Shown: piece by piece, positions 1 through 64,000 of the stretch | How positions within the stretch are numbered: position 1 is the first letter of the stretch | Layout of the letters: each line of letters begins with the position of its first letter | Assembly: GCF_003449015.1 (NCBI RefSeq) | Contig: NZ_QRGD01000001.1 | Location: 822,638-886,637, forward strand | DNA from: Aureibaculum luteum | Lineage (GTDB): Bacteria; Bacteroidota; Bacteroidia; Flavobacteriales; Flavobacteriaceae | Direction: 5' to 3' | DNA length: 64,000 bases | Made by a program: the position numbers and the translations under genes | Notes under the pieces: generated by a model | The model's database searches: none | The model's input: only the letters and a program-made list of their open reading frames with translations | What the model was told of the DNA's origin: nothing

Positions 1-791
1 TTGCTTGCGATAAAAACGAAACTATGCAAGAAGATTTACCTGCCGTATCCATTGATTTAAAAACAGCAGAAACCGAAACGGTTATGGATGAAGCTTCTGA
101 TGAAACAAGTGTAATTATTGAAGAAGCTTATCAAACGGTAGAATCTCCTAATACCAAGAGCAATGCATTAGAGCGATATTTACCCGATTGTGTTACAATT
201 ACCAAGGTAATTTCTGAAAACAAAAAATCAGTAACCGTTGATTTTGGTGAGGGCTGCGAATTACGTAATGGGAATTTTGTGAGTGGTGTAATTATTATGG
301 AATATGAAAAGAACACCGAAGTAGCAACAAAAACTATATCTTACTCATTTAGTAATTTTTATTTTAACAGAAAACATATAGAAGGGCAAGGTTCTATTTT
401 AAGAGAACGTTCAAATTCAAATGGAAACTTGCAATCCACTAAAACATTTAATATTACTGCAACTTGGCCAGACAATACTTTTGCTAATAAGGAAGGCACT
501 AAGGTAAGAGAAATGATAGAGGGACATGATACAAAAACTTGGGGTGATAATGTATTTTTAATTTCGGGTAATTGGAAATTTACCAAAAAGAATGGCACTA
601 TACTTTCAGCCACGGTTATTAATCCATTAAGAAGGGAACTTGCCTGTAAATTTTTAGTAAGTGGAGTTATTGAATTAATTAAAAATGATAATAACGCTTT
701 GTTAGATTATGGAGACGGTAGCTGTGATGATTTAGCTACAATAAACATAAATGACAATGGTTACAGAGAAATTCACCTGAGTAATTTATAA
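1..791 (+). CDS. Lipoprotein of unknown function, 5' end outside the window
   Basis: I do not recognise the family. The first ATG in the window is at 24, but the frame is open to the left edge and reads Ala-Cys-Asp-Lys-Asn-Glu just before it. Cys at 6-8 preceded by Ala looks like the end of a lipobox, followed by charged residues as in Bacteroidota surface-exported lipoproteins. The real gene therefore starts upstream, and this is the mature part of a lipoprotein of about 260 residues. The middle has alternating beta-strand patterns and no catalytic motif I can name. A hairpin plus T-run after the stop fits a gene end. The lipoprotein call is inferred from the Ala-Cys and the acidic start only. 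Confidence 0.6.
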   Translation, partial: ACDKNETMQEDLPAVSIDLKTAETETVMDEASDETSVIIEEAYQTVESPNTKSNALERYLPDCVTITKVISENKKSVTVDFGEGCELRNGNFVSGVIIMEYEKNTEVATKTISYSFSNFYFNRKHIEGQGSILRERSNSNGNLQSTKTFNITATWPDNTFANKEGTKVREMIEGHDTKTWGDNVFLISGNWKFTKKNGTILSATVINPLRRELACKFLVSGVIELIKNDNNALLDYGDGSCDDLATININDNGYREIHLSNL

Positions 792-815
792 CTTTGTAAA
801 CAATACATAAGCAAC

Positions 816-885
816 AAGACCTCACAGGCTTTCTACTTTGCTAAAGCATCAGCAGATTAGTGATACCGTTAGGTCTTATTTTTTA
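816..885 (+). terminator. Probable terminator with long branched loop
   Basis: Seven-base arms (816-822 and 871-877) are exact reverse complements and enclose about 48 nt that can fold further (GCTTT/AAAGC, TGCT/AGCA). A T-rich run follows at 878-885. It ends the lipoprotein gene on the plus strand and reaches into the accD stop codon. Confidence 0.45.
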
Positions 886-1778
886 GTTTGTTTTTGAGCC
901 TTTTCCTTAACTGCAGACTCTGTTCTAATCGGCAAATTCTGAATCAAATCAATATATAGATTAATTTGTTTTTTTAAGTCTTTTCGCTCTATTATTTTGT
1001 CTAAAAAACCATGTTCTAGTACAAATTCTGAACGTTGAAAACCTTCAGGTAAATCTTTACCTGTAGTATCTTTTACAACACGTGGTCCAGCAAAAGCAAC
1101 AAGTGCATTTGGCTCAGCAAAATTTACATCACCTAACATGGCATATGATGCCGTTGTGCCTCCTGTTGTTGGGTCTGTACATAATGAAATATATGGAACA
1201 CCTACCTCAGCTAACTGAGCTAATTTTGCAGATGTTTTCACTAATTGCATTAAAGAATAAGAAGCTTCTTGCATTCTTGCTCCTCCTGATTTCGAAATTA
1301 TTAATAACGGAATTTTATTTTTAATTGAATAGTCTATTGCTCTAGCTATTTTTTCACCCACAACACTACCCATTGAACCTCCAATAAAAGAAAAATCCAT
1401 GGCAGCAATGACCAATTCTTTACCAAAAGATTCACCAACTGCGGTTCTAATGGCATCTTTTAATTTTGTTTTTTCCTCTGCTTCTTTTAATCGATCTGTA
1501 TATTTTTTTGTATCCGTAAAAGTTAAAGGATCTTTAGATGTTATTTTAGCATTAAGCTCCGTAAATTTATTTTCATCAAACAAAATTTCAAAGTACTCAT
1601 TACTTCCAATTCTCACATGGTAACCATCTTCTGGACTCACATAAAAATTCTCTTTCAACTCCTCAGTATCAACAATTTTACCACTAGGTGTTTTGTACCA
1701 AAGTCCTTTTGGTACATCTTTTTTATCTTCAGTAGCAGTTTGAATTCCTTTATCTTTTCTTTTAAACCAAGACGACAT
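876..1778 (-). CDS. accD: Acetyl-CoA carboxylase carboxyltransferase subunit beta, zinc-ribbon cysteines absent
   Basis: AccD pairs with AccA to move the carboxyl group from carboxybiotin to acetyl-CoA, giving malonyl-CoA for fatty acid synthesis. The 300-residue protein has the crotonase-like carboxyltransferase core: GGSMGSVVG at 133-141, SGGARMQEA at 164-172, [17 protein letters not shown] at 201-217 and AFAGPRVV at 228-235. The N-terminal region that in E. coli AccD carries CxxC...CxxC is present (about 26-55), but all four cysteines are replaced (Lys-Thr-Pro-Ser and Val-Ser-Pro-Glu at the two knuckles). From memory, other flavobacterial AccD proteins share this, so I read it as a lineage trait. 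ATG start at 1778. It lies downstream of fbaA with a terminator between. Confidence 0.93.
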
Positions 1779-1819
1779 ATTATATAAATTTATTAAGATG
1801 CAAGTTACTAAAAAATAAG

Positions 1820-1855
1820 AAAGCCCAACAAAAATTAAATTTTATTGGGCTTTTT
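1820..1855 (-). terminator. Rho-independent terminator of fbaA
   Basis: AAGCCCAA / TTGGGCTT arms extended by an AT-rich inner stem. Read on the minus strand, T-rich sequence follows. It separates fbaA from accD; the plus-strand side also has TTTTT, so it may work both ways. Confidence 0.7.
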
Positions 1856-1870
1856 AGTTAAAAAGGTTTT

Positions 1871-2938
1871 TTACAATGTGTCAACATTGTTTAAATCTTC
1901 AAAGGCTTTTTTAAGTCTAGTCACAAAAGTGTCTTCACCTTTACGCAACCATACCCTTGGATCATAATATTTTTTATTGGGAGATTCAGGACCGTCTGGG
2001 CTACCAATTTGAGCTTTCAAATAATCAGCTTTTTCAATCATATAATCACGAATACCTGACATAAATGCATATTGCATATCCGTATCAATATTCATTTTTA
2101 TAACTCCATAACCAATTGCTTCTCTAATTTCTTCAACAGTAGAACCTGACCCTCCATGAAAAACAAAATCAATATGATTATGCTCAACACCATATTTTTT
2201 GGTAACATATTCTTGTGAATTTCTTAGAATTTTTGGAGTTAACTTTACGTTACCTGGTTTATAAACACCATGAACATTACCAAATGCGGCAGCTATAGTA
2301 AATTTATCACTTATTTTTGAAAGTTCTTCATATGCATAAGCAACTTCTTCAGGTTGTGTATATAGTTTTGATTCATCAACATCACTATTGTCAACACCAT
2401 CTTCTTCACCACCTGTAATACCTAATTCAATTTCCAACGTCATTCCCATTTTACTCATACGAGTCAAATAGGTTTTACAAATCTCTATATTTTCCTCAAT
2501 TGGCTCTTCTGAAAGGTCAATCATATGACTACTATACAAAGGCTTGCCTGTTTCTTTGAAATGTAGTTCACTAGCATCTAATAAACCATCAATCCAAGGT
2601 AACAATTTTTTTGCACAATGGTCAGTATGTAAAATTACCGGCACACCATAAGCTTCTGCCAATATATGAATATGCTTAGCTCCTGCAATAGCACCTAAAA
2701 CAGCTGCTTTCTGATTTTCATTACTAAGTCCTTTTCCTGCATTAAATTGAGCACCTCCATTAGAAAACTGGATAATAACTGGAGCATTTAAATCTCTAGC
2801 TGTTTCTAGCACACCATTAATAGTGTCTGATCCAATTACGTTAACCGCTGGTAATGCAAATCCTTTTTCCTTTGCATATTTGAAAATCTCTTGTACTTGG
2901 TCGCCTGTAGCAACACCTGGTTTTATATTGTGAGCCAT
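1871..2938 (-). CDS. fbaA: Class II fructose-bisphosphate aldolase
   Basis: This zinc-dependent aldolase interconverts fructose 1,6-bisphosphate with dihydroxyacetone phosphate and glyceraldehyde 3-phosphate in glycolysis and gluconeogenesis. At 355 residues it fits the longer class IIA (E. coli FbaA-like) type. HTDHC at 104-108 carries the catalytic Asp and a zinc His; GNVHGVY (about 220) and HGGSGS (about 262) supply the other zinc and phosphate-binding residues. The C-terminal Asp-Pro-Arg-Val-Trp-Leu-Arg segment is typical of the family. ATG start at 2938 with a 147-nt gap upstream, so it has its own promoter, and a terminator follows the gene. Confidence 0.95.
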   Translation of the reverse strand: MAHNIKPGVATGDQVQEIFKYAKEKGFALPAVNVIGSDTINGVLETARDLNAPVIIQFSNGGAQFNAGKGLSNENQKAAVLGAIAGAKHIHILAEAYGVPVILHTDHCAKKLLPWIDGLLDASELHFKETGKPLYSSHMIDLSEEPIEENIEICKTYLTRMSKMGMTLEIELGITGGEEDGVDNSDVDESKLYTQPEEVAYAYEELSKISDKFTIAAAFGNVHGVYKPGNVKLTPKILRNSQEYVTKKYGVEHNHIDFVFHGGSGSTVEEIREAIGYGVIKMNIDTDMQYAFMSGIRDYMIEKADYLKAQIGSPDGPESPNKKYYDPRVWLRKGEDTFVTRLKKAFEDLNNVDTL

Positions 2939-3085
2939 AATTTATTGATTATAATTGAAATGTAAATTTACAAAAATTAAATAGGATGAACACAGGTGTA
3001 TCTGTAAAAATACGAAAACGTTGTATTTTATATAATTTGTTATTTTACTTCGTAAAAGCACCTGAGACGAACTGAGTTTTCTGTT

Positions 3086-5635
3086 TTAAAATGGGTAATT
3101 AATACCAATATTATATACAGCATTACCAAAGTTGTAATTCTTGAACCATTTATTAGAAGAGCCAAGATAAGGTTCATAGGTTTTAAACCCGGCATCTAAA
3201 CGAAACACTAAAAAACTAAAATCGTATCTAATACCAAACCCAGAACCTACCGCAATATCTTTTAGAGACGAAAGTCCATTAAACTTGGCTTTACTATCAG
3301 TTATGGATGAGTTGGTTATATCCCAAATATTACCAGCATCAATAAAAAGTGCACTATAAATATTGTTTACAACCTGAAAACGATATTCTAAATTTGAGGT
3401 AAGTTTTAAACTTCCCACATTAAATTCTAACCCATTGGTTTCTGAACCTGGCCCTAATTTAAAAGTATTCCATGCTCTAATATCATTAGAACCACCCGCT
3501 CTATAGCTTCTACTAAATGGTATGGATTCAGAACTACCCATAGGAAAAGCAGCCCCTATAAATGTTCTATGAACTAACGATGCCTTTGAATTAATACCCC
3601 AATATTTTTTATATTCAACTTCGGTTTTTATATACTGTGCTACCTCTAAACCAAAAAGTTCTTTTTTATTACTAGTAGAAGATTTATTTACAAACATTGA
3701 TGTAATATTACCTGATGATACTAACTTAGCAGTGAAACCTGAAAAACTATTATCAGTAAAACCATCCCTATTGCTATAATTATAAGTGTATGACATAACT
3801 GGAACCAGTACATCTTCAGTTAAAATACTTCTTCGTTCTTCTACATCTTCTGCATTTTCATATTCGGTAGGGTTTGAAACGGAAAATCCTTCATCAGCAT
3901 CAAGTATATATTCCAAATAATTTGAAGAGTTTAAATCGCCATCATCATCATATAAATTTTCTCCACCAACAGTTATATAGGTTTCATCAGGAACTATCAC
4001 TTCTGCAATATTATCTAACTTATAAGCTTCAGACTTATAAATAGTAAAATATTTATCAGTTCTCAAATTTTTAATATACTGCATGTTTAGCAGTTCAAAC
4101 TTATGGTCAGTAGTTTTAGAACTTTTCCAAGTATAATTTAAACCCCCAGTAATGTTTTGCCTATCTAAACCTATATTTCGTTGAAGAGCAATACTTAATT
4201 CAACATTGGTTTTAGGTGTCATTCTTTTTGGAATGATACCTTTAGTATTTATTGGGAATAGTATTCTTGGAAATTTTAAAGTTGCACTTGAACCAATTTC
4301 CCATGCATTAAAAAAACGATCACTATCTGCAATTTCAGCTGCTACATTTAAAAAAGAGCCTTGAAATGACACTTCTAATACTTCAGCTCCTCTAAATACA
4401 TTTCTGTTTGACCAAGATACTTTACCCAATATACCAAATGGCTTAATGTTAGAGGTAATATACTCATTATCAATTCCAAAAGAGAATTTTTTTAGTGGTG
4501 TTAAATATATATTTGAAGTAAGTGAACCGTCTTCGTTTTCTTCATATTTAATATCTAATGAAGGTTTAAAATTCTGTAAATCTCTTAAATAGGCTCTAGT
4601 TAATTGCTGTTCTGTATCTCTATATATACTATCTTTTTGAATAATAATAGCATTTGCCAAATATTTAGGGTTGTACGCTAATTTATTGGTTGACTTAAAA
4701 TTATACCCCTTATAAGATACAGAATCTTGAATCGGTTTGTTTTTATCAACAAAAGAAAAATCAGTATAAACATTTACCGTACTTACTTTTCTAATCTTAA
4801 AAGGCTCTGTATAAACACTATCATTTTTTTCAATGACCCTGTCATTTATCTCTAAGGTCACACTCGTTCTGTAAGGCGATAAACCCAACGTATCTATCCA
4901 ATACTCCATGTTGTTTTTTCCAAAATAATAAACACCAGAATTTCTAAATATTTCAATTAGACGGTCTTCCTCATTTTCAAACTTGGTATAATCTATCTGA
5001 TCTCCAACCTTAACCAAAGACTTGCCTCTATACAGTTTATATAGCGAATCAAGAACGGGTGAGCTAATATCAGTTGCTATACTATCAATAAAATAAGGGT
5101 TATTTTTAGTAACCAAATAATCAACAGTAATTTTTTTATTGTCTTTTTTTATTTGTTTAAAACTGGCTTCAGCATCAAAATAGCCCTTACTTTGATAATA
5201 CTTAGTCAAAGAACTTACCGATTTTCTAATTTTTGTGCTGTCAGAAATTACAGGAGCATTGCCATTTTTCAAAAACCAAGCATTTATTCCATTATAGGCA
5301 TTTTCCATTGCCTTTACTTGTTTTTGAGAAAAGACATTGACTAATTTTCGTTCTTTATTTGGGTTTTTATCTAACCACTCTTGAAACTTTATTTCATAAT
5401 TTGGTTTTGCAAAATTATAAATATGCAGAGAAATAGGAATTCCGAGTATCTTTGTATTAGGAGTTTGTCTAAGGTAACTAATAACATCAGGGTTGCCAAT
5501 TTTTTTATCATCTACCACAATAGTGTTTTTTGATAGCAGATATTTATCCTGAGGAACCCTTTTGGTTGCAGTACAAGAAATAATTACAACAGTTAATATT
5601 ATAAATACTATTATTTTAGCAAAATAGTTATACAA
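3086..5635 (-). CDS. tamL: Lipoprotein Omp85-family outer membrane assembly factor TamL
   Basis: Members of the Omp85/BamA/TamA family insert or translocate outer membrane proteins; the Bacteroidota version, TamL, is a lipoprotein thought to work with TamB. The 849-residue protein starts with a lipoprotein signal (Val-Ile-Ile-Ser-Cys, Cys21), then POTRA-like periplasmic repeats in the first 400 residues, then a C-terminal beta-barrel ending in Phe. The motif RAGGSNDIRAW (about 725) is the D15/surface-antigen signature. The start codon is TTG at 5635: there is no in-frame ATG upstream, and a good promoter (5674-5703) lies 39 nt before it. The divergent TrmH-type gene is a common neighbour in flavobacteria. 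Function is by family; no TamB is in the window. Confidence 0.85.
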   Translation of the reverse strand: MYNYFAKIIVFIILTVVIISCTATKRVPQDKYLLSKNTIVVDDKKIGNPDVISYLRQTPNTKILGIPISLHIYNFAKPNYEIKFQEWLDKNPNKERKLVNVFSQKQVKAMENAYNGINAWFLKNGNAPVISDSTKIRKSVSSLTKYYQSKGYFDAEASFKQIKKDNKKITVDYLVTKNNPYFIDSIATDISSPVLDSLYKLYRGKSLVKVGDQIDYTKFENEEDRLIEIFRNSGVYYFGKNNMEYWIDTLGLSPYRTSVTLEINDRVIEKNDSVYTEPFKIRKVSTVNVYTDFSFVDKNKPIQDSVSYKGYNFKSTNKLAYNPKYLANAIIIQKDSIYRDTEQQLTRAYLRDLQNFKPSLDIKYEENEDGSLTSNIYLTPLKKFSFGIDNEYITSNIKPFGILGKVSWSNRNVFRGAEVLEVSFQGSFLNVAAEIADSDRFFNAWEIGSSATLKFPRILFPINTKGIIPKRMTPKTNVELSIALQRNIGLDRQNITGGLNYTWKSSKTTDHKFELLNMQYIKNLRTDKYFTIYKSEAYKLDNIAEVIVPDETYITVGGENLYDDDGDLNSSNYLEYILDADEGFSVSNPTEYENAEDVEERRSILTEDVLVPVMSYTYNYSNRDGFTDNSFSGFTAKLVSSGNITSMFVNKSSTSNKKELFGLEVAQYIKTEVEYKKYWGINSKASLVHRTFIGAAFPMGSSESIPFSRSYRAGGSNDIRAWNTFKLGPGSETNGLEFNVGSLKLTSNLEYRFQVVNNIYSALFIDAGNIWDITNSSITDSKAKFNGLSSLKDIAVGSGFGIRYDFSFLVFRLDAGFKTYEPYLGSSNKWFKNYNFGNAVYNIGINYPF

Positions 5636-5673
5636 CGCAATTTTCGATTTAAAGGGAATATTTATTAAAACAC

Positions 5674-5703
5674 CAAAAATACTACTATTTAGATGTTAAG
5701 CAA
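5674..5703 (-). promoter_or_regulatory. Promoter of tamL (TTG-N19-TATTTTTG)
   Basis: On the minus strand TTG (5703-5701) is followed after 19 nt by TATTTTTG (5681-5674), matching the Bacteroidota consensus TTG/TAnnTTTG. It overlaps the first codons of the divergent methyltransferase gene. Confidence 0.65.
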
Positions 5704-6415
5704 AAATGAACATAAATTAATAACGAGTTTACAACAAAAAAAGTACCGAATTCAACATCAATTGTTTGTTGCTGAGGGCGTAAAGGTTGTAAACGAATTT
5801 TTAAACTCTAATCTTCAACTCCATAAGTTATTTTGTACTGAGGATTATTCCCATTCCATATCAAAATATGAGCCAGAAATAATTACAGACAAAGAATTAT
5901 TGAAATTAAGTAAATTATCTACACCAAATAAGGTTATTGCTATATTTAAAATTCCTGTAGCTAATGCCATAAAGACAGAAGGATTAACTGTTGCTTTAGA
6001 TGCTATTAACGATCCGGGAAATTTAGGAACCATTATCCGCTTGTGCGACTGGTTTGGTGTATCTCAACTAATATGTTCTTCAGACACGGTTGATTGTTAC
6101 AATAGCAAAGTGGTACAGGCGACCATGGGATCATTAACCAGACTGTCAATTATTTACACTGATTTAAACACATATTTAAAAAATGCCAGTAGCCCCATTT
6201 ATGGTGCCGTAATGGATGGCAAAAATGTATACAATACTGATTTAGAAAAAAATGGAATTTTAGTAATGGGTAATGAATCGCAAGGAATTTCAACGGAAAT
6301 TGAACATTTATTGAGTCAAAAAATAACAATTCCAAAGTTTAGTAAAAACAATACTCCTGAAAGTTTAAATGTAGCAACCGCAACTGCTATTTTATTGAAT
6401 GAGTTTAGAAGATAA
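5693..6415 (+). CDS. TrmH/SpoU-family RNA 2'-O-methyltransferase
   Basis: A SPOUT-fold enzyme expected to methylate a ribose 2'-OH in rRNA or tRNA using S-adenosylmethionine. The 240-residue protein has an N-terminal substrate-binding domain of about 90 residues, then the SpoU catalytic domain. Motif 1 is AINDPGNLGTIIR (about 103-115), motif 2 is LVMGNESQGIS (about 190) and motif 3 is near the C-terminus (SLNVATATAILLNEF). The N-terminal domain suggests an RlmB/TsnR-like 23S rRNA target, but the exact nucleotide cannot be read from the sequence. Its ATG lies within the promoter of the divergent tamL. It converges with porT, with only 5 nt between the stops. Confidence 0.88.
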   Translation: MLSKNEHKLITSLQQKKYRIQHQLFVAEGVKVVNEFLNSNLQLHKLFCTEDYSHSISKYEPEIITDKELLKLSKLSTPNKVIAIFKIPVANAIKTEGLTVALDAINDPGNLGTIIRLCDWFGVSQLICSSDTVDCYNSKVVQATMGSLTRLSIIYTDLNTYLKNASSPIYGAVMDGKNVYNTDLEKNGILVMGNESQGISTEIEHLLSQKITIPKFSKNNTPESLNVATATAILLNEFRR

Positions 6416-6420
6416 AGTAA

Positions 6421-7119
6421 CTATTCAAAAGTTAGGTTTAAGAAAACCCCTCTTGTTCCATAATAGTCTATGGGTAAAGTCCATGGGCTACTTGGATTGT
6501 TATCTCGAACTAATTCATTATTCATTGCAAAAATGCCCCTAATAGATGGTGAAAACTTAAAGTGTGGTAAATAGAAATCTACTCCTAAACCAACCTCGTA
6601 CATAAAGTTATTGGATTTCATTCTAAACTCACCTTCAAAATTATCATCTGAATTTTTCTGATTACTAGAAAAATTATAATCATAAGACACGCCCCCAATT
6701 ACAAAAGCACGCATATTATCTAAACGATCTGTTCTAAATTGAAGTAATAAAGGAATTCTAAAATAAGTAGCTGGCACTTCTCTCACCCTATCTTTTTCTG
6801 TATCTGGAATGGTTGGGTTAGAAAACGTCAACACTTTAGAGTTACTAGACAAACCAGGCTCAAGTCTTATATTTAGGTTATCACTAATATTATAACCTAA
6901 AACCAGACCAATATTAAAACCATACTTTTCTTCAACATCTACAAACGAGTTTGCTAGCTCATAACTAACCTTAAAGCCTTTTTTATTGATTCCTAAATAA
7001 TATCCGTAATGGATTTTTTTCTTATCCTTATTAGGAAGGTTTATTACTTTATCTTTTTGAGCAAATGAATTGCCAATAAAAATTAGTACACTAACTATAC
7101 ATAAAAATGATCTATTCAT
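6421..7119 (-). CDS. porT: PorT/SprT-like type IX secretion and gliding protein
   Basis: PorT (SprT in Flavobacterium) is an outer membrane beta-barrel protein needed for the type IX secretion system. The 232-residue protein has a Sec signal peptide ending near Ser-Phe-Ala-Gln (about 21), a short basic segment, and then antiparallel strands typical of small porin-like barrels, ending in Phe-Glu. The assignment rests on length, barrel pattern and the conserved position directly downstream of ubiE, which is how porT is placed in flavobacteria. The window also encodes T9SS cargo with C-terminal sorting domains. A hairpin with arms TGAAG/CTTCA (7139-7166) lies in its leader; its role is unknown. 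Confidence 0.82.
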   Translation of the reverse strand: MNRSFLCIVSVLIFIGNSFAQKDKVINLPNKDKKKIHYGYYLGINKKGFKVSYELANSFVDVEEKYGFNIGLVLGYNISDNLNIRLEPGLSSNSKVLTFSNPTIPDTEKDRVREVPATYFRIPLLLQFRTDRLDNMRAFVIGGVSYDYNFSSNQKNSDDNFEGEFRMKSNNFMYEVGLGVDFYLPHFKFSPSIRGIFAMNNELVRDNNPSSPWTLPIDYYGTRGVFLNLTFE

Positions 7120-7203
7120 TCTTTTAATATTTTCATTTTGAAGAATGTGTTATCACACAAACTTCACATTTACAATATATTACAACAAAACGCTGCTTCC
7201 AAT

Positions 7204-7932
7204 TTATTTCGTTGCGGTATAAATGGAGGCAGATCCAAAAGTTAGGGGTTTGTTAGTTGCATTATTAAACCCATTTTTCTCTAAAATATTGTTGAACTTT
7301 TTGCCATAAGGAAAAACTGCAGCAGATTCTGGCAAATATGTATATGCTCTTTTATCCTTAGACCCTAATTTACCTATGGTTGGGATAATATATTTCGAAT
7401 AAAAATTAAATAGCTGTTTTACAGGAAATTTTTCAGGTTGTGAAGTTTCTAATACCACAAAAATTCCGTCAGGTTTTAAAACGCGATGAATTTCTTGCAA
7501 ACCTTTATCTAAATTTTCAAAATTTCGAACGCCAAAACCAACTGTAATAGCATCAAAACTATTATCATCAAAAGGTAAATTTTCAGAATCACCGATAATC
7601 ATTTCAATTAATCCGTCAAGGTTTTTCTCTTTAACTTTTTTGATACCAACATCTAACATACCTTTTGAAATATCTAAACCGATAATCTTCTCTGGCTTTA
7701 ATTTTGACAACATTATAGCAAAATCACCAGTTCCGGTAGCAATATCAAGTATGGTTTTTGGATTTTTCTCACCTACAATTTGCACTACTCTTTTACGCCA
7801 TTTTATATCAATACCAAATGTCATAATTCTGTTTATGAAGTCGTAATTACCAGAAACATTGTCAAACATTTCTGCAACTTGTTCTTTTTTACTTAATTCA
7901 GAATCTTTATATGGCGTAACTCTATTAGTCAT
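7204..7932 (-). CDS. ubiE: Demethylmenaquinone C-methyltransferase
   Basis: The enzyme methylates demethylmenaquinone with S-adenosylmethionine, the last step of menaquinone synthesis; flavobacteria respire with menaquinone, so the MenG role is the relevant one. Class I methyltransferase motifs: [10 protein letters not shown] (about 62-71, SAM-binding), [10 protein letters not shown] and [10 protein letters not shown] (UbiE signature). The frame is open to a TTG at 7995, but I chose ATG 7932. This gives 242 residues, the usual family length. A -7 box TATCTTTG (7979-7986) also lies between the two starts, so mRNA would begin after the longer one. A GGAGG tract at 7946-7954 is unusual for this phylum and is 13 nt from the ATG. 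porT follows. Confidence 0.93.
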
Positions 7933-7978
7933 ATTGTAATTTTTGCCCTCCTTTGTTAAACTTTGGAGTATGAAGGTG

Positions 7979-7986
7979 CAAAGATA
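7979..7986 (-). promoter_or_regulatory. Promoter -7 box of ubiE
   Basis: TATCTTTG on the minus strand fits TAnnTTTG. No clear TTG lies at the right distance upstream. It places the transcript start near 7972, which decides for the ATG at 7932. Confidence 0.5.
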
Positions 7987-8069
7987 ATGATTCAAGGCAA
8001 ACTAACGAACTAATTAATTTTATAAAAACACTTAATAACTCGCTTTAAATAATATAATTAGCTAAACAC

Positions 8070-8101
8070 TTGACAAAGGGTATGCGGATATTGTATATTT
8101 G
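8070..8101 (+). promoter_or_regulatory. Promoter of queA (TTG-N21-TATATTTG)
   Basis: TTG at 8070-8072 and TATATTTG at 8094-8101, spacer 21 nt, match the Bacteroidota primary promoter consensus. The predicted leader is about 35 nt and shows no preQ1-riboswitch-like fold. Confidence 0.7.
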
Positions 8102-8142
8102 CATTCGTTTTTTTTAACACATTAAAAACCCTCGTATAACAT

Positions 8143-9192
8143 ATGAAATTATCACATTTTAAATTTGAACTTCCAGAAGAGTTATTAGCTAGCTATCCTT
8201 CAGAGCAAAGAGATGAAGCAAGACTAATGGTCTTAGATAGAAAAACACAAACAATTGAGCATAAATCATTTAAAGACCTTATAAATTATTTTGATGAAGG
8301 TGATGTTATGGTTTTCAATAACACAAAGGTTTTTCCGGCAAGATTGTATGGTAACAAAGAAAAAACTGGAGCTAGAATTGAAGTATTTTTATTACGAGAA
8401 TTAAATGCAGAAAGTAGATTGTGGGATGTTTTAGTTGATCCTGCAAGAAAAATAAGAATAGGAAACAAATTGTTTTTTGGAGACAATGACGATTTAGTGG
8501 CTGAGGTTATTGACAATACTACTTCTAGAGGAAGAACATTACGTTTCTTATTTGATGGATCTTATGAAGCGTTTAGAAAAAAACTACAAGAATTAGGAGA
8601 AACTCCATTACCAAAATATATTGAAAGAGATGTTGAGCCTTTGGATGATGAGAGATATCAAACAATATATGCGAAACATGAAGGGGCTGTTGCTGCACCA
8701 ACTGCAGGTCTTCACTTTTCTAGACATCTTTTAAAAAGACTTGAAATTAAAGGTATAGACTTAGCTGAAGTTACATTACATGTTGGTTTAGGTACTTTTA
8801 ACCCCGTTGAAGTAGAAGATTTATCAAAACATAAAATGGATTCTGAGGAAATTGATATTCCTGAAAATACAGCGAAAATGATTAATAATGCCATTGACAC
8901 TAAAAAAAGAGTGGTAGCTATTGGCACAACAGTTATGAGAACTTTAGAAAGTTCTGTTTCTGCTGACCATCATTTAAAATCATATAACGGATGGACTAAT
9001 AAGTTTATTTTCCCTCCTTACGAGTTTAGTATTGCAGATGCAATGGTTACTAATTTTCATACCCCAAAGTCTACTTTAATGATGATGGCAGCAGCTTTTG
9101 CTGGACATGATTTTCTAAAAGAAGCCTACGCATTAGCTATTAAAGAAAAATATAATTTTTATTCTTATGGTGATGCCATGTTAATAATATAA
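8143..9192 (+). CDS. queA: S-adenosylmethionine:tRNA ribosyltransferase-isomerase
   Basis: QueA transfers the ribosyl part of SAM to preQ1 at tRNA position 34, making epoxyqueuosine in queuosine synthesis. The 349-residue protein is full length and begins with the family start ([14 protein letters not shown]). Other conserved blocks are [14 protein letters not shown] (about 58-71), the [10 protein letters not shown] stretch (about 186) and [12 protein letters not shown] (about 208). The C-terminal FYSYGDAM motif (about 340) is intact. It has its own promoter and a strong terminator at 9217-9252, so it is probably monocistronic. No other queuosine gene is in the window. Confidence 0.96.
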
Positions 9193-9216
9193 TTAGATTA
9201 TTACACATTAAACAGC

Positions 9217-9252
9217 AAAGCCTTATATTAGAATAATATGAGGCTTTTTTTT
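9217..9252 (+). terminator. Rho-independent terminator of queA
   Basis: A 13-bp stem with one G-U pair (AAGCCTTATATTA with its complement), a short GAA-type loop and eight T residues. The ATG at 9238 that opens the longest frame of the next gene sits inside this stem, so that start is unlikely to be used. Confidence 0.88.
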
Positions 9253-9253
9253 A

Positions 9254-9261
9254 TACCTTTA
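9254..9261 (+). promoter_or_regulatory. Possible -7 box of the secreted endopeptidase gene
   Basis: TACCTTTA differs from TAnnTTTG at the last base only. It lies right after the queA terminator and 15 nt before the chosen ATG at 9277. No clear -33 TTG is seen. Confidence 0.3.
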
Positions 9262-9276
9262 CGGAAATTGTTATAT

Positions 9277-10968
9277 ATGCAAAAAGTTCTACTTTCACTA
9301 TTATTATGTATATCAGCACTTGTATCAGCACAGGTTACCAATGAAGGCGAACCTGTTAGCTGGAGTTTGACGAATACAAAAACAGCTTCTAAATCGATAA
9401 TGCTACCAAAATTAGATCTAAATCAACTTAGAACTGAAGACCTTAAGAGCGATAAAATAAAAACAAAACCATACAGAATCGGCGTTTCTAATGAAGTTAA
9501 TTATGGATTAAAAAGTGGGGGTATTTGGACAGATTTACCGAACGGAGACCGTATTTGGCAAATTTCATTTGCTTCACCTGAAGCATTGCATTTAAGTGTT
9601 AATTTTAATAGTTTTTATTTACCAGAAGGCAGTACTATTTATTTATATAACAAAGAGAGGTCAGACCTAATTGGTGCCATAACTTCTAGTGCAAATAATA
9701 ATAAAAATGAACTGGGTACTTGGTTTGTAAAAGGAGATCATATATTCGTAGAATATTACGAACCTGAAGAAGTAAAAGGGCAAGGCAAATTAAATATTGG
9801 CTCAGTAATACATGGTTATAGGTTGGCTGACGAGGTTCAAACTGGTTATGAAAATAAATCAATCTTAAAAATTAACAGTTCTGGAGACTGTAATCTTGAC
9901 GTTAATTGTACTATTGGATCAGATTTTGAAGCTTATAAAGACGAATTAAAAAAATCAGTTGCGTTTTTAAATATGGGCGATGGCTATATTTGCTCAGGTA
10001 GTTTAATAAACAATGCGGCTTTAGATAAAAAACCTTACTTTTTGTCGGCGGAACATTGTTTAGAAAGAGAGACTGATGAGACCGCAGCAAATCCTGCACT
10101 ATTTTCAATGCGTTTTAATTGGATAAGCCCTAATCCTGTTTGTGCAGCTATTACCAATAGCACAGAAACTACAGATGAGTTCACTATGATGGGCTCAACA
10201 TTACGTGCACAATATGCTGATTCTGACATGCTTTTATTAGAATTAAATAATCCTATTCCAACAGATTGGGATGTTACTTTTGCAGGATGGGATAGAACCG
10301 ACATTAATCCTACTTTTGAAGTTGGCATTCATCATCCTGAAGGTGATATTATGAAAATATCTAGAGATGATACCGGTGCTGTAAAAGCAACTTCTGATGG
10401 TAAAGATCTATGGTTAATTGGTGGCTTAAATGATGGGATTGGTTCTGGCGATGGCTGGGAGCTAGGGGTAACCGAAGGTGGCTCGTCGGGTTCTCCACTA
10501 TTTAATCAAAACGGACATATTATCGGACAATTATATGGCGGTAATGCAGTTTGCACGGGTACTTCCGATAACGATGATTTTGATTTATATGGACGCTTAG
10601 CTATTTCATGGAATGGCGGTTCTACGGCAGCAACACGATTAAAAGATTGGCTAGACCCTCAATCAAATAATGCAACTACCCTAAACAGTTTTTCAAATAC
10701 ATTAGCAGTAATAGATGATGATTTTAGTAATAATATTACATTATACCCAAATCCGTCAAGCGGAATTTTCAAAGTAAAGATTCACGAATTAACAGGTAAC
10801 CTAACTTATGAAGTTTATAATTTATTAGGTCAAACTTTGGTTATGAATACACCTATTACAAATAATACTATAAACTTGAATAACTTTTCTAATAATATCT
10901 ATTTTATCAGAATAACAGAAACAGAAACCAATAATACCTTAGTTAAAAAGGTTGTTTTAAGTAAATAA
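9277..10968 (+). CDS. Secreted trypsin-like serine endopeptidase with T9SS C-terminal sorting domain
   Basis: A secreted protease of the chymotrypsin fold (S1 lysyl-endopeptidase-like), expected outside the cell or on its surface. The start is ATG 9277 because 9238 lies inside the queA terminator and 9277 gives a clean signal peptide (MQKVLLSLLLCISALVSAQ). The catalytic triad is visible: His260 in SAEHC, Asp in DSDMLLLEL (about 318) and Ser404 in GGSSGSP. Cysteine pairs flank the His loop. The last 80 residues form a type A sorting domain, opening with LYPNPSSG and ending VKKVVLSK. Its stop overlaps the rlmN start by one base (TAATG), so the two may be co-translated. Cleavage specificity is not certain. 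Confidence 0.88.
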   Translation: MQKVLLSLLLCISALVSAQVTNEGEPVSWSLTNTKTASKSIMLPKLDLNQLRTEDLKSDKIKTKPYRIGVSNEVNYGLKSGGIWTDLPNGDRIWQISFASPEALHLSVNFNSFYLPEGSTIYLYNKERSDLIGAITSSANNNKNELGTWFVKGDHIFVEYYEPEEVKGQGKLNIGSVIHGYRLADEVQTGYENKSILKINSSGDCNLDVNCTIGSDFEAYKDELKKSVAFLNMGDGYICSGSLINNAALDKKPYFLSAEHCLERETDETAANPALFSMRFNWISPNPVCAAITNSTETTDEFTMMGSTLRAQYADSDMLLLELNNPIPTDWDVTFAGWDRTDINPTFEVGIHHPEGDIMKISRDDTGAVKATSDGKDLWLIGGLNDGIGSGDGWELGVTEGGSSGSPLFNQNGHIIGQLYGGNAVCTGTSDNDDFDLYGRLAISWNGGSTAATRLKDWLDPQSNNATTLNSFSNTLAVIDDDFSNNITLYPNPSSGIFKVKIHELTGNLTYEVYNLLGQTLVMNTPITNNTINLNNFSNNIYFIRITETETNNTLVKKVVLSK

Positions 10969-12005
10969 TGAAGAAAAAACAAGACATAAGAGCCTTAACC
11001 AAAGAACAACTTAGAGACTTCTTTGCCGAAAATAACGACAAAGCTTTTCGTGGTAATCAGGTATACGAATGGTTATGGCATAAAGCATCGCACTCTTTTG
11101 ATGACATGACGAATTTATCAAAAGAAACAAGAACAATGTTACAGGATAATTTTGTTATCAATCATATTGAAGTTGATCAGATGCAACGATCTAACGATGG
11201 CACAATAAAAAACGCTATAAAGTTGCATGATAATATGATTGTAGAATCTGTTTTAATTCCTACCGACACCAGAACCACAGCTTGTGTTTCTAGTCAAGTA
11301 GGTTGCAGTTTAGATTGTAATTTTTGTGCTACAGCTCGCTTAAAACGTATGCGGAATCTAAATCCTGATGAAATTTACGATCAAGTGGTTGCTATTGATA
11401 AACAAAGTAGATTATACCACAAACATAAATTATCAAACATTGTATTTATGGGTATGGGTGAACCCCTTTTAAACTATAAAAATGTATTAGCTTCAATAGA
11501 AAAAATAACATCTGATGAAGGCTTAGGCATGTCACCAAAACGCATTACCCTATCCACTGTTGGAATACCAAAAATGATAAAAAAATTGGCAGATGATGAA
11601 GTGAAATTTAATTTGGCAGTTTCCTTACATTCTGCTATAGATGAGATTCGCTCTAAAATGATGCCCATTAACGAAAAAAGTAACTTAGCCGAATTATTAG
11701 AATCACTTCAATACTGGTATGCTAAAACCAATCAGAAAATTACCTTTGAATATGTAATTTGGAAAGGAATAAATGACACCCAAAACGATGTCAACGCCTT
11801 AGTAGATTACTGTAAGAAAGTACCTTCTAAAGTAAATTTAATAGAATATAACGCCATTGACGATGGTGAGTTTCAACAAGCCTCTGTTGCTGCTACCGAC
11901 ATGTATGTTAGAACTTTAGAAGCTAACCGAATTGTGGTTAACGTACGTCGAAGTCGTGGTAAAGATATTGATGCTGCCTGTGGGCAACTCGCCAATAAAA
12001 GCTAA
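10968..12005 (+). CDS. rlmN: 23S rRNA (adenine-C2)/tRNA methyltransferase RlmN
   Basis: A radical SAM enzyme that methylates C2 of A2503 in 23S rRNA, and A37 of some tRNAs. The 345-residue protein has the cluster motif CxxxCxxC at Cys113, Cys117 and Cys120, and the methyl-carrying cysteine near the end (Cys338, in ACGQL). GMGEPLLN, the SAM-binding GGEP-type motif, is at about 162. An N-terminal helical accessory domain is present. It follows the secreted protease with a TAATG overlap, a functionally unrelated partner. A strong bidirectional hairpin follows. Confidence 0.96.
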   Translation: MKKKQDIRALTKEQLRDFFAENNDKAFRGNQVYEWLWHKASHSFDDMTNLSKETRTMLQDNFVINHIEVDQMQRSNDGTIKNAIKLHDNMIVESVLIPTDTRTTACVSSQVGCSLDCNFCATARLKRMRNLNPDEIYDQVVAIDKQSRLYHKHKLSNIVFMGMGEPLLNYKNVLASIEKITSDEGLGMSPKRITLSTVGIPKMIKKLADDEVKFNLAVSLHSAIDEIRSKMMPINEKSNLAELLESLQYWYAKTNQKITFEYVIWKGINDTQNDVNALVDYCKKVPSKVNLIEYNAIDDGEFQQASVAATDMYVRTLEANRIVVNVRRSRGKDIDAACGQLANKS

Positions 12006-12007
12006 AA

Positions 12008-12038
12008 AAAGCCTTAAATTTTTAAATTTAAGGCTTTT
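12008..12038. terminator. Bidirectional terminator between rlmN and the thiamin receptor gene
   Basis: AAGCCTTAAATTT and its complement form a stem of about 13 bp with A-run and T-run on opposite sides, so it can end rlmN (+) and the converging receptor gene (-). Confidence 0.8.
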
Positions 12039-12056
12039 ATATACTTATTTATTATC

Positions 12057-14204
12057 CTAAAATAACAACGATACTCCAACCAAAAAATTGGTAGTTGCTT
12101 GGGGATAATAACCTTGAATTTCTTTTGAAGACCCTGGTGTGCTCCAGAAATCTAAATAGGTATATCCATTAGATTCGTACTTTTCATTAAAAACATTATT
12201 AACCAATCCAGATAAAACTATAGATTTAAAAATCTTTTTTGGTTTGATTTCATAAGTAATATTAAAATCGTTTACAAAATAACTGTCTAATTTTGAAGCT
12301 TCCGTATCCGTATTACTTAGATACTGCTCCCCGACATACTTCGTTAAAAAGATAAAATTTAAATTTTCTATGGGTTCATAATTAAGCATATTACTAACCA
12401 CTGTATTTGGCGAAAATGAAATATTCGTTGAGCCTATATTATTTACAATACCATCTCTTTCTAGCATAAAATCTTTAATTTTATTCGTACTAAAAGCAAC
12501 AGTTGGTATCACAGAAAATTTATTGGTTACTTTAATATTAGCATCAATCTCTAGTCCTGCTCTAAAACTATTTGGTACGTTAGCTCTTTTATAATCTCCA
12601 ACATCATCGATATCTCCTGTAAGAACTAATTGATTTTTATAATCCATATAGTAAGCATTGATATTTATGTTTGCCTTTTCTGAAGCATATCTCCAACCTA
12701 ATTCAAAGTCACTTAATCTTTCTGATTCCGGTTTAGTCTCCGCTTTAAAATCATCTCTATTCGGTTCTCTATTGGCTACTGCGAAAGATCCATAAATACT
12801 ACTGTTATCATTTATCAAGTATGTTAAACCCATTTTAGGATTAAAAAATGAAAAATTTTCATCAACAAGTAAAGGAACTTGATCGGATGTAACTCCTGTT
12901 GTTTTATAATCTACTAATCTTAGTTGAAGGTCTCCATAAGCTTGTAGCTTTTCACTAATTTTAAAAGTTGCTTTAGAGAAAAAAGACACATCTTCCTTTT
13001 TACCATTTCCATCATAATAATGATCTCCAAGGGAAGTTCCTCCAGAATTTTGAGCCCAGATAACTTCACCATAGTGATCAGAATCATAACTACTATAAGA
13101 ACCTCCAAAAATTAAATTTAACGAGTCATCTTTATAATCAACATTTAAATTAGCAACATAAAAATCTGGTGTTAACCACCTTCTTCGTATTAAATCTGTT
13201 GAATTGATAGTTTCACCTCCTAATTCAATTGGTGTGAAATTATAATCTTCAAAATCTTCGCCATCCTTAAACTGCTCAAAATAACCTCTTCCTTTGGTAT
13301 AATTCAATCCTAAATTTGTTGACCATCGATTAGAATACCTTTGATTCCAATGCAATTGATAATGGTCTTGTTTAAAATTATCTACTTCATTATCATATGT
13401 ATAATAATTAAAAGTTCTATCGGTTTTTAATGTTTCCGAATCTACACCATACCAAGATTGGTAAGTCACTTCATTACCCCCAAAAGCTAAGGCTTTTATT
13501 AGTGTATTATCATCTTTGTAGGCTGCCTGTAAAAAATAAGATTTCAAATTAGACGAGGCTCTATCTACATATCCATCAGAAGTAATTTTTGAGAGTCTAC
13601 CAGCTATTTCAATATGGTTATTTAACAACCCAGTGCTAAACTTCACACTATTCTTATAGGTATTAAAACTTCCAAGAGAAGATGATATTTGCCCATAAGC
13701 ATTATCTGCAACAGCGTCAGTCAACAAATTTAAACTAGCACCAAATGCACCAGACCCATTTACTGAGGTACCTACACCACGTTGTAATTGCAAATTTTCT
13801 ACAGAAGAAGCAATATCTGGCATATTTACCCAAAAAGTTCCCTGAGATTCAGCGTCATTATAAGGAATACCGTTAATGGTTACATTTACTCTAGTACCAT
13901 CACTACCCCTTACGCGTATACCAGTATATCCAACTCCAGCTCCAGCATCTGATGTAGTAACCACTGAAGGCAAATAGTTCATTAAAATGGGAATGTCTTG
14001 CCCTAAATTCCGTTTACTTAACTCTACTTTATCAATGTTGGAATGGGTAATAGGCGAAGTGGCGTTTACACGCACAGCTTTAACAATAACTTCGTCTAGT
14101 TTTTCTACTCTGACAGAATCTTTTTGTTTTTCTTGTGAAAATAATTGTGTGGATAGCAGGAGTCCCGCTATAGATAATGGTAATTTAAAATAATGAAATT
14201 TCAT
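12057..14204 (-). CDS. TonB-dependent receptor under TPP riboswitch control, probable thiamin receptor
   Basis: An outer membrane active transporter. The 715-residue protein has a signal peptide (to about 23, LFSQ), a TonB-box-like start (DEVIVKAVRV, about 36-45), a plug domain with IRVRGSDGTRVNVTINGIP (about 95) and a 22-strand-type barrel ending VSLLF. No carboxypeptidase-like N-terminal domain is present. The substrate call comes from the leader: a TPP riboswitch lies 115 nt upstream (14320-14398) on the same strand. TPP-controlled TonB receptors in Bacteroidota are established as thiamin-linked by comparative genomics. Thiamin rather than a precursor such as HMP is my inference. The possible inner membrane partner is the PnuC-like gene at 58834-59547. 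Confidence 0.85.
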   Translation of the reverse strand: MKFHYFKLPLSIAGLLLSTQLFSQEKQKDSVRVEKLDEVIVKAVRVNATSPITHSNIDKVELSKRNLGQDIPILMNYLPSVVTTSDAGAGVGYTGIRVRGSDGTRVNVTINGIPYNDAESQGTFWVNMPDIASSVENLQLQRGVGTSVNGSGAFGASLNLLTDAVADNAYGQISSSLGSFNTYKNSVKFSTGLLNNHIEIAGRLSKITSDGYVDRASSNLKSYFLQAAYKDDNTLIKALAFGGNEVTYQSWYGVDSETLKTDRTFNYYTYDNEVDNFKQDHYQLHWNQRYSNRWSTNLGLNYTKGRGYFEQFKDGEDFEDYNFTPIELGGETINSTDLIRRRWLTPDFYVANLNVDYKDDSLNLIFGGSYSSYDSDHYGEVIWAQNSGGTSLGDHYYDGNGKKEDVSFFSKATFKISEKLQAYGDLQLRLVDYKTTGVTSDQVPLLVDENFSFFNPKMGLTYLINDNSSIYGSFAVANREPNRDDFKAETKPESERLSDFELGWRYASEKANININAYYMDYKNQLVLTGDIDDVGDYKRANVPNSFRAGLEIDANIKVTNKFSVIPTVAFSTNKIKDFMLERDGIVNNIGSTNISFSPNTVVSNMLNYEPIENLNFIFLTKYVGEQYLSNTDTEASKLDSYFVNDFNITYEIKPKKIFKSIVLSGLVNNVFNEKYESNGYTYLDFWSTPGSSKEIQGYYPQATTNFLVGVSLLF

Positions 14205-14255
14205 CCGATATAAAATTATCGAATAAAAAGAGGTAATTATTCTTTGTTTAAAAAA

Positions 14256-14291
14256 TTGAACTTACTGAAGCCATAACTTCATATGAACAAT
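14256..14291 (-). terminator. Possible riboswitch expression platform (hairpin plus T-run)
   Basis: Downstream of the TPP aptamer, the minus strand has a hairpin (TGAAG/CTTCA core, outer ATTG/CAAT) followed by six T residues (14255-14250). This would act as a ligand-controlled terminator before the receptor start. The stem is interrupted, so the folding is tentative. Confidence 0.35.
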
Positions 14292-14319
14292 AAAAAGTAC
14301 AAATGACTTTTAATTGTCA

Positions 14320-14398
14320 ACTTCCCTAAACAGCATTATCTGTTCTAGGTTCAATGGGTATAATCTCAGCCGATATTAGGCACCCCTTTATTGAGACG
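14320..14398 (-). ncRNA. TPP (THI element) riboswitch
   Basis: The minus strand shows the conserved blocks in order: GGGGTGCC, then GGCTGAGAT, ACCC, TTGAACCT, then a variable P3-side stem (ACAGATAATGCTGT), closing with TTAGGGAA. CTGAGA and TTGAACCT are the diagnostic pyrimidine-binding core bases. Binding of thiamin pyrophosphate is expected to lower expression of the receptor that follows. Confidence 0.9.
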
Positions 14399-14637
14399 AT
14401 GCAAATGTAAAGTAGAATTATCAATTACTAACAATCATTTATATTTATTTTTTAAAATAATTAATATAAATTGCTTAAAATGAAGAAATGTAAGTTCAAT
14501 AATATTTATATTGAAAATATAATAAATAGATAATGATTATCTTAAAAAATATAACTATCGATAAAAAGAGCATCCATACACCAAACATTTATTAACAACA
14601 CTTTATAAACAGTTGAAAAGTTAATGTTTTCTTAAAG

Positions 14638-14666
14638 TTGCAATTGTTTTAAAAACATTATTTTTG
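14638..14666 (+). promoter_or_regulatory. Promoter of the 927-residue TonB receptor gene
   Basis: TTG at 14638-14640, an 18-nt spacer and TATTTTTG at 14659-14666. The predicted leader is about 28 nt to the ATG at 14702. Confidence 0.65.
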
Positions 14667-14701
14667 CACGGTAAAATTTAAAACTAATTCAATTTACGCA
14701 C

Positions 14702-17485
14702 ATGAAAAAAATTACTCAATTATGTTTGATGTTATTGTTTTTTGTAATGTCATCAGCAATTTATGCACAAACCATTACAGGTACTGTTCAAGATGAATCA
14801 GGGCCTTTACCTGGAGCCAATATTTTGGAAAAAGGAACTACTAATGGTACTACAACAGATTTTGACGGAAAATTTTCGTTAAATGTTAAAGGAGGTTCAG
14901 GATCAATTGTACTTTCTTTTGTTGGTTTCTCAAATAAAACAGTAAAATTTATTGTTGCATCAGGTGAAACTAAAGATTTAGGAACAATTACATTAGCTTC
15001 AGACAATGCATTAGAAGAAGTAATACTTGTAGGGGTTGCTGATATTGCTAAAGAAAGACAAACGCCTGTTGCGGTTTCTACAATCAGAGCATTGGAGATT
15101 CAAGAATCTTTAGGAACCAAAGAATTTCCAGAAATATTAAGTTCAACACCTTCAGTTTATGCTACAAAACAAGGTGGAGGTTATGGAGATTCAAGAATCA
15201 ACATTCGTGGTTTTGATCAACGAAATACAGCAGTTATGGTTAATGGTATGCCAGTTAACGATATGGAAAATGGTTGGGTATATTGGTCTAACTGGGCTGG
15301 TTTATCAGACGTTACTTCTGCAATGCAAGTTCAACGAGGTTTAGGTTCATCAAAATTGGCTATTTCGTCAGTTGGTGGTACAATAAACATTTTAACAAGA
15401 GCTTCAGACAAATCAGCAGGAGGTTCTGTAACGGGATCATTTGGTCATGACAACTCAATAAACACCATGGTATCTTACAACACTGGAAGATTAGATAGTG
15501 GATTGTCTGTTTCGGCTTTAGTAGGAAGAAAAACAGGTGATGGTTATGTTGATGGAACTGAATATGAAGGATACAATTACTATTTAGCATTAGGTTACAA
15601 ACCTAATGAGAATAATGACTTTCAGTTAACTATTACTGGAGCTCCTCAACAGCACTTTCAAAGAAGTTATGCAGAACCATTAAGTGTTTATCAAAAATAC
15701 GGAAAATATGGTGAGCCAAATATAAAATACAATAGTGGATGGGGTTACAGAAACGGAGAAACTGAAACTTTCGCAGGTAATTTCTATCATAAACCTGTAG
15801 TTTCTTTAAACTGGGATTTAAAATTATCAGAAGCTTCTAAAATTTCTACTGTATTATATGCTAGTTTAGCACGTGGTGGTTCTATTGGGGCTATAGGTAG
15901 AATAAACGGAAATGCCTCTTACGCAGACAGAATAGATGATGCAAATGGTCAAATTAGATTTGATGATATTATTGCTTGGAACTCTGGTCAAGATGTACCT
16001 GATTTTGCAAATGCAGCTTATGGAGACCCAATTAGTCGTACTCCTATTGATGGTGCATTTACAAACACTGGAGATAACGGACACCCTTCTAGTGTAGGAG
16101 GTGAAGGAAAATATGGAAGTGATAATGGTATCTCTCAAAGATCATCAATGAACTCTCATAACTGGTTCGGAGTTATATCTAATTACAATACTAAATTAAA
16201 TGAAAATTTAACATTGGATTTTGGTGTTGATCTTAGAACATATAAAGGAATTCATTACAGAAGATTAGTAGATAATTTAGGGTCAGCTGGTTATGTAGAT
16301 TATGATAACGCAAATTTCCCTAATGGTGTAGCAATTACTGAAACATATGCTCCAACAATTGCCAATTTATGGAATGTTTTCGCAAATCCAGAAGATGAAC
16401 AACAAATAGATTACTATAATGATGGTAAAGTAAATTGGGGAGGTGTATTTAGTCAATTAGAATATACCAATGGTACTATTTCTGCATTTGTTCAGGCTGC
16501 TGTTTCAAGTCAATCATTTAAAAGAATTGATTATTTTACATATACAGATGACGATCCTGCACAAGAATCTGACTGGGAAACAATCTTAGGTGGAAATATA
16601 AAAGGTGGTATCAACTGGAATATTAATGAGCAACATAATATCTTTGCTAATGCGGGCTATTATTCGAAACAACCGAACTTTGATGCTATTTTTCCTGATT
16701 ATAATAATGATGTAAACGAAGATTACGAAAATGAACAAGTTATTGGTCTTGAAGTTGGATACGGTTTCCGTTCAGAAAATTATTCTTTAAATCTAAATTT
16801 ATACAGAACATCATGGGCTGATAGATTTGAATCAACTTCTGAAAATTTTGATGTAAACAATACCCCAAATGATGATAGAGATGATGTAAGAGGTAATGCA
16901 AATATCAATGGTGTTGAACAAGTACACATGGGTATTGAATTAGAAGCTAAAGCTAGATTTGGTAAATTAGATATTCAAGTAATGACTTCAATAGGTGACT
17001 GGCAGTATAATGGTACAGCTTCAGGTAAAGCTTATGATGAGGATCAAAATTACTTAGGTGACGTTGATTTGTATTTAGATGGTGTTAAAGTTGGAGATGC
17101 TGCTCAATTTACTGCTAGATTAGGCTTAAGATATGAAATCATAGAGGGTTTAAAATTTGATATATCTCAATCATATAACGATAAATTATATGCAGATTTT
17201 AGTGCTACCGATTTTGCTAGTGAAGGAAACAGTGCTTTGAAATTACCAAGCTATTCTTTAGTTGATGCTGGTATGTCTTACAACTGGAAATTCAATAATG
17301 ATAAAAATTCATTGAATTTCAGAGTAAATGTAAACAACTTAGGAGATAGAGTTTATATTTCTGAGTCTGACACCAATTATCAAGTACGTTCTGGAGATCC
17401 TACTTGGAAAGGTATTAGTACTGGAAACAGAGTTTATTTTGGATGGGGAAGAACTTGGAATGCTTCTGTAAGGTTCAATTTCTAA
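14702..17485 (+). CDS. TonB-dependent receptor with carboxypeptidase-like N-terminal domain
   Basis: An outer membrane transporter of 927 residues. Order: signal peptide (to about 23, IYAQ); carboxypeptidase-D-like regulatory beta domain (about 24-105, with ITGTVQDESGPLPGANI); TonB-box-like segment; plug (about 125-225, INIRGFDQRNTAVMVNGMPVND); large barrel ending SVRFNF. This layout is typical of Bacteroidota receptors for large or organic substrates. No SusD partner follows, so it is not a classic polysaccharide locus. The substrate cannot be told from sequence. It is transcribed away from the thiamin receptor, has its own promoter, and is closed by a strong terminator. Confidence 0.9.
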   Translation: MKKITQLCLMLLFFVMSSAIYAQTITGTVQDESGPLPGANILEKGTTNGTTTDFDGKFSLNVKGGSGSIVLSFVGFSNKTVKFIVASGETKDLGTITLASDNALEEVILVGVADIAKERQTPVAVSTIRALEIQESLGTKEFPEILSSTPSVYATKQGGGYGDSRINIRGFDQRNTAVMVNGMPVNDMENGWVYWSNWAGLSDVTSAMQVQRGLGSSKLAISSVGGTINILTRASDKSAGGSVTGSFGHDNSINTMVSYNTGRLDSGLSVSALVGRKTGDGYVDGTEYEGYNYYLALGYKPNENNDFQLTITGAPQQHFQRSYAEPLSVYQKYGKYGEPNIKYNSGWGYRNGETETFAGNFYHKPVVSLNWDLKLSEASKISTVLYASLARGGSIGAIGRINGNASYADRIDDANGQIRFDDIIAWNSGQDVPDFANAAYGDPISRTPIDGAFTNTGDNGHPSSVGGEGKYGSDNGISQRSSMNSHNWFGVISNYNTKLNENLTLDFGVDLRTYKGIHYRRLVDNLGSAGYVDYDNANFPNGVAITETYAPTIANLWNVFANPEDEQQIDYYNDGKVNWGGVFSQLEYTNGTISAFVQAAVSSQSFKRIDYFTYTDDDPAQESDWETILGGNIKGGINWNINEQHNIFANAGYYSKQPNFDAIFPDYNNDVNEDYENEQVIGLEVGYGFRSENYSLNLNLYRTSWADRFESTSENFDVNNTPNDDRDDVRGNANINGVEQVHMGIELEAKARFGKLDIQVMTSIGDWQYNGTASGKAYDEDQNYLGDVDLYLDGVKVGDAAQFTARLGLRYEIIEGLKFDISQSYNDKLYADFSATDFASEGNSALKLPSYSLVDAGMSYNWKFNNDKNSLNFRVNVNNLGDRVYISESDTNYQVRSGDPTWKGISTGNRVYFGWGRTWNASVRFNF

Positions 17486-17514
17486 TTCGACCTTCTTCAA
17501 AAATCATAAAATTG

Positions 17515-17542
17515 AAAAACCCTGCATTTTGCAGGGTTTTTT
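17515..17542 (+). terminator. Rho-independent terminator of the TonB receptor gene
   Basis: ACCCTGC and GCAGGGT form a GC-rich stem with an ATTTT-type loop, followed by six T residues. Confidence 0.9.
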
Positions 17543-17557
17543 ATGCTTAATATTTAT

Positions 17558-17565
17558 TACTTTTG
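17558..17565 (+). promoter_or_regulatory. Promoter -7 box of the small membrane protein gene
   Basis: TACTTTTG matches TAnnTTTG and lies 23 nt before the ATG at 17589. No -33 TTG is visible because the terminator stem occupies that site. Confidence 0.4.
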
Positions 17566-17588
17566 TTTAAAATCAAATACCAAACGAC

Positions 17589-18026
17589 ATGATGAAAATG
17601 ACACATTCCTATTGGGCTTATTTAGTACTAGCCTTATTAATAATAGCAACCATAAATGCTATCATAGGTTTCACCCAAAACAAGGAGTTTAAAGACAAAG
17701 ATTTACGTATTTCTTTGTTTACTTTAATAGTTACACATATTCAATTACTAATTGGCTTAGGATGGTATTTTATGTCTCCATCTTACAAAGCTATAAAAGA
17801 AGTTGGCATGAGTGAAGCAATGGGCAACCCTGGATTACGTTTATTAAGTGTAGAGCATCCTTTAATGATGATAATAGGTATTGTCTTTATCACAATAGGC
17901 TGGTCTAAACATAAAAAACAAGCTTCTGATAAAGGTAAGTTTAAAACAATCGCTATTTTTTACGGATTGGGATTACTATTTATATTGAGTAGAATTCCTT
18001 GGGGTCAGTGGTTCTCGCAGATATAA
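17589..18026 (+). CDS. Small four-helix integral membrane protein, cytochrome-b-like of unknown role
   Basis: The 145-residue protein has four predicted transmembrane segments (about 8-27, 42-62, 88-107 and 118-135). Two histidines sit at membrane edges (His50 in VTHIQ, His88 in VEHPL), plus His6; similar flavobacterial proteins are often labelled cytochrome b-like, but no firm haem motif is visible. Start at 17589 or the second ATG at 17592. It stands alone between a terminator and the converging omega-amidase gene. I cannot assign a function; a membrane electron-carrier role is only a possibility. Confidence 0.75.
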   Translation: MMKMTHSYWAYLVLALLIIATINAIIGFTQNKEFKDKDLRISLFTLIVTHIQLLIGLGWYFMSPSYKAIKEVGMSEAMGNPGLRLLSVEHPLMMIIGIVFITIGWSKHKKQASDKGKFKTIAIFYGLGLLFILSRIPWGQWFSQI

Positions 18027-18052
18027 GGTTTGAGAGAAAAATTATTTATTTT

Positions 18053-18832
18053 TTAATCAATTCTAAACGCATCCCTATCTTCTAAAAACTTGAATTTATC
18101 TCTAGTTCTAACGAGTTCTTTTTTTGAAAGTGTAATTACTTCTATGGTGTTTTCATAGGGTTGTATTTTAGAAATTTGCACTCCTAATGCGTCAAAAGCA
18201 ATGGAGTTACCTGTGTACTCATAGTTGTTATTATCAGTTCCAATTCTATTAACACCAACACAATAACTCATGTTTTCTATAGCTCGTGCTTTCAGCAAAG
18301 TATGCCATGCTTCAATTCTAGGTTTTGGCCAATTGGCAACATAAAACAACAAGTCATAATTTTCTGTATTTCTAGACCAAACAGGAAAGCGAAGATCGTA
18401 ACACACCATCGGACAAATCTTCCATCCTTTATAGTCTACTATTAATTTTTCAGAACCTGCAGTGTATAGTTTGTTCTCACCTGCCAACGTAAACGTATGC
18501 CTTTTGTCATATGTTTTTAGTTCTCCATTAGGATAAACAAATAACAACCGATTATAATATTTTTGGTTTTCTTCAATAACAATACTCCCTGAAATTGCGG
18601 CATTCTTTTTTTTAGCTAACTCTGTTAGCCATTCTATCGTTTTACCAGTCATGGTTTCCGATACCTTTTTTGGCTGCATTGTAAAGCCTGAAGTAAACAT
18701 TTCTGGCAGAATAATTAAATCTACCTCTTCAGAAATATTTCGAATTTGTCTCGTTAAATCTAGCCTGTTTTGCTCTCGGTTTTCCCAAGCCAAATCTGTT
18801 TGAACAATGGTAATCTTAAGCTCGTTAGTCAT
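18053..18832 (-). CDS. Omega-amidase/nitrilase-family carbon-nitrogen hydrolase (YafV-like)
   Basis: Members of this branch hydrolyse alpha-ketoglutaramate or alpha-ketosuccinamate, the toxic side products of glutamine or asparagine transamination. The 259-residue protein has the nitrilase Glu-Lys-Cys triad: Glu44 (ILPEMF), Lys110 (YDKRHTF) and Cys144 (PMVCYDLRFP). Two genes upstream on the same strand is a KAT/YbdL-type aminotransferase, which would make such keto-amides. This pairing, known in other bacteria, supports an omega-amidase in methionine or glutamine recycling. The link is inferred from neighbourhood; the catalytic assignment is clear. Confidence 0.9.
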   Translation of the reverse strand: MTNELKITIVQTDLAWENREQNRLDLTRQIRNISEEVDLIILPEMFTSGFTMQPKKVSETMTGKTIEWLTELAKKKNAAISGSIVIEENQKYYNRLLFVYPNGELKTYDKRHTFTLAGENKLYTAGSEKLIVDYKGWKICPMVCYDLRFPVWSRNTENYDLLFYVANWPKPRIEAWHTLLKARAIENMSYCVGVNRIGTDNNNYEYTGNSIAFDALGVQISKIQPYENTIEVITLSKKELVRTRDKFKFLEDRDAFRID

Positions 18833-18835
18833 AAG

Positions 18836-18878
18836 TTAAAAAATACACTGCGTAAAATTCACATGAAAATTACGCAGT
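18836..18878 (-). terminator. Terminator of the Lys/Glu-rich exported protein gene
   Basis: ACTGCGTAA and its exact complement (18847-18855 and 18870-18878) flank a 14-nt loop; on the minus strand TATTTTTTAA follows. It separates the coiled-coil protein gene from the omega-amidase gene. Confidence 0.7.
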
Positions 18879-18901
18879 AATTTATTTATAATTTAAGAGA
18901 T

Positions 18902-19396
18902 TTACATCTTTCTTAATTTCTTCTCCGCTTTTTCAAGATTCTCTTTTTGTTTATCTAATTTTTTAAGCCATTTCTCTTCATCTTGTGGTGATAATTTACC
19001 CTCCGTTTTTAGCTTCTCATATTTGGCAGTATCTTTTTTCAGCTTTTTTTGACTTTTTTCTAAATTACTCTGTGCTTTTTCTCTTTTTTGAACTGCTTTT
19101 TCAGCTTTCTTTTTCTTCTTTTCAGCCTTTTTCTTGTCTTTTTCTGCTTCTTTTTGCTTTTTCTCCGCTTTTTCCTTCTCTTTTTCAGCTTTTTCCAATT
19201 CAACCTTATGCTTTAATGCATCTTTAATGGCTGTTTGTTCAGATACCGTTAAATTAGGTGTTACATCAACACCGTCTAAAAAGATTAAATCTTTCTTAAT
19301 TTTATATTCTTTTCCTTGATATTCAACTTTTTGAGCAGATACTAGGGTAATCATTAATAATAATGAAAATGTAATCAGAAGTTTAATATGTTTCAT
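18902..19396 (-). CDS. Exported Lys/Glu-rich coiled-coil protein of unknown function
   Basis: I do not recognise a family. The 164-residue protein has a Sec signal peptide (to about 21, LVSAQ), then a short globular stretch (about 22-66) that reads like a small beta motif. A single long charged helix (about 67-164) follows, built of repeats of Ala-Glu-Lys-Lys-type heptads and nearly free of hydrophobic residues. The mature protein should be periplasmic or envelope-bound and very basic. Repeats of this type vary easily in length. It sits between the aminotransferase gene and the omega-amidase gene but has its own terminator. A spacer or envelope-tether role is speculation. Confidence 0.75.
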   Translation of the reverse strand: MKHIKLLITFSLLLMITLVSAQKVEYQGKEYKIKKDLIFLDGVDVTPNLTVSEQTAIKDALKHKVELEKAEKEKEKAEKKQKEAEKDKKKAEKKKKKAEKAVQKREKAQSNLEKSQKKLKKDTAKYEKLKTEGKLSPQDEEKWLKKLDKQKENLEKAEKKLRKM

Positions 19397-19457
19397 AATT
19401 GTATGTTTTTAAATTTTTTGTTTACACAAAGTTACTCAAAATAGTGAAGTGCTATAT

Positions 19458-20600
19458 TTATATTTTAGTTAAAATATATGTCGCTTTTTTTAATGTTTCA
19501 TTCTTTTTTGCAAAGCAAAATCGAATCATTTTTTGATCCATATTATCTGAATTAAAAACAGAAACAGGTATTGCAGCTATTTTATATTCTATAGCCAATC
19601 TTTTTACAAAATCGACATCGCCTTCATCACTTATAGCACTATAATCTAACAGTTGGAAATAGGTACCTTTAGAGGGGGTAAATTTAAACCTAGAATCTTT
19701 GATCTTATTTAAAAACAGATCGCGTTTGTCTTGATAAAACTGACTTAGATTTTTAAAATGACTTTCCACCTTCAAATATTCTGCAAAAGCTATTTGCATG
19801 GGATGATTCGCACAAAAAACATTGAACTGATGTACTTTTCTAAACTCGTTCATCAAATTAGCAGGAGCCGCACAATAACCCATTTTCCAACCCGTATTAT
19901 GAAATGTTTTACCAAACGATCCTACTACAAAAGTTCGTTCTTTTAAATACGAATATTTACAAGCACTATGATGTTTCAAATTGTCAAAAATAATATGCTC
20001 GTAAACCTCATCACTTAAAACAATAATATTGGTGTCTTTTACTAACTTTTCAAGTGCCAACATATCCATATTACTCCATAGAAATCCACTTGGATTATGC
20101 GGAGTGTTAATAATTATCATTTTGGTCTTCGAAGTAATTTTTTCCTTTACCTCTTGCCAATTAATTTTATAAGTTGGAGCTTTTAATTGCACATAAATGG
20201 GTTTACCATTATGTAACTCAATTGCCGGTTCGTAACAATCATAGGCTGGTTTAAAGATGATAACTTCGTCATCTTTACGAATAAAGGATGCTATAATTGT
20301 AAAAATAGCTTGTGTAGCACCTACAGTTACCGTAATTTCAGTGTCTGGATGGTATTTTACTCCGTATAACCCATCAATTTTGTTAGCAATTTGCTCTCTA
20401 AGTGTTAAAACACCAGCCATTGGTGCATATTGATTGTAACCCGAGTGCATTGCTTTGGTAACTAAATCTATTAGTTTTGAATCTGTATCAAAATCAGGAA
20501 AACCCTGTGAAAGATTTATAGCATTATGTTCTTTTGCCAAGGTATTCATTATCGTAAATATGGTCGTTTTTACACTTGGCAGCTTAGAGTTAATTTGCAT
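19458..20600 (-). CDS. Methionine/aromatic aminotransferase, KAT/YbdL-like
   Basis: A PLP-dependent fold-type I aminotransferase. YbdL-type enzymes transaminate methionine, glutamine and aromatic residues, and act in methionine salvage. The 380-residue protein opens with the family segment (SKLPSVKTTIFTIM) and has NLSQGFPDFD (about 37), NTPHNPSG (about 160), a PLP-Asp in LSDEVYEH (about 190) and the PLP-Lys motif SFGKTFHNTGWKMGY (about 220). The frame is open to 20633, but I chose ATG 20600, which gives the normal family N-terminus. The nearby omega-amidase gene would deal with the keto-acid or keto-amide by-products. Confidence 0.9.
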   Translation of the reverse strand: MQINSKLPSVKTTIFTIMNTLAKEHNAINLSQGFPDFDTDSKLIDLVTKAMHSGYNQYAPMAGVLTLREQIANKIDGLYGVKYHPDTEITVTVGATQAIFTIIASFIRKDDEVIIFKPAYDCYEPAIELHNGKPIYVQLKAPTYKINWQEVKEKITSKTKMIIINTPHNPSGFLWSNMDMLALEKLVKDTNIIVLSDEVYEHIIFDNLKHHSACKYSYLKERTFVVGSFGKTFHNTGWKMGYCAAPANLMNEFRKVHQFNVFCANHPMQIAFAEYLKVESHFKNLSQFYQDKRDLFLNKIKDSRFKFTPSKGTYFQLLDYSAISDEGDVDFVKRLAIEYKIAAIPVSVFNSDNMDQKMIRFCFAKKNETLKKATYILTKI

Positions 20601-20656
20601 ATTACATTTTAAGGCATAATATAGTAAATTCATTAATTAATGAACTGACTTTTTTT

Positions 20657-20664
20657 TATCTTTG
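20657..20664 (+). promoter_or_regulatory. Promoter -7 box of the S46 peptidase gene
   Basis: TATCTTTG fits TAnnTTTG. It overlaps the TTG at 20662 that would be the longest start, so that codon would not be in the mRNA; translation from 20680 or 20686 follows. Confidence 0.5.
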
Positions 20665-20679
20665 ATTGAATTTAAAACA

Positions 20680-22776
20680 ATGGCAATGAAATTTTTTAAA
20701 ATACTAGTATTTTTAATATCAGTACAACTTTCTGCTCAACAAGGTGGTATGTGGATTCCTTCTTTACTTGAAGGTATGAATGAACAGGAAATGCAAGCAC
20801 TTGGTAGTAAACTATCAGCAAAGGATATTTATGATGTTAATAATTCAAGTTTAAAAGACGCCATTGGTCATTTTAATGGTGGCTGTACGAGTGAAGTTAT
20901 TTCACCACAAGGATTATTATTAACCAATCACCATTGTGGATTTAGTCAAATACAGTCACATTCTTCCTTAGAAAATGATTATTTAAAGGATGGTTTTTGG
21001 GCTATGAACATGTCAGAAGAATTACCTAATAAAGGCCTTTATGTTGAGTTTATTGTTCGTATTGAAGATGTAACCAATGCCATATTAAATGGTGTAACGG
21101 ATGTTATGTCTGAAAAAGAAAAGCAATCCTTAACAGATAAAAACAGTAACGCCGTCCAAAAAAAGGCAAAAAAGGAAGCTTGGCAAGACACAAAAGTAAA
21201 ATCGTTTTTTCAAGGAAATCAGTATTTTCTTTTTGTAACGGAACGTTTTGAGGATATAAGATTAGTTGGTGCACCACCAACAAGTATTGGTAAATTTGGT
21301 TCAGATACTGACAATTGGGTTTGGCCAAGACATACCGGAGATTTCTCTATATTTAGAATTTATGCAGATAAAAATAATCGTCCAGCTTCCTATTCTAAAG
21401 ATAATGTTCCTTATAAATCAAAGCACTTTTTGCCTATTTCACTTGATGGTGTTGCCGAAGGTGATTTTACAATGGTTTTTGGTTTCCCTGGAAGTACAGA
21501 TGAATACTTACCGGCGGTTGCCATTGCACAAACTGTAGAAAAAATAAATCCTAGTAATATTGCCATACGCGAGGCTGCCTTAAAGGTTATTGATGCAGCA
21601 ATGAAAAGTGACGATAAAATCAGGATTCAATACGCTTCTAAACAAGCAAGAATTGCCAATTCATGGAAAAAATGGATAGGTGAAAATCTAGGTCTTAAAA
21701 AAAGTAATGCAGTTGCAAAAAGACAAAATTTTGAATTTGAATTTACCAAAGCAGTAAAAGCAAAAAAACTTGAAAGTAAGTATGGAAATTTATTGTCAAA
21801 ATTTGAAAAATTATATGCCGAAATTGAACCGTATGCAATTAAACGTTCAAATTTTTCAGAAGCATTTATTCGCAACAATGAATTGATGCAAATGATGTTT
21901 AGGTTAACACAGCTTGAAGCCGCTGCAAATCAGAACAAAAAAGGTTTTGAAAAGGTTAGAACTTCAATGATATCTAGAGTAAAAAGTATTCACAAAAATT
22001 ATAATGTTGATGTTGATAAGGGCGTTTTTGAAGCCATTATGCCTTTATATACTGATGACGTTGATGCTTCCATTTATGATAATACCAATTTTACCAATTT
22101 AGATAAAGCACTAGAAGCTTTAGAAGGAAGTGCTGATGAAGTGGTAAAAAAACTGAATACTGATGCAGCTTATCAATATGCAAAGCCTTTTATTGTTGAA
22201 TTTTACTCGAAAATTGAACCAGAGTATCAACGTATTAATACTGAAATAAACGCTTATCAGAAAGAATATATGCAAGCCCAAATGGAAGTTTTACCAAATG
22301 AAAGGTATTTTCCAGATGCAAATAGTACATTGCGAGTTACTTATGGACAAGTAAAAGGATATGAACCTAGAGATGCTGTTTATTACGAACCTGTTACTTA
22401 TCTAGATGGTGTTATTGAAAAGTATGTTCCTGGTGATTATGAGTTTGATGTTCCTCAAAAATTGCAAGAATTATATAAAAATAAAGATTATGGTCAGTAT
22501 GCCGATGATAATGGTAAAGTTCCCATTTGCTTTTTAGGTACGAACCACACTACGGGTGGTAATTCCGGTAGCCCAGCGATTGATGCTGAAGGAAACTTAG
22601 TAGGCTTAAATTTTGATCGTGTTTGGGAAGGCACTATGAGTGATTATTATTATGACCCTGAAATTTGTAGAAACATTATGGTAGACCTCCGTTACGTCCT
22701 TTTTATAGTGGATAAATATGCTGGAGCAAAACATTTAATTAATGAAATGAAGTTAGTACACCCTAAACAAAAATAA
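20680..22776 (+). CDS. S46 family dipeptidyl peptidase, DPP11-type (Asp/Glu-specific)
   Basis: S46 enzymes remove dipeptides from the N-terminus of peptides in the periplasm, feeding amino-acid-fermenting or protein-degrading Bacteroidota. About 698 residues with a signal peptide (KILVFLISVQLSAQQ). The catalytic His is in TNHHCG (about 87) and the Ser in GGNSGSPAID (about 625). Just after it the sequence reads NFDRVWEG: Arg at this position marks DPP11 (acidic P1), whereas DPP7 has Gly. Start at 20680, or 20686, because a promoter box covers the longer TTG start. A leucine-rich-repeat protein gene follows after 20 nt, probably co-transcribed. Confidence 0.9.
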   Translation: MAMKFFKILVFLISVQLSAQQGGMWIPSLLEGMNEQEMQALGSKLSAKDIYDVNNSSLKDAIGHFNGGCTSEVISPQGLLLTNHHCGFSQIQSHSSLENDYLKDGFWAMNMSEELPNKGLYVEFIVRIEDVTNAILNGVTDVMSEKEKQSLTDKNSNAVQKKAKKEAWQDTKVKSFFQGNQYFLFVTERFEDIRLVGAPPTSIGKFGSDTDNWVWPRHTGDFSIFRIYADKNNRPASYSKDNVPYKSKHFLPISLDGVAEGDFTMVFGFPGSTDEYLPAVAIAQTVEKINPSNIAIREAALKVIDAAMKSDDKIRIQYASKQARIANSWKKWIGENLGLKKSNAVAKRQNFEFEFTKAVKAKKLESKYGNLLSKFEKLYAEIEPYAIKRSNFSEAFIRNNELMQMMFRLTQLEAAANQNKKGFEKVRTSMISRVKSIHKNYNVDVDKGVFEAIMPLYTDDVDASIYDNTNFTNLDKALEALEGSADEVVKKLNTDAAYQYAKPFIVEFYSKIEPEYQRINTEINAYQKEYMQAQMEVLPNERYFPDANSTLRVTYGQVKGYEPRDAVYYEPVTYLDGVIEKYVPGDYEFDVPQKLQELYKNKDYGQYADDNGKVPICFLGTNHTTGGNSGSPAIDAEGNLVGLNFDRVWEGTMSDYYYDPEICRNIMVDLRYVLFIVDKYAGAKHLINEMKLVHPKQK

Positions 22777-22796
22777 ATAACCCTGTTACAATTTTA

Positions 22797-24071
22797 ATGT
22801 TTATCAAACCCCAAAAGAAACCGCTAACAAAAGCAACTAAGGTACTTGTACTCATATTGTTTTTGGTTATAAGCAATTCTTTTGCTCAAAACACAACGAT
22901 ACCAGATCGCAATTTTGAACAAGCTTTAATAGACTTAGGTTTTGATACAGGTATTATAGATGGGTCTGTACCCACAGACAATATAAAAACTATTACCTCA
23001 TTAAATGTTTCAAATAAAAATATTTCTGATCTTACAGGTATTCAAGATTTTGTAGCCCTTATTAATCTTTCATGTGCATCTAACAATTTAACAAATTTAG
23101 ATCTCAGTGAAAATACCAAATTGACAAAGTTAATTTGTTCTAGTAATCAATTAGTAGACATAAACATAAATAAAAATGTACTTCTAAATTGGTTGGATTG
23201 TTCTAAGAATAATATATCTCATTTAGATCTAAGACAAAACACAGCGTTAGTAACATTTTATTGCTACCAGAACCAGCTTTTGAATTTAAACATAAGTCAA
23301 AATGTGCTTTTGACCAATTTACAGTGTTACAGAAATCAATTGCAGGGTTTAGATATAACTCAAAATACAGCATTAACTTTTCTTTTCTGTGCTTTTAATA
23401 ACCTTACCAGCTTAGATGTAAGTAAGAATGTTGCTTTGAAAAACCTATACTGTTACAGCAATCAACTCACTGAATTAGATGTTAGCCAAAATAAGGAGCT
23501 TATACTTTTAGATTGTTTTGGAAATCAACTTACAAATTTAGATGTAAGTCAAAACACTAATTTGGTGCAATTATACTGTTACAACAATGAAATTAAAAGT
23601 TTAGATCTCAGCCAAAATACAGTGTTAAGAATGTTTAATTGTTCAAATAATCAGTTATCAAGTTTAAATATTAAAAGTGGAGCGAATGCAAACATAAACC
23701 GCTTCTTTGCTCAGAATAATTCTGATTTAGAATGTATAACTGTAGATGACTCAAGCTATTCTACTTTAAATTGGTTAAATGTTGATACTCAAGTTACGTT
23801 TAGTTTAAATTGTAATCCGCTGAGTACAACTGATTTTGACCTCGATAAATTTAGAATATATCCAAACCCTGTTCAAAGTGAACTTAATGTCTCTATTTCT
23901 GATTACGCAAATTACACATTAGTTAACTCCAATGGACAAATTATTTTAAAAGGTGTTTTAGCCATTGGAGATAACAAGATAAACGTAACTAATATTACGA
24001 GTGGGCTATACTTTCTTATGATTAAAACGATAACAGGAGCTATTACTTCCAAGAAAGTAATAAAGTATTGA
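22797..24071 (+). CDS. Secreted leucine-rich-repeat protein with T9SS sorting domain
   Basis: The 424-residue protein has a basic N-terminus and signal peptide (to about 31, NSFAQ). A short cap resembling internalin-type starts (IPDRNFEQALIDLGFD) follows, then about ten tandem repeats of 21 residues (about 65-300) of the form LDVSQNxxLxxLxCxxNQLTN. A Cys at a fixed place in most repeats gives a cysteine ladder. The last 80 residues are a type A sorting domain (IYPNPVQSE, ending SKKVIKY), so it is sent to the cell surface by type IX secretion. A binding or adhesion role is likely; the partner is unknown. Its stop is one base from the stop of the converging M28 gene. Confidence 0.87.
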   Translation: MFIKPQKKPLTKATKVLVLILFLVISNSFAQNTTIPDRNFEQALIDLGFDTGIIDGSVPTDNIKTITSLNVSNKNISDLTGIQDFVALINLSCASNNLTNLDLSENTKLTKLICSSNQLVDININKNVLLNWLDCSKNNISHLDLRQNTALVTFYCYQNQLLNLNISQNVLLTNLQCYRNQLQGLDITQNTALTFLFCAFNNLTSLDVSKNVALKNLYCYSNQLTELDVSQNKELILLDCFGNQLTNLDVSQNTNLVQLYCYNNEIKSLDLSQNTVLRMFNCSNNQLSSLNIKSGANANINRFFAQNNSDLECITVDDSSYSTLNWLNVDTQVTFSLNCNPLSTTDFDLDKFRIYPNPVQSELNVSISDYANYTLVNSNGQIILKGVLAIGDNKINVTNITSGLYFLMIKTITGAITSKKVIKY

Positions 24072-24072
24072 T

Positions 24073-25020
24073 TTACTCTAACCTTTCATCCAAATCTTCA
24101 AAAACAGAAATTATTACTTGGACAGCCTTTGAATAAAATTCAGGATGAATATTTACAAATTCATCTGTTTCTTTGTGATAATCTTTATGGTCTTCTACTC
24201 CAAAATATAAAAACGGAATTTCTTTTTTATGAAACGATCCATGGTCAGATGAATTTGTCCAATTTTGAGCAGTGTCAGAACCATCATGACCAATTAATAA
24301 TTTAAAACCTTCTGGAAGTTGAGCTTCTGTAATTGCCGGTTTTAGATTTTCATAAAACCGTGTTCCAACTACATAAAGTTCATTTTTAGTACTTCTACTG
24401 ATCATATCCATATTAAGGTTTACCAATATATTTTCTTTTCCAATTATCGGATGATCAACATAGTATTTTGATCCTTGAAGTCCCATTTCTTCAGCGTCAA
24501 AAGCGGCTAAAATAATAGAATGATTGGGTGGGTTTTTCTTAAAACATTCCGCAAAACTAAATAACGCACTGGTTCCCGAAGCATCATCATCAGCTCCATT
24601 AAAAACAACACCATCTCTAATTCCTAAATGATCGTAATGTGCAGAAATAACAATGTATTTATCAGGATTTTTAACACCCTTAATTAAACCTAAGACATTT
24701 ACACCATTATTCCTTATGCTATCTCTTCTACCCATAAAAGAAAATGATTGATTGTAGGTTTTTGACAAAGGCAATACACCTAGTTGCTTAAATTTGGAAG
24801 TAATATAATTTCTTGCCTTTAAAGAGCCTTCTGAACCAGTTTTGCGACCTTCATAAGCATCCGAGGACAATACTTCAATATGATGCAACAAGGAATCTTT
24901 AGAAAATCCAATTGATGATACTGAATTATCTACAGCACTATCAGATGTATTAGATTGTGATTTGCAACCTAACCATATGAATGAAAACACTAATACATAA
25001 AAAAAGCTTCGTAAGTTCAT
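24073..25020 (-). CDS. M28 family zinc aminopeptidase, lipoprotein
   Basis: The 315-residue protein begins with a lipoprotein signal (IWLGC, Cys19). The M28 metal-binding set is complete: His and Asp in SAHYDHLG (about 128), Asp in NGADDDASGTSA (about 141), Glu-Glu in DAEEMGLQGS (about 174), Asp in LNMDMISR (about 200) and His in SSDHGSF (about 255). It should release N-terminal amino acids from peptides at the membrane. This fits with the S46 peptidase and the secreted endopeptidase as parts of protein digestion. A promoter with -7 box TATTTTTG lies 28 nt upstream of the ATG. Confidence 0.92.
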   Translation of the reverse strand: MNLRSFFYVLVFSFIWLGCKSQSNTSDSAVDNSVSSIGFSKDSLLHHIEVLSSDAYEGRKTGSEGSLKARNYITSKFKQLGVLPLSKTYNQSFSFMGRRDSIRNNGVNVLGLIKGVKNPDKYIVISAHYDHLGIRDGVVFNGADDDASGTSALFSFAECFKKNPPNHSIILAAFDAEEMGLQGSKYYVDHPIIGKENILVNLNMDMISRSTKNELYVVGTRFYENLKPAITEAQLPEGFKLLIGHDGSDTAQNWTNSSDHGSFHKKEIPFLYFGVEDHKDYHKETDEFVNIHPEFYSKAVQVIISVFEDLDERLE

Positions 25021-25047
25021 AAGATTGAATTTTTTAAGTTCTTAGCT

Positions 25048-25080
25048 CAAAAATAAGGAATATTTATCTCTATACTACAA
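25048..25080 (-). promoter_or_regulatory. Promoter of the M28 peptidase gene
   Basis: On the minus strand, TTG (25080-25078), spacer 22 nt, TATTTTTG (25055-25048). Confidence 0.5.
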
Positions 25081-25224
25081 TATGATTGCGATGGCTCTCT
25101 GTTTTAAACTTAAAAATATAAACTCAATTGATGCTGGCACTATTTTCTAAAGATAATTCTTTAAGACATTCAACTTTGCAAGTGCAATTTTTTTATTTAT
25201 TCTACCTAAATAGATTAAAATTAT

Positions 25225-26400
25225 TTACTTCAGAACCATAGTTTCTTTAGAAAATTGTTTAAGGCTAAAGAATACTGCCATTACTGCCAAGAGTATTAGT
25301 GAACCAACTACTACCAAATACTGAGATAATTGAATAGTGCCTGCTATAATTTCCTTAGTGGCTAAAGCAATGTTTAAAATAGGTATCCATGCGGTTTGCC
25401 AAGTGAGTTCTACTCCAGGCATTAAAGCAATCATAGCGGGTATAATAATGACAAAGGTCAAAGGTGTAACGTAACTTTGTGCTTCTTTAAAACTACTTGC
25501 TCTAACCACAATAGCAGACAATAAGCCTGCAAAAAAGATACTTAAAGGAATCAACATTGCAAATAGCATCAAAATAAATTTAAGACCTAAAAGGTCATTA
25601 ATCACATTTAAAAAATCTTGCGGTATATCATCAATAAATTTTAAACTTAAAAACATACCAGCAATAGCCATAATAGCGGCAGCAATGCCGACCAAAGCAA
25701 TGGTAATGGTTTTCCCTATAAGTATTTTAAACCGTGAAGCAGGTACCGTTAATAAGGTTTCCAACGTACCACGTTCTTTTTCACCCGTAATTAAATCTAA
25801 GGCAGGATACATACAACCTGTAAAACAAAGGATAATAAAAATATAGGGGATAAAACCTCCTATCATTTTTCCAATTTGCTCTTTTGATGAAGCAATATCA
25901 ATTTTTACAACAGAGAGTGGTTCTAATGTTTCAGATGAAATGTTTAATTGTTTAATTCTATCATTCATAACGACAGCCTTATAATTATCAAGTTTTTCCC
26001 TAATTCTTTTTTCCACCAATAAATTGGTTGACTTATAATATAGTTTTAAACCACCTGAGCTTAATGTTGAAATTTTCTCGTTAAAATCAGTATCAAATTC
26101 TAATAAGGCATCAATACTTCCATTTTCAATTGAATCGTTAACTCCAGCCAAAACAACATTATCTACCACTAAAAATGTACTATCATTAAATTGTGAAACT
26201 ATATTCTCTGGTGCACCTATCAAAGCTACTTTGAGTTGTTTGCTTTGCTCTTTATCCATTAAATTTTTTTGCAATTTTGTAACTCCTAATATAATCAAGG
26301 GCATTGCTAATGCGGGCAATAGAATGGCAGAAATTAATGTTTTTCTATCTCTTAATGTATCTGTAAGCTCTTTTTTTATAACCGTAAATATAGTTTTCAT
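25225..26400 (-). CDS. ABC-2 type permease, NatB-like
   Basis: The 391-residue membrane subunit of an ABC exporter. It has one N-terminal transmembrane helix (about 20-40), a periplasmic loop of about 140 residues, then five or six helices from about 180. The conserved GEKERGTLETLLTVPASR motif of NatB-type permeases follows the second helix (about 205). With the ATPase gene 4 nt upstream it forms a two-gene exporter. In B. subtilis the related NatAB exports sodium. The substrate here is not shown by the sequence. Confidence 0.88.
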   Translation of the reverse strand: MKTIFTVIKKELTDTLRDRKTLISAILLPALAMPLIILGVTKLQKNLMDKEQSKQLKVALIGAPENIVSQFNDSTFLVVDNVVLAGVNDSIENGSIDALLEFDTDFNEKISTLSSGGLKLYYKSTNLLVEKRIREKLDNYKAVVMNDRIKQLNISSETLEPLSVVKIDIASSKEQIGKMIGGFIPYIFIILCFTGCMYPALDLITGEKERGTLETLLTVPASRFKILIGKTITIALVGIAAAIMAIAGMFLSLKFIDDIPQDFLNVINDLLGLKFILMLFAMLIPLSIFFAGLLSAIVVRASSFKEAQSYVTPLTFVIIIPAMIALMPGVELTWQTAWIPILNIALATKEIIAGTIQLSQYLVVVGSLILLAVMAVFFSLKQFSKETMVLK

Positions 26401-26404
26401 AGGT

Positions 26405-27169
26405 TTAGTTGTTTTGGTTTACAATGTTTATAAAAGCTTCAGTTAATGATTTACCTTCAGATTGTTTTCTATAAGCATCCATTGTATCATTATAAATTAG
26501 ATTTCCTTTAGCAATAATGGCAAGGTCATCACATAGGAGATCTACTTCACTCATGATATGAGAAGAGAAAATAACCGTTTTTCCATCTTTTTTACATTGT
26601 CTGATGAGTTCAATAATACTATTGGCAGTAATTACATCTAATCCAGAGGTAGGTTCATCAAAAATAACTACACTAGGGTCATGAATCATACTTCTTGCTA
26701 TAGAAACTTTTTGTTTCATACCCGTGGAGAGTTGACCAATACGTTTTTTAGAAAATTCATTAATGTTTAATTGTTCAAATAGATTTTCTTTACGTTCATT
26801 AAATAAAGAACGTTCCATACCGTGTAAATCTGCAAAATATTTTACAATTTCACCTGGTGTCAATCGATCATAAAGGTTTGTAGAACCTGTTAAAAAACCT
26901 ATTTTTCTTCTAACTTCTTGTGGATTGTCAATAACACTGACGCCATCTACCTTAATATCACCAGACGATGGTTTTAAAATAGTAGAAACCATTCTTAACA
27001 AACTTGTTTTACCAGCACCATTTGGACCTAGCAATGAAAATACACGGCCTGGTTTACAAATAAAACTCACATTATTGACGGCAGCAACTGAAGTGCTATT
27101 GGTTTGTAATTCTTTGCGTTGCTTTTTACTTAAAGCATATTGCTTTGTAATATTCTCGACGTTAATCAT
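26405..27169 (-). CDS. ABC transporter ATP-binding protein, NatA-like
   Basis: The 254-residue ATPase has Walker A GPNGAGKTS (48-56), Q-loop near GFLTGSTNLYDRLTP (about 92), signature QLSTGMKQKVSIAR (about 144), Walker B VVIFDEPTSGLD (about 166) and switch His in SSHIMSEVD (about 201). It pairs with the NatB-like permease downstream, from which it is separated by 4 nt. The domain order and short length fit a NatA-type exporter ATPase. Confidence 0.93.
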   Translation of the reverse strand: MINVENITKQYALSKKQRKELQTNSTSVAAVNNVSFICKPGRVFSLLGPNGAGKTSLLRMVSTILKPSSGDIKVDGVSVIDNPQEVRRKIGFLTGSTNLYDRLTPGEIVKYFADLHGMERSLFNERKENLFEQLNINEFSKKRIGQLSTGMKQKVSIARSMIHDPSVVIFDEPTSGLDVITANSIIELIRQCKKDGKTVIFSSHIMSEVDLLCDDLAIIAKGNLIYNDTMDAYRKQSEGKSLTEAFINIVNQNN

Positions 27170-27265
27170 GAGGTTATTTGTTAATTTAGTTACTTAGTTA
27201 GTAGTAAAAATTTAGTATTTGTTACAAAATAGTAAGATTTGTAATTTACCTTATTTCGGTAAAAA

Positions 27266-27302
27266 GAAAATCCCAAAAACCTTGATTGGAATTTGGGATT
27301 TA
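27266..27302 (-). terminator. Rho-independent terminator of the sdhCAB operon
   Basis: AAATCCCAAA-type arms pair around a 14-nt loop; on the minus strand TTTTCTTTTT follows, 26 nt after the sdhB stop. Confidence 0.8.
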
Positions 27303-27327
27303 TTCATTTATTTTTAAATTTAAAATA

Positions 27328-28074
27328 TTAACCTTTCATACTAGCAGATAAATATTCTCTATTCATTCTTGCAATATTTTCTAATGAAATTCCTTTGGGG
27401 CATTCAACTTCGCATGCTCCTGTGTTTGTACAATTTCCGAAGCCTTCTTCATCCATTTGTTTTACCATGTTTAGTACACGCTCTGTAGCTTCTACTTTAC
27501 CTTGTGGTAATAATGCAAACTGAGATACTTTTGCACCAACAAATAACATCGCACTAGAATTTTTACAACTAGCTACACATGCTCCGCAACCAATACAAGC
27601 TGCAGCATCCATTGCTTTATCAGCGTCATGTTTAGAAATCGGTATTCCATTTGCATCTTGAGTGTTTCCAGAAGTATTAACTGAAATATAACCACCAGCT
27701 TGCTGAATACGTTCAAAAGCTGTTCTATCTACTACTAAATCTTTTATAACAGGAAAAGCTTTTGCCCTCCATGGCTCAATTGTTATTGTTTCACCATCAT
27801 GAAACATACGCATATGCAACTGACAAGTAGTAATTCCTCTATCTGGCCCATGAGCCTCTCCATTTATGTGTAAAGAACACATACCGCAAATACCCTCTCT
27901 ACAATCGTGGTCAAAAGCTACTGGCTCCTCGTTTTTAGCAACCAGTTGCTCATTTAACACATCCATCATTTCTAAAAACGACATATGTTCTGAGATGTCA
28001 GTTACTTTATATTCGACCATTTGACCCTTGGTTTTTGAGTCTTTTTGTCTCCAGATTTTTAACGTTAAATTCAT
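27328..28074 (-). CDS. sdhB: Succinate dehydrogenase/fumarate reductase iron-sulfur subunit
   Basis: SdhB passes electrons from the FAD of SdhA to the membrane cytochrome b. The 248-residue protein has the N-terminal 2Fe-2S ferredoxin domain (cysteines in [10 protein letters not shown], about 58-67, and a later Cys in TTCQLH). The C-terminal 4Fe-4S/3Fe-4S domain has [11 protein letters not shown] (about 154) and [15 protein letters not shown] (about 211). It is the last gene of a C-A-B operon, 8 nt after sdhA, closed by a terminator. This order with a single cytochrome subunit is the b558 type found in Bacteroidota. Confidence 0.95.
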
Positions 28075-28082
28075 AATGTATC

Positions 28083-30086
28083 TTATTTGTATGACCTCGT
28101 CTTCAGTTCAATATCTTTAAACTCTAATTCTTCTTTATGTAAAATTGCTTCACTTGGCTTACCTGTATATTCCCAAGCAGCTACATAAGCATAGTTTTTA
28201 TCATCACGTAAAGCTTCACCATCTTCAGTAACATATTCTTCACGGAAATGTCCACCACAGGATTCATTTCTATTCAAAGCATCCTTAGCAAATAACTCTC
28301 CTAATTCTAAGAAATCAGCTACTCTTCCTGCTTTTTCTAATTCTTGATTAAATTCTTCATTCTTACCTGTAACTTTTACATTTTTCCAGAAATCTTCTCT
28401 AATATCTTGAATTTCTTTGATGGCTTCTTTTAAATGTTTTTCATTACGTGCCATTCCCACTTTGTTCCACATTACCAATCCTAATTTTTTGTGGTAATAA
28501 TCAACGGAATGTGTTCCTTCATTATTAATAAAGAATTCTATTTTATCTTTTACTTCTTTTTCAGCAGCTTCAAATTCTGGAGATTCTGTAGAAATTTCTC
28601 CAGTACGAATATCATCAGATAAGTAATCTCCAATTGTATATGGCAATACAAAATATCCATCAGCCAACCCTTGCATTAAAGCAGAGGCTCCCAATCTATT
28701 TGCACCATGGTCAGAGAAATTTGCCTCACCAATACAGTACAATCCTGGTACAGTAGTCATTAAATTATAATCAACCCATACACCACCCATTGTATAGTGT
28801 GTTGCTGGATAAATCATCATTGGTGTTTCATACGGATTTTCAGCGATGATTTTTTCATACATCTGGAATAAATTTCCGTACTTTTCTTCAATAATGCCCT
28901 GTCCTAATTTTATAATTTCTTCTTTCGAAGGATTTTTAATTCCATGAATTTTAGCTTGTTCTTTTCCATAACGTTGAAAAGCAGCGGCAAAATCTAAATA
29001 CACAGCTTCACCTGTTGCATTTACACCATAACCAGCATCGCAACGCTCTTTAGCAGCTCTAGAAGCCACATCACGCGGTACTAAGTTACCAAACGCCGGA
29101 TATCTTCTTTCTAAATAATAATCTCTATTTTCTTCTGCAATCTCAGTAGGTTTTAATTTACCTTGTTGAATTGCTTTTGCATCTTCTAATCTTGCAGGAA
29201 CCCAAATTCTACCATCATTACGTAATGATTCTGACATCAACGTTAATTTAGATTGATAATCTCCAGAACGTGGAATACATGTTGGGTGAATTTGTGTAAA
29301 ACAAGGATTTGCAAAATAGGCCCCTTTTTTATGTATTTTCCAAGCTGCAGTAGCATTAGAACCCATTGCATTGGTAGATAAGAAATAAACGTTTCCGTAA
29401 CCACCTGTTGCAATAACAACAGCATGAGCAGAATGACGCTCTATTTCACCAGTAATTAAATCGCGAGCAATAATACCTCTTGCTTTACCATCTACTTTTA
29501 CAACGTCTAACATTTCGTGACGATTGAACATTTCAATCTTACCACGAGCAATTTGACGATTCATTGCAGAATAACAACCTAACAAAAGTTGTTGTCCTGT
29601 TTGTCCTTTCGCATAAAAAGTTCTTGAAACTAATACACCACCAAATGAACGGTTGTCTAACAACCCACCATAATCACGAGCAAAAGGAACCCCTTGTGCT
29701 ACACATTGATCAATAATATTTCCAGAAACCTCAGCCAAACGATAAACGTTAGCTTCACGAGAACGGTAATCTCCACCTTTTACGGTGTCATAAAAAAGAC
29801 GATAATCAGAATCACCATCGCCCATATAATTTTTTGATGCATTGATACCACCTTGAGCTGCAATTGAGTGAGCTCTACGAGGTGAATCTTGATAGCAAAA
29901 TGCTTTTACATTATAACCTAATTCAGCCAAAGATGCAGCGGCAGAGCCACCAGCAAGACCTGTACCTACTACAATAATATCTATATTTCTTTTGTTTGCA
30001 GGATTTACTAAATCAATATGGTTTTTATACTCTGTCCATTTATCTTTTATTGGACCTTTTGGTACTTTTGAATTGAAAGTCGTCAT
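28083..30086 (-). CDS. sdhA: Succinate dehydrogenase/fumarate reductase flavoprotein subunit
   Basis: SdhA oxidises succinate to fumarate, or the reverse, with covalently bound FAD. The 667-residue protein has the dinucleotide-binding [19 protein letters not shown] (about 41), the FAD-attachment His segment [11 protein letters not shown] (about 71), active-site stretches near HPTCIP (about 268) and [10 protein letters not shown] near the C-terminus. It lies between sdhC (14 nt upstream) and sdhB (8 nt downstream). Direction in the cell depends on the quinone; with menaquinone and aerobic growth, either role is possible. Confidence 0.95.
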
Positions 30087-30100
30087 AATATAGTATAAGA

Positions 30101-30760
30101 TTAATGGTTAAAGTGATGATATAAGGTTACAAAAATAAATCCGGCGGGTATAATAATAGAATACCATTTACCCAACGCTTTTACAAAACTGGAGTATTTA
30201 TTATTAAAACCCATTGATTGAAAGGCCGATTGAAATCCGTGTAACAAATGCAAGGCTAGTAGCACAAATGCCACAGAATAGGCAGCAACACGCCAAATTG
30301 GCACAAACTTATGTTGTAATTCTTCGTAATACCTTGTTGCGTCTGCTGGCAAACCCTCAATGTATTTATAATTCATTTCTGGCAGCCAAAAATCGATAAA
30401 ATGTATTACTAAAAATGCTAAGATTGCAAGTCCACTATAGATCATATTTCTACTCATCCAAGTAGAGTTTGCAGCACCTTTAAAATTGACATACTTAACG
30501 TCTCTTGCACCTTTATTTCTAATCTCTAAAACAAAGCCCATTACAAAATGAAAAATCACCCCGATAATTAAAACGGGTTGCAATCCAAATTGTATTAACG
30601 GATTTGTACCCATAAAATGGGACAACTGATTAAATACATCCTCACTAAAAACGGAGGTTAAATTTACAGTTAAATGAATAATTAGGAAAATAATTAGAAA
30701 GAGTGCAGATAATGCCATTGCAAACTTTCGTGCTATTGAAGAAGATAAAAATCCACTCAT
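30101..30760 (-). CDS. sdhC: Succinate dehydrogenase cytochrome b558 subunit
   Basis: The membrane anchor that holds haem b and reduces menaquinone. About 219 residues with five transmembrane helices and histidines at helix positions expected for two haems (in [21 protein letters not shown] and LHLLHGF). The frame is open to 30817, but I start at ATG 30760 ([13 protein letters not shown]). This matches the family N-terminus, and the -7 box at 30786-30793 lies between the two. It is the first gene of sdhCAB. Confidence 0.92.
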
Positions 30761-30785
30761 ATTGGTTTGGTTTTTTAATAAGTAA

Positions 30786-30793
30786 CAAAGATA
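30786..30793 (-). promoter_or_regulatory. Promoter -7 box of sdhCAB
   Basis: TATCTTTG on the minus strand fits TAnnTTTG. The predicted transcript start near 30779 is 19 nt before the ATG at 30760 and after the longer in-frame start. Confidence 0.5.
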
Positions 30794-30907
30794 ATATTTA
30801 CATTTTGTCTGTAACATTAGTTACTGTCTTTTTTTCTTATTTAGAATGATTATAAAAACATTACATTTATAAGTTTAAAATCAATACTTCAAAACAACTT
30901 TAAATAT

Positions 30908-32116
30908 ATGTATACCAAAAACATACAATTCACAAACAAACAAGGCTTAATACTCGATGGAAATATCGATTTCCCTATTGATAAGAAACCTTTAAGTTAT
31001 GCTCTATTCGCTCACTTTTTCACAGGGAGTCAGAATTTTACAGCGGTACGAAATATTTCTAGAGCTTTGACACATAATAGAATTGCAGTAATGCGATTTG
31101 ACTTTTCGGGATTGGGTAAAAGCGAGGGTAAATTTGAAGATTCTAATTTTTCAACCAACATTGATGATCTTATTTCAGCAGCTACTTATTTAAAAGAAAA
31201 TTATGATTCACCGAAGATAATTGTGGGCCATTCTTTAGGAGGAGCAGCAGCGATTTTTGCTGCCGATAAAATAGAATCAATTCAAGCTATAGTCACTATT
31301 GGAGCTCCTTCAAACCCATCGCATGTAGAACATTTATTTGAAGATCATCTAGAAAACATTCATTTGGATGGTGAAGCAACTTTTGAAATTTCAGGAAGAC
31401 CTTTTACAATAAAAAAGCACTTTTTAGAAGACTTGAATTCTAAAAATATGACCAAGTTGTTAAACAACTCCAGAAAACCCATATTGGTGTTACATTCACC
31501 ACAAGATAAAATTGTTGAAATTTCCAATGCTAAAGAAATATACAAAGCCGCACATCATCCCAAAAGCTTTATTTCTCTAGATGGTGCCAATCATTTATTA
31601 ACGAATAAGGCAGATTCCTTTTATGTCGCTGAGGTATTATCAAGTTGGGCCAAGCGTTATGTATTGACGACTAAAGAGCCCGAACTAAGTACAGACAAAC
31701 AAACAGTTGTTAGAATAGGTAAAACCAAATATAGTACAGAAATTGTAGCAAGAAATCATTCTATATTAGCTGATGAACCTAAGAAATTTGGAGGTAAAGA
31801 CTCAGGCTTAACGCCTTATGAATTATTACTAGCAAGTTTAGGTTCTTGCACCGCAATCACCTTAAGAATGTATGCCGATAGAAAAAAAATGGAATTAGAT
31901 GAAGTTTTAGTCCATTTAGAACATTTTAAACAGCACGCAGAAGATTGTATTTCTTGTGACGAAGAACCAGCAAAAATTGATAAATTTGTACGAACTATAG
32001 AATTAATCGGCGATCTTACTTTCGATGAACGCAAGCGATTAATTCAAATTGCCAATAGATGTCCTGTACATCGTACCTTAGAAAATAAAATTGAAATTGA
32101 AACCATTTTACGTTAA
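30908..32116 (+). CDS. Fused alpha/beta hydrolase and OsmC-like protein
   Basis: The 402-residue protein joins two domains. Residues about 1-250 are an alpha/beta hydrolase with nucleophile elbow GHSLGGAAA (about 107), an Asp in HSPQDKI (about 197) and a His in DGANHLL (about 227). Residues about 265-402 are OsmC/Ohr-like, with catalytic cysteines in SLGSCTAIT (about 312) and RCPVHR (about 389); this fold reduces organic hydroperoxides. The fusion is known in Bacteroidota and proteobacteria. It suggests that an ester or acyl peroxide is hydrolysed and reduced, but no substrate is established. rimK follows after 9 nt, probably in one transcript. Confidence 0.9.
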   Translation: MYTKNIQFTNKQGLILDGNIDFPIDKKPLSYALFAHFFTGSQNFTAVRNISRALTHNRIAVMRFDFSGLGKSEGKFEDSNFSTNIDDLISAATYLKENYDSPKIIVGHSLGGAAAIFAADKIESIQAIVTIGAPSNPSHVEHLFEDHLENIHLDGEATFEISGRPFTIKKHFLEDLNSKNMTKLLNNSRKPILVLHSPQDKIVEISNAKEIYKAAHHPKSFISLDGANHLLTNKADSFYVAEVLSSWAKRYVLTTKEPELSTDKQTVVRIGKTKYSTEIVARNHSILADEPKKFGGKDSGLTPYELLLASLGSCTAITLRMYADRKKMELDEVLVHLEHFKQHAEDCISCDEEPAKIDKFVRTIELIGDLTFDERKRLIQIANRCPVHRTLENKIEIETILR

Positions 32117-32125
32117 ACCCAATTC

Positions 32126-33034
32126 ATGAACATTTTTATCCTTTCTGTTGGTGAAAACATTTATTCCACACAAAGATTAGTGCAGGAAGCTAAAAAATTG
32201 AAGCATAACGTTAGGGTAATTAATCATGCTGAATGCTCCGTAAAATTAGGTATAGGGAAGCCGCAAATAATTTTTGAAGGTAAAAATATTCTGGATATAC
32301 CTGATGTAATCATCCCCAGAATAGGAGCAACAGTAAGCAGACACGGAGCGGCAATTGTTAAAGAATTTGAAATGAATGGCGTATTTAGCACGGCTCGCTC
32401 ATTAGGGATTTTAAGAGCACAAAATAAGGTCCGCACATTACAAATTATGAATCGAAAAAACATTCCCATTCCACAAACAGTTTTTTCCATAAATCATAAA
32501 AACATAAATGAGCAAATTGAATTATTAGGCGGCCCTCCGGTAATTATTAAGTTACAAGAAGGTACTCAAGGTATGGGTGTTATTATTGCTGAATCTAAGA
32601 AATCAGCAAAATCAATAATGGACACTTTTTACACTATGAATGCCAGTTTTTTATTGCAAGAATATATAGAGGAATCTAACGGAGAAGATATTAGAATAAT
32701 TGTTGTAGGCAATAAAATTGTAGCCTCAATGAAAAGAAAAGGTGCCATTGGTGAGTTCAGGTCTAATATACACAGAGGAGGCACTGGTGAAATTGCCAAT
32801 TTAACAGAAATAGAAAAAAATATAGCCTTACGAGCTACTAAATATTTAAGTTTACCTGTAGCAGGTGTAGACATTATTAGATCAAAAAAAGGCCCATTAT
32901 TATTAGAAGTAAATGCATCACCGGGGCTACAAGGCGTAGAAGCATACACCCAAATAAACGTAGCATACCACATAATAAAATTTTCAGAAGATTATGTTCG
33001 AGAAAAAATTCAAAAACGAAACCATAGAAATTAG
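32126..33034 (+). CDS. rimK: RimK-family ATP-grasp glutamate ligase
   Basis: RimK enzymes add glutamate residues by alpha-peptide bonds, in E. coli to the C-terminus of ribosomal protein S6. The 302-residue protein has the RimK N-terminal domain (with IIPRIGATVSRHG, about 70), then an ATP-grasp domain with VIIKLQEGTQGMGV (about 138). The metal-binding end is GVDIIRSKKGPLLLEVNASPGLQG (in two conserved parts, about 252-275). It overlaps the AstE-like gene by 41 nt, so the two are translationally coupled. S6 is one possible target; a small molecule or another protein is equally possible. Confidence 0.87.
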   Translation: MNIFILSVGENIYSTQRLVQEAKKLKHNVRVINHAECSVKLGIGKPQIIFEGKNILDIPDVIIPRIGATVSRHGAAIVKEFEMNGVFSTARSLGILRAQNKVRTLQIMNRKNIPIPQTVFSINHKNINEQIELLGGPPVIIKLQEGTQGMGVIIAESKKSAKSIMDTFYTMNASFLLQEYIEESNGEDIRIIVVGNKIVASMKRKGAIGEFRSNIHRGGTGEIANLTEIEKNIALRATKYLSLPVAGVDIIRSKKGPLLLEVNASPGLQGVEAYTQINVAYHIIKFSEDYVREKIQKRNHRN

Positions 33035-33962
33035 AGGTAAAAAAGTTGGATTAGGAGAAAGTGTATTGATCAAATTCTCTATTGACAGATTGCCTACCGG
33101 TACACTAATTGAAATTCCTGTATATGTGTTTAACGGAAAAAAAGAAGGCCCAACCATTTTACTTCAAGGCGGTTTACACGGAGATGAGACCAACAGTATT
33201 GAGATCATTAGAAGAATGCTTGAAAATAAGTACTTTAATTTAGAAAGAGGTTGTGTTATTGTAGTCCCTTTACTTAGTGTTTTTGGATTTTTACATTTCT
33301 CTAGGGATGTACATGGTAAAGATGTTAATAGAAGTTTTCCGGGAACGAAAACAGGTTCATTAGCTAGTAGAATTGCCTATTTCCATTTAAGGGAAATTGC
33401 CAATAATGTAGATTATGCCATAGATTTTCATACAGGAGGAGCCCAACGAAGCAATTATCCTCAAATTAGATATACAGAATCATCAGAAGAGAGCAAAAAA
33501 TTAGCAGAAATATTTAGTCCCCCATTTCTTTTTCCATCGGCAATGATAAATAAATCATTTAGAAAAGAAGCTCTAAAACTAGGCATACCTATTATTGTTT
33601 ATGAAGGTGGCGAGTCGTTAAGATTCGACGAAAATTCCATAAAAGAAGGTATGGCTGGCACATTAAGGATTTTAAAACATTTAAAGATGATTAAAACGAA
33701 TCCAATGGCAAGTCGCAAAGCTAAAATGAGCATCCCTATAACTAAAAGACGATGGGTTAGAGCAAGAATAGCGGGTTTATTCAACGCTTTTGTCCATAAT
33801 GGGGATAAAGTTGAGAAGGGTCAAATAATTGGAGACATTACAGATACTTATGGAGAAACTTCTGTAAAAATAAAAGCTCCATTAACTGGTTATATTATAG
33901 CTATAAATTATTTTCCTATTATTAACCGAGGAGATGCCATTTTTCATATTGGACGCGAATAA
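32994..33962 (+). CDS. AstE/AspA-like zinc metallohydrolase (M14 superfamily)
   Basis: Succinylglutamate desuccinylase/aspartoacylase family: zinc hydrolases that cleave N-acyl-amino acids or C-terminal amino acids. The 322-residue protein has the metal motif GGLHGDET (His and Glu, about 60), the DVNRSFPG substrate motif (about 111), DFHTGG with the third zinc ligand (about 142) and the catalytic Glu in VYEGGE (about 200). The C-terminal 70 residues form a small beta domain (lipoyl/barrel-like). Coupling to rimK by a 41-nt overlap suggests it trims or reverses the glutamate tail that RimK adds. That role is inferred from context. Confidence 0.85.
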   Translation: MFEKKFKNETIEIRGKKVGLGESVLIKFSIDRLPTGTLIEIPVYVFNGKKEGPTILLQGGLHGDETNSIEIIRRMLENKYFNLERGCVIVVPLLSVFGFLHFSRDVHGKDVNRSFPGTKTGSLASRIAYFHLREIANNVDYAIDFHTGGAQRSNYPQIRYTESSEESKKLAEIFSPPFLFPSAMINKSFRKEALKLGIPIIVYEGGESLRFDENSIKEGMAGTLRILKHLKMIKTNPMASRKAKMSIPITKRRWVRARIAGLFNAFVHNGDKVEKGQIIGDITDTYGETSVKIKAPLTGYIIAINYFPIINRGDAIFHIGRE

Positions 33963-33988
33963 TCCGTATATTTACCTTTTTTAAATTA

Positions 33989-34558
33989 ATGTCAGACGAA
34001 AACAAACATAGCTTAGAGCCAAATAACTGGGTAAAGGAATATTCGGACTACTTATACAATTACACGATAACCCGAATAGACAATCACGAACAAGCGAAAG
34101 ATATTGTTCAAGAAACCTTTTTTTCAGCCTTAAAAGCAGCCAAAAACTATAGAGGTCAAGCTTCAGAACGCACATGGTTAATTGCAATATTAAAACGTAA
34201 AATAATAGACCATTACCGTAAAATAAACTCACGAAAAGGCAAAGCTGAAATAAAAGTTAATTTTCATGAAGATGGAGATAAAAAAGGAAGTTGGTTAGAA
34301 GAACGTGTTCCACAATTATGGGATAATGAAGCTGAAAAACAAATTGAAAACACAGAACTTAAAAGCGTGTTAGATAATTGTATTAATAACCTACCTGATA
34401 AATACAGATTGGTTTTTAATTTAAAAAATGTTGAGCATTATGAAACTGAAGAAATTTGTAATGAGTTAGATATTACCGCGTCTAATCTTTGGGTTATCAT
34501 ACATAGAGCTAGACATCAACTAAGAAAGTGTATGGAAGATAACTGGTTTGCAAAATAG
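33989..34558 (+). CDS. ECF-type RNA polymerase sigma factor
   Basis: The 189-residue protein has sigma region 2 (about 15-80, with AKDIVQETFFSALKAAKNYRG and TWLIAILKRKIIDHYR, two conserved blocks). A linker of about 45 residues follows, longer than usual, then region 4 (about 128-180) with a helix-turn-helix LPDKYRLVFNL...ETEEICNELDITASNLWVIIHRARHQLR. No regions 1 or 3, so it is group 4. The next gene, 6 nt downstream, encodes a small Cys-rich protein with a zinc anti-sigma signature; the two are a likely sigma/anti-sigma pair. Target genes are unknown. Confidence 0.9.
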   Translation: MSDENKHSLEPNNWVKEYSDYLYNYTITRIDNHEQAKDIVQETFFSALKAAKNYRGQASERTWLIAILKRKIIDHYRKINSRKGKAEIKVNFHEDGDKKGSWLEERVPQLWDNEAEKQIENTELKSVLDNCINNLPDKYRLVFNLKNVEHYETEEICNELDITASNLWVIIHRARHQLRKCMEDNWFAK

Positions 34559-34564
34559 TATTTT

Positions 34565-34834
34565 ATGAGTAAGAAAATTTTTATTAGCTGTGATGAGGCT
34601 ACCACAATTTGTAATAAAAGCCAATATAAGGAAGCTTCTTTTTTGGAGATAGTAAAATTAAAAATACATCTCTTTAGTTGTAAAATATGTGGAGCATATT
34701 CTAAACAAAACGCCACTTTAACCAAAGTTTGTAGTAAGCATTTACACAAAACCGAGGGTGAACGTAAACTTTGTAAAGAAGAAAAGGAAGCTCTTCAAAA
34801 TGAAGTAGTAAAAAAAATAAATTCGAATACATAA
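34565..34834 (+). CDS. Small soluble zinc-type (ZAS/zf-HC2-like) anti-sigma candidate
   Basis: The 89-residue protein has an N-terminal CDEAT...C stretch (Cys9, Cys16), then a helix and HLFSCKIC (about 35-42), which fits the HxxxCxxC signature of zinc anti-sigma domains, plus another Cys at about 56 and a final basic-acidic helix. There is no transmembrane segment, so any sensing would be in the cytoplasm, perhaps redox or metal through the cysteines, as in RsrA. It follows the ECF sigma gene by 6 nt. The assignment is by motif and position only. Confidence 0.7.
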   Translation: MSKKIFISCDEATTICNKSQYKEASFLEIVKLKIHLFSCKICGAYSKQNATLTKVCSKHLHKTEGERKLCKEEKEALQNEVVKKINSNT

Positions 34835-34882
34835 TATTCCAACACTAGCTTTTGATAGTTTTATTTAATATTTTAGTAAAAG

Positions 34883-35524
34883 ATGGATATTATACCACAA
34901 AAAATAGACGACTACGTAGTAGAACATTCAGAAAATGAGCCTCAATTATTAAAACAACTTAATAGAGAAACTTGGCAAACCGTTTTGAACCCAAGAATGT
35001 TAAGTGGGGCATTTCAAGGTCGCGTATTGTCAATGTTATCAAAACTGACACAACCCAAGTCAATTTTAGAAATCGGTACATATACAGGTTATTCAGCGTT
35101 ATGCTTGGCAGAAGGCCTTTCACAAGATGGTATTTTACATACCATAGATCATAATGAAGAACTGGCTTCTCTACAAGAAAAATATTTTAATAAGTCTTTA
35201 TATAAACATCAAATAAAACAATACATTGGAAATGCAATAGATATCATTCCAACAATTAATGAGAAATTTGATTTGGTATTTATTGATGCTGATAAAAGCA
35301 ACTACATCAATTATTATAACTTAGTAATTGACAAAATGAATAAAGGTGGCATAATTTTGTCAGATAATGTCTTATGGAGTGGTAAGGTGGTTGAGAAATT
35401 AAACCCTAAAGACCAAGATACAAAAGCATTGCTTACCTATAACAAACTACTTAAAGAAGATCTTAGAATTGAGACCGTTTTATTACCTATTAGAGATGGC
35501 CTAACTATAAGTAGAATAAAATAA
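34883..35524 (+). CDS. SAM-dependent O-methyltransferase (family 3, catechol-type)
   Basis: The 213-residue protein has the family start (ENEPQLLKQLNRETWQ), a substrate segment with QGRVLSMLSKL, SAM motif I LEIGTYTGYSALCLAEGL (about 72-89) and the metal/catalytic region FIDADKSNYINYY (about 133-145). SDNVLWSGKV (about 161), typical of divalent-metal catechol or caffeoyl-CoA-like O-methyltransferases, is intact. Its substrate is not evident. It begins 48 nt after the anti-sigma candidate and may belong to the same transcript. Confidence 0.9.
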   Translation: MDIIPQKIDDYVVEHSENEPQLLKQLNRETWQTVLNPRMLSGAFQGRVLSMLSKLTQPKSILEIGTYTGYSALCLAEGLSQDGILHTIDHNEELASLQEKYFNKSLYKHQIKQYIGNAIDIIPTINEKFDLVFIDADKSNYINYYNLVIDKMNKGGIILSDNVLWSGKVVEKLNPKDQDTKALLTYNKLLKEDLRIETVLLPIRDGLTISRIK

Positions 35525-35558
35525 CAATTCTTTAACTAAAGATTGACACTTTATTAAC

Positions 35559-35588
35559 TTGTAATCTGGTCAAGTATGTATAACTTTA
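35559..35588 (+). promoter_or_regulatory. Promoter of the small helical protein gene
   Basis: TTG (35559-35561), spacer 19 nt, TAACTTTA (35581-35588), one base from TAnnTTTG. The longest in-frame start (35576) lies before the -7 box; ATG 35612 lies about 20 nt after the predicted transcript start. Confidence 0.6.
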
Positions 35589-35611
35589 GAGTACTTCTAA
35601 TTACTCTAACT

Positions 35612-36037
35612 ATGAACACACAAGCACTACCTTCAAAAAAAGCCAGTTTTCAACAATGGCACAAAGAAACCATTAGATGGGTGAAAGAATTTGATTTATA
35701 TATTTATGAATTAAATGAATTAAAAAAACGCGTGGATTCTAAAAAAGTTAAAGACCACATCGATGTTCAAGTACAAAAAAATATAGTTTTAATCACTAAA
35801 ACTACTCAAGACAGGTTATTGAAAGATGTACTAGATGGATTGCAAAAACACAAAGCACATTTTACTAATTTATTGCAGTCTGAAAATCAAATGGAGATTC
35901 AAAATTATAAAGAAGCACATCTTTCTTTAACCAAAAGAATTAGACAACTTCGAGGAAAATTAGGATCTTTAAAAACGCGTATCTCTGATTTTTTAAATTC
36001 AGAATCTAGAATTCAACGACATGGATACAGCTACTAA
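35612..36037 (+). CDS. All-helical basic protein of unknown function
   Basis: I do not recognise it. From ATG 35612 it is 141 residues, with no signal peptide or membrane segment. It is rich in Lys and Gln, with amphipathic helices suited to a three- or four-helix bundle or coiled coil (about 15-55, 55-100 and 100-135). It has its own promoter and a perfect hairpin terminator. The frame also opens earlier at 35576, but the promoter excludes this. No neighbour hints at a role. Confidence 0.7.
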   Translation: MNTQALPSKKASFQQWHKETIRWVKEFDLYIYELNELKKRVDSKKVKDHIDVQVQKNIVLITKTTQDRLLKDVLDGLQKHKAHFTNLLQSENQMEIQNYKEAHLSLTKRIRQLRGKLGSLKTRISDFLNSESRIQRHGYSY

Positions 36038-36049
36038 AGTACCAATATT

Positions 36050-36087
36050 AATAAGCTTATACTTTTTTTAAAAAGTATAAGCTTATT
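36050..36087. terminator. Perfect 18-bp hairpin, shared terminator of two converging genes
   Basis: Arms 36050-36067 and 36070-36087 are exact reverse complements with a TT loop; T-rich sequence follows on the plus strand. It includes the last codons and stop of the PAP2 gene on the minus strand. Confidence 0.8.
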
Positions 36088-36617
36088 TTGTAAAACAAGA
36101 GCCCAATAGTAATACCTAATAACATACCCATAAAGATATCAATGGGAAAATGAACACCAATGTATATTCTACTGTACGCAAATAACAGTGGCCAAACTAG
36201 CAGTAAAAAGGGATATTTATAGTACTTTCTTAACGTTATTATCATAAAAGTAGTTACCGCAAAAGATGTTGTTGAGTGACCTGAGACGAAACTATAACCT
36301 CTCGGTTTCTTTAAAATTCTAATAAGCTCATTAACTGTGGGGTCATTATTAGGTCGTAACCTAGCTACATTATTTTTTATAAGATTTACAAACTGATCAG
36401 AAAATGTCACTAATGCTGCTACGACTAAGACAAGTATAAGTCCCTTTTTCCAGCCATAGGCTTTAAAAATAAAATAGAACAGTAGTAAAAATAAAGGAAT
36501 CCAACTGAATTGGTTGGTAATAAACATCCAAAAAGAATCCCAGGGCTCAGAACCCCAATTGTTTAGATATACAATTAATTCTTTATCGTATTCAAGAATT
36601 TGGTCTAATAAATCCAA
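36057..36617 (-). CDS. PAP2-family membrane phosphatase
   Basis: An integral membrane lipid phosphatase of 186 residues with about five transmembrane helices. The three PAP2 motifs are present: KNNVARLRP (KxxxxxxRP form, about 80), SGHSTTS (about 107) and SRIYIGVHFPID (SRxxxxxHxxxD, about 142). Candidates are undecaprenyl-pyrophosphate or phosphatidic acid phosphatase; the sequence does not decide. The last residues (YFLKKV) are encoded inside the terminator hairpin. The stop of tatA is one base upstream of its start, so the two are probably co-transcribed. Confidence 0.9.
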   Translation of the reverse strand: MDLLDQILEYDKELIVYLNNWGSEPWDSFWMFITNQFSWIPLFLLLFYFIFKAYGWKKGLILVLVVAALVTFSDQFVNLIKNNVARLRPNNDPTVNELIRILKKPRGYSFVSGHSTTSFAVTTFMIITLRKYYKYPFLLLVWPLLFAYSRIYIGVHFPIDIFMGMLLGITIGLLFYKISLYFLKKV

Positions 36618-36618
36618 A

Positions 36619-36906
36619 TTATAAGTTGCGTTTTATAGGTCCAGTTACGTCGTCTATATTATCCTTAATATTATCCTTAATAGATTTCATATCATTCTTA
36701 AGACCCTTAGCTAAATTGGTATCTATACCTTGTTTTTCAGCCGTTTCAGTAATCTCTCTTTTAATATCATTGGTAGCGTCTTTTAACTGACGCATGCCTT
36801 TCCCTAATCCTTGGGCAATACCCGGAATTTTATCGGCACCAAAAAGCATCAATACAATAACGACCACTACAAAAATTTCGCCCCCACTTATAAATAAAAA
36901 ATACAT
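36619..36906 (-). CDS. tatA: Twin-arginine translocase subunit TatA/TatE
   Basis: TatA forms the protein-conducting assembly of the Tat pathway, which exports folded proteins. The 95-residue protein has one N-terminal transmembrane helix (about 6-22), the conserved hinge LFGADKIPG (about 21-29), an amphipathic helix (IAQGLGKGMRQLKDATNDI, about 31-49) and a charged tail. It sits between a PAP2 phosphatase gene and a gene for an exported SecD-P1-like protein, all on the minus strand. No tatC is in the window. Confidence 0.9.
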   Translation of the reverse strand: MYFLFISGGEIFVVVVIVLMLFGADKIPGIAQGLGKGMRQLKDATNDIKREITETAEKQGIDTNLAKGLKNDMKSIKDNIKDNIDDVTGPIKRNL

Positions 36907-36951
36907 AATTTTAATTTATTAATACAAAGATAATAGAAATTAGCAGAATAG

Positions 36952-37440
36952 TTAATCTAATTCTCTTTTAGCTGTACGAATTTTAATTACGTCTATTAAT
37001 CGTTTCAATTTTTCCAGTTCTTCAACACTATTAAATCCTGAAATTTCAAGCACACCATGCGGTATGGCTCCATGAACTATCGGAGTCATATACAAAACAT
37101 TATTAATTATTATGGCCAATGGTTTACCAATATTATTTTCAGTTAAAATTAAAAACTGGTCTTTACCAGTTCCATCAAGCTCAATAGTTAACGATGGCCT
37201 TCCGCTAATATCAAAAGAATTCTTTACTTTTTTAAACCTATGAATTCCTACAAAACCACTGGTATCAACTTTAAACGTTTTTGTACTATCACTTTTTAAA
37301 ATAAACTCTTTTCCAAGAGTTGAAGTTTGGTAAATACCATTAAACCTTACAACTTTAGAACCATTGTTATTTTCTTGAGCATAAGAGTTAAAACACAAAA
37401 GGAAGAAAATGACATTCAATATGATTATTTTAAGTCTCAT
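36952..37440 (-). CDS. Exported protein resembling the SecD P1-head domain, free-standing
   Basis: The 162-residue protein has a Sec signal peptide (to about 22, NSYAQ) and no further membrane segment. Residues about 75-155 follow the SecD periplasmic P1 pattern: a strand (RPSLTIELDGTGKDQF), then LTENNIGKPLAIIINNVLYMTPIV, then a Gly-rich turn and FNSVEELEKLKRLI helix (conserved blocks, abbreviated here). In SecD this region handles emerging proteins in the periplasm. Here it is alone, next to tatA. The match is by pattern from memory, so homology is likely but not proven, and its function is unknown. Confidence 0.65.
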   Translation of the reverse strand: MRLKIIILNVIFFLLCFNSYAQENNNGSKVVRFNGIYQTSTLGKEFILKSDSTKTFKVDTSGFVGIHRFKKVKNSFDISGRPSLTIELDGTGKDQFLILTENNIGKPLAIIINNVLYMTPIVHGAIPHGVLEISGFNSVEELEKLKRLIDVIKIRTAKRELD

Positions 37441-37531
37441 AAAATTATATTAGCAAGTTCAAAGATAGCGGAATTTCCAACGCCCAAATTATAATATTTA
37501 TATTAGCATACTTATCCAAAATCAAGTAAAT

Positions 37532-37984
37532 ATGAATTTCAGAAAAGCAACGAAAAATGACGTTCCATTCATTGTAAAGATGATTGCTAGTGATACCCTT
37601 GGAAAGTTAAGAGAGGATTATAAAGAACCTCTTCCTGAGAAATATTTCAACGCTTTTAAAGCTATTAATGAAGATCCAAATCAGGAATTAATTGTTGTTG
37701 AAACTAATACTACTGAAATTATTGGCACTTTACAAATGAGTTTTATTCAGTACTTAACCTATCAAGGTGGCGTTAGAGCACAAATTGAAGCTGTACGAAT
37801 AAGAGAAGATTTTAGAGGTAAGGGTGTTGGAAAACTTGTATTTGATTGGGCAATTGAAAGAGCCAAGCAACGGAATGCTCATTTACTGCAACTTACAACA
37901 GATAAAAAACGACCAGATGCTATAAAATTTTATAAAAAGCTAGGGTTTGTAAATAGCCATGAGGGCATGAAATTCCATTTGTAA
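37532..37984 (+). CDS. GNAT-family N-acetyltransferase
   Basis: The 150-residue protein shows the GNAT fold order: N-terminal strand and helix (MNFRKATKNDVPFIVKMI), central strands with IIGTLQMSF (about 63) and the acetyl-CoA loop VRIREDFRGKGVGKLVFD (about 88-105; R-G-K-G-V-G is the phosphate-binding part). The final strand has the FYKKLGF motif (about 130). The acceptor, whether small molecule or protein, cannot be told. It is transcribed divergently from the SecD-P1-like gene. Confidence 0.9.
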   Translation: MNFRKATKNDVPFIVKMIASDTLGKLREDYKEPLPEKYFNAFKAINEDPNQELIVVETNTTEIIGTLQMSFIQYLTYQGGVRAQIEAVRIREDFRGKGVGKLVFDWAIERAKQRNAHLLQLTTDKKRPDAIKFYKKLGFVNSHEGMKFHL

Positions 37985-38021
37985 TCCACATATTAAGAAA
38001 AGTAGTTGCGTAAAGCTAATT

Positions 38022-39773
38022 TCATTCAGCACCGTTCTTATTTGAATCTAGCCTGTATTTATCTAATTCGTTATGTATTTTATCTTTCCATTTGTTCAGT
38101 ACTTGTGCCTTGAAAAATATTTCTGATTCTGATAAAATCTCAGAACCAATTATAAGAACAGTTTCAAATAGCATCTGGTTAACAAGAATTTTTGCTTTTA
38201 AACTAACTGTATTACTTAAATCTTTTATTTCTTGAATTGACATTGAAGCATTAATTTGTTCCAGTAAATGGCAACGATAGAGCTCATAAATATCAAAAGC
38301 TAAGTTGATACGATCTATATCAGGTGCATATCTAGTCGCTAAGAAAAATGAAGATTCTCTATCAAATAAAGTTTTAAGGGTGTATATGAATTTATCATCA
38401 CTATTTTCAAAGAAATTTAAAGCATAAGAAAAATTTAAATTAACTCCAGGTCCATTTGCTAAATCACCAAATGTAAGTTTTCTTTCATTACTCCACAATA
38501 AGGATGATCTTGTTATGTAGACTGCTGCCTTTAATGGTATTTCACTTTCAATATAACTATGTAAATAATTTCTTTCTTTAAAGAAATCTACAATTTCAAT
38601 ATTTTCCTCACTCTTAGGATAAGGATAGTTTTCATTCCATATTTTATTAGAAATTGGTAAAGCTAAAAGCTTTTCATAATCATTTGTGAATTTAATTGTA
38701 TTGGTGAAATAAGGCTTAGTAAACTGATCATCATAATCATATAAATAAAGTATAGCCGTAGTTTTTATATTTTTCTTAGTCTTTCCAGAATGATATCCAG
38801 AATAATAATTAAGATCAAACTCAATATTAAAATATTGAATTCTATTAAAATCAATAGGATTAAATATTACATTAAGATTTAATTTATTGATAGAAGATGA
38901 GTCGTTTTTAACGATTGGCATTAATTTAAACCGATTTGGATGCTCAATGAAAATTTCAATTTTTTTAAGAATTAATTCCTCTTTTTGAAAAAGTAATTCG
39001 CCAGAAAAAACTTCTTTATTTTCATCTTTAGGTAAAAATGAAATTGCTACATCATGATCATTGCCCTTTGTTATAAGCTTTAAATTATAATATTTTTTTA
39101 TTTCAGAAAGTGACATATTCCCAGGGTATTGAGGTAACATATGGTTTATATTTCCAAATAAACTAAAATTTCGAAGTAGGTAAACATAATTCAAACTGTA
39201 AAAAGGAAATAATTTATTTTGTCCGAACCTACCTGTTTTTAAATCTAATCGAGAAATACCCTTAGATAATTGTTGGCTACTATTGTATAACCCATCGAAA
39301 TGTTCTAATGGAACATCTCCCGTTTTAGAGCTTAAATTAAAATAAGCCTTATTATTAATTACATCATTTTTACGACGATACTTTTTGATTAATTTATAAA
39401 GTAATTTATAAAGATCCTCTTTGCTTGCATTGAGTACAACTTCCTTTAGATTTGTTGAAGATTCTTCTAGGTAAAGTATACTATTTAAACTAAAAAAGTC
39501 TTTAGAAACCTTTTTTGATTGGTAACCAAGATATCTAATTTCAAGTAATTCAATATCTCTATTTGTACTTATTTGAAATTTCCCATCCTCATTACATGTT
39601 GCATATACCCCTGTATTCGTAAATATTACTACTGCATATGGCAACGGAGTCTTAGTCACTTTGTCAAAAACATAGCCTTCTATAGTAGTGGTAGTAGTTT
39701 GACCTGAACAAAATATAGAAGAAATTGTTAAAATAAGAACCAACAAAGACTTAGTTATTATAGAAATTTTCAT
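38022..39773 (-). CDS. Outer-membrane-associated protein with carboxypeptidase-like regulatory domain (DUF5686-like)
   Basis: The 583-residue protein has a signal peptide (to about 24, IFCSGQ) and a carboxypeptidase-D-like beta domain (about 30-105, with IEGYVFDKVTKTPLPYAVV). A region follows with LKEVVLNASKEDLYKLLYKLIKKY-type sequence (about 108-135), as seen at the start of DUF5686 proteins, then a long beta-rich stretch. DUF5686 proteins usually run near 800 residues with a C-terminal barrel; this one is shorter and ends in helices, so it may be a diverged or truncated branch. Function unknown. It lies downstream of mutS on the same strand. Confidence 0.7.
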   Translation of the reverse strand: MKISIITKSLLVLILTISSIFCSGQTTTTTIEGYVFDKVTKTPLPYAVVIFTNTGVYATCNEDGKFQISTNRDIELLEIRYLGYQSKKVSKDFFSLNSILYLEESSTNLKEVVLNASKEDLYKLLYKLIKKYRRKNDVINNKAYFNLSSKTGDVPLEHFDGLYNSSQQLSKGISRLDLKTGRFGQNKLFPFYSLNYVYLLRNFSLFGNINHMLPQYPGNMSLSEIKKYYNLKLITKGNDHDVAISFLPKDENKEVFSGELLFQKEELILKKIEIFIEHPNRFKLMPIVKNDSSSINKLNLNVIFNPIDFNRIQYFNIEFDLNYYSGYHSGKTKKNIKTTAILYLYDYDDQFTKPYFTNTIKFTNDYEKLLALPISNKIWNENYPYPKSEENIEIVDFFKERNYLHSYIESEIPLKAAVYITRSSLLWSNERKLTFGDLANGPGVNLNFSYALNFFENSDDKFIYTLKTLFDRESSFFLATRYAPDIDRINLAFDIYELYRCHLLEQINASMSIQEIKDLSNTVSLKAKILVNQMLFETVLIIGSEILSESEIFFKAQVLNKWKDKIHNELDKYRLDSNKNGAE

Positions 39774-39807
39774 TCGAAAATATAATTTTTAAAAACGTAA
39801 TAATGTC

Positions 39808-42411
39808 CTATTTTTTAATCAACATTCGCTTAATCTCATTCAATTTCATTAAGGCTTCAATCGGTGTTAACGTATCAATATTTGTAGCTAATATCTCTTC
39901 TTTTATATCTTCCAACAGAGGATCGTCTAACTGAAAAAAGCTAAGTTGTACATCTTCTTCGGTTGCTTGTTTGAGCTTGTCTTTAATTTCATCTGAAGAG
40001 TGACTCGCTTCCAACTTTTTCAGCATTTTATTGGCTCTGTGAATTACCGAAGCTGGCATACCTGCTAATTTAGCTACATGTATTCCGAAACTATGTTCAC
40101 TACCACCTGGCACCAATTTTCTAAGAAAAATAACATTGTCTTTCAATTCTTTTATAGAAACATTGAAGTTTTTGACCCGATCAAAAGTTTCGGTCATGTC
40201 ATTTAATTCATGATAATGTGTGGCAAATAATGTTTTAGCCTTTGAAGGATGTTCATGTAAATATTCAGCAATTGCCCAGGCAATTGAAATTCCGTCATAC
40301 GTACTTGTTCCACGACCAATTTCATCTAATAATACCAAACTACGTTCAGATATATTATTTAAAATATTAGCAGTTTCGTTCATTTCTACCATAAAAGTAG
40401 ATTCTCCCATAGATATATTATCACTTGCCCCTACTCTAGTAAATATTTTATCAACCACACCAATTCTGGCTTGTTGTGCAGGCACATAACTACCCATCTG
40501 TGCCAACAAAACAATTAAAGCGGTTTGACGTAAAATAGCTGACTTACCACTCATATTAGGACCCGTAATCATAATAATTTGCTGCTGACCTCTATTCAGT
40601 ACTACATCATTAGCAATATATTCTTCGCCAATAGGTAATTGTTTTTCTATTACAGGATGGCGGCCATTTTTGATCTCTAAATCAGTACTTTCATCCAATT
40701 GCGGACGCACATAATTATGGTCTTTTGCCGTTTGCGTAAATGAGCATAAGCAATCTAATTTAGCCACCCGTTGAGCATTTTCTTGAACTTGCAAAATATG
40801 CACCGTCATAAACTTTAATAAATCAGCAAAAATTTGCTGCTCTAACACTGCAATTTTTTCTTCAGCTCCTAAAATTTTGGTTTCGTATTCTTTTAGCTCT
40901 TCAGTAATATAACGTTCGGCATTTACTAACGTTTGCTTTCTAACCCACTCTTCAGGAACCTTGTCTCTATGAGAGTTTCTGACCTCGATATAATATCCAA
41001 ATACATTATTAAAAGAAATTTTTAAACTAGGTATTTTGGTGCGTTCAGATTCTCGTGCTAGCATAGCATCCAAATAATCTTTAGCATTTGTAGAAATACC
41101 TCTTAAATCATCTAATTCTTTGGAGACATTATTCGCAATTGTGTTTCCTTTATTGATATTTACCGGAGCATTCTCATTTATAGTTATTGCTATTTTCTCA
41201 ATTAAATCAGTACAATTATGTAGTTGTTTCCCTAATTGTTGCAATGACTTATTATCACTTTTTTCAGCATTTATTTTTATAGGTAAAATAGCTTTTAAAG
41301 AGTCTTTTAACAACACTACTTCTCGTGGATTTATCTTCCCCGTAGCTACTTTAGAAATCAGTCTTTCAATATCACTAATTTGCTTTATTTGATACGTAAT
41401 TCCATTATAAAAATCATCATTATCAATCAGATATTTCACAATTTCGTGCCGTTGCTGAATTTGTTTCAAATTCTTTAGAGGCAATGCCAACCAGCGTTTT
41501 AGCAGTCTTCCACCCATTGGTGAAATAGTTCTGTCGATAACATCTAATAGTGTTACTGCTTCTGGTTGATTGGAATAATACAATTCTAAATTACGAACCG
41601 TAAAGCGATCCATCCAAACATAATGATCTTCTTCCACACGATGAATGGTAGAAATATGTTCTAATTTTTTATGTTGCGTTTCTGACAGGTAATATAAAAT
41701 TGCACCCGCAGAAACAATACCGTGTTGTAAATCGTCAATACCAAAACCTTTAAGTGATTTTATCTTAAAATGTTCTGTGAGTTGTTCATTGGCATAATCT
41801 TCTTGAAAAATCCAATCATCTAAATAGAACGTATAATAACGCTCTCCAAAAGCTTCTTTAAACTTGTTTTTGAACTGCTTTTGGACTAAAACCTCACTTG
41901 GACCAAAATTCTGAAGCAGTTTATCAATATATTCTTCATTACCCTCTGCCACTAAAAATTCGCCTGTAGAAATATCTAAAAATGATATCCCCAACTTTCT
42001 TTTACCAAAATGAATGGCTGCTAAAAAGTTATTGGTTTTAGATTGTAATACCTCATCATTTAAAGCAACCCCAGGCGTTACTAATTCCGTTACCCCACGT
42101 TTTACAATGGTTTTAGTCATTTTAGGATCTTCCAACTGATCGCAAATAGCAACTCGCATTCCCGCTTTTACCAATTTGGGCAAATACGTATTTAAGGAAT
42201 GATGTGGAAACCCTGCCAAGGCAGTTTCGCTTTCGCTACCTGCACCCCGTTTGGTTAAAACGATTCCTAATACACCAGCTGCTTTAACAGCATCTTCACC
42301 GAAAGTTTCGTAAAAATCGCCCACTCTAAATAATAACATCGCATCAGGATATTTTACCTTGATGGCATTATATTGCTTCATTAATGGGGTGACTTTTTTT
42401 GTTTTAGCCAA
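39808..42411 (-). CDS. mutS: DNA mismatch repair protein MutS
   Basis: MutS recognises mismatches and small loops in new DNA and starts repair with MutL. The protein is 867 residues from a TTG start at 42411. That codon gives the conserved flavobacterial beginning ([14 protein letters not shown]); the frame is open to 42483, but the extra 24 residues do not look like MutS. The mismatch-binding Phe-x-Glu is in [16 protein letters not shown] (about 29). Walker A is GPNMSGKSA (about 612), Walker B is [16 protein letters not shown] (about 685) and the C-terminal dimer helix is present. A TrmH-type gene is divergent. Confidence 0.95.
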
Positions 42412-42564
42412 GATTCTGGAGATTAAATGATAAGACGCGAAGTTACATTTTTTTAGAGTGAGTTTAAAATGAAGCTGTATCAATTATTCACAATCGTCAT
42501 ATTTATTATTTACTTTTGGACAATTAATACGGGCAACTGAAAACAATAAACTGAAAATTGAACC

Positions 42565-43101
42565 ATGAGGAAATTAAAAAACAGCGAGCTAGATCGATTA
42601 AACACCAACGAATTCAAAGAGGCCTCTAAGACACCATTAATTGTTATACTTGATAACATCAGGAGTTTAAATAATATTGGCTCGGTGTTTAGAACGTCTG
42701 ATGCCTTTCTTGTTGAAAAAATTTACCTCTGCGGTATTACCGCACAACCACCACATAAAGATATTCATAAAACGGCTTTGGGAGCGACAGATACTGTTGA
42801 TTGGGAGCATGCAGAAGATACGTTGACGCTTATTGAAAAATTAAAAAGCGAAAACGTTGAAATTGCATCTATTGAACAAGCCGAAAACAGTATTGAACTT
42901 CAAAATTTTACACCTGTAAAAGGAAAGAAATTAGCTGTAATTTTAGGTAACGAAGTTAAAGGCGTACAACAAACTGTTGTCTCCGCATCAGACTACTGTC
43001 TTGAAATTCCACAATATGGCACCAAACATTCCTTAAATATTTCGGTAACTTGTGGAGTCGTTTTATGGGATTTATTCAATAAAATAGAAAAGAGATCATA
43101 G
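42565..43101 (+). CDS. TrmH/SpoU-family RNA methyltransferase (short form)
   Basis: The 178-residue protein contains only the SPOUT catalytic domain. Motif 1 is ILDNIRSLNNIGSVFRT (about 28-44), motif 2 is LAVILGNEVKGV (about 127) and motif 3 is IPQYGTKHSLNISVTCGVVLW (about 150, a two-part match). It lacks the substrate-binding N-terminal domain of the other TrmH-type protein in the window. Short enzymes of this type modify tRNA (for example Gm18) or rRNA; the target is open. It diverges from mutS. Confidence 0.88.
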   Translation: MRKLKNSELDRLNTNEFKEASKTPLIVILDNIRSLNNIGSVFRTSDAFLVEKIYLCGITAQPPHKDIHKTALGATDTVDWEHAEDTLTLIEKLKSENVEIASIEQAENSIELQNFTPVKGKKLAVILGNEVKGVQQTVVSASDYCLEIPQYGTKHSLNISVTCGVVLWDLFNKIEKRS

Positions 43102-43147
43102 TCATTATATATTTTCTTAAACCTCTTTTCTAAAATCTGTTACTATT

Positions 43148-45721
43148 TTATTTCCATTCAAAATCCCCGTTTTCAATAGACCAATCGTTTCCGAAAAAAC
43201 CTGCACATTTTACAGCATCAATACCCTCATTGAGCACTTGACTATCAAAAAGTAGAACATCAGGAAAGGTTGTTCCATTCACCATATAATGATTGGCGTA
43301 AGTCGCTTTCATACCTTCATCTCCTGTGGCAGTAACTACACCAACACTTGCAGAATTACTATCTTTTCTTGCTGTAGTAAAGTACATTCCCCATTGGTTT
43401 CCTATCAGTTTTTTTCCTCCAAAATCAACTTCATTATTTTTAACTTGAATCGGACTGTCTTTTAACAGTAATTTCCACGCTACATTAGTGTCTTTATTCC
43501 CATAAATGATAACATTTCTATCAGCATATTTTTTTAAAGAAAAATCAGTGTCTTTTATCATTTCTACATTTCCGTTTGCACGATAATAAAAAGTTTCAGC
43601 ATCAAAAAGAGCTTTGTGGTAATTCCATTCATTTTCAGAAGCATCTCCTTTTGTACCGTATACGAAAACCACATTATTTCTAAAAGCATCTTTAAACCCT
43701 CCATTTCTATGTGGTCCTTTTTCGCTTAAAGAAGGTACCATAGTTGTTTTCCAATTACCGTTCTCTTTTTTAAAGTAATTCTTATTTTTAGCAGTAATTT
43801 CTAATGCTTCACCATCAAGCGTTAGTGTATTTATTGTGTCAGATAATGTTGACAAATCAACTTCCAAAAGGGCAACATTATTAGTATTGATATTAAAATC
43901 CTTTTCCTTTGACATATCAAAAGAACTAACTTCAAATGGTTTTTCTTGTTGATAGATTGTTATAAAATTAGCCGTTGCAGAAACTCCTGGTGATCCTGTA
44001 TAAAATTCTAACTTTTTCACATCTTCATCCTTTTTAATAGTCCGTTGTTTGAAAAAATCAAAAATTGGAGCCCAATCTACACTGTGATTTCCATACCAAT
44101 GGGTACCATCAGGATATTCATAATACGTAAAATCATTATGAAATTTACCCAAACGCTCTCGCATTTGTCTTGCAATAATTGTTGGCACTACATTATCCTT
44201 TTCGCCATGTAATATGTAAACACCACTTTGTAAATAATTACGTTCCAATTTTAGAGTTCTACTTGGAGTACCCGCTCTTTCTATAATATTTTCTAAAGGC
44301 GTATTTATAGATTGTAACTTCATACGCTCTACAGTTTTTGGTGATAGTCCAACACGCTCCAATTGTTCAGGTGTCATTTCTAACATTCGTTTTGTAAAAC
44401 CATCACGATAGGCCAATAAATCAGGATAACCTGCACATGGAGCAATAGCAGCAAATTTATCAGGATAGGTCGCTCCTAAATACCAAGTACCATGTCCACC
44501 CATTGAATGACCCGTTAAATAAATTTTACTGTCATCTGGATTATAAATAGTTGTTGCATCTGCTAAAACTTCCAAAGCATCTAATCTCCCCCAATCTTCC
44601 CAGGCAAAGCCAAATGGACGACGATTAGTAGGGGCTACTAAATTTCCCCAATCTTTTTGTTGATACGCGTTCGCCTGATTTACGGCTTCCACAGACGCAC
44701 CATGTACCGATAAAAATAACGCCTGTGAAGCGTCTCTAGTTGTGGATGGAGCCACACTATAATATTGCACACTACCATCTATTTTACTGATAAAGGTCTT
44801 TTTATGATGTTTGTATTTTGATTTTATTTGAAGTTTAACTGCTTGTTGATCAAGGGCAAGACCTTTACTATTTTTCAACTGCAATTGCATTTCAATGCCT
44901 TCTTTGGAAACCTCAAGTGGTGACGAAGCAAAAGTAAAGGGCACTTTCTGCACTGATAATGGCGGAATAGTAGTAATACTAGTTTCTAAGTTCTTTTGAC
45001 CCAATTTGGCATCAATGGTTGCTTTTTTTATCCAATTTTCAGTAGCATTTATAACCCTAATAGCTCCTTTATATTCCATATCCTCTTCAGACTGAACATC
45101 AGGTAACGTCATATCTCTTGTCGTAAATTGCACCCCGGTACTAGGAGTTATTAACCTTGCCCTTATTCTTGGAAAACGCCCCACTTTCAACACAAAAACA
45201 TTCTCTCCTTTTTTTAATTTTATAGGGATAAGGCTATAACCAAAATCATAATGGTCACCTTCATGCGGAAAACCATTAACTAAAGCCAATGAATGACCAG
45301 AAGCTTCAAAAAGTACTATTTTTTCAGCATTCGATCTATAAGATAAATACACATAAGACGATCGTAAACTACGATCAGAAAAACTACTTGAACTATCAAC
45401 TTTAATTGCTTTCCACTGTAACTGTTCGCCTAGATAATCAATATCAAAAGCAGCCTCTTTTTTAGCTCTATACTCGGTATTACTTAGAAACCGTTCAAAA
45501 ACAGGATCATTAGGAAAAGAGGAAGATTCGAACCCAAAACGTGGCATTTGTAGTGCCAATCCTGTTTTAAAAACATGTAACACCTTGCCTTCGCTAACTT
45601 CATTGACTTTTTCTTTACCAAAGTACTCCACTATGTTACCCGTTTTTTGGGCGTTAGAAATACTTAATGTAAAAGCTAAAACTAATGTAACAACCAATTT
45701 TATTTGTGTAAATATTTTCAT
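43148..45721 (-). CDS. Large secreted alpha/beta hydrolase (prolyl-oligopeptidase-like)
   Basis: The 857-residue protein has a Sec signal peptide (to about 24, SNAQ) and a beta-rich N-terminal region (about 25-310). An alpha/beta hydrolase domain (about 320-580) follows, with nucleophile elbow TGHSMGGHGT (about 404), Asp in HGEKDNVVP (about 510) and His in PDGTHWYGNHSVDW (about 545). A further beta-rich region runs to the end. The elbow resembles esterase/PHB-depolymerase and S9 enzymes. No sorting domain is visible at the C-terminus, so it may stay in the periplasm. Substrate unknown; peptide or ester are both plausible. Confidence 0.85.
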   Translation of the reverse strand: MKIFTQIKLVVTLVLAFTLSISNAQKTGNIVEYFGKEKVNEVSEGKVLHVFKTGLALQMPRFGFESSSFPNDPVFERFLSNTEYRAKKEAAFDIDYLGEQLQWKAIKVDSSSSFSDRSLRSSYVYLSYRSNAEKIVLFEASGHSLALVNGFPHEGDHYDFGYSLIPIKLKKGENVFVLKVGRFPRIRARLITPSTGVQFTTRDMTLPDVQSEEDMEYKGAIRVINATENWIKKATIDAKLGQKNLETSITTIPPLSVQKVPFTFASSPLEVSKEGIEMQLQLKNSKGLALDQQAVKLQIKSKYKHHKKTFISKIDGSVQYYSVAPSTTRDASQALFLSVHGASVEAVNQANAYQQKDWGNLVAPTNRRPFGFAWEDWGRLDALEVLADATTIYNPDDSKIYLTGHSMGGHGTWYLGATYPDKFAAIAPCAGYPDLLAYRDGFTKRMLEMTPEQLERVGLSPKTVERMKLQSINTPLENIIERAGTPSRTLKLERNYLQSGVYILHGEKDNVVPTIIARQMRERLGKFHNDFTYYEYPDGTHWYGNHSVDWAPIFDFFKQRTIKKDEDVKKLEFYTGSPGVSATANFITIYQQEKPFEVSSFDMSKEKDFNINTNNVALLEVDLSTLSDTINTLTLDGEALEITAKNKNYFKKENGNWKTTMVPSLSEKGPHRNGGFKDAFRNNVVFVYGTKGDASENEWNYHKALFDAETFYYRANGNVEMIKDTDFSLKKYADRNVIIYGNKDTNVAWKLLLKDSPIQVKNNEVDFGGKKLIGNQWGMYFTTARKDSNSASVGVVTATGDEGMKATYANHYMVNGTTFPDVLLFDSQVLNEGIDAVKCAGFFGNDWSIENGDFEWK

Positions 45722-45877
45722 TTATTCTAGAATTAAATTTAACACCTCGAAATTATTAATAATTATAATTTTGCCGTAATTTTTTAGACCAAGAGCAAGT
45801 TCTCTATGTCGAAAGAATATTTTACTATATCTACTCTAAATAATCTCAGAAATTCTTTAAACCCAATAGTAAATCAT

Positions 45878-45885
45878 TAAATTTG
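45878..45885 (+). promoter_or_regulatory. Promoter -7 box of aspS
   Basis: TAAATTTG fits TAnnTTTG. It overlaps the TTG at 45883 that opens the longest frame, so aspS should start at ATG 45904. Confidence 0.5.
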
Positions 45886-45903
45886 CACTTCAATTTTTTT
45901 ACA

Positions 45904-47649
45904 ATGTATAGAAGTCATAATTGTGGTGAATTAACATCATCAAATATTAATAATGAAGTTACCCTTTCTGGATGGGTTCAAAAAGTACGTGATAAAGGAT
46001 TTATGATTTGGGTAGATTTACGTGATAGATATGGAATTACCCAACTTATTTTTGATGAAGAACGTACTTCAAAAGCAATTTTAGATCAAGCTCAAAAATT
46101 AGGGCGAGAATTTGTAATCCAAGTAAAAGGGAACGTAATTGAACGAGCTTCTAAAAATCCAAATATTCCAACAGGTGAAATTGAAATACTAGTTTCTGAA
46201 TTAACGGTGCTAAATGAAGCATTATTACCTCCATTTACTATTGAAGACAAAACGGATGGTGGTGAAGAATTGAGAATGAAATATCGCTACTTAGATATTC
46301 GAAGAAATCCTGTAAAAGAAAAATTAATTTTTCGTGCTAAAGTGGCTCATGAAGTTAGAAATTACTTATCAAAACAAGATTTTATTGAGGTAGAAACTCC
46401 CTATTTAATAAAATCGACACCAGAAGGTGCACGTGATTTTGTTGTGCCTTCTAGAATGAATGAAGGTCAATTTTATGCTTTACCTCAAAGTCCACAAACC
46501 TTTAAGCAATTATTAATGGTAGGTGGCTTAGATAAGTATTTCCAGATTGTAAAATGCTTTCGCGATGAAGATTTACGTGCAGATAGACAGCCTGAATTTA
46601 CACAGATTGACTGTGAAATGGCTTTTGTTGAACAAGAAGACATTTTAAACGCTTTTGAAGGACTAACTCGTCATTTATTAAAAGAAATTAATAATGTTGA
46701 TGTAGAAAAATTTCCTAGAATGACGTTTGATGATGCCATGAAAAAATATGGTAACGACAAACCTGATATCCGTTTTGGAATGGAGTTTGGTGAACTGAAT
46801 GAAGTGGCTCAACATAAAGAATTTAACGTTTTTAATCAAGCAGAATTAGTAGTTGCCATTGCAGTACCTGGAGGAAATAGTTACACGAGAAAAGAAATTG
46901 ATAAACTAACAGACTGGGTTAAACGCCCACAAGTTGGTGCATTAGGAATGGTATATGTACGCTGTAATGAAGATGGCACTTTTAAATCATCTGTTGACAA
47001 ATTTTACGACCAAGATGATTTGGCCAAATGGGCGGAAGTTACTGGAGCGAAAGCTGGCGATTTAATTTGTGTACTATCAGGACAAACAAACAAGGTAAGA
47101 GCACAACTGAGTGCTTTACGAATGGAATTGGCTGAGCGTTTAGGCTTGCGTAACCCAAAACAATTTGCACCATTATGGGTAGTTGATTTTCCTTTATTAG
47201 AATGGGATGAAGAAACAAAACGTTTCCATGCTATGCACCACCCGTTTACATCACCAAAACCTGAAGATATTAAATTGTTAGATTCTGATCCTGCAAAAGT
47301 TAGAGCTAATGCTTACGATTTGGTTTTAAATGGTAATGAAATTGGAGGTGGATCTATAAGAATACATGATAAAACAACACAATCTTTAATGTTTGACCAT
47401 TTAGGGTTTACCAAAGAGGAAGCAAAAGCTCAGTTTGGTTTCTTAATGAATGCTTTTGAATATGGTGCACCACCACATGGTGGTATTGCCTTTGGCTTAG
47501 ACAGACTGGTTGCTATTTTAGGCGGACAAGAAACCATTCGTGATTTTATTGCGTTCCCTAAAAATAACTCAGGTAGAGATGTAATGATTGATGCTCCGGC
47601 ACCAATTGATGAATCTCAATTAAAAGAGCTTAATTTGAAATTAAGATAG
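45904..47649 (+). CDS. aspS: Aspartyl-tRNA synthetase
   Basis: A class II synthetase that charges tRNA-Asp. About 581 residues from ATG 45904 ([10 protein letters not shown], the family N-terminus). The OB-fold anticodon domain (about 1-105, with [14 protein letters not shown]) is followed by motif 1. Motif 2 is [18 protein letters not shown] (about 216-233), the bacterial GAD insertion covers about 280-400, and motif 3 is [16 protein letters not shown] (about 522). The bacterial length with the GAD domain is complete. A promoter box lies inside the longer open frame. Confidence 0.96.
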
Positions 47650-47668
47650 CTCTATCATAAACTAAAAA

Positions 47669-49462
47669 ATGTCAAGCCCATTAAAAATAGTATTACGTAA
47701 ATTCTTAATTTGGAGATACAAACACATCCCCGAAAAACAGTTTATATATATACTAAGTGCAGTCATTGGTTTATTGGCAGGTCTCGTTGCCGTAACCATT
47801 AAGAATTTAGTACATTTAATTCAGAATTTACTAGAAGGACAGTTTATAAAAGATTTACATCAGGCCTTTTATTTTATATTTCCATTAATTGGCTTACTAC
47901 TTGTTCTAATTATAAAAAGAAAGCTAATTAAAAAAAAGATAGGGCATGGAATTCCATCCACCCTATTTGCAATTTCAAAACAAAAAGGGTTGATGCCAAG
48001 CCATCAAATGTGGGCCTCTTTAATTTTGGCTCCATTAACGGTTGGTTTTGGTGGTTCTGTGGGTTTAGAAGGCCCAACAGTAGCAACTTCTGCCGCTATA
48101 GGCTCTAATACAGCAAGATTATTTCATTTAAATCAAACAACAAGAACATTGTTAATTGGAGCTGCTGCTGCTGGAGCTATGGCTTCAATATTTAAAGCTC
48201 CTATTACCGCCATTGTATTTGCTGTAGAAATATTTAGTTTAGAATTAACTATGGCATCTATGATACCGCTCTTGATAGCTTCAATTTGTGCGGTATTAAC
48301 TTCTTATTTCTTTTTTGGAAATGATGTATTGTTACATTTTACTTTACAAGAATCTTTTAGTTTTAAGGATGTATTATTCTATATATTATTAGGTGTAATC
48401 TCTGCATCGGTTTCTGTTTATTTTAGTAAAATTTATTTCAGACTGAATACTTTTTTTAGATCGATAACCAATTTGTATAAGAGATTAATAGTTGGTGGAG
48501 TTTTATTAGGAGTTATCATTTATTTTGTACCTCCACTTTTTGGTGAAGGCTATGAAACCATCAACAACATTCTAAGAGGAGACATAGATCCTGTTTTAGT
48601 TAATAATATATTTCATACAGCCACAGATAGTACGTGGATTATCATAACACTGCTAATTGGTTTGGTTATTTTTAAGGTGGTTGCCACTTCTTTCACTTTT
48701 GGAGCTGGTGGAGTGGGCGGTATTTTTGGTCCAACACTTTTTACAGGTAGCGTTACGGGTTATGTATTTGCCCTTATAATCAATCATACTAATTTGTTTG
48801 TACACCAGTTATCATTAACTAATTTTGCTATGGTCGGTATGGCTGGATTAATGGCTGGTATTTTGCACGCCCCATTGACAGCGATTTTCTTAATTGCAGA
48901 AATCACTGGTGGATACGAATTATTTGTACCATTAATGATTGTTTCGTCTATATCTTATATTATTGCTAAAAAATATGTTCCACATAATATTTACCATAAA
49001 CAATTGGCAGAAAGAGGTCAATTAATTACGCACGATAAAGATAAAAATGTTTTAATGATGTTAGATTTGGATAAAATTATTGAAACAAATTTTATTCTTC
49101 TTTATCCTCAAATGACGTTAAGAGAAGTAGTAACTAAAGCCGTTGCGAAGTCATCGAGAAATCACTTTCCTGTTGTAGATGAAGACAATCAGTTCTTAGG
49201 AATTTTAACCTTAAACGATATTAGAAGTATCATGTTTGATAGTAAACTATATGACACCGTTACCGTTGAGAGTTTAATGCGTAGTGCTCCAGATATTATC
49301 TATTATGAAAAGCATACTACAGAAGATATTTTAAATAAATTTAAATCTTCAGGTGCTTGGAATTTAGTGGTTATCAAAGAAGGTAAATACTTTGGCTTTA
49401 TTTCTAAATCAAGATTATTGACTGCTTATAGACAGACTTTAATAAATGTAACTTCAATATAA
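47669..49462 (+). CDS. ClC-family chloride channel/transporter with CBS pair
   Basis: The 597-residue protein has a membrane domain (about 25-440) with the ClC anion-binding segments. GHGIPS (about 95) stands where E. coli ClC has GSGIPE, GFGGSVGLEGP (about 125) carries the external gating Glu, and GAGGVGGIFGP (about 345) is the GxFxP element. A conserved Tyr is in ITGGYEL. The internal proton Glu (E203 in E. coli) is replaced by Ile in FAVEIF. Residues about 470-590 are two CBS domains, likely nucleotide-sensing. The changes leave antiport uncertain, and a channel-like or altered-ion protein is possible. It follows aspS by 19 nt. Confidence 0.9.
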   Translation: MSSPLKIVLRKFLIWRYKHIPEKQFIYILSAVIGLLAGLVAVTIKNLVHLIQNLLEGQFIKDLHQAFYFIFPLIGLLLVLIIKRKLIKKKIGHGIPSTLFAISKQKGLMPSHQMWASLILAPLTVGFGGSVGLEGPTVATSAAIGSNTARLFHLNQTTRTLLIGAAAAGAMASIFKAPITAIVFAVEIFSLELTMASMIPLLIASICAVLTSYFFFGNDVLLHFTLQESFSFKDVLFYILLGVISASVSVYFSKIYFRLNTFFRSITNLYKRLIVGGVLLGVIIYFVPPLFGEGYETINNILRGDIDPVLVNNIFHTATDSTWIIITLLIGLVIFKVVATSFTFGAGGVGGIFGPTLFTGSVTGYVFALIINHTNLFVHQLSLTNFAMVGMAGLMAGILHAPLTAIFLIAEITGGYELFVPLMIVSSISYIIAKKYVPHNIYHKQLAERGQLITHDKDKNVLMMLDLDKIIETNFILLYPQMTLREVVTKAVAKSSRNHFPVVDEDNQFLGILTLNDIRSIMFDSKLYDTVTVESLMRSAPDIIYYEKHTTEDILNKFKSSGAWNLVVIKEGKYFGFISKSRLLTAYRQTLINVTSI

Positions 49463-49466
49463 AAAA

Positions 49467-49505
49467 TAATCCCTTTGAGTAAATGATCTACTTAAAGGGA
49501 TTTAA
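49467..49505 (+). terminator. Terminator of aspS-clc
   Basis: AATCCCTTT-AGTA arms pair (one mismatch) around ATGATC-type loop bases, then TTTAATT. It lies just after the ClC stop. Confidence 0.65.
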
Positions 49506-49529
49506 TTATTATAATAAAAAGGAATTAAA

Positions 49530-51662
49530 TTAATTCTTTACCAAAGGTTTTTCAGTCCTAATTTTTAGATCGGCAGCTATATTTAAAGCTTCTTCTATAT
49601 AAATATCTTTACTTAAGTTCTTGTGCCAAACCTCACGTTTCTTAGCCAAAAGAGAATCTTGTTTAAACAACTCTAATTCATAGGGCAGTGAAGTAAAACT
49701 CAGGTTATTTTTATATTCATAAAGACTTTTAAATCGATTACCTTCCTCTTCTCTATTTTTTAAATCTTCATTATATTTTTTATAACTCAAATAAACTTTA
49801 GTATCGTCTTGACCTTCTTTTAACCATTTTGCATTACTATCAATCAATTTAAACTGTTCATTTTCAGCAACACGTTTTTTACTATTATTTATTACATCAT
49901 CAAAATTTGAATAGCCATTCCATACTTTATAGTCGGCACTTGCAATTTTATCCCATTTCAATGAGGTTGCTTCATCTCTTTCTCCAATTTTTAAATATGC
50001 ATATCTATCTGGTAAAGCAACATCAGAAACCACACCTTTAAGCTGTGTAGAGCCTCCATTTATTCTATAAAATTTTTGAATAGTCAATTTTAAAGCTCCT
50101 AAATCTTTAGGATAATCAAAGTATCTGTTAAGTGCCATATAATTTTGTACAGTACCTTTTCCATAACTTTGCTTACTACCAATAATTACTGCTCTATTAT
50201 AATCTTGCATTGCAGCTGCAAAAATTTCTGAAGCAGATGCTGATAATTCATTTACAATAATTACCAATGGTTTATTCCATTGAATTTTATAATCTTCATC
50301 CGAACGAATTTTTGGTTCGCCGTCTTTATATTTTACTTGAACAATAGGTCCTTCTTCAATAAATAACCCTGCAATATCAATTGCTGTATCTAAAGAGCCA
50401 CCGCCATTATTCCGTAAATCAATTACTAAAGCTTCAACATTCTCTTTATTTAATCTTTCTACCTCAAGTGCCATATCTGTAGCTGAGTTTCTAAAATTTC
50501 TTTCGCTAAAATCTATATAGAATTTTGGCAAATCAATAACTCCAAGTTTTCTATTGCCCATTTCTACAACACTCGTTTTGGCAAAAGTTTCTTCAAGTTC
50601 AATAACATCTCTTATTATAGGGATAATCTTAACGGAACCATCCAGCTTTTTAACAGTAAGCCTCACTTCAGTACCTTTTTTACCCTTAATAAATTCTATT
50701 GCATCATCTAAACGCATTCCAACAATATCTAATGGCTCGCCATCAGCTTGTGCTACTTTAGTAATTATATCACCAACTTCTAAATTTCCATCTCTCCAAG
50801 CGGGTCCTCCAGAAACAAGTTCATCGACACGGGTATACTCACCTTTTCGTTGCAATCTAGCACCAATCCCTTCAATTTTACCTGACATTTCACTATCAAA
50901 TTTCTTTTTGGTTCTAGGAGCAAAATAGGTTGTATGCGGGTCAAATTCTGTAGAAATACTATTAATAAAAATAGAATACCAATCTTCATCATCCTCTTCA
51001 TCTTTATATTCAAAAAACTCTTCCATGCTTTTCAACGTAGCTTCTCTAGCCTCAACTTCTAGCTCCTCAAAAGTTTTTACTTCAGTTTTAGGATCTTCTT
51101 TTTGCTTATCTTCTTGTGCTTCAATTTTACTGTGTAAACGAGATAACGTTGTTAACTTAAATTGCTTTTGCCAATTGATAATTAATTCTACCTCATTTTT
51201 TGGAAAAGCTTTATTTTCATAATCAACATCAAAAACTTCATCCTTGTTAAAGTCAAACGGATGTTTTAAAATTTCCTTATAAAACCCTTTTGCTTCTTGA
51301 ACGCGTTGTAAATATTTTGAAGTTACAATCCGATAAAAGGATAGGTCTTCTTTTTTTATTTGATCATCTAACTGAAGTTTATATTTTTCAAATATTTTAA
51401 GGTCTTCTTGCGTAAAAAATCGCTTTGCAGGATCTAACCCTTCAATAAAGTTATTATAAACAGCAGTTGAAAATTCATCATTTATTTCATGTGGCTGATA
51501 ATGACCTTGCGTTAATGCCGATCTTATCAGTCCCAACAATATTTTTTCTTTTTCAGGATCTGGGTTTTGCTTCATATTAAAGCTTAACAATACGCCAGCC
51601 AATAAAATTATTGGGAGTATAATTTTATAATTCGATTTCATAAAGTTTATTATTTTTTTCAT
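49530..51662 (-). CDS. Carboxy-terminal processing serine protease (S41, Prc/Tsp-like)
   Basis: The 710-residue envelope protease begins with a signal anchor or signal peptide (about 8-28). A long helical N-terminal region (about 35-235), found in Tsp-type S41 proteases, is followed by a PDZ domain (about 250-335, with GIGARLQRKGEYTRV). The S41 catalytic core (about 350-560) has Ser in NELSASASEIFAAAM (about 450) and Lys in GSKQSYGKGTVQNY (about 475), the Ser-Lys dyad. A helical C-terminal domain follows. It degrades or trims proteins from the C-terminus in the periplasm. Start at 51662, or the second ATG at 51641. Confidence 0.93.
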   Translation of the reverse strand: MKKIINFMKSNYKIILPIILLAGVLLSFNMKQNPDPEKEKILLGLIRSALTQGHYQPHEINDEFSTAVYNNFIEGLDPAKRFFTQEDLKIFEKYKLQLDDQIKKEDLSFYRIVTSKYLQRVQEAKGFYKEILKHPFDFNKDEVFDVDYENKAFPKNEVELIINWQKQFKLTTLSRLHSKIEAQEDKQKEDPKTEVKTFEELEVEAREATLKSMEEFFEYKDEEDDEDWYSIFINSISTEFDPHTTYFAPRTKKKFDSEMSGKIEGIGARLQRKGEYTRVDELVSGGPAWRDGNLEVGDIITKVAQADGEPLDIVGMRLDDAIEFIKGKKGTEVRLTVKKLDGSVKIIPIIRDVIELEETFAKTSVVEMGNRKLGVIDLPKFYIDFSERNFRNSATDMALEVERLNKENVEALVIDLRNNGGGSLDTAIDIAGLFIEEGPIVQVKYKDGEPKIRSDEDYKIQWNKPLVIIVNELSASASEIFAAAMQDYNRAVIIGSKQSYGKGTVQNYMALNRYFDYPKDLGALKLTIQKFYRINGGSTQLKGVVSDVALPDRYAYLKIGERDEATSLKWDKIASADYKVWNGYSNFDDVINNSKKRVAENEQFKLIDSNAKWLKEGQDDTKVYLSYKKYNEDLKNREEEGNRFKSLYEYKNNLSFTSLPYELELFKQDSLLAKKREVWHKNLSKDIYIEEALNIAADLKIRTEKPLVKN

Positions 51663-52003
51663 TCAGTATATTCAACTAATCTACTAAAATAGTGCCAATA
51701 ATTTAATTTTTAAAGGATTTAACAGATTTTTTGCATTTGATCTTTCTCGATTTAGAGTCAAACTACTTCAAAACGTTTAAATTTAAATTCTGTTATAAAA
51801 TAAATGTTAAACAATTCGTAAAGCTATTAATCAACCGATTAAATGCTATTTATTGATTAAAAATTGCTGATTTTTCATCGCTTTTTAACAATTTTAGGAA
51901 CCTAATTGTACTGTGCAACTCATAATAGTAATCAATTGAGCGAAAAATGAATAACTTTTACTTTAATGCAAAATATTTAACCCCGTCCATAATAAAAAAA
52001 TGG

Positions 52004-52011
52004 TAGTTTTG
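52004..52011 (+). promoter_or_regulatory. Possible promoter -7 box of surE in a 373-nt spacer
   Basis: TAGTTTTG fits TAnnTTTG, 24 nt before the ATG at 52036. No TTG at -33. The rest of 51663-52035 is very AT-rich with no open frame, tRNA or strong hairpin that I can see. Confidence 0.4.
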
Positions 52012-52035
52012 TAAAAAAGAGAATAATACATATTT

Positions 52036-52806
52036 ATGAGTGAAAGACCTTTAATTTTAATTTGTAATGATGACGGTATTACAGCACCAGGTATAAGAAC
52101 CTTAATTTCTGTAATGAACGAAATTGGCGATGTAGTTGTTGTGGCACCTAATAACCCACAAAGTGGTATGGGGCATGCTATCACAGTAAACACTACCTTA
52201 AGATGTAACCCTATTACTATTGATGACGGACCACAATTAGAGTACAGTTGTTCTGGTACACCTGCCGACTGTGTTAAAATGGCAGTCAATGAAATATTGA
52301 ATAAAAAGCCTGACATCTGTGTTTCTGGAATTAACCACGGCTCTAACGCTTCTTTAAATGTAATTTACTCTGGTACCATGAGTGCTGCAGTAGAAGCGGG
52401 TATAGAAGGTATTCCGGCTGTTGGGTTCTCTTTAATGGATTATAATTGGGATGCTGATTTTGACGCATGTAGAACCTATGTCAAAACAATTGTAAAAAAT
52501 ATCTTGAAAAATGGTTTACCAGAAGGTGTTGTGCTTAATGTAAACATACCTGATTTAAAAAAAGATGAAATTAAAGGAATCAAAGTATGCAGACAAGCAC
52601 ACGGAAATTGGGAAGAAGTTTTCGATAAGCGTGTTAGCCCTCAAGGGGAAGATTACTATTGGTTAGCCGGAAAATTTGTAAACCTAGATAAAGGAGAAGA
52701 TACTGATATGTGGGCATTAGAAAATGGTTATGTTTCTATGGTGCCTGTTCAGTTTGACATGACAGCACATCATTATATCAAAAATTTGAACACATGGGAT
52801 CTGTAA
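52036..52806 (+). CDS. surE: 5'/3'-nucleotidase SurE
   Basis: SurE dephosphorylates nucleoside 5'- and 3'-monophosphates in a metal-dependent way and is linked to stationary-phase survival. The 256-residue protein has the metal site LICNDDGITAPG (about 8-19), NPQSGMGHAITV (about 41), SCSGTPADCV (about 74), SGINHGSNAS (about 95) and the Ser/Asn-rich YSGTMSAAVEA (about 108). It overlaps the following small membrane protein gene by 13 nt. Confidence 0.95.
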   Translation: MSERPLILICNDDGITAPGIRTLISVMNEIGDVVVVAPNNPQSGMGHAITVNTTLRCNPITIDDGPQLEYSCSGTPADCVKMAVNEILNKKPDICVSGINHGSNASLNVIYSGTMSAAVEAGIEGIPAVGFSLMDYNWDADFDACRTYVKTIVKNILKNGLPEGVVLNVNIPDLKKDEIKGIKVCRQAHGNWEEVFDKRVSPQGEDYYWLAGKFVNLDKGEDTDMWALENGYVSMVPVQFDMTAHHYIKNLNTWDL

Positions 52807-53081
52807 AAAAAGAAATATTTATTGGAATCTTAATTGGTTTGGCCGCTACAGCTGGAGGCTTTTATTTATATGTAGAATATGCCCTAGAAGGCACATTTGA
52901 AGAATCACTTGCTGTATTAAAAGAAAATAGTCTTTATGGACAAGTACTGAGTATTGCAGCTATACCAAATCTTATTGCCTTTTTTATATTTATAAAAAAA
53001 CGGCAAGATTATAGAGCTAGAGGTGTATTAATTGCAACGTTAATGGTAGCATTACTAATATTGGCAGCTCAGTTTGTTTAG
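52794..53081 (+). CDS. Small membrane protein coupled to surE
   Basis: The 95-residue protein has three predicted transmembrane helices (about 7-27, 46-66 and 76-94) and no recognisable motif. Its start lies inside the surE end (13-nt overlap), so it is translationally coupled. From memory, a protein like this lies between surE and lpxB in other flavobacteria; here lpxB does not follow. Instead a palindromic repeat begins right at the stop codon. Function unknown. Confidence 0.75.
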   Translation: MGSVKKEIFIGILIGLAATAGGFYLYVEYALEGTFEESLAVLKENSLYGQVLSIAAIPNLIAFFIFIKKRQDYRARGVLIATLMVALLILAAQFV

Positions 53082-53122
53082 TTCTCGATACACCACGCAA
53101 AAAGCGTGGCACTCGAACTGAC
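53082..53122. repeat. Dispersed palindromic element, copy 1
   Basis: TTCTCGATACAC, then a 6-bp stem (CCACGC/GCGTGG with AAAAA loop), then CACTCGAACTGAC. The same outer halves with a different stem recur at 58155-58211. It lies between two converging genes. Confidence 0.75.
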
Positions 53123-53146
53123 AAAGTTTTACTATGCTTTTGTCTT

Positions 53147-55030
53147 CTATTCATTACAATTTTCGCAATAGGTTTTTCTCAAATATTCATCTTCTAAAAG
53201 TTGAAATGTTACTCCACCATCATTAATAGAATTAAATATTTTACAAAATCTTTTTTGATTCATATTTATGGCGTTTAACATGATAGTTCGATAATTAGAT
53301 GATGCTGTTAGTTCTGGTTTTATCAACGTTAAGTTTAAATAATAAAATAACAAATCTTCATCAACGGTAACACTTCTCACTTTTTCATCTAACAAATCAA
53401 CCGCTTTATCATGATTTGAATAATAAGTTAAAAACTGGGCAAGACTCAAGTAATCATAATTTGAAAGTGGAAACTTCTTATAATTTTTCTCAATATAGGC
53501 AACTGATTTATCTTTATTCGTATAATCTCTTTTTTGCATGAATTGCTCACTTTTAATGATATGAAAATTGACCATCATTCTGTCAATTAAAATTTGTTTA
53601 ATACCATAGCTTTTTAGTTGGTAAATTTCTTTTTTAAATTTTTCTTCATCAACAGGTTGGGCGTTATAACGGAACATAACCATTTTCAACGCTGCAAGAT
53701 TATATTTGACTTCCTTATCTTTTGGAACCAACTTTTCAAGTTTTAACAATTCGTTATAGGCAATTAAGACATAACTTTGATTTAACAAAAACTTGTTCAC
53801 ACTATTTTTATTTATAAAGCGGACATATTTTTTTTGCTGAGGCACATTCATTTTATTAAGAATATCAGGCGAAGATTGACTTTCCTTTAATTTCTCAAAT
53901 ATTGAATTTTGAATGTCATTGGCTATTTCAACATCATTAGCTGCTAAAACTTTATTAAACAAGGATATTAGCTCTTCTGTTGACTTATCTTTATATAAGT
54001 CTTTCTTTTCCAACTCCAATGTTATAACTGCTTTCCTGTGATTTTTTAAATACGGCTCTAATTCCTGAGCAAGATTGCCCACCAATTTACTTTTTATAGC
54101 AACCTTACTTAAGGTTTTTAAATTCGCATGTTTTGTATCAGAAATATCATTTAAAAAATCTACCCAATTTTCAGACGAGTTAACCTCAGTTGTTATGGTA
54201 GGTTCTTGAAAAGTTTGTAAGGCATCTGCAATACTTTTAGCCCGTTGTTCTTGTAATTCTATATTCCTTTCTAAACTTCCTTCTACTGATGAGTACGCTC
54301 TTATATTTATTGTTTTAATATTAAATTCTGTCAATCGCAAAGAATCATACATAGGTTTTATATCTTCTTTTGAATAGGTAGCTTTATTTTTTTCAAAAGG
54401 AATTTCAAACTTGAAGCTCTTATATTTTACTACAAATTTTTCTTCGTTAGTAGGTTTTATTCTTTTAGTTTGATAGGTTAACGAATCTAAATACATGCCC
54501 ATGTCCAATAAATCCCAAGGGTATCGTTCAATTTCATAAACACGTTGGTATCTACATAAATTTTTATTGTTTAAAAAAAGGATATTAAACTCTAATTCTT
54601 CAGATACCAGAGCCTCCGGCAAGGTACCCACCAATACTCTAAATGTTCCTTTTCCAAACGGTTTTAATCCCTGTTTTAGTTTTTGCATATAGACAGGCTT
54701 CAATAGCATCCCTTTAATTTGAGTATCTACCGTAGTTGCTTCAGTACAATCATAAAGGCTTTTGGGTACTACATCTATGGCAATACCATCGCCCACTTTT
54801 TTAAAAAGTTGAAGAAAAAACTTTTTGTCGTTAATTTGAAAATAGAGGTTGTTTTTTTCTTGTTGTACTGAAAAACCAACTTCTTTAGGCTTTTGATTAA
54901 AAAGCTGATTATAATATTGGCATTTTTGGTCTCTGTCAGCTTGTGGAAAAACAATGTCGTATGTGTTTTGACTAAAAACTGTTGTACAGAAAAGAGATAA
55001 AAGGGTTAGGTTTAAGAAATGTTTTTTCAT
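53147..55030 (-). CDS. Exported protein with an OmpA-like segment, unknown function
   Basis: The 627-residue protein has a signal peptide (to about 21, VFSQ). Residues about 205-275 resemble an OmpA-type peptidoglycan-binding domain: FEIPFEKNKATY, then INIRAYSSVEG and RNIELQEQRAKSIADAL, where YSSVEG stands for the usual Gly-Tyr-Thr-Asp turn. The C-terminal half is helical, like irregular TPR repeats, and the protein ends in a Cys pair (YCENCNE). The ordinary OmpA Asp and Arg ligands are partly changed (Arg kept, Asp not clear). It may be a periplasmic scaffold. It stands alone between a repeat and a terminator. Confidence 0.7.
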   Translation of the reverse strand: MKKHFLNLTLLSLFCTTVFSQNTYDIVFPQADRDQKCQYYNQLFNQKPKEVGFSVQQEKNNLYFQINDKKFFLQLFKKVGDGIAIDVVPKSLYDCTEATTVDTQIKGMLLKPVYMQKLKQGLKPFGKGTFRVLVGTLPEALVSEELEFNILFLNNKNLCRYQRVYEIERYPWDLLDMGMYLDSLTYQTKRIKPTNEEKFVVKYKSFKFEIPFEKNKATYSKEDIKPMYDSLRLTEFNIKTINIRAYSSVEGSLERNIELQEQRAKSIADALQTFQEPTITTEVNSSENWVDFLNDISDTKHANLKTLSKVAIKSKLVGNLAQELEPYLKNHRKAVITLELEKKDLYKDKSTEELISLFNKVLAANDVEIANDIQNSIFEKLKESQSSPDILNKMNVPQQKKYVRFINKNSVNKFLLNQSYVLIAYNELLKLEKLVPKDKEVKYNLAALKMVMFRYNAQPVDEEKFKKEIYQLKSYGIKQILIDRMMVNFHIIKSEQFMQKRDYTNKDKSVAYIEKNYKKFPLSNYDYLSLAQFLTYYSNHDKAVDLLDEKVRSVTVDEDLLFYYLNLTLIKPELTASSNYRTIMLNAINMNQKRFCKIFNSINDGGVTFQLLEDEYLRKTYCENCNE

Positions 55031-55074
55031 GGATTGTTTAGCGTTTTACTGAGTAGGTAATTGTAAAGTTAAGA

Positions 55075-55108
55075 AAAAAACCAAACTATTCAGAATAGTT
55101 TGGTTTTT
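55075..55108 (-). terminator. Terminator of the small lipoprotein gene
   Basis: AAACCAAACTATT and its exact complement with a CAG-type loop; on the minus strand TTTTTTTCTT follows. Confidence 0.85.
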
Positions 55109-55132
55109 AATTAAATTCCAACTTATTTAAAT

Positions 55133-55753
55133 TTAAGAAAGTGAAATCCCAATACTTTTGAATATTACCCACTTCCCATTAATCTTTTTAAATAAAATCA
55201 AACTTTCAGTTGAGTTTAATTCATTACGAGTATCTCTAAAAAATAAGATTGCTTTATTTTTTTCTCTATTAAATAAAACCTTACTAAACTGTAAAATACC
55301 TCCCGAATCAAATTGGTTTTTCTGTTTTTCAAAAGTTTTGTCCAAATCCTTGAATGATATAAGTTCATATTCTTTGTTTGAATAAGTATTTACATCGTAC
55401 GGCAAATAATCTACAATTTCACTCATAGAGTCGGAATTAAATTTAAAATCTTCTGGTAGTCTATTCTCAAACTCAGAAAAATCAATATTTATATGGTCTT
55501 TTTGAACATATAACTTTAAAGGACTCAACGTGTCAGGACGCTTAATTGGAAACTGGATTTTAATGCCTTTTTGAGATTCTTCAAAAGTTGGAGGTTTCAT
55601 ATATCTAAAATCAACTATTGAACCTGTTAAAATTTCCATATAGGTATCCTTAAATAAAGAATTTTGTTCTTTTCCATTTGAACAGCTCATAGAAGATAAA
55701 ATAAGAACAAAAATTATTATTCTCTTAGTCACAAGGGTTTGTATGTGTATCAT
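55133..55753 (-). CDS. Small lipoprotein of unknown function
   Basis: The 206-residue protein has a lipoprotein signal with lipobox SSMSC (Cys24 from the ATG), then a mature beta-rich domain. The last 70 residues (FNREKNKAILFF...KINGKWVIFKSIGISLS) resemble NTF2-like or lumazine-type small exported domains, but I cannot name it. ATG at 55753 overlaps the upstream gene by 29 nt. A GTG at 55732 would give a more typical signal (TKRIIIFVLILSSMSC) with an 8-nt overlap. Either way it is coupled to the HExxH lipoprotein gene upstream, so the two may act together. Confidence 0.7.
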   Translation of the reverse strand: MIHIQTLVTKRIIIFVLILSSMSCSNGKEQNSLFKDTYMEILTGSIVDFRYMKPPTFEESQKGIKIQFPIKRPDTLSPLKLYVQKDHINIDFSEFENRLPEDFKFNSDSMSEIVDYLPYDVNTYSNKEYELISFKDLDKTFEKQKNQFDSGGILQFSKVLFNREKNKAILFFRDTRNELNSTESLILFKKINGKWVIFKSIGISLS

Positions 55754-57290
55754 TTTTAACTATTTTAGATAAATTAGCGAACCTTAAATCTTCTTCTGGA
55801 GTAAAATAATCCATCAACACACCGTAATCGTGTAGTCCAGTCCATGCCCAATATTTATAATTGTCTAACGGATGTGTGTTTTCGTCAAATTCTCTTAGTC
55901 CAGAAGCAATTGGATTTACATAGAATTTTGCCATAAGATGATGTTCGGCAGAAGTTGCTGTTCTACCAATATCAATAGGGGTTTTTTCGAAAAGATCCCA
56001 CAGTTGAAGCAGCCAAGTGTAACGTTCTTTAGGTAATGGGTTTGGCCCGGCATTATTCGTAAGTTTGATTCTATGCAATTCTGCATGTATAGTTTCATGT
56101 AGAATAAAACTAGCTAAATAAAGTGATGTATCATTAATTTCTGCCAAATTAAATACAATGTCAATTATCCCGTCTGGCCCAGGGAATCCTGTTCTTGCAG
56201 GTGCATTATCTTTTGGAATGTTTTTAGCAGTAAATCTTATTCTGTACTCACTTTTATTCTCAGTAAATGCTTCAGAAGTTTTCTTAAACAAATTATTTCC
56301 AGAACTTATAAGGGCTTTTAAAACACAATCAGCAGGTGTTCCAATAAAAGATTTATCCTTAATTATTTCATTTTCAAAATCAACTTCTCCTTCATTCATT
56401 AAAGCATCAATAGCAGCATTGGCAAAATTTTTAGCTTCCTCACTCACTATATAATTACTCGCATTTGCACTCAAATAATCTAACATACTTTGAGAAATTG
56501 ATTGTTTTGAATGTAGCCAATTTATTTGAGCCGTGGTTAACCCAGTTAATATGTTTTCAACTGCATCTGCTGCTGTGTCATCTTCAGAGACAGTTGGAGC
56601 TGTTATAACAACTTCATCATCGCCTACAGTTACACCACCGCTATTACTATTTCCATCAGGCACAAAGCCGGTGTCGTTTCCACCAACACTAGTTTCAGTG
56701 CATTCCATGTCGCTGCTTTTAATATATATTCTACCATCACCTGGTATATGACAAGCAGGACCTGCCACATGATCATCGAGATGATTACACCATACCTCCT
56801 GATAATTAAAAGTGCAATCAACAACGTTAAGCTGCTTTAAGTTAATAATAGAAGAAACATCGTACTTAATTTCTTTTATATAACGTTTACCTTCAAAGGA
56901 GATAGAATTATGATCTTTAAATATATTTACCTCAACATCAGGCACATATTTAATAATATAAGTTTTAATACTGTCGGTTGTCTTTTTTGTTATTACTAGA
57001 TTTTCGAAATAGTCAGGCGTAGGGTAGTCTCTTTTTATGGGTATTGTATAGGTAGTATATTTGCCATATTTTATTTCTCTAATTTTTGATGAACTTACGG
57101 AAAAATCATATTTTACTTCCATTTTAGATTTGGTTGTCACACCTGATGATGATTTTTTATTATCTATTTTAAAAACCTTTTTAAAAATCACCGACTCATT
57201 TAACTCATCAAATTTATAATCTTCAATTTTAATTTTTTCTAAATCATTTAACTTTGGAATTGAGACTTCTTCTTTCTCACAATTCGTCAA
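55725..57290 (-). CDS. Putative HExxH metallopeptidase-like lipoprotein without a normal start codon
   Basis: Unknown family. The 521 residues counted from TTG 57290 contain HETIH (398-402), a zinc-peptidase HExxH motif, followed by ELHR and SAEHH, which could give a third ligand. The N-terminal half is beta-rich with a Cys cluster and an acidic/Gly linker (about 205-235). The frame continues upstream as a perfect lipoprotein signal (Lys-Lys-Ala-Ile-Lys, hydrophobic core, LTNC), but its first codon would be ATA at 57336-57338 and an in-frame stop precedes it. Either ATA is used, or the start has been lost. The gene downstream encodes another lipoprotein and overlaps it. Confidence 0.65.
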   Translation of the reverse strand: MTNCEKEEVSIPKLNDLEKIKIEDYKFDELNESVIFKKVFKIDNKKSSSGVTTKSKMEVKYDFSVSSSKIREIKYGKYTTYTIPIKRDYPTPDYFENLVITKKTTDSIKTYIIKYVPDVEVNIFKDHNSISFEGKRYIKEIKYDVSSIINLKQLNVVDCTFNYQEVWCNHLDDHVAGPACHIPGDGRIYIKSSDMECTETSVGGNDTGFVPDGNSNSGGVTVGDDEVVITAPTVSEDDTAADAVENILTGLTTAQINWLHSKQSISQSMLDYLSANASNYIVSEEAKNFANAAIDALMNEGEVDFENEIIKDKSFIGTPADCVLKALISSGNNLFKKTSEAFTENKSEYRIRFTAKNIPKDNAPARTGFPGPDGIIDIVFNLAEINDTSLYLASFILHETIHAELHRIKLTNNAGPNPLPKERYTWLLQLWDLFEKTPIDIGRTATSAEHHLMAKFYVNPIASGLREFDENTHPLDNYKYWAWTGLHDYGVLMDYFTPEEDLRFANLSKIVKNDTHTNPCD

Positions 57291-57351
57291 AAAAACAAAT
57301 AATGTTAAAAACGTAAATAATTTTATGGCTTTTTTTATATTCGGTAAGGTT

Positions 57352-57359
57352 TAAAGTTA
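57352..57359 (-). promoter_or_regulatory. Possible -7 box of the HExxH lipoprotein gene
   Basis: TAACTTTA on the minus strand is one base from TAnnTTTG and would start RNA near 57346, just before the ATA codon at 57338. No good -33 element. Confidence 0.3.
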
Positions 57360-57439
57360 GTAAAAAACGGAAAGAAAATAGCACTGAATACAAAAGAAAC
57401 TCCTACTCCTTCCATTTTAGCTGTCCTAAACTAAAAATA

Positions 57440-57593
57440 ATATTTTACTTTTTACTTACGGAAAACCGCAAAATTTCATAAAAAAAACCGCAAAATTTTA
57501 CGGTTTAGACCGCAATAAATTGTGGCTCTTTTATGTTTTAAGATTATTTAACTCCCCTAAGTCCCCTCAAGAGGACATTCCTTGCCAAAACAC
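57440..57593. repeat. Intergenic region with short repeats and hairpins
   Basis: CCGCAAAATTT occurs twice (near 57466 and 57488). AAACCG...CGGTTT (57485-57506) forms a palindrome, and GTCCCCTCAAGAGGAC (near 57561) a second short hairpin. The rest of 57291-57593 holds the lost signal-peptide codons and a possible promoter box. No open frame or RNA gene seen. Confidence 0.4.
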
Positions 57594-58001
57594 TTACAGC
57601 TCCAAATCAGGCTTCTGTCTATTTGTTTTCTTTTGAGAAAGTTTCTTTTTAGATTTTAAACGTTTTCTAATAGCCGATTTTGAGGGTTTTGTTGCTTTTC
57701 TGGGTTTTACCTTTTTAAGTCCGTTTTTAATGACTTCTAAAAATCGCTTAATAGCAATTTCCTTATTTTTATGTTGACTGCGGCTTTCATCACAAAAAAG
57801 AATTAGTACATTCTCTTTGGTAAGCCTATTGGCTATTTTATTTAAAAGGAGTTGCTTTTGTTCATCAGTAAGCTCGCTAGAATTTTCTAAGTCAAATGTC
57901 AATTCAATTTTTGATGACACTTTATTGACATGTTGGCCACCAGCACCACCACTTCTGATAGCTTTAAAGGAAAGTTCTTTTATTAAATTTTCGGTATTCA
58001 T
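57594..58001 (-). CDS. arfB: Ribosome rescue peptidyl-tRNA hydrolase ArfB
   Basis: ArfB (YaeJ) binds ribosomes stalled at an mRNA end and hydrolyses the peptidyl-tRNA. The 135-residue protein has the catalytic GGQ loop (SGGAGGQHVNKV, GGQ at 21-23), a small release-factor domain, and a very basic C-terminal tail (about 95-135) that would enter the mRNA channel. Length and tail exclude RF1/RF2. It lies between the repeat-bearing spacer and the accessory lipoprotein genes. Confidence 0.93.
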   Translation of the reverse strand: MNTENLIKELSFKAIRSGGAGGQHVNKVSSKIELTFDLENSSELTDEQKQLLLNKIANRLTKENVLILFCDESRSQHKNKEIAIKRFLEVIKNGLKKVKPRKATKPSKSAIRKRLKSKKKLSQKKTNRQKPDLEL

Positions 58002-58079
58002 GCTTTTTTATTATCTGATTGAAGACCTCTAATAAAATTAAAAACGACTAGGTCTGTCTTATTAACAAATTAACTAAGG

Positions 58080-58140
58080 TGTCACTTCGAGTGAATTTTC
58101 GAGGTACGAGTCCCGAAGCCTCAGGATGTATCGAGAAGTT
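58080..58140. repeat. Dispersed palindromic element, inverted copy
   Basis: Begins GTCACTTCGAGTG and ends TGTATCGAGAAGTT, the reverse orientation of the copy at 53082. The inner part can fold (CGAGG/CCTC, CGGGACTCG-like). Confidence 0.65.
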
Positions 58141-58154
58141 TTCATTTCCCCAAT

Positions 58155-58211
58155 GATCTCGATACACTTTTTTCTTTCGTTACACTTCAGAAAAAAGCAC
58201 TCGAACTGACA
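58155..58211. repeat. Dispersed palindromic element, copy 2
   Basis: ATCTCGATACAC, a 9-bp stem (CTTTTTTCT/AGAAAAAAG, 58167-58175 with 58189-58197), then CACTCGAACTGAC. Same ends as the element at 53082 but a different stem sequence. It lies just after the kinase stop codon. Confidence 0.75.
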
Positions 58212-58216
58212 ATAGT

Positions 58217-58876
58217 TTAAAAATCATAATTATTACCCATATCAGTGTTCTGATGCAAAAAGTGCATATCTATATCTTCTAGATTTTTTGAAAAACTATC
58301 TAGATTGGTTCGTTCTGCTAGAATTTTATCTATGGCTTGCGTAGCTAATTTCAAACGCGTTTTTTTATCTCCTTTTAGCAAAATATAGGGTCTGTTGTAT
58401 TTTTTCAATGCACTCTCAAAAGCATCAAACATTTCTTTTCGCAATTCTGGTTTATCACGTAAATCATCTGCTTCCCATGGCGTGTCAATATAAGTTAACA
58501 AGTATAAATCATACGTATTTTCAACTGCAGCTTCATCTAATAACGGATTTACAAAGCCACCATAATATTCTTCTGAATATACTTTTGTTTCGAGCAGATC
58601 GGTATCGCAAATCAAAACATTATCTGCTTTTTTAGCCAATTTATTTTCAAGCTTCATCTGCCCCTCTGCAATGGGTATTAAATCAGAATTTTCACAAGTT
58701 TTTCGGTAATTATTCCATTTGTCTTGTAGGTATTCACGTGCATATTCAGCAACCCAAACGGTGTTATAATGGCGTGCCAATTGCTCTGAAAGTGTTGTTT
58801 TACCTGTAGATTCTGGACCAAACAAAACTACTTTTACAACATTTGCATCTTTTGATTGTCTAAGCTTTTCTTCCAT
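58217..58876 (-). CDS. NadR-type (ribosylnicotinamide kinase-like) P-loop kinase
   Basis: The 219-residue protein matches the kinase domain of NadR. It has Walker A GPESTGKTTLSEQLA (about 19-33), VAEYAREYL (about 47), LICDTDLLETKVYSEEYYG (about 87-105, nucleotide/substrate loop) and TPWEADDLRD (about 136). NadR kinases phosphorylate nicotinamide riboside taken in by PnuC, trapping it. The start overlaps the PnuC-like gene by 43 nt, so the two work together. But the third gene of the operon encodes a thiamin-binding-like protein, so the substrate could be thiamin. The sequence alone does not decide. Confidence 0.85.
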   Translation of the reverse strand: MEEKLRQSKDANVVKVVLFGPESTGKTTLSEQLARHYNTVWVAEYAREYLQDKWNNYRKTCENSDLIPIAEGQMKLENKLAKKADNVLICDTDLLETKVYSEEYYGGFVNPLLDEAAVENTYDLYLLTYIDTPWEADDLRDKPELRKEMFDAFESALKKYNRPYILLKGDKKTRLKLATQAIDKILAERTNLDSFSKNLEDIDMHFLHQNTDMGNNYDF

Positions 58877-59547
58877 TGTTTATATCCTAAATAAGCAATT
58901 ACTAATAATATTATAAATTGAATTCCGGTAAACCCAAGTCCTTTAACAAAATACAGCGGAATGGCAACGATATTACCCATAATCCACAATATCCAATGTT
59001 CTATTTTTTTTAGAGCCATTAACCACATGGCCGCAAAAAATATCCCAGTTGTAAAGGTATCTAAAAAAGGTGTTATTTTTCTAAAATCATCTAAACTACC
59101 AGAAGTCATATTGGTAAAAGCATAATTAACACTATCTGTAAATCCTAAATTATTGGGCATTACATTATAATAACGATAGACTAAGATTACAAATAGTGAG
59201 GTAAAAATAAAAATACCAAAAGCCTTTAATTTATCTGATGTATTCGTTCGTGTTATCGGAATATGATTTTCCTTTTCATCAATTACTTTACTCCACATGT
59301 ACCATCCAAAAACACTCATGATAGTGTAGTAAATATTAATGATAAAATCGCCATAAAGCACATACTTATAACAAATATATACGTAAATACAGGTACTTAT
59401 AATCCCTAAGGGGTAGACTAAAATATTTTCCATTTTTCCATACCACACACCTACAACTCCAAATAACATTGCTGTAAATTCAAGAACAATATCTAATGTT
59501 GTTGCCGTACGATAAGGCTCTAAGAAAAAATCAATAATTTGATTCAT
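58834..59547 (-). CDS. PnuC-family vitamin transporter (nicotinamide riboside or thiamin)
   Basis: The 237-residue membrane protein has about seven helices. The PnuC features are VWYGKMENILVYPLGI (about 33-48), FGWYMWS (about 79) and HWILWIMGNIVAIPLYFVKGL (about 184, the substrate-binding Trp-rich helix; split match). PnuC proteins are facilitators driven by phosphorylation of the substrate inside; the next gene encodes a NadR-like kinase (43-nt overlap). PnuT relatives carry thiamin. The YkoF-like gene upstream (17-nt overlap) and a TPP-controlled receptor elsewhere in the window make thiamin a real option. Confidence 0.85.
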   Translation of the reverse strand: MNQIIDFFLEPYRTATTLDIVLEFTAMLFGVVGVWYGKMENILVYPLGIISTCIYVYICYKYVLYGDFIINIYYTIMSVFGWYMWSKVIDEKENHIPITRTNTSDKLKAFGIFIFTSLFVILVYRYYNVMPNNLGFTDSVNYAFTNMTSGSLDDFRKITPFLDTFTTGIFFAAMWLMALKKIEHWILWIMGNIVAIPLYFVKGLGFTGIQFIILLVIAYLGYKQWKKSLDNQKMQML

Positions 59548-59791
59548 AAGTACTTCTATCTGTTTTAACTATTTTCATATACATCAATCCAATTTCAATT
59601 GAATTGAATGCTTTTTTAATCTCGTCTTGAAGAATATTAAAAACCTGATCATAATCACCATACACTTGAGTGCTTAATGGATTTTCCAACACTGTAAGTC
59701 CACTATTTCTTAAAGCTTTTATAAATTCTATGATAGCGGCCTCATAATTGTCTTGTAATGGACTAAAAGTTAATTCAACTGATATTTTCAT
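59531..59791 (-). CDS. YkoF/MTH1187-like thiamin-binding protein
   Basis: The 86-residue protein is a small alpha/beta ferredoxin-like domain: first strand MKISVELTFSPL, helix EAAIIEFIKALRNSG, then NPLSTQVYGDYDQVFNIL (about 37-54) and last strand. The LSTQVYGDYD segment is the ligand-site signature of YkoF-type proteins, which bind thiamin or HMP. No signal peptide, so cytoplasmic. It overlaps the PnuC-like gene by 17 nt and the GGGP synthase gene by 17 nt. A buffering or delivery role for thiamin is inferred from the family. Confidence 0.75.
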   Translation of the reverse strand: MKISVELTFSPLQDNYEAAIIEFIKALRNSGLTVLENPLSTQVYGDYDQVFNILQDEIKKAFNSIEIGLMYMKIVKTDRSTYESNY

Positions 59792-60512
59792 TGTTTATTT
59801 TGTTAAGAAAATGAATGTCTTGTTCAAAAGCAGTACCAATAACGACGAGGTCAGCTCCGGCATCATAGGCCTTTTTTAATTGCTCTTCGGTTCTAATTCC
59901 GCCACCAACAATTAGTGGAATATCTAATGCTGTCTTTACTTTTTTAATGATATCGTGATTTACAACTATTTTTGCTCCAGAACCGGCTTCCAAATAAATT
60001 AAACGTTTACCAGCATATTCTCCGGCTAACGCTGTGTTTACGATGAGTTCAACGTCTTTTTGCGGTATTGGTTTTGTATTACTCACCTTTTGAACAGAAG
60101 TTTCAACACCTCCATCAATTAAAATATACCCTGTGGATATAACCTCCAATGATGAATTTTTAAGTTTCGGAATAGATTTAATTTGTTGATGAATTAAATA
60201 CTCAGGATTATCACCTGACAGCAGCGACAAAAACAAAATGGCATCTGCTAGGTTACTAATTTGTGTAAAATCTCCAGGGAAAAGGATAATTGGTAATTGT
60301 GTGGTTTTTTTTAAAATTTTTACTAATTTTTCAGTTGCCCCTTGATTTACAGTACTTCCTCCTACAAATATAAAATCAGCTTTTTTGTTAATTTTCTCTG
60401 TTATTGAAGTAATATATTGTGTCTCTAATATTATTTTATCAGGGTCTAATAAAATAGCCAACAGCTTTTTGCCTTGTTGTACGGAATCAGTTATATGTTG
60501 GTATATGTTCAA
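59775..60512 (-). CDS. Geranylgeranylglyceryl/heptaprenylglyceryl phosphate synthase
   Basis: A TIM-barrel prenyltransferase that joins a polyprenyl diphosphate to glycerol-1-phosphate, the first step of archaeal-type ether lipids; Bacteroidota carry an active homologue whose product is unclear. The 245-residue protein has LLDPDK (about 20), FVGGSTV (about 49), LFPGD (about 77), YLEAGSGAK (about 172) and VGGGIRT (about 202), all part of the phosphate and substrate site. It is in an operon with the YkoF-like gene (17-nt overlap). The phosphopantetheinyl transferase gene lies 53 nt upstream. Confidence 0.9.
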   Translation of the reverse strand: MNIYQHITDSVQQGKKLLAILLDPDKIILETQYITSITEKINKKADFIFVGGSTVNQGATEKLVKILKKTTQLPIILFPGDFTQISNLADAILFLSLLSGDNPEYLIHQQIKSIPKLKNSSLEVISTGYILIDGGVETSVQKVSNTKPIPQKDVELIVNTALAGEYAGKRLIYLEAGSGAKIVVNHDIIKKVKTALDIPLIVGGGIRTEEQLKKAYDAGADLVVIGTAFEQDIHFLNKINNENIS

Positions 60513-60565
60513 GAGATTTTATAAAAATTCAAATATACGGATAGAAATTTAGCTATAACCTTCGT

Positions 60566-61207
60566 TTAATTGATTACTTCGTCAAGTGCATAGGTGCACA
60601 TGAAACCTTCAAACTCTAAAAAATGTATTTGGTAAGTGCTTTTCTTGTTTTTATAGGTAATTGTTGCTGTTGTTTCTGTGTCTTCAAAAGAAAAATCATC
60701 CACATAAATATGTTGTAAAAAGCTGAGCCCTTCTTGCTCATAAATTTTATAAAGAGCTTCCTTTGCTCCCCATACAATGGTAAGTTTTCTTACTAATTCA
60801 TATTCGTTTGGTATGTGGTAATAATCCTCTGGAGTTGTAAATTTATGAGAAATACGCAAAATTTTATCACGTTGTTTTTCAATATCAATACCAACATGTT
60901 TAGTTGTACTCAGAATAATTCCTGTAAAAATAAATGAATGTGTAATTGAAATAAAGTTACCGTCTTTTAGATGTGGTTTTCCAAATTCATCGTAATACAA
61001 ATCGGCATCAACATAACCAACTTCTGCTAATAAATGTCGAATACTCATAAAACCTCTTTTATGCAATTCAGATTTCATTCTGTCAACACGATTTTGACAT
61101 TTTTCTGTGAGGGTAATATCCTTATTTAAAGTCTCAATTGACTCTTCAATTTTCCAAATTAATACTTTGGTGGTTTGATTAACTTTTAGAGTTTTATAAA
61201 GGGGCAT
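60566..61207 (-). CDS. 4'-phosphopantetheinyl transferase (Sfp/HetI-like)
   Basis: The enzyme moves phosphopantetheine from CoA to a carrier protein Ser. The 213-residue protein has the Sfp-type motifs FGKPHL (about 75), FISITHS (about 84), [12 protein letters not shown] (about 104-115, metal-binding) and [15 protein letters not shown] (about 145-159). No AcpS is seen in the window, so it could serve fatty acid ACP as well as secondary-metabolite carriers. It diverges from ahcY across 64 nt. Confidence 0.9.
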
Positions 61208-61227
61208 AGATTTATCAAGTTATTTTG

Positions 61228-61235
61228 TAACTTTG
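61228..61235 (+). promoter_or_regulatory. Promoter -7 box of ahcY
   Basis: TAACTTTG fits TAnnTTTG exactly. It covers the TTG at 61233 that opens the longest frame, so ahcY starts at ATG 61272. No -33 TTG at the ideal place. Confidence 0.55.
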
Positions 61236-61271
61236 CAGTCCGAAATTTTAATAATAAAAAATCACATTAAT

Positions 61272-62588
61272 ATGAGTTCTGAGACAGCAACATACACACC
61301 CTACAAAGTTAAGGATATTTCTTTAGCTGAATGGGGAAGAAAAGAAATTGAATTGGCAGAAGCAGAAATGCCGGGATTAATGAGTCTTCGTGAAGAGTAC
61401 AAAGACGAACAACCCTTAAAAGGTGCACGAATTGCAGGTTGTTTACATATGACTATTCAAACTGCTGTACTTATTGAAACCTTAATTGCCTTAGGTGCAG
61501 AAGTTACATGGAGTTCTTGTAATATATTTTCTACTCAAGATCAAGCTGCGGCTGCAATTGCTGCAACTGGTGTACAAGTTTATGCTTGGAAAGGCTTAAG
61601 TGAAGAAGAATTTAACTGGTGTATTGAGCAAACCTTGTTTTTTGGTGAAGATAAAAAACCATTAAATATGATTTTAGATGATGGAGGTGATTTAACCAAT
61701 ATGGTATTAGATGACCATCCAGAACTAGTTGCTGGAATTAAAGGATTATCTGAAGAAACTACAACAGGAGTACACAGATTATATGACAGAATGAAAGAAG
61801 GTACACTTACAATGCCTGCTATAAATGTAAATGATTCTGTTACTAAATCTAAATTTGATAATAAATACGGTTGTAGAGAAAGTGCTGTTGATGCAGTTAG
61901 AAGAGCTACGGACATTATGCTTGCAGGTAAGCGAGTTGTGGTTTGTGGTTATGGTGATGTTGGTAAAGGTTCAGCTGCTTCATTTAAAGGTGCAGGATCG
62001 ATTGTGACAGTAACTGAAATTGATCCAATTTGTGCTTTGCAAGCTGCAATGGACGGTTTTGAAGTTAAAAAATTAGAAAATGTTATCGGTAAAGCTGATA
62101 TTATCATTACCACTACTGGTAATAAAGATATTGTAACTGGTAAGCATTTCGAACAAATGAAAGATAAAACGATCGTTTGTAATATCGGACATTTTGATAA
62201 TGAAATAGCTGTTGAATGGTTAAATACTAATCATGGTGATACAAAAGTTGAAATCAAGCCACAAGTTGATAAGTATACCATTGATGGTAAAGATATTATT
62301 TTGTTAGCTGAAGGTCGTTTAGTTAATTTAGGTTGTGCTACTGGTCACCCAAGTTTTGTAATGAGTAATTCATTTACAAACCAAACATTGGCTCAAATAG
62401 AATTGTGGAAAAACCATGAAAACTATGAGAACAAAGTGTACATGCTACCTAAATACTTAGATGAAAAAGTTGCTCGTTTACATTTAGAAAAAATTGGTGT
62501 TGAATTAGAAACGTTAAGAGAAGATCAAGCAAAATACATTGGTGTAAAAGTAGAAGGTCCTTATAAACCAGACTATTACAGATATTAA
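61272..62588 (+). CDS. ahcY: Adenosylhomocysteinase
   Basis: AhcY splits S-adenosylhomocysteine into adenosine and homocysteine, keeping the many SAM-dependent methyltransferases of this window (UbiE, two TrmH types, RlmN, O-methyltransferase) from product inhibition. About 438 residues from ATG 61272. It has [16 protein letters not shown] (about 56), [15 protein letters not shown] (about 82), the NAD site [13 protein letters not shown] (about 217) and the C-terminal [17 protein letters not shown] and KPDYYRY end of the family. A consensus -7 box lies within the longer open frame. Confidence 0.96.
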
Positions 62589-62663
62589 TGTAATTATAAT
62601 AATTTCTATTCCTTTTACGTTTCAGGATATTCTTTTAATTATCTTTACAAAAACACAGAGAGT

Positions 62664-63449
62664 ATGAATACTTTATTAGTTCCCGTTGGCTCGCCTAAAA
62701 AGGCATTAAATACATTGCAGTATGCTATAGACCTTGTTGAAGGTACGCAGGCAAAAATTTATATAGTAAAGGCCTACGGTGTTACTAAAGTTGCAGGTAG
62801 TTTAAAAAACATGGATGCTTTTATGGAAGCTGAAGCTGATCGTGATTTGGAGAACGTTATTGCCCATGTGGATAAAAAAGGAATAGAAATTATATCAAAA
62901 TCTATTGGCGGTAGTGCAAAAGATATTATTAAACGTGTAGCCAAACAATTAAAAATTGATTTAATAGTAGCAGGATCTAACAGTGATAGCAAAATTTTTA
63001 TCGGAAAAATACCAGGTTATTTAATAAAAAACACAGATTTACCTGTTTTGTTTGTGCCTAGAAATTATCCATTTAAAAAAATTAATACCATTTTAATGGC
63101 TATTAAATCAGGAGTAATATCTCGTGAAGATTTATTATTACCTTTACAAAAAATCATGAACTTACATAAAAGTAAGTTAGAATTGTTAAGGGTAATAACT
63201 CCAAATAGTACTGATGAAGATGACAATTTAGATGAAGGGTTAAATAAATTACAAACAAATTATTCAACCTCTATAAATGAAACCATTTACGGAGGTCTTA
63301 AAGAAAATATAAACAAAATTTCTCCTGATTTAATTTGTGTTATAAGACGTAAACGAGGTTTTTTTAAGAGACTTTGGGCAAACGACAAAGTGTATAAAAA
63401 AGACTTTGAAACTGAATTTCCTTTATTAGTTTTAAAAGGATCAGAATAA
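62664..63449 (+). CDS. Universal stress protein, tandem Usp domains
   Basis: The 261-residue protein has a first Usp domain (about 1-133; LLVPVGSPKKALNTLQYAI and IVAGSNSDSKIFIGKIPGYLIKNTDLPVLFVP, two blocks) and a second, more divergent one (about 137-261). The phosphate-binding GxxG...S segment is modified (GSNSDSKIFIG), so ATP binding is uncertain. A near-consensus -7 box TATCTTTA (62640-62647) lies 17 nt upstream. The tRNA-Ala gene follows 9 nt after the stop. Confidence 0.88.
   Translation: MNTLLVPVGSPKKALNTLQYAIDLVEGTQAKIYIVKAYGVTKVAGSLKNMDAFMEAEADRDLENVIAHVDKKGIEIISKSIGGSAKDIIKRVAKQLKIDLIVAGSNSDSKIFIGKIPGYLIKNTDLPVLFVPRNYPFKKINTILMAIKSGVISREDLLLPLQKIMNLHKSKLELLRVITPNSTDEDDNLDEGLNKLQTNYSTSINETIYGGLKENINKISPDLICVIRRKRGFFKRLWANDKVYKKDFETEFPLLVLKGSE
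63406..63434 (+). promoter_or_regulatory. Possible promoter of tRNA-Ala inside the usp end
   Basis: TTG (63406-63408), spacer 18 nt, TAGTTTTA (63427-63434), one base from TAnnTTTG. RNA would start about 18 nt before the mature tRNA. Confidence 0.4.
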
Positions 63450-63458
63450 TTGATTTTT

Positions 63459-63532
63459 GGGGCATTAGCTCAGTTGGCTAGAGCACTACGCTGGCAGCGT
63501 AGGGGTCATCGGTTCGAATCCGATATGCTCCA
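63459..63532 (+). tRNA. tRNA-Ala (anticodon GGC)
   Basis: A full cloverleaf of 74 nt: acceptor GGGGCAT with ATGCTCC (one G-U), D-arm AGCTCAGTTGGCTAGAGC, anticodon stem CTACG/CGTAG with loop CTGGCAG (anticodon GGC, reads GCC/GCU), and T-arm ATCGG-TTCGAAT-CCGAT. The discriminator is A; CCA is not encoded. Confidence 0.97.
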
Positions 63533-63542
63533 CATCAAGCAG

Positions 63543-63570
63543 AAAAACCACACGAAAGTGTGGTTTTTTA
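63543..63570 (+). terminator. Terminator of tRNA-Ala
   Basis: AAAAACCACAC and GTGTGGTTTTT pair in an 11-bp stem with a GAAA tetraloop, followed by T. Confidence 0.9.
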
Positions 63571-63591
63571 TTTTATGAGAAATTAAGAAAG

Positions 63592-64000
63592 CTTGCTTTT
63601 TTTAATTTTGAATAAAATAAAAAAGTCAACACCCGTTAGGGTGGTGTATTTTTGTATTTGCAGTAGCGGAACTTATTCGGATCAACCAAGTTAATCCTTA
63701 AAATTTACAAATAAATTCATTTTATGATTTTAAGAGCTGGAAGAAGTACTTAAAAACCTCACTTTTTTAATTTTGAATAAAATAAAAAAGTCAACACCCG
63801 TTAGGGTGGTGTATTTTTGTATTTGCAGTAGCGGAACTTATTCGGATCAACCAAGTTAATCCTTAAAATTTACAAATAAATTCATTTTATGATTTTAAGA
63901 GCTGGAAGAAGTACTTAAAAACCTCGCTTTTTTAATTTTGAATAAAATAAAAAAGTCAACACCCGCTAGGGTGATGTGTTTTTGTATTTGCAGTGGCGGA
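63592..64000. repeat. Tandem array of a 165-bp unit, cut by the window end
   Basis: GTCAACACCCG begins at 63625, 63790 and 63955, exactly 165 bp apart. The flanks match almost base for base; copy 3 differs by a few substitutions. Each unit has a CACCC-GTTA-GGGTG hairpin. On the minus strand this is followed by GTTGACTTTTTT, like an intrinsic terminator. No open frame crosses the units. Confidence 0.9.

Follow-up and report, generated by a model that had tools for sequence, protein, structure and literature searches.

ThiK (YcfN) is a thiamin kinase that converts thiamin to thiamin monophosphate, with ThiL acting downstream on thiamin monophosphate as its substrate. Single-phosphate transfer is also the reaction type of NadR kinase and of the thymidylate kinases. 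YkoF, which is built of two domains of the kind considered here, accompanies the YkoEDC transporter. How aquatic bacteria acquire vitamin B1 is an ecological question. In Bacteroides, OMthi and pnuT-tnr3 (BT2390 and BT2396-BT2397) constitute a thiamin uptake system (PMC5613172), and a riboswitch located beside a Pnu gene has been used to infer the substrate of the transporter (PMC7749635, PMC5301498).

Here, we analyze a trio of genes in a window of 64,000 nucleotides, by which we mean the whole stretch of Aureibaculum luteum DNA under study; the corresponding genome (G000) comprises 5.1 Mb on 48 contigs. A first-pass annotation had suggested that the trio, together with a riboswitched receptor in the same window, might serve thiamin salvage with a NadR-fold kinase. 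The features concerned are:

12057-14204 (-), TonB-dependent receptor (PF00593 and PF07715), predicted outer-membrane thiamin receptor
14306-14398 (-), TPP riboswitch aptamer (RF00059), ahead of the TonB receptor
58217-58876 (-), trio kinase, 219 aa, stand-alone NadR-fold P-loop kinase, predicted thiamin kinase
58834-59547 (-), PnuC-family transporter, 237 aa, predicted thiamin facilitator
59531-59791 (-), YkoF/Thiamine_BP-like protein, 86 aa, gene 1 of the trio

Identity and arrangement of the genes in the window

The overlaps of 43 nt (PnuC/kinase) and 17 nt (YkoF-like/PnuC) from which an operon had been proposed are borne out by the window coordinates, and the upstream GGGPS-family gene overlaps the YkoF-like gene by 17 nt as well. 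We then surveyed 120 genomes from 119 genera of the window's family. Among these relatives, all 111 PnuC genes adjacent to a kinase share 14-49 nt with it, and 79 of 83 YkoF-like frames run into PnuC, 76 of them by exactly 17 nt; the lengths are approximate, as the relatives' start codons were chosen by script close to the window's starts. Such overlaps are more than chance would produce.

The assignment of the three products as NadR-like, PnuC-like and YkoF-like agreed with the profile matches. The sole Pfam match of the trio kinase is PF13521 (AAA_28; 149.5 bits), and the protein has the ribosylnicotinamide-kinase fold with a Walker A motif by which NadR membership is recognized. Its structure model matches the NadR kinase domain and thymidylate kinases. 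An NMN adenylyltransferase domain is absent from the 219 residues, NadR models being matched in the C-terminal kinase part only, and the TPK_catalytic profile PF04263 was not matched in the Pfam search. The window PnuC matches PF04973 with 166.3 bits (cut-off 27.3), which places it in the Pnu family, and exceeds the cut-off of the nicotinamide riboside (NR) transporter model TIGR01528 (94.8 bits, cut-off 42.45). It is the single PnuC that a search of the whole window genome returned. Its match extends over about 620 nt compared to 543 nt in most relatives, with an insertion common to G119, G116, G047 and G058. The YkoF-like protein matches PF07615 with 22.1 bits (cut-off 21) and PF01910 with 24.7 bits, just below the cut-off of 24.9; PF01910 is matched at E<=0.01 by all 24 relatives in the alignment, which holds 24 of the 84 found. 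In a Foldseek search, its model matched 2ibo, MJ1052 and TM0486 best, followed by MTH1187 and YkoF, and thus has the fold of the family; the YkoF-thiamin complex 1sbr is among the matches. The YkoF-like gene is present in 83 of the 115 family kinase loci.

The TPP-riboswitch receptor that had been noticed in the same window is likewise there, with the element at 14398-14306 (-) preceding the receptor at 12057-14204 (-), about 44 kb from the trio. The element matches the full length of RF00059 with 44 bits (E 2.5e-5), below the Rfam gathering score of 54.3. It is the one TPP element found in the whole window genome, and its aptamer core is conserved, as seen from invariant columns among 24 elements (window plus 23 relatives). 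Scores below gathering are common to many relatives, since the family elements exceed the gathering score in only 38 of the 120 genomes, compared to 111 with E<=0.001. A further TonB-dependent receptor (14702-17485), which has a carboxypeptidase-regulatory-like domain, is encoded divergently from the TPP-linked one.

Linkage to TPP elements within and beyond the family

PnuC was found in 118, the kinase in 115 and a TPP element in 111 of the 120 family genomes. Mapping of the locus neighbours with the window's own proteins as queries gave a usual order of AHCY (opposite strand), PPT, GGGPS, YkoF-like, PnuC, kinase, DUF4301, ArfB, TPP element and receptor. The first-pass annotation had proposed to compare the co-occurrence of the trio with THI elements and with nad genes, and for the THI elements the outcome is in its favour: in 100 of the 115 kinase loci, both a TPP element and a homologue of the window receptor follow the kinase on its own strand. 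Control by a TPP riboswitch would mark a PnuT; the elements of the family occur in this receptor-linked, downstream position, and none immediately precedes the trio of the window. In seven of the 15 loci lacking the downstream pair, less than 3.3 kb of contig remains. The remaining eight include the window genome and that of a member of the same genus; in both, 44-46 kb separate pnuC from the element and the receptor. The element begins 9-34 nt after the kinase in six loci. A covariance model built from 24 receptor-linked TPP elements added elements in 15 loci without an earlier Rfam match. Among named records (Polaribacter, Tenacibaculum, Lutibacter, Winogradskyella, Maribacter, Cellulophaga and others), 71 of 80 kinase loci have a same-strand TPP element further downstream, these loci being the best 80 of a longer list and partly from the same genomes as the 120.

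DUF4301 adjoins the kinase in 97 of the 115 loci and is fused to it in two (L155, 8893-11010; L105, 8995-11010). Of two members that were scanned, one has a weak match to UTP-glucose-1-phosphate uridylyltransferase (PF01704, 22.2 bits, cut-off 22). We considered DUF4301 as an obligatory partner and discarded this, as none was found beside 18 of the 115 kinases (the window's included, some of them at contig ends), G100 has kept it despite losing the kinase, and none was found in 40 kinase loci from outside the family.

The linkage of the trio with the TPP element in the family may partly be synteny inertia. Of these 40 loci from other families of the phylum, 34 were read as stand-alone kinases and six as full-length NadR based on their N-termini. 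In seven stand-alone loci from four families (f3, f5, f8 and f9), a TPP element and a receptor are found beside the kinase, at five of them together with a PnuC. Five of the seven elements pass the Rfam gathering score; weak matches came from L253 and L254 (28 bits, E about 1e-5). AHCY, PPT, GGGPS and ArfB occur in none of the seven, and pure synteny inertia as cause of the linkage is weakened because kinase, TPP element and receptor are linked here without these neighbours. In most of the remaining stand-alone loci there is no TPP element within about 6 kb, and none was found at E 0.01 in the six NadR loci (L235 gave 14 bits, E 0.28). Behind the receptor of L253 lies a ThiE gene, and the TPP-linked kinase of L246 is fused with an aldose 1-epimerase domain (5071-6516).

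At the level of sequence, the trio kinases fall into a clade from which NadR is excluded. The kinase alignment took in 44 of the 116 kinases found, and in the tree of 73 rows a clade with 95/92 support unites 62 rows (34 trio, 21 other stand-alone and seven TPP-linked). Six NadR and five stand-alone rows fall outside; L235 and L264 were omitted, as they gave no match to the Walker pattern used. The PnuC tree of 71 rows has a clade (98/98) holding all 31 trio rows, 11 PnuC beside stand-alone kinases, four that immediately follow TPP elements, and a single further row; the mis-extended row L194 had been lost. Outside are seven NadR-linked PnuC, 11 kinase-linked ones (including the TPP-linked L229, L246, L253 and L254), the TPK-linked PnuC of G016 and L219, and the PnuC of G017. 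In both trees, the root is arbitrary and some branches are long. In a comparison of PnuC residues, also proposed in the earlier annotation, trio and TPP-riboswitched PnuC agree with each other and not with NadR-linked PnuC at some positions, and the substrate is not decided by them. A residue-level substrate call was dropped as not decisive: the trio's Asn at position 71 also occurs in the solved PnuC 4qtn, and the four TPP-riboswitched PnuC carry Leu at W188.

Further PnuC arrangements occur in family genomes. At four loci (L176, 4859-6582; L185, 735-2492; L186, 9974-11721; L189, 4817-6573), PnuC stands behind a TPP element and overlaps a flavin-monooxygenase-like gene of the acyl-CoA dehydrogenase/HsaA type; such a TPP-controlled cassette could serve uptake and repair of an oxidised or degraded thiamin vitamer. 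A second PnuC type lies beside a 2OG-Fe(II) oxygenase homologue (L193, 6977-8253; L190, 4276-5540; L196, 10995-12256; L197, 4195-5555); this pair is divergent in L197 and sits directly behind a TPP-linked receptor in L193.

Thiamin gene content and competing readings

TPK was found in eight of the 120 family genomes with PF04263, and an alignment of 16 TPKs recovered the same eight (209-278 bits) and no further one at E<=0.01; neither search found it in the window genome. ThiC occurs in 25 and ThiL in 119 of the 120 genomes (118 over cut-off), the single miss being a 66% complete genome. Two family genomes have weak ThiL-like paralogues of the AIR synthase type downstream of strong TPP elements (L203, G022:C6:30457-31329; L204, G089:C119:3403-4248), with 82 and 65 bits against the ThiL cut-off of 184. 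ThiE is present in 46 genomes, 37 of which we count as clear (E below about 1e-20); nine have weaker matches only. All 93 genomes in which neither ThiC nor TPK was found have the kinase, and the 80 among them that also lack a clear ThiE (71 if the weaker ThiE matches are counted) all have both kinase and PnuC. From pathway knowledge, imported thiamin would in cells without ThiE and TPK need one phosphorylation by another enzyme. The window genome has a ThiE of its own (L199, 8180-8824; G000:C12), flanked by a membrane-protein gene and a short helicase-like gene and located away from the other identified thi genes, so that a second source of thiamin monophosphate is possible there.

The kinase was not found in five family genomes, namely G016, G002 and G100, which have TPK, and G020 and G079, which lack PnuC as well and have ThiC. 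In G016, receptor, PnuC and TPK stand in a row behind the TPP element, and TPK overlaps PnuC and occupies the kinase's slot. G002 kept the TPP element and receptor in the conserved neighbourhood; PnuC and kinase are gone there, and TPK is present. In three other genomes, the kinase is kept, the trio PnuC lost and another PnuC present, directly behind the TPP element in G022, behind the receptor in G017 and on a different contig in G099. TPK and kinase can nevertheless coexist, since five of the eight TPK-bearing family genomes retained the kinase, as did 14 of the 17 genomes of group g120 from the phylum sample, all of which have TPK; the kinase frames of this group have 733-800 aa. Within the family, kinase loss amounts to 3/8 with TPK versus 2/112 without (p 0.0019, shared ancestry ignored). 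Across 296 genomes of the phylum, 75 match the kinase profile, 148 have TPK, 15 both and 88 neither (Fisher p 1.7e-9, shared ancestry again ignored). Mutual exclusion of kinase and TPK was rejected as proof, as these p values ignore ancestry and full-length NadR inflates the kinase matches, being the sole match in at least five of the 75 genomes (G306, G132, G153, G249 and G215).

Taken together, the linkage to TPP element and receptor, the scarcity of TPK (8/120) next to near-universal ThiL (119/120), the swap in G016 and the trees support, on genomic grounds, the earlier proposal of a thiamin pathway with a NadR-fold kinase. We consider it likely that the trio serves thiamin uptake and phosphorylation by a NadR-fold thiamin kinase, followed by conversion to TPP by ThiL. 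This refines the earlier idea: the likely unit is a thiamin kinase working with ThiL, supplied by the receptor, which is usually adjacent.

The best structural and sequence matches of the kinase are NadR kinase domains, the window PnuC lies over the cut-off of the NR-transporter model, and genuine PnuC-NadR pairs do occur in the phylum. All of this would fit plain NR salvage, in which PnuC imports NR, the kinase makes NMN as a precursor of NAD, and neither the YkoF-like protein nor the TPP-linked receptor has anything to do with their neighbours. We regard this as improbable, however, given the missing NMN adenylyltransferase domain and the separation of trio kinase and PnuC from NadR and NadR-linked PnuC in the trees. 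G001 moreover carries the trio in addition to a separate PnuC-NadR-type pair, and neither the TPP linkage nor the TPK pattern would be expected. In a small sample of ten ORFs from six loci, one kinase itself was the only NAD-synthesis match.

The swap in G016 can also be read in another way: if TPK took the place of an equivalent enzyme, the kinase might transfer pyrophosphate and turn thiamin directly into TPP, with ThiL kept for other thiamin monophosphate. ThiL is indeed present in G016 alongside TPK, with no ThiE found, and its persistence hence does not require the kinase. Pyrophosphate transfer nonetheless appears very unlikely to us, as the kinase model matches NadR kinase and thymidylate kinases, enzymes of single-phosphate transfer, and ThiL in 119 of the 120 genomes makes a one-phosphate product sufficient. 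Little more than a slim chance is left for a different substrate altogether, such as a different vitamer (HMP, thiazole or a breakdown product) or a sugar-like compound that would reach the DUF4301 protein in phosphorylated form. The frequent adjacency and the two fusions of DUF4301, the weak PF01704 match and the further PnuC that travel with oxygenases would speak for it. Against it stand the 18 kinases without DUF4301 beside them, the kinase-less G100 that keeps it and the 40 loci outside the family without it; and as 80 genomes lack ThiC and clear ThiE, HMP or thiazole alone would be insufficient for thiamin there.

Proposed route and comparison with known systems

The thiamin route can be drawn from the observed gene content, overlaps, linkage, trees and folds, from the presence of ThiL and from the searches that found neither TPK nor ThiC, and we infer every substrate and every reaction in it from gene content and linkage. 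Thiamin would cross the outer membrane via the TonB receptor encoded behind the TPP riboswitch and equilibrate over the inner membrane through the PnuC-family protein. The NadR-fold kinase would then convert it to thiamin monophosphate. Since a Pnu facilitator does no more than equilibrate its substrate, this phosphorylation would keep the vitamin inside the cell. ThiL, encoded elsewhere in the genome, would make TPP from the monophosphate. The YkoF-like protein may bind or buffer cytoplasmic thiamin and perhaps deliver it to the kinase.

No assignment of a NadR-type kinase to thiamin was found in the open-licence literature searched, in which NadR was named in only part of the searches; within this scope, the use of such a kinase for thiamin is undescribed, as the first-pass annotation had supposed. 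As ThiC was not found in 95 and TPK not in 112 of the 120 family genomes, the salvage map drawn with known enzymes has a hole. On balance, we lean towards the view that the stand-alone kinases of NadR fold found next to PnuC represent a novel family of thiamin kinases, filling the place of ThiK in the Bacteroidota, and with a PnuT-like facilitator and ThiL form the standard B1 route of TPK-less flavobacteria, including the many without ThiC. If true, this thiamin kinase would fill the hole, vitamin B1 would be added to the substrates of a kinase fold linked with vitamin B3, and numerous proteins annotated as 'nicotinamide riboside transporter PnuC' would need a new name.

The reaction proposed for the trio kinase, with ThiL next, is that of ThiK/YcfN. 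ThiK, however, belongs to a different kinase fold, and the trio kinase has PF13521 as its only Pfam match. The YkoF-like protein resembles the YkoF/Thiamine_BP proteins (1sbr, 1vk8, 2ibo, MTH1187) in predicted fold and profile match, but consists of one 86-residue domain and is encoded beside PnuC. With PnuC-NadR NR salvage (PMC7221760), the trio shares a Pnu transporter beside a kinase of the same fold; it differs in the absent NMN adenylyltransferase domain, the separate clades and the TPP linkage. The Bacteroides OMthi/pnuT-tnr3 system (PMC5613172) likewise has TPP riboswitch, TonB receptor, Pnu transporter and a thiamin-phosphorylating enzyme as one set, and its counterpart in gene order is the receptor-PnuC-TPK row of G016. 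Unlike it, the window has a NadR-fold kinase in place of TPK and a YkoF-like protein in addition, and its trio has no TPP element directly ahead. By analogy, the trio route thus resembles an OMthi/pnuT-tnr3-like layout in which the pyrophosphokinase would have been replaced.
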